From Deltaproteobacteria bacterium (GTDB lineage: Bacteria; Desulfobacterota; DSM-4660; Desulfatiglandales; Desulfatiglandaceae): 10,447 nucleotides of DNA. Location of the stretch: contig QMLZ01000087.1 in the NCBI GenBank assembly GCA_003646995.1, positions 1-10,447 of the forward strand. Reading direction: 5' to 3'. Each line of letters starts with the position of its first letter. Positions within the stretch are counted from its first letter, which is position 1. Shown piece after piece: positions 1-10,447 of this stretch. The translations under genes and the position numbers were made by a program. The notes under the pieces were generated by a model that saw only the letters and a list, made by a program, of their open reading frames with translations, ran no database searches and was not told where the DNA came from.

Positions 1-95
1 AGTTCCCCGACCCCATCCAGCCAGAAAAACCAAAAAGAAACAATGGCCAGCGCAAACACATACCGTGCCTTTCGCCTGCATATCTGTGTCCACAT
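1..95 (-). CDS. N-terminus of a membrane-targeted protein downstream of ftsX, possibly an EnvC/M23-type peptidase (partial)
   Basis: An ATG at 95-93 lies 2 nt past the ftsX stop and opens a frame that runs off the left edge (31 codons visible). The visible part has a basic stretch (CRRKAR) followed by a hydrophobic run (YVFALAIVSFWFFWL) and then DGVGE. This is what a signal peptide or N-terminal anchor looks like. In many Desulfobacterota and other bacteria the gene after ftsX encodes a periplasmic coiled-coil M23 peptidase or EnvC-like activator, which FtsEX controls during septal peptidoglycan splitting. That assignment rests on position alone, because no catalytic domain is in view. An AAGG 9 nt upstream could serve as a weak ribosome binding site. 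A second ATG a few bases later in another frame is also open, so the frame is likely rather than certain. Confidence 0.55.
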   Translation of the reverse strand, partial: MWTQICRRKARYVFALAIVSFWFFWLDGVGE

Positions 96-97
96 AT

Positions 98-994
98 CTA
101 CGACCTTGCCATCTCAAAAAAGCGTCCCACAGCGATTAGACTGCCGATCGCCCCCACTATACCGCTCAACACCACGAAAGCCACCACGTAATTCCAGGGC
201 ATAAACTGCAGCTTCATCACCGCCAAGCTCAAAAAGATCGTTTTTTTTGCACAGAAAAACAAGAACCCAATATACAACACCCCGATTGCCGCTCCAGCGC
301 TTAGCAGGCCCTGAATCATCCCTTCCACAACGAACGGCCCCTTCACAAACCAGTCTGTTGCTCCAACCAGTTTAAGAATTTCAATCTCATCTTTGCGTGA
401 ATAAATTGTCAATTTTATGGTATTGGCAACGATAAAAAGCGCTCCAAGCCCTAGTAATCCCCCCACCACAAACCCCAAGACCTTAATCATGTCTAAAGTG
501 TTCCTGAGCCTTTCAACCCATGCCCGGCTGTACTGGACCTCCTCCACACCCTCGAGGCCTTGGAATTCACCTGCAAGTTTTTTCAGAGTTTCCAGCCGCC
601 GCTCCGGCACGGAAATCTCCAGCTCAAAAGAGGCAGGAAGCGGATTACTGCTCAGGCCGGACAAGAGCTTTGACTGCTCTCCCAAGGCGTCTTTCAGCTC
701 TTGAAGGGCCTTGTCTTTTGATATGTACCTGTAATCCTTGACTGCGGGGCAGTCCTTTATAACCTGCTCGATCCTTTCCAGGCCGGATCGAGTTATCCCA
801 TCATGGAGATATATTGACATACTGGCAGATCCACCCCAGTCCTGGACCCATCCATATATATTCACATAAAAAAGCACAAAGGCCCCCAAAATGAGGATCG
901 AAATGGCCATCGTGCTCATCCCGATGAGATGTACCAACCGGTTGTTTTTTATGTTAGCAAGGGCTTGTCTGAAGAAGTACGCAAGTTGCCTCAC
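98..994 (-). CDS. ftsX: Cell division protein FtsX (membrane subunit of FtsEX)
   Basis: FtsX is the inner-membrane half of the FtsEX complex, which passes FtsE ATPase activity to periplasmic peptidoglycan hydrolase activators at the septum. The 298-residue protein has the family topology. There is a cytoplasmic N-terminus, a first membrane segment at about residues 22-46, and a periplasmic domain at about 50-165. Three C-terminal segments follow at about 170-195, 222-246 and 268-290. The conserved cytoplasmic loop after the second segment is present (YSRKDEIEILKLVGATDWFV). The start codon is GTG at 994-992, 2 nt after the ftsE stop, with a GGGGGAAG purine stretch in the end of ftsE as ribosome binding site. 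Tight spacing on both sides indicates translation as part of the ftsE-ftsX operon. Length is normal and nothing is missing. Confidence 0.96.
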   Translation of the reverse strand: MRQLAYFFRQALANIKNNRLVHLIGMSTMAISILILGAFVLFYVNIYGWVQDWGGSASMSIYLHDGITRSGLERIEQVIKDCPAVKDYRYISKDKALQELKDALGEQSKLLSGLSSNPLPASFELEISVPERRLETLKKLAGEFQGLEGVEEVQYSRAWVERLRNTLDMIKVLGFVVGGLLGLGALFIVANTIKLTIYSRKDEIEILKLVGATDWFVKGPFVVEGMIQGLLSAGAAIGVLYIGFLFFCAKKTIFLSLAVMKLQFMPWNYVVAFVVLSGIVGAIGSLIAVGRFFEMARS

Positions 995-996
995 TG

Positions 997-1653
997 TTAT
1001 GCTTCCCCCACAATTTGGCCGCGGTGCAGGAGGATCTTCCTTTGAACCGTAGCGTCAAGAAGTTCCTTGCTGTGAGTCGCTATTACAACTGTAGTCCCTT
1101 TCATGTGGATGGTTCTAAACAGAAGCATTATGTCCTTGGTGAGATCGGAATCCAGATTCCCCGTAGGTTCGTCGGCCAGCAACAGCATGGGGTTTTTAAC
1201 GATTGCCCGCGCGATGGCAACCCTTTGTTGCTCTCCGCCTGAAAGCTGCAGAGGAAAAAGGGTTTCCTTTTTCTCCAGGCCCAGGGACCGCAATGTTTGG
1301 TGTGTTTTTTTTCTCACAAACGACGGCCGTTCTCCCATCACCTCCAAGGCAATGGCAACGTTTTCAAACACTGTCTTATCTGGCAATAGCTTGAAATCCT
1401 GGAAAACGAATCCAATCTTCCTCCTCAGCAAGTCCAGCCTCTTACGGCTGATCCTCCCCAAGTTTATCCCGTCGATCAGGATGTGTCCGCTCGTAGGCCT
1501 ATCAGCCCCGAAGATCAACCTCAGCAAGGTTGTTTTTCCTGCTCCGCTCGGGCCGGTGATAAAAGCAAATTCCCCCTTTCTTATGTGCAAATTTATATCT
1601 CTGAGTGCTACATTCCCCCCAAAAACCTTTCTAACATGGAACATTCGAATCAT
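997..1653 (-). CDS. ftsE: Cell division ATP-binding protein FtsE
   Basis: FtsE is the ABC-type ATPase of the FtsEX complex and works at the cytoplasmic face of the division site. Numbered from the ATG at 1653, the 218-residue protein shows Walker [10 protein letters not shown] (34-42), Q-loop Gln85, signature LSGGEQQR (137-144), Walker B MLLLADEP (156-163, with catalytic Glu162) and H-loop His194. The same frame is open further upstream to a TTG at 1710 overlapping the previous gene. I prefer 1653 because the resulting [13 protein letters not shown] start matches the usual FtsE beginning (MIRF.HVSK.Y) and the usual length of about 220 residues. The 19 extra residues look non-conserved. The ribosome binding site for this start is weak (a GGGG run). 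The gene lies between a small coiled-coil gene and ftsX in one operon. Confidence 0.96.
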
Positions 1654-1706
1654 GGAATAGTGACCCCGGAACGGGTAGCCGCGATTACCCTGATCCTCTG
1701 TTTTTT

Positions 1707-2012
1707 TCAACCTTCAGGCTTTTCATGCCCGAGAAGAACCATTCGCTTCCTGGCAGCGTCCTCTTTTTGTCTTTCCCAAGCGATCCACTTACTTCTGAGT
1801 TCTTCGAGCTCCAGTTCAATCGCCTCAATCTGAGCTGCCTCTGCCTTTGGCCCCAGGGACTTGAGCTGCCTGAGCAAGGCCTTTTTCTCCCTTACTACCG
1901 CTTTAATTTTCCTAAGCTCTGCTAGTGCCCTTTGCTCCTCATCAGTGGGAATCTGAATCTTTCCCGGACAGGAATGAATTGGCAGCCCTACTTTGTCATC
2001 GCTATTCTTCAT
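1707..2012 (-). CDS. Small coiled-coil hypothetical protein upstream of ftsE
   Basis: I do not recognise a named family for this 101-residue protein. Residues 1-23 are a polar, probably disordered leader with a single Cys (HSCPGKIQIP). Residues about 24-92 are highly charged and helical, with heptad-like leucine spacing typical of a coiled coil (for example ALLRQLKSLGPKAEAA and ELELEELRSKWIAWE). There is no signal peptide or membrane segment, so it should be cytoplasmic. The start is an ATG at 2012 preceded by a strong AAGGGGGG ribosome binding site. It is the first gene of the visible ftsE-ftsX unit, with its stop codon 54 nt before the preferred ftsE start. That suggests a role around FtsEX or division, but this is inference from context only. 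Confidence 0.75.
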   Translation of the reverse strand: MKNSDDKVGLPIHSCPGKIQIPTDEEQRALAELRKIKAVVREKKALLRQLKSLGPKAEAAQIEAIELELEELRSKWIAWERQKEDAARKRMVLLGHEKPEG

Positions 2013-2015
2013 TAC

Positions 2016-2089
2016 CCCCCTTAGGCTTGAAATCCCAACGTGTAGACCTTTAAAGTCGGTTTAATGCGCCACCTTACCATTTAAGGGGG
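2016..2089 (-). promoter_or_regulatory. Leader inverted repeat that could mask the ribosome binding site of the coiled-coil gene
   Basis: On the minus-strand transcript, CCCCCTTA (from 2089-2082) is complementary to TAAGGGGG (from 2023-2016), which is the ribosome binding site of the gene starting at 2012. The 8-bp G/C-rich pairing would enclose about 58 nt and could hide the site. The match is seen directly. A regulatory role is inference, and no known riboswitch or leader class was recognised here. Confidence 0.3.
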
Positions 2090-2123
2090 CCTTTTTCCAG
2101 GGTGAAGTTCGTAAACTATCGGC

Positions 2124-2152
2124 TTGACCCCCAGACTGTGCCCTAATATTAT
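2124..2152 (+). promoter_or_regulatory. Sigma70-type promoter of the MBL-fold hydrolase gene
   Basis: TTGACC (2124-2129), a 17-nt spacer and TATTAT (2147-2152) match the sigma70 consensus at 5 of 6 positions in each box. Transcription would start near 2159, giving a leader of about 105 nt before the ATG at 2264. The same AT-rich segment reads TATAAT on the minus strand but has no convincing -35 box there, so use for the divergent ftsE operon is uncertain. Confidence 0.6.
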
Positions 2153-2263
2153 AAATCGCTCAAGGTATCTTCTTTGGGTACTGAGCTGCAACCTCCTTTT
2201 GACCAGATAGGCCATGCTTGGACTATCTCACTTTGCTTGTGAACCAAAAAGGGAGAAGGATCA

Positions 2264-2923
2264 ATGAAAATATTCGACGGCCTTGAGGCTTTCCTGTGGA
2301 CAGACCCTGCAACCAACAACTGTAATACCTATCTTATAACAGGGGAGAAAAATATCCTGATAGACCCTGGGCACTATCACCTCTTCGGTCATGTGCTCGA
2401 CAACCTGTCTTTGCACTCTCTATCCTTGGCAGACATTGACCTGGTCATCATAACCCACGGCCACCCGGACCACATCGAGGCGCTTAAGCGATTTGAAGGC
2501 TCATCGGTCCTGGTCGCAATCGGTGAGCGGGAATTTGACTTTATTAAACAAGTAGCCCCCCACTACGGTGAAGCCTTGGGTATGCCTAATTTTGAACCCC
2601 AAATCCTCCTTCGCGATGGAGACTTAGAATTAGATGGAATTAATCTTGAAGTTATAACATCGCCCGGTCACTCCCCGGGATCTATCTGTCTTTTTTGGAG
2701 GGAAAAAAAGGCCCTATTCACTGGAGACGTGGTCTTTAACGGAGGTATTGGAAGAACCGATCTTCCAGGAGGAAGCGGCGAAGAGCTCAAGTCCAGCATC
2801 CGAAGATTATCCCAGCTGGACATTGAATACCTGTTGCCAGGGCACGGAGAAATATTAGTGGGTTCCCATCATATAAGGGCCAACTTCCAAGAAATCGAAA
2901 GTTTTTGGTTTGGGTATATATGA
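2264..2923 (+). CDS. MBL-fold metallohydrolase (glyoxalase II-like)
   Basis: This 219-residue protein belongs to the metallo-beta-lactamase superfamily, which binds two metal ions and often hydrolyses thioesters or works in redox chemistry. All family metal ligands are visible: the THGHPDH motif at 64-70 (His65, His67, Asp69, His70), His136 in SPGHSPGS, Asp155 in FTGD and His194 in PGHGE. The pattern matches short glyoxalase II-like hydrolases of bacteria, and it lacks the C-terminal substrate-binding domain of true glyoxalase II. The substrate cannot be named from sequence. The ATG at 2264 follows a good purine-rich ribosome binding site (GGGAGAAGGA). It has its own promoter and is separated from the next plus-strand gene by a repeat-rich spacer, so it is probably monocistronic. 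Confidence 0.9.
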   Translation: MKIFDGLEAFLWTDPATNNCNTYLITGEKNILIDPGHYHLFGHVLDNLSLHSLSLADIDLVIITHGHPDHIEALKRFEGSSVLVAIGEREFDFIKQVAPHYGEALGMPNFEPQILLRDGDLELDGINLEVITSPGHSPGSICLFWREKKALFTGDVVFNGGIGRTDLPGGSGEELKSSIRRLSQLDIEYLLPGHGEILVGSHHIRANFQEIESFWFGYI

Positions 2924-3157
2924 GCTAGGCGTTGGGCGTTAGGCATGGGGCATTAGGCCAAAGGCCCAAGATAAAAGGAACAAGGACACAGAAGCCAAGA
3001 TACAGGCGAAAGGCTAAAGGCCAAAGGTCAAAGGTTTTCCTTTGTCCTTGATCCCCGCCCGAAAGGGCGGGATATTCTGGCTCCTAACTTATGACTTCTT
3101 GTTAACTCAAGCTCACTCATAACTTTAGCTCACTCATAACTCATAACTTTAACTTGC
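2924..3157. repeat. Degenerate short-repeat spacer
   Basis: This spacer is built from three blocks of short imperfect repeats. The first, about 2927-2958, uses GTTAGGC/GCATTAGGC-like words. The second, about 2959-3045, uses AAAGGC/CAAAGG words. The third, about 3096-3155, uses CTCATAACTT words and contains an exact 15-nt direct repeat (AGCTCACTCATAACT at 3110-3124 and 3127-3141). Similar degenerate heptamer-like spacers occur in several bacterial groups. I see no gene here and no clear promoter for the regulator that follows. Confidence 0.7.
3054..3071. repeat. Small perfect palindrome CCCGCCC-GAAA-GGGCGGG
   Basis: A 7-bp GC-only stem encloses a GAAA tetraloop, which would be very stable in RNA. 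It is not followed by a T-run on the plus strand nor a useful one on the minus strand, so it is unlikely to be an intrinsic terminator. It resembles short GGCGGG-type palindromes scattered in intergenic regions of some genomes. It may also mark the processed 3' end of the hydrolase mRNA. Confidence 0.55.
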
Positions 3158-3158
3158 T

Positions 3159-4091
3159 ATGACACCAAAAAAAAGACACACAAGACCAAGCATTGATTTC
3201 GACCTCAGGCAGCTTGAAATCTTCTGTAAAGTGGTGGAACTCAAGAGCTTCTCCCGGGCCGCAGAGGCCGTGTACCTGGCCCAGGCATCTGTGAGCGAAA
3301 GGATCGCAACCCTCGAAGCCATGGTTGGCGCTAAATTGCTCGACCGTCTGGGACGTACCGTGGTTCCGACCGCAGCAGGGGAAATGCTTTACAAGCATGC
3401 CCTGTCCTTGCTGGAACTCAAGAGAAAGGTCTGCCTTGAGATGGAAGACTTCCTGGGGATAAAAAGAGGAGAAATTAGGGTGGGAGGCAGTACTATTCCG
3501 GGCGAGTATATCCTCCCCCGCATCATAGGGAAGTTCCACCGCGAGTTTCCAGGGATATCGGTAACCTTGATTGTTGGAGACACCCAACTCATAGAATCGA
3601 AGGTAACAGAGGGGCGGCTGGAATTGGGAGTCATAGGATCCCGTAGCTCTAACCCCAGTATTCATCAGCAGGAGCTATGGGAAGACGAGCTGGTTGTGGC
3701 GGTTCCCACTTCTCATCCCTGGGCCAAAAAGAAGTTGGTAAGCATTGAAGACCTTGTCAAGGAGCCCTTCATTGTTCGAGAGCAGGGATCAGGAACCCTT
3801 AAGATGTTCCAAGACCACTTGAGTGGGCTTGGATTCACAGGCATTGAAGGATTTAAGGTAGTGGCCTCTCTTGGGTCTTCCACCGCGGTTAAGGAGGGCA
3901 TAAAATCAGGGCTTGGTGTTTCGGTTTTGTCAGAGCGGGCCGTCGAAACTGAGGTAAAGGCTGGAATTCTAAAGCCTGTCAAAATAAAGGGATTGCCCAT
4001 GAAGCGAAAGTTCTATCTCATCCAGGACAAAAGAAGGGAGGCCTCTCCCCTGTGCAGGACAATGGTGGATTTTTTAATAAAGGGGATTTAG
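3159..4091 (+). CDS. LysR-family transcriptional regulator, probably selenium-metabolism associated
   Basis: This is a 310-residue LysR-type DNA-binding regulator. The winged helix-turn-helix lies at about residues 16-75 (LRQLEIFCKVVELKSFSRAA, then QASVSERIATLE). A linker helix and a two-lobed effector-binding domain follow from about residue 100 (REIR-like VGGSTIPGEYILPRIIGKF) to the C-terminus. The STIPGEYILP stretch and overall pattern remind me of the LysR subgroup that co-occurs with selenium metabolism genes; that is recollection, not a search. The link is strengthened because the stop codon lies only 9 nt before an apparent selenoprotein gene in the same orientation. The ATG at 3159 lies in a repeat-derived stretch and has no visible ribosome binding site, and the N-terminus is about 10 residues longer than usual. 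No better start is present in frame. Confidence 0.93.
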   Translation: MTPKKRHTRPSIDFDLRQLEIFCKVVELKSFSRAAEAVYLAQASVSERIATLEAMVGAKLLDRLGRTVVPTAAGEMLYKHALSLLELKRKVCLEMEDFLGIKRGEIRVGGSTIPGEYILPRIIGKFHREFPGISVTLIVGDTQLIESKVTEGRLELGVIGSRSSNPSIHQQELWEDELVVAVPTSHPWAKKKLVSIEDLVKEPFIVREQGSGTLKMFQDHLSGLGFTGIEGFKVVASLGSSTAVKEGIKSGLGVSVLSERAVETEVKAGILKPVKIKGLPMKRKFYLIQDKRREASPLCRTMVDFLIKGI

Positions 4092-4096
4092 AGGAA
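4091..4096 (+). promoter_or_regulatory. Ribosome binding site of the TusA-like selenoprotein gene
   Basis: GAGGAA at 4091-4096 ends 4 nt before the ATG at 4101 (GAGG alone ends 6 nt before it). It is a textbook Shine-Dalgarno placement. It supports 4101 as a genuine start, even though the frame meets TGA 14 codons later. No similar site precedes any in-frame start after the TGA. Confidence 0.75.
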
Positions 4097-4100
4097 TCAG

Positions 4101-4325
4101 ATGATGGAAACAGGAGATATAGTAGACTATAGGGGCGACTGCTGAAAGGCCTATTTGGACGTAGGTTTATGTCTCAGGATATTGCACCCCGGTGAGTCCT
4201 TTGCATTTATCATAGAGCTTGAGAAGCTTGAGAAAATAAAGAAGGTGATCCAGCATAACCAAGGAGAAATAGTCGCTCAAGAAGATCTGCCCAATGCTGT
4301 CAAGCTGACAGTAAAAAAGGTTTAG
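4101..4325 (+). CDS. TusA/SirA-like selenoprotein with in-frame TGA (Sec15)
   Basis: Reading TGA at 4143-4145 as selenocysteine gives a 74-residue protein ending at TAG 4323-4325. TusA-family proteins are small beta-alpha-beta sulfur carriers whose catalytic Cys sits in a Cys-Pro motif. Here strand 1 is DIVDYRGD and the motif is Cys14-Sec15. Helix 1 follows (KAYLDVGLCLRIL), then the family PGE turn (30-32), strand 2 (SFAFIIE), helix 2 (KLEKIKKVIQHNQGEIVAQE) and a final strand (AVKLTVKKV). Cys14 is 16 residues before Pro30, the same spacing as Cys19 to the PGE proline in E. coli TusA, so Sec replaces the proline. Coding potential on both sides of the TGA and a strong ribosome binding site argue against a spurious ORF. 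A Pro codon cannot become TGA by one base change, which argues against a simple nonsense mutation. The gene follows the LysR gene by 9 nt. A role in selenium or sulfur trafficking is inferred. A fresh pseudogene is the alternative. Confidence 0.8.
4157..4174 (+). promoter_or_regulatory. Putative bacterial SECIS element
   Basis: Just after the in-frame TGA, bases 4157-4163 pair with 4168-4174. The core is GACGTA with TATGTC plus a closing G-U; one internal pair is also G-U. The apical loop is GGTT (4164-4167). The loop starts 18 nt after the TGA and has G in its first two positions. This fits the published bacterial SECIS model, in which the apical loop lies roughly 16-37 nt downstream with a guanine at its start, and the GGU loop resembles that of E. 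coli fdhF. The stem is modest, and a competing hairpin (4147-4153 with 4162-4168) is possible. Confidence 0.6.
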
Positions 4326-4855
4326 AGACCGCCTTCTTTTACGAACTTCCTTGCCTCTTTTTCCAGCCACGTGAGCCACGACCTGACCGTAGCTAGCTTC
4401 AGGGAATACACTAATAGATGGTATTGATCCTTTTCCCTTCTTCTAAGGGACATCAAGGTCGCCCTGCGCTCTCGCAGCACCCGAGCCTGTTCTTCCACCA
4501 ATTTCTCCCCCCAAGGAAAATCATGCGTCTTGATAAAATATAGTTTTGCGAGAAACTCCACGCGCAAGTCCCTCACATGCTCTGATGGCCTTCTGGTCCA
4601 TTCTTTAAACCTCTCTTCACCCTTCTTGGTAATGGAAAAGATTCGCTTCGAAGGTCTTGTCTCCTGATGTTTTACCCAGCTTTTCACAAGCCCGTCTTTT
4701 TCGAGCCGCTTCAGCACTGTATATAACTGGCTGGTGCCCACGTACCAGCTGCGCCCCAGGGACTGCTCCAGAAAGCTAATTATCTCGTATCCATGCCTGG
4801 GCCCTGAAAACAGCGCCCCGAGAAGAACATATTCTGTTGCTGCACGGGTTTTCAT
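4322..4855 (-). CDS. PadR-family transcriptional regulator
   Basis: This 177-residue protein has the PadR winged-helix domain at about residues 1-80. Its hallmarks are EYVLLGALFSGPRHGYEI, then TSQLYTVLKRLEKDGLV and the wing SKRIFSITKKGEERFKEW. A C-terminal, mostly helical dimerisation domain runs from about 92 to 170. PadR proteins usually repress nearby genes and respond to small molecules. It lies downstream of the MoeA-like gene on the same strand (119-nt gap) and converges on the TusA-like gene, whose last 4 nt overlap it. The ATG at 4855 has only a weak ribosome binding site. The sequence GATAGCTA just before the start also occurs in the dyad at the MoeA-like promoter, so self-control or control of that gene is possible. 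The effector is unknown. Confidence 0.93.
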   Translation of the reverse strand: MKTRAATEYVLLGALFSGPRHGYEIISFLEQSLGRSWYVGTSQLYTVLKRLEKDGLVKSWVKHQETRPSKRIFSITKKGEERFKEWTRRPSEHVRDLRVEFLAKLYFIKTHDFPWGEKLVEEQARVLRERRATLMSLRRREKDQYHLLVYSLKLATVRSWLTWLEKEARKFVKEGGL

Positions 4856-4859
4856 AGGC

Positions 4860-4935
4860 TAGCTATCAGTTGTCAGCTTTCAGCAATCAGCTTTCATTTT
4901 GCTTTTCACCTTTTTCCTTTAACCTTGCTCCTTTA
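4860..4935. repeat. Degenerate TCAGCTTTCA-type repeats between the MoeA-like gene and padR
   Basis: The gap contains imperfect repeats of ATCAG/TCAGCTTTCA words, with TCAGCTTTCA exact at 4873-4882 and 4887-4896 (14-nt period). A pyrimidine-rich tract of CTTTT/CCTTT words follows. The style is like the spacer at 2924-3157. No convincing gene is seen in the remaining gap to 4974. Confidence 0.6.
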
Positions 4936-4974
4936 CACACCGACTAGGTTTCTGGCTGCCATCTCCTTTGCTTT

Positions 4975-6039
4975 CTATTTGCCAAACGGACATATGGGAT
5001 AATGGCACTTTTCACAGTTCAGGCAAAGACCGCCGTGGGCCATCTCCGCCAAGGTCCTTCGCGTTATTTTCTCCCCTGCCAGCACCCTAGGTAGCATAAG
5101 GTCGAATATAGTGGCCTTGTAATAAAGAACACATGCTGGCAATCCTAGAACAGGGATCCCCTTCACTCTCGCGTAAAGGAACATCGCCCCGGGCAGAACA
5201 GGACTCCCATAGACTAGGTCTGTAGCGCCAGCCTCGCTAATACCCACCCTACTAACGTCATCCGGGTCAACACTCATACCTCCGGCCACGAGAATGAGCT
5301 CCATGCCTTTTTCAGCATAGTTAATTATTGCATCCCTTATAATGTCCTTTTCATCAGGGCAGAATGTGATTTCCTCCAAGGGGCAGTCAAATTCTCCAAG
5401 CTTTTTTCTTAGGATGGGCGCGAACTTGTCGTTTATCCGGCCGTAATATACCTCGTTACCTGTAATAACAGCACCGGTCCTCATTTTCGCGAACTTTTTG
5501 ACTGAAAAAATTCCACCCGCCTCCTTCGCTACCCCAACGGCCTGAAGCAGAGACTCTTCCCGTATCACCAAAGGGATAGCCCTGGTGCCTGCCACGGCAT
5601 CTCCCTCGCGCACAACGTCATTGTTATGCCTTGCAGAGCACGTCACATCAGGCACCATATTGAATTCCGTTAAGGCCTCCACATTGACCTTTAAGAGCCC
5701 TGCAACAGAGGCTCTCAAGGTTATCTTTCCCTCGGCCGGCTTTCCGTTATGCTCAACATTAGTTCCGCACAGGGCGTCTGCCAACATCAGTGCCGCGTCA
5801 TCCTCGTGATATTCTCCTTCAGAGATATGCAGGACAAACAAATGCTCCTTGCCCAGTCGCCTCAGGTGAGGCAAGTCCTCTTCCCTTACGATATGGCCCT
5901 TCTTAAAGGCTGGTCCCTTGAACTGGCCGGGCCTGATTTCCGTAATATCATGAGCAAGGACTTTTCCTACTGCTTGCTCAAGGGGAATGATTTCCGCCAT
6001 TGACGGGAACTTGCTCCTTAGGGTGGCTTCGCTTCTCAT
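4975..6039 (-). CDS. MoeA-like molybdopterin-binding protein with C-terminal Cys cluster
   Basis: From the ATG at 6039 this is a 354-residue relative of MoeA/gephyrin, which insert molybdenum into molybdopterin. The N-terminal part has the MoeA-like start (AVGKVLAHDITEIRPGQFKG). The MPT-binding fold runs at about residues 186-320, with LVAGGMSVDPDD (about 250-261, in place of the usual TGG.S.G..D) and GIPVLGLPACVLYYKATIFD near its end. The C-terminus carries four cysteines spaced C-x2-C-x2-C-x4-C (339, 342, 345, 350), a likely metal-binding tail. Such proteins often accompany molybdenum hydroxylases, including selenium-dependent ones, which is relevant next to a putative selenoprotein. The frame extends to 6114, but that start lies inside the T-run of the upstream terminator and before the inferred transcription start. 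A GGGAGAG site precedes 6039. A shorter start at 6000 is possible. Confidence 0.88.
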   Translation of the reverse strand: MRSEATLRSKFPSMAEIIPLEQAVGKVLAHDITEIRPGQFKGPAFKKGHIVREEDLPHLRRLGKEHLFVLHISEGEYHEDDAALMLADALCGTNVEHNGKPAEGKITLRASVAGLLKVNVEALTEFNMVPDVTCSARHNNDVVREGDAVAGTRAIPLVIREESLLQAVGVAKEAGGIFSVKKFAKMRTGAVITGNEVYYGRINDKFAPILRKKLGEFDCPLEEITFCPDEKDIIRDAIINYAEKGMELILVAGGMSVDPDDVSRVGISEAGATDLVYGSPVLPGAMFLYARVKGIPVLGLPACVLYYKATIFDLMLPRVLAGEKITRRTLAEMAHGGLCLNCEKCHYPICPFGK

Positions 6040-6085
6040 CTGGGTTTCTCTCCCTCTTCCTTTTGAATATTGCAAATTGGAATAA

Positions 6086-6114
6086 TTGATAGCAGAATAG
6101 CTATCCATAGTCAA
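6086..6114 (-). promoter_or_regulatory. Promoter of the MoeA-like gene with embedded dyad (candidate operator)
   Basis: On the minus strand, TTGACT (6114-6109), a 17-nt spacer and TATCAA (6091-6086) make a plausible sigma70 promoter. It would start near 6079, about 40 nt before the ATG at 6039. A perfect dyad GATAGC-N6-GCTATC (6105-6088) fills the spacer and part of the -10 box, where a bound repressor would block polymerase. The regulator is unknown; PadR encoded downstream is one candidate. Confidence 0.5.
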
Positions 6115-6145
6115 AAAAATTCCGCATCCTATCTAGAATGCGGAA
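6113..6145 (-). terminator. Intrinsic terminator of the RHH-TPR unit
   Basis: On the minus strand TTCCGCAT (6145-6138) pairs with ATGCGGAA (6127-6120) across a 10-nt loop and is followed at once by seven T (6119-6113). It lies 31 nt past the TPR gene stop. The 8-bp stem plus U-run is a classic Rho-independent terminator and separates this unit from the MoeA-like gene. Confidence 0.88.
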
Positions 6146-6175
6146 CATTAGCTTTGAGTTAAACTGTTACAGGCT

Positions 6176-7600
6176 CTAGCCCTCCACGCGCTCCAGAAAC
6201 TCAACCCCTCTGGTCTCACCCAGTTCAGCAGCTCTCTCCCAGTCCCGCCTTGCCATTTCCTTGTCACCAGTCTTCCACAACAAAAAGCCCCTTATCACAA
6301 GGGACTTGGCATCCTCTAGACCAAGGGCAAGGGCCCTATTGTAATCCTCTAGAGCCTCTTGCAATAGCCCTTCTCTCGCGTGCGCCAGCCCCCTATTATG
6401 GTAAAACAGCGGTATGTCTGGGTTCAGCCCAATCGCCTTCGAATAGCTTTCGACCGCCTCCCTGTAGCGACCCATCTTCAGGAGGCAGTTTCCAGTATTG
6501 TAATGAAGCCAAGGGTCATCTTGCAGCCCTTGTGCTGCCTTCAAGTAGTCGCTGTGGGCTTCTTCATATCGCCCCATCTTACCAAGGGTGGTCCCCCTCA
6601 GGAAATAGGCGTTCATATCTTCGGGCCTGAGATTAACGAGCCTGTCAAAGTCCTCAAGTGCGCGCTCATAGTCGCCCACGTATCGCAGGTAAGTAACCCC
6701 TCTGTTCCGGTAGGCATCAGCATAACTTTCCTCAAGTTCCAGGGCTCTACTGTAATCTTCAATGCCCTCCTCGATTTGCCCCATCTTTACCTTGCTGCTC
6801 GCCCTGTTATGATAGGCAACCGCGCTGAATGGATCAAGCTCGATGGCCCTATTGTAATCGGCAACTGCTTTTTCATAGTCCCCCAAATAAAAGTGGGCCG
6901 CCCCCCGGTACAAGAGCGCCTCCACTTCCTGCTTGTGCTGCTCTATCAACGAGGTGTAGATCTCTATGGCTCCATGGTAGTCCCTCAGGGAAAACAGTTC
7001 TTTGGCCTTTTTGAAGGATTCCTTGATCTCTTCATGCTCTTCGGCTGGCTCTTCCCCGGCCCCTTCTCCTATTACAGCCTTAATCTTTGCCAGTTTTACT
7101 TCCTGCTCAAGTCTCTGAACCTCTTTCAACGCCTCTTCGGCCTGCAATCTCGCCTTGTTCAATTGCTCAATCTTGTCGTCGAGTTCTTGAACCAGATTCA
7201 CGGCCTTGGAAATTTCCTCGGGATCTGCCACGAGGCGAGCCTTGAGATAGTATGTTCGGCCTTCGAGTTTTTCTTCAAGGATCTCCCTTGTCATAAGTTC
7301 CTTTGCCACACTGAACAGATCATTCTCATCCAGGTTCTTTGAGCCGGTGGGAGCCTCGATCTTTATAAACTGGGCCAATTCTTCCATGGCCAACTTGTCC
7401 ACGTTTGATAAGGCCGCAGTACGATATGATTCGATCCCGGCATATCCAAGGTCGGGTATTCTGTGTTCCTTTTGAAATGTGAACGTTCCCGCTAAGGAAG
7501 ATCTACCGGTGATGAGGTACAGGGCAACGTTTGCGAGAATCCTATGATAGTCACCACCATGACCGAACGTGGCCTCTGGGTTGGGTATGTGGTCAACCAT
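6176..7600 (-). CDS. TPR-repeat protein with an N-terminal LPP20/FlgT-like region
   Basis: This 474-residue protein has three parts. Residues about 15-128 form a mixed domain (ESYRTAALSNVDKLAMEELA, then YYLKARLVADPEEI) that faintly resembles the LPP20/FlgT-N type of secreted protein, but no signal peptide is visible. Residues about 129-175 are a charged coiled coil. Residues about 194-474 are eight consecutive tetratricopeptide repeats of about 34 residues (for example YRGAAHFYLGDYEKAVADYNRAIELDP), which usually form a protein-binding scaffold. No enzyme domain is seen, and the partner is unknown. The ATG at 7600 follows AAGGAG with a rather long 10-nt spacing. It lies 57 nt after the RHH gene stop, in the same frame, and the pair ends at the terminator at 6113-6145. 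The product could be cytoplasmic or periplasm-facing, which I cannot settle. Confidence 0.85.
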   Translation of the reverse strand: MVDHIPNPEATFGHGGDYHRILANVALYLITGRSSLAGTFTFQKEHRIPDLGYAGIESYRTAALSNVDKLAMEELAQFIKIEAPTGSKNLDENDLFSVAKELMTREILEEKLEGRTYYLKARLVADPEEISKAVNLVQELDDKIEQLNKARLQAEEALKEVQRLEQEVKLAKIKAVIGEGAGEEPAEEHEEIKESFKKAKELFSLRDYHGAIEIYTSLIEQHKQEVEALLYRGAAHFYLGDYEKAVADYNRAIELDPFSAVAYHNRASSKVKMGQIEEGIEDYSRALELEESYADAYRNRGVTYLRYVGDYERALEDFDRLVNLRPEDMNAYFLRGTTLGKMGRYEEAHSDYLKAAQGLQDDPWLHYNTGNCLLKMGRYREAVESYSKAIGLNPDIPLFYHNRGLAHAREGLLQEALEDYNRALALGLEDAKSLVIRGFLLWKTGDKEMARRDWERAAELGETRGVEFLERVEG

Positions 7601-7657
7601 CTGCTCACATCTCCTTGTCGTTCGGTAAAAAGACTTGCAAAAGGGTGTCTTGGCACT

Positions 7658-7885
7658 TCATTTGGCCCGGCCTTTCCTTCTCGTGCCTGGGTTGTCCCCG
7701 GCTACGGGTTTGCCTGTTAGGTTATCTGATCCTGCAGGGTGGAACCCGACCCCGTATTTCACCAGCAGATCAAGCATGGCCTCTTCGAGCACGTCATTAA
7801 TCGGCCGCTCCAGGTCAATGGCCAATTTCTTGAACTCTTTTAGGAGATCGTTCCTGACTTGCGTTGAAAACATCTTCTTTTTCAT
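7658..7885 (-). CDS. Ribbon-helix-helix (CopG/antitoxin-like) DNA-binding protein
   Basis: This 75-residue protein starts with the ribbon-helix-helix pattern: a short strand KKMFSTQVRND, helix 1 LLKEFKKLAIDLE, the turn RPIND and helix 2 VLEEAMLDLLVKYG. RHH proteins dimerise and bind operator DNA, and many are antitoxins. The tail from residue 47 (GFHPAGSDNLTGKPVAGDN) is Gly/Pro-rich and probably disordered; in a type II antitoxin such a tail can bind a toxin. No toxin gene is adjacent, as the next gene is the TPR protein. The ATG at 7885 has no ribosome binding site. A promoter placed almost on top of it suggests a leaderless transcript. It may regulate its own AT-rich promoter region, but this is inference. 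Confidence 0.8.
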   Translation of the reverse strand: MKKKMFSTQVRNDLLKEFKKLAIDLERPINDVLEEAMLDLLVKYGVGFHPAGSDNLTGKPVAGDNPGTRRKGRAK

Positions 7886-7893
7886 GGCTTGAT

Positions 7894-7922
7894 TTCATAA
7901 CATACATAAAAAAAGATGTCAA
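7894..7922 (-). promoter_or_regulatory. Promoter of the RHH-TPR unit (possibly leaderless)
   Basis: Minus-strand TTGACA (7922-7917), a 17-nt spacer and TATGAA (7899-7894) form a promoter whose start would fall near 7887, only about 2 nt before the ATG at 7885. This fits the absence of a Shine-Dalgarno site before the RHH gene. Confidence 0.5.
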
Positions 7923-8020
7923 TATATTTTTTTTATCATTTTCTCTTGATTACTCGTTTATTTGCTATTTCTATTTATTTAAATTTCTTTTCTCATTGGA
8001 ATTAAATAATTTGACATCTT
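7913..8020. repeat. 10-bp inverted repeat spanning the divergent promoters
   Basis: AAGATGTCAA (7913-7922) and TTGACATCTT (8011-8020) are exact inverted copies 88 nt apart, each including the -35 box of one divergent promoter. The segment between is very AT-rich (about 7921-8010). It could be a shared binding site for the RHH protein, or simply two consensus -35 boxes with chance matches next to them. Confidence 0.5.
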
Positions 8021-8039
8021 GATATAAAGATAATTTGAT
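8011..8039 (+). promoter_or_regulatory. Candidate promoter of the NRDE gene
   Basis: TTGACA (8011-8016) is a perfect -35 box. With a 17-nt spacer the -10 would be TTTGAT (8034-8039), a 4 of 6 match. The leader to the ATG at 8141 would be about 95 nt. I saw no gene or clear riboswitch in 8046-8128. Confidence 0.45.
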
Positions 8040-8140
8040 AAAACATCCTATCACTGTCACCGAGTCAATGTTTAACCGTACTCTCCCATTGCAAATTCAG
8101 AGGAAAAAGCGGTAAGCTATATATATTTAAGGAGACGAAT

Positions 8141-8920
8141 ATGTGCCTTCTGGTCTTCGCATATAAATTCCACCGCGACTATCCCCTGGTGCTTGTAGCC
8201 AACCGCGATGAGTATTATGACAGGCCTACTGCGCCTGCCCGGTTCTGGGAGGACTTTCCCCATCTTCTGGCGGGAAAAGACCTAAAAGGTGGAGGTACGT
8301 GGCTCGGTGTCACCAGAAGCGGCCGTATTGCCGCTATAACAAACTATCGTGACCCAAGGAATCAAAAAACGGGAGCGCCTTCCCGGGGTATGCTTGTGAG
8401 GGATTTTTTGGTTGGAGGACAAACCCCTCTTGAATACCTTGAGTCTTTGGCGCAGAGAGCGGATCAATACAACGGGTTTAATCTGATTGTGGGAGACAAG
8501 GAAGGCCTTTACTGGTACTCTAACAGGGGCCCGGGGATAAGAGGCCTGGAACCTGGAATACACGGGCTCAGCAACCACCTCCTGGATACTCCCTGGCCCA
8601 AGGTCGTGAGAGCAAAGGAGGCGCTCTTGGATCTTCTTAGTGGTGACCGCTTCCCTGCCGATGAAGAGTTTTTCAAGCTTTTGTTAGACCAAACCAGACC
8701 CCGCGACTCGGAGCTCCCCGATACCGGAGTTGGTCTTGAATGGGAAAGAATACTTTCGCCCATTTTCATAACCAGCCCGGTGTACGGTACAAGGTCTTCC
8801 ACCTTGGTATTCATGCATGCAAATGGAAAGGTACGGTTCGTAGAAAGGTCCCACGACAAAGAGGCACCCAATCCCAGGGTGAGAGAGTTCAGTTTCACTC
8901 TCGACCAAGGATTTATCTAG
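8141..8920 (+). CDS. NRDE (TANGO2-like) family protein
   Basis: This 259-residue protein belongs to the NRDE/TANGO2 family, named for the Asn-Arg-Asp-Glu motif seen here at residues 21-24. The start MCLLVFAY places Cys at position 2. This resembles the N-terminal nucleophile of Ntn-hydrolase-like proteins once Met is removed. Other family signatures are RPTAPARFW (28-36), GKDLKGGGTWLGVTRSGRIAA (45-65) and the TNYRDP turn, with GLSNHLLDTPWPKV in the middle. TANGO2 homologues have been linked to haem and lipid handling, but the bacterial reaction is not settled. The start is fixed by AAGGAGA ending 5 nt before the ATG. It is probably transcribed alone from the AT-rich divergent region and converges on the phosphomutase gene. 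Confidence 0.93.
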   Translation: MCLLVFAYKFHRDYPLVLVANRDEYYDRPTAPARFWEDFPHLLAGKDLKGGGTWLGVTRSGRIAAITNYRDPRNQKTGAPSRGMLVRDFLVGGQTPLEYLESLAQRADQYNGFNLIVGDKEGLYWYSNRGPGIRGLEPGIHGLSNHLLDTPWPKVVRAKEALLDLLSGDRFPADEEFFKLLLDQTRPRDSELPDTGVGLEWERILSPIFITSPVYGTRSSTLVFMHANGKVRFVERSHDKEAPNPRVREFSFTLDQGFI

Positions 8921-8964
8921 TCATCCTGGCCCTGAAATAATCACCGAAAATGAGTAGAATGCTT

Positions 8965-9014
8965 TTTTCATGAGGGGGTTGCTACACCCCTGTCCCTCAG
9001 CTTGCTCATGAAAA
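8965..9014. repeat. Nested inverted repeats at the NRDE/phosphomutase convergence
   Basis: TTTTCATGAG (8965-8974) is an exact inverted match to CTCATGAAAA (9005-9014). Inside it a second hairpin pairs GGGGT (8975-8979) with ACCCC (8986-8990). The element covers the last 16 codons of the phosphomutase gene and lies 44 nt after the NRDE stop. It lacks a clean T-run on either strand, so it is a possible transcription barrier rather than a standard terminator. Confidence 0.35.
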
Positions 9015-10329
9015 GATTTTCTATCTCCTCGAGCCTTTCCTTTGACTTTGCCTCAAATCTCAAGACCAGCACGGGCTGCGTGTTCGAGGCCCTGATGAGC
9101 CCCCATCCATCCCCAAACAGCACCCTGGCCCCATCAACATCGATCACCTTGTAATCCTTCTTGAACTCCTCTGCCAGCTCGGCCACCACCTGGAACTTCT
9201 TGTCCTCCGGACAATCAATCCTTATCTCCGGGGTGTTAACCATCTCCGGCACACCTTCGAGGAGATCCCCGACTGACTTGTCCGTATTGGACAAGATTTC
9301 CAACAACCTGGCTCCGGCATAAATGGCATCATCGTACCCAAAATACCTTTCAGCAAAGAACAGGTGACCGCTCATCTCGCCGGCCAGCAGCGCACCTTCC
9401 TCTTTCATCTTGTTCTTTATGAGGGAGTGACCGGTCTTCCACATTATGGGCTGGCCCCCGTTTTTTTCTATGTCATCATACAGCACCTGGGAGCACTTCA
9501 CTTCGCCAATGATCTTCGCTCCTGGATACCGTTTAAGGAGATCGCGGGAAAAAATGATCATCAACTGGTCTCCCCAGATTATCCTTCCCTCGCTGTCAAT
9601 AACCCCGATGCGGTCGGCATCCCCGTCAAAACCTATGCCTACGTCCGCACCTGTTTCCTTTACCTTGGAAGTCAACGCCTTAAGGTTTTCCGGTATTGTG
9701 GGATCTGGGTGGTGGTTTGGGAATCGGCCGTCAGGCTCGCCGAACAGTGACACCACCTCGAAACCCAACCCTTTGTAAAGGGGTTCTGCAACGGGCCCTG
9801 CCACCCCGTTTCCCGAATCAATTACCACTTTTCTCTTGTGTTCGCCCACCCGGATGGTTTTATTAACGTAATCAATGTACGGACTTACTACGTCGGCCTG
9901 CTCCATCCGTCCCTGGCCATCTGCAAAGGAACCGGATTCAGCGATCTTCCTTATCTCCTGGATCTCAGACCCATAAATACTGGCATGACCCAGGCACACC
10001 TTGAAACCATTGAACTCCGGGGGATTGTGACTCCCCGTAATCTGTACCCCTCCTTCTACATCCAGGTGGTGAAGGGAAAAATAGAGCAATGGCGTTGGCA
10101 CCATGCCTATGTCAATAATTTCCATACCGGTACTCATCAAGCCATCAGCAAGTCCTTCAAACAGGGAAGGTGAACTTAGCCTGCAATCCCTCCCAAGAGA
10201 GATCCTTTTCACGCCTTTCTGATTATAATAGGTGCCCATGGCAAGGCCTAGTTGCCTGACGGTTTCCTCGTTCAATTCCTCCGGAACTATCCCCCTGATG
10301 TCATATTCTCGAAAGATGTGCGCTTTCAT
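8968..10329 (-). CDS. Phosphomannomutase/phosphoglucomutase
   Basis: This 453-residue alpha-D-phosphohexomutase interconverts 6-phospho and 1-phospho sugars (mannose or glucose), feeding GDP-mannose or UDP-glucose for surface polysaccharide. All four active-site loops are visible. These are the phosphoserine loop TGSHNP (98-103, Ser100), the metal-binding loop DGDAD (235-239), the sugar-specificity loop GEMSGH (317-322) and the phosphate-binding loop RASNTQP (413-419). The GEMSGH loop is the form found in dual PMM/PGM enzymes such as AlgC. Length is normal. The ATG at 10329 follows AAAGGAG and overlaps the upstream guanylyltransferase stop by 4 nt (ATGA), so the two are translationally coupled. 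Together they take mannose-6-phosphate to GDP-mannose. Confidence 0.96.
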   Translation of the reverse strand: MKAHIFREYDIRGIVPEELNEETVRQLGLAMGTYYNQKGVKRISLGRDCRLSSPSLFEGLADGLMSTGMEIIDIGMVPTPLLYFSLHHLDVEGGVQITGSHNPPEFNGFKVCLGHASIYGSEIQEIRKIAESGSFADGQGRMEQADVVSPYIDYVNKTIRVGEHKRKVVIDSGNGVAGPVAEPLYKGLGFEVVSLFGEPDGRFPNHHPDPTIPENLKALTSKVKETGADVGIGFDGDADRIGVIDSEGRIIWGDQLMIIFSRDLLKRYPGAKIIGEVKCSQVLYDDIEKNGGQPIMWKTGHSLIKNKMKEEGALLAGEMSGHLFFAERYFGYDDAIYAGARLLEILSNTDKSVGDLLEGVPEMVNTPEIRIDCPEDKKFQVVAELAEEFKKDYKVIDVDGARVLFGDGWGLIRASNTQPVLVLRFEAKSKERLEEIENLFMSKLRDRGVATPS

Positions 10330-10447
10330 AGCAGATTCTCCTTTCCTGACTCCTTTAGTGCATCCACAATCTTCCTGATGTCTTGGGCGCGGTCCAGGTC
10401 CGCCACCAAGATGCTATCATCAGTGTCCACAATAAGGCAGCGCTCCA
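10326..10447 (-). CDS. manC: C-terminal end of mannose-1-phosphate guanylyltransferase (partial)
   Basis: The last 39 residues of a minus-strand gene enter from the right edge. The sequence ERCLIVDTDDSILVADLDRA then QDIRKIVDALKE is characteristic of the end of the ManC-type GDP-mannose pyrophosphorylase catalytic domain (cf. the xxLVxDxxDSLLVxxxDRAQDV pattern). It ends shortly after that, without the extra cupin isomerase domain of bifunctional ManC enzymes. Its TGA overlaps the phosphomutase ATG, and pathway logic (mannose-1-phosphate to GDP-mannose) supports the call. The rest of the gene lies outside the window. Related sugar nucleotidyltransferases are an alternative but fit less well. 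Confidence 0.8.
   Translation of the reverse strand, partial: ERCLIVDTDDSILVADLDRAQDIRKIVDALKESGKENLL

Follow-up and report, generated by a model that had tools for sequence, protein, structure and literature searches.

A predicted TusA-fold selenoprotein family with an invariant Cys-Sec pair in Desulfobacterota

The window (the whole 10,447-nt stretch of DNA that was analysed) carries on its forward strand a 74-codon gene (4101–4325) whose codon 15 is an in-frame TGA; the sequence, its translation and the family alignment mark it as the gene of a probable TusA-fold selenoprotein. The TGA (4143–4145), predicted to be read as selenocysteine (Sec), directly follows a Cys codon (TGC, 4140–4142) and is itself followed by a SECIS-type hairpin (4157–4174, same strand). 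The frame closes with TAG, and with TGA read as U the product has 74 residues, MMETGDIVDYRGDCUKAYLDVGLCLRILHPGESFAFIIELEKLEKIKKVIQHNQGEIVAQEDLPNAVKLTVKKV. The gene starts at ATG 4101 or ATG 4104, respectively 9 and 12 nt downstream of the stop codon of a LysR-type gene (3159–4091, forward strand) that adjoins it; a putative ribosome-binding site read from the sequence (AGAGGA, 4090–4095) is plausible for either ATG. The regulator belongs to the selenium-metabolism family NF040786 (284 bits against a cut-off of 250; LysR_Se below), and upstream of it lies a metallo-beta-lactamase (MBL)-fold hydrolase (2264–2923, forward strand), the upstream member of a recurrent MBL–LysR_Se–selenoprotein cluster. 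The window also encodes a MoeA-like protein (PF00994) with a Cys-rich tail on the reverse strand (4978–6042) and a TANGO2-family protein (PF05742, E 9e-77) on the forward strand (8141–8917).

An earlier note, made from the window alone, had described an unannotated 74-codon gene with a strong ribosome-binding site, broken by a TGA at codon 15, and direct reading and translation with TGA as U find the gene as described. A mechanical listing of open reading frames of at least 50 amino acids gives, in this frame, only a 56-residue frame opening at a TTG past the TGA (4155–4325), and 67 of 68 related database proteins either begin past the TGA or have Trp in its place. It appears that a conserved selenoprotein of a sulfur-carrier fold has been cut in two by annotation programs and left unlisted. 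Taken alone, the window protein matches no Pfam family at E ≤ 1 and no NCBIfam model; a search of the window against Rfam gave no match at E ≤ 1, no relative was found in viral contigs, and no near match to 3159–4325 in phage records.

Relatives were sought in genomic DNA. A scan of genome contigs with two peptide patterns found at least seven loci (L001–L007), in metagenome-assembled genomes (MAGs) titled Desulfobacteraceae, Deltaproteobacteria or Thermodesulfobacteriota, with TGA at the site in seven of seven. A first profile search, run in six frames on 395 genomes of the phylum, gave 31 genomes with exactly one TGA inside each match; the same search with a wider profile (A3) gave 32 (about 8% of the sampled Desulfobacterota) at E ≤ 1.3e-18. 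Each of these has one or more in-frame TGA codons, and the second in-frame stop in a few matches is, in the copies read, where the gene ends. Codons were read in 38 copies, all from Desulfobacterota: the window, L001–L007, 28 further loci and one copy each in genomes G317 and G108 (L016 and L024 were left out as duplicates of L001 and L007). All 38 keep Cys-TGA, comprising the Cys of all 36 rows of the A3 alignment and of two further copies, and this is far beyond what chance would give. The Cys-Sec pair that the earlier note had read from one sequence thus recurs throughout; Pro or random codons at the site, which it had named as grounds for rejection, occur in none of the 38 copies.

Below the family, the next-best A3 match falls to E 1.2e-5. 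The nine matches of this weaker class (E 1.2e-5 to 0.008) were considered as Cys forms of the family and rejected on reading: by motif, seven are TusA-type, with Cys-Pro in six and that Cys missing from one, and two are seemingly unrelated, one of these being a short match. Pfam, run on four of the nine, placed two above the TusA cut-off and one below it, the fourth being unrelated. In L133 (G060:C2:148839–149000), a TusA-like sequence met as a weak match of the family profile, the catalytic Cys-Pro is replaced (PF01206, 21.8 bits; cut-off 28.6).

The hairpin begins 11 nt past the UGA, with a stem formed by 4157–4163 and 4168–4174 and an apical loop, GGUU (4164–4167), whose second G (4165) is the invariant G+23, counted from the T of the TGA and present in 36 of 36 family copies. 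The seven-pair stem (+15 to +21 with +26 to +32) was assessed in 36 aligned copies (35 distinct) against 500 shuffles, a comparison that related sequences can exceed: 98.0% of 245 cells are paired, against a mean of 93.6% in the shuffles, none of which reaches the observed value. Double (compensatory) changes occur in five of the seven pairs (reached by 2/500 shuffles) and in 14 cells (0/500), and the covariation score is 0.374 versus 0.278 (0/500); extra pair types are less striking (33/500). When the stem partner is slid by one to three columns, only 26–64% of cells are paired. The formate dehydrogenase gene fdhF of Escherichia coli, used as a control, has GGUC at +22 to +25, which we take to be its SECIS loop, in the same register as the family loop. 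A covariance model trained on 27 other loci, excluding the window and L001–L007, recovers each of L001–L007 (38.7–48.6 bits) as well as the window (4143–4187; 49 bits, E 1.2e-7), and nothing else in 77.6 kb scores above 11.4 bits; the model is family-specific, since it finds no match in fdhF. Among 15 copies of the window's type, synonymous identity is complete at the Asp (105/105 pairs), Val (69/69) and Cys (105/105) codons of the hairpin and lower at its two Leu codons (49/105 and 42/105) and its Gly codon (38/55), with a baseline of 1070/2560 over codons 11–55.

Beyond the hairpin, 45 codons compared among the same 15 copies give a median dN/dS of 0.14 from the 21 of 105 pairs that were computable, the small number probably reflecting saturation of synonymous sites. 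The codons downstream of the TGA look constrained, and the neutral decay of that part which the earlier note had offered as a refutation is not seen. The machinery for Sec insertion was sought in the carriers, i.e., the 37 genomes apart from the window's own. Control genomes too give matches close to the 47-bit cut-off, so the threshold for tRNA-Sec was set at 69 bits; 33 of the carriers reach it (the exceptions being G002, G003, G212 and G353). A selB homolog exceeds the cut-off in four of the seven genomes of the L001–L007 set (G003, G005, G006 and G007) and is found at E ≤ 4.5e-103 in 31 of the 32 carriers of the phylum sample (all but G001). Altogether 36 of 37 carriers have a strong tRNA-Sec, selB or both, G002 having neither a full selB nor a strong tRNA-Sec. 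Co-occurrence with selB was dropped as support: 352 of the 395 phylum genomes carry selB over the cut-off, so the presence of the machinery in relatives is compatible with a selenoprotein and does not discriminate.

Two other accounts of the TGA were weighed. It could be read as Trp, under an alternative code, or passed by non-specific read-through, and a search of 5.77 billion called proteins does return Trp: of 68 distinct family members (one being the window's own fragment), 48 begin after the TGA, 19 have Trp after the Cys (P0002–P0007, P0010, P0011, P0013 and P0030–P0039, all on contigs 502 to 986 bases long) and one (P0062) lacks the motif. The Trp entries are probably gene calls in which TGA was read under code 4, however; TGG stands at the site in none of the 38 genomic copies, and a SECIS-type hairpin in the register of fdhF, together with tRNA-Sec, also argues against this account, which we regard as very improbable. 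The gene could instead be a pseudogene, or two separate small frames with the TGA as a true stop, as its breakage in the mechanical listing would have it; but the frames on both sides are open and alignable in the copies read, the fold is predicted with confidence across the TGA, and the downstream part is constrained and the hairpin covaries, which leaves this account a negligible probability. The conserved TGA, hairpin, constraint and fold thus led us to reject the pseudogene, alternative-code and two-frame readings. Comparison of sequences brings out the Sec codon, hairpin, constraint and TusA fold alike and strongly supports decoding of the UGA as Sec; in agreement with the earlier note, the gene almost certainly encodes a selenoprotein.

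Cys stands at the Sec site in none of the 68 called proteins, in a search that needs shared five-residue words and that distant Cys forms could escape; in the searches made, the family is known in its Sec form only. P0062 is a distant metagenomic protein whose N-terminus lacks the Cys-Sec motif, and could be a Sec-less form or an artefact of sequencing or frame. A protein of Dissulfurirhabdus thermomarina (P0020), annotated from a start past the TGA, is identical from residue 2 to the tail of L042, and a further truncated member stands in a record named Desulfosoma/Desulfacinum.

Assignment to the TusA fold, which we hold to be highly probable, comes from the family and from modelling. AlphaFold models of two subfamilies have the TusA fold, hhalign aligns the family with 10 TusA-type sequences at E 2e-5 (probability 77%), and most of the six-frame matches that rank next after the family are TusA proteins. 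PF01206 is matched by 7 of 36 family members (best E 1.9e-4) and by the window sequence not at all, and a profile search of PDB sequences returned only two weak matches (E 0.6 and 1.6), neither of them a TusA. The TusA/SirA-like fold proposed in the earlier note is thus supported by the models and the profile comparison; its alignment to TusA is weak for the window sequence taken singly, and gains support from the family profile and the comparison of folds.

The placing of the two active residues has to be revised. The earlier note had set Cys14 on the TusA catalytic Cys and Sec15 on the invariant Pro, a mapping rejected on the profile-profile alignment with the 10 TusA-type sequences, where DYRGD-C-U and D-x-R-G-x-x-C align gap-free. 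On this alignment Sec is at the position of the TusA catalytic Cys, the family's Cys comes just before it, and the proline of the TusA Cys-Pro is replaced by Lys, not Sec, in the window sequence. Sec is followed by K, R, A, S or W in the 36 A3 rows and never by Pro; both prolines of the CPxP motif are missing from the family, and the motif with them. Besides the starting Met, only the Cys and the Sec are invariant in the A3 alignment. In five relatives (L037, L040, L041, L042 and L044), in-frame extensions upstream of the Sec codon resemble, by eye, lipoprotein or secretion signals (such as FLAGC and VSSC), and strong internal Shine-Dalgarno sites favour the short form in some of them. Exported or lipoprotein forms are possible within the subfamily named for its DSRKDCU motif, and some relatives may be exported, which would ill suit a purely cytoplasmic carrier.

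The gene neighbourhood differs among subfamilies. In tblastn with the window's LysR, 13 of the 15 window-type loci that could be tested (the window, L001 in two pieces, L002, L005–L007, L068–L072, L094 and L095) have a LysR gene upstream-adjacent on the same strand, and none was found at L003 and L073; L004, where the locus is cut, is outside the count. The adjacent regulators are 57–66% identical to the window's (86% for one L001 piece), lie between a slight overlap and about 230 nt from the selenoprotein gene, and exceed the NF040786 cut-off in 12 of 13 cases, the broken L001 copy falling below it. At L001 (about 970–1820) the LysR gene is broken into two frames in the MAG contig. An MBL-fold gene is upstream at 11 loci including the window, and L003 has the MBL gene without LysR; the flanks retrieved for the other subfamilies gave no LysR_Se match in tblastn. 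Downstream, a MoeA-like gene on the opposite strand is found in the window, at L069 and at 8 of 10 DSRKDCU loci (L085, L086, L088, L091, L092, L093, L096 and L127, with one match partial), the two subfamilies sharing only about 30% identity; a link to molybdopterin through these neighbours is possible, and uncertain for the window's own copy. An FmdE-type protein, its L085 copy run against Pfam, is also near at four DSRKDCU loci. Within the DVSLRLRF subfamily, six loci (L075, L076, L078, L079, L081 and L082) have a gene for a CbiK-type cobalt chelatase downstream, and a molybdopterin oxidoreductase gene is upstream at five of these and at L077, both assignments resting on neighbour clusters with Pfam run on the L075 copies.

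Open-licence papers yielded no TusA-type selenoprotein, and no TusA/PF01206 entry was seen among the 119 selenoprotein families and subfamilies in the available text of a 2026 inventory (PMC13188914). A principal way of finding bacterial selenoproteins is to pair Sec with Cys homologs, and the deep-Sep authors state that their method may miss selenoproteins without Cys homologs (PMC12013277); the lack of Cys forms in the present searches may explain why searches built on such homologs missed this family. Related systems differ in several ways (further background in PMC9312934 and PMC4607533). TusA (PF01206), the sulfur carrier of the E. coli IscS-TusA pair, has a catalytic Cys and CPxP, whereas the present family has Sec, an extra preceding Cys and no such prolines. 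TsuB/YeeD, the TusA-family partner of the thiosulfate transporter TsuA/YeeE, likewise carries CPxP with Cys (PMC11073785, in its available text), in contrast to the Cys-Sec without CPxP described here. YedF (TIGR03527) shares a SirA/TusA-type domain tied to selenium metabolism, but has a DsrE domain as well, absent from the single-domain window protein; the accessible portions of two papers on it report no Sec in the TusA-type domain (PMC5322559, PMC2432076). A YeeE/YedE-family selenoprotein (PF04143, GUxSG) has its Sec under the transporter family, not in a TusA domain, according to the inventory (PMC13188914). Adjacent Cys-Sec is shared by SaoL, HgcA, SaoC, MbdU, KCU-star and CopZ-like form 2, the CU-motif proteins of its Table 1, which are other families by listed name and domain, none of them entered as TusA/PF01206.

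A TusA-fold Cys-Sec selenoprotein with proposed chalcogen chemistry is, as a whole, a probable reading of the locus. UGA codon 15 would be decoded as Sec by SelB and tRNA-Sec under the direction of the hairpin, giving a small protein that in the window's subfamily has no visible signal peptide. To judge by the alignment, Sec would replace the chalcogen-carrying catalytic Cys at the N-terminus of helix 1, with the invariant Cys before it and CPxP lost. Its selenol could accept a selenium atom or a sulfane sulfur, or reduce a sulfur or selenium compound, and the neighbouring Cys could resolve the adduct as a selenenylsulfide and release the product, comparable with the CPxP Cys of TsuB/YeeD acting on thiosulfate; such carrier or reductase chemistry is a tentative proposal, not far short of an even chance. 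LysR_Se perhaps controls the gene in the window's subfamily, where supply of the protein may follow selenium status.

The same selenoprotein might instead be a thiol redox enzyme that uses the fold as a scaffold, its vicinal pair cycling between dithiol/selenol and selenenylsulfide and reducing peroxides or disulfides. Variation everywhere except at Met, Cys and Sec, and loss of the CPxP typical of TusA carriers, favour such an enzyme, as do the several CU-motif families of the inventory, whose available text holds that most uncharacterised selenoproteins serve redox functions (PMC13188914); the fold and the Sec position, which match chalcogen carriers, and the selenium-regulator neighbour speak against it, and we consider it plausible, at a probability clearly below even. 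The UGA and hairpin might also act chiefly as a regulatory element, giving full-length product only at sufficient selenium, with the protein serving mainly as a selenium-status signal for LysR_Se. The regulator's adjacency in the window's subfamily fits this idea, as does the statement in PMC11097638 that selenium sensing and its signalling through the LysR-type HrsM are not understood; yet the absence of LysR_Se from the searched flanks of other subfamilies and the good conservation of the protein domain itself make it unlikely.

One further suggestion is improbable: the selenoprotein could be a missing link to selenium status, its Sec carrying activated selenium, or its own synthesis reporting supply, with the signal or the selenium passed on to LysR_Se. 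If true, a selenium-carrier protein would itself need selenium for its synthesis. Within a chalcogen-carrier fold, the family appears to place Sec at the catalytic position, and one subfamily stands beside a selenium-associated LysR, so the question of selenium delivery and sensing may be testable with a protein of 74 residues.
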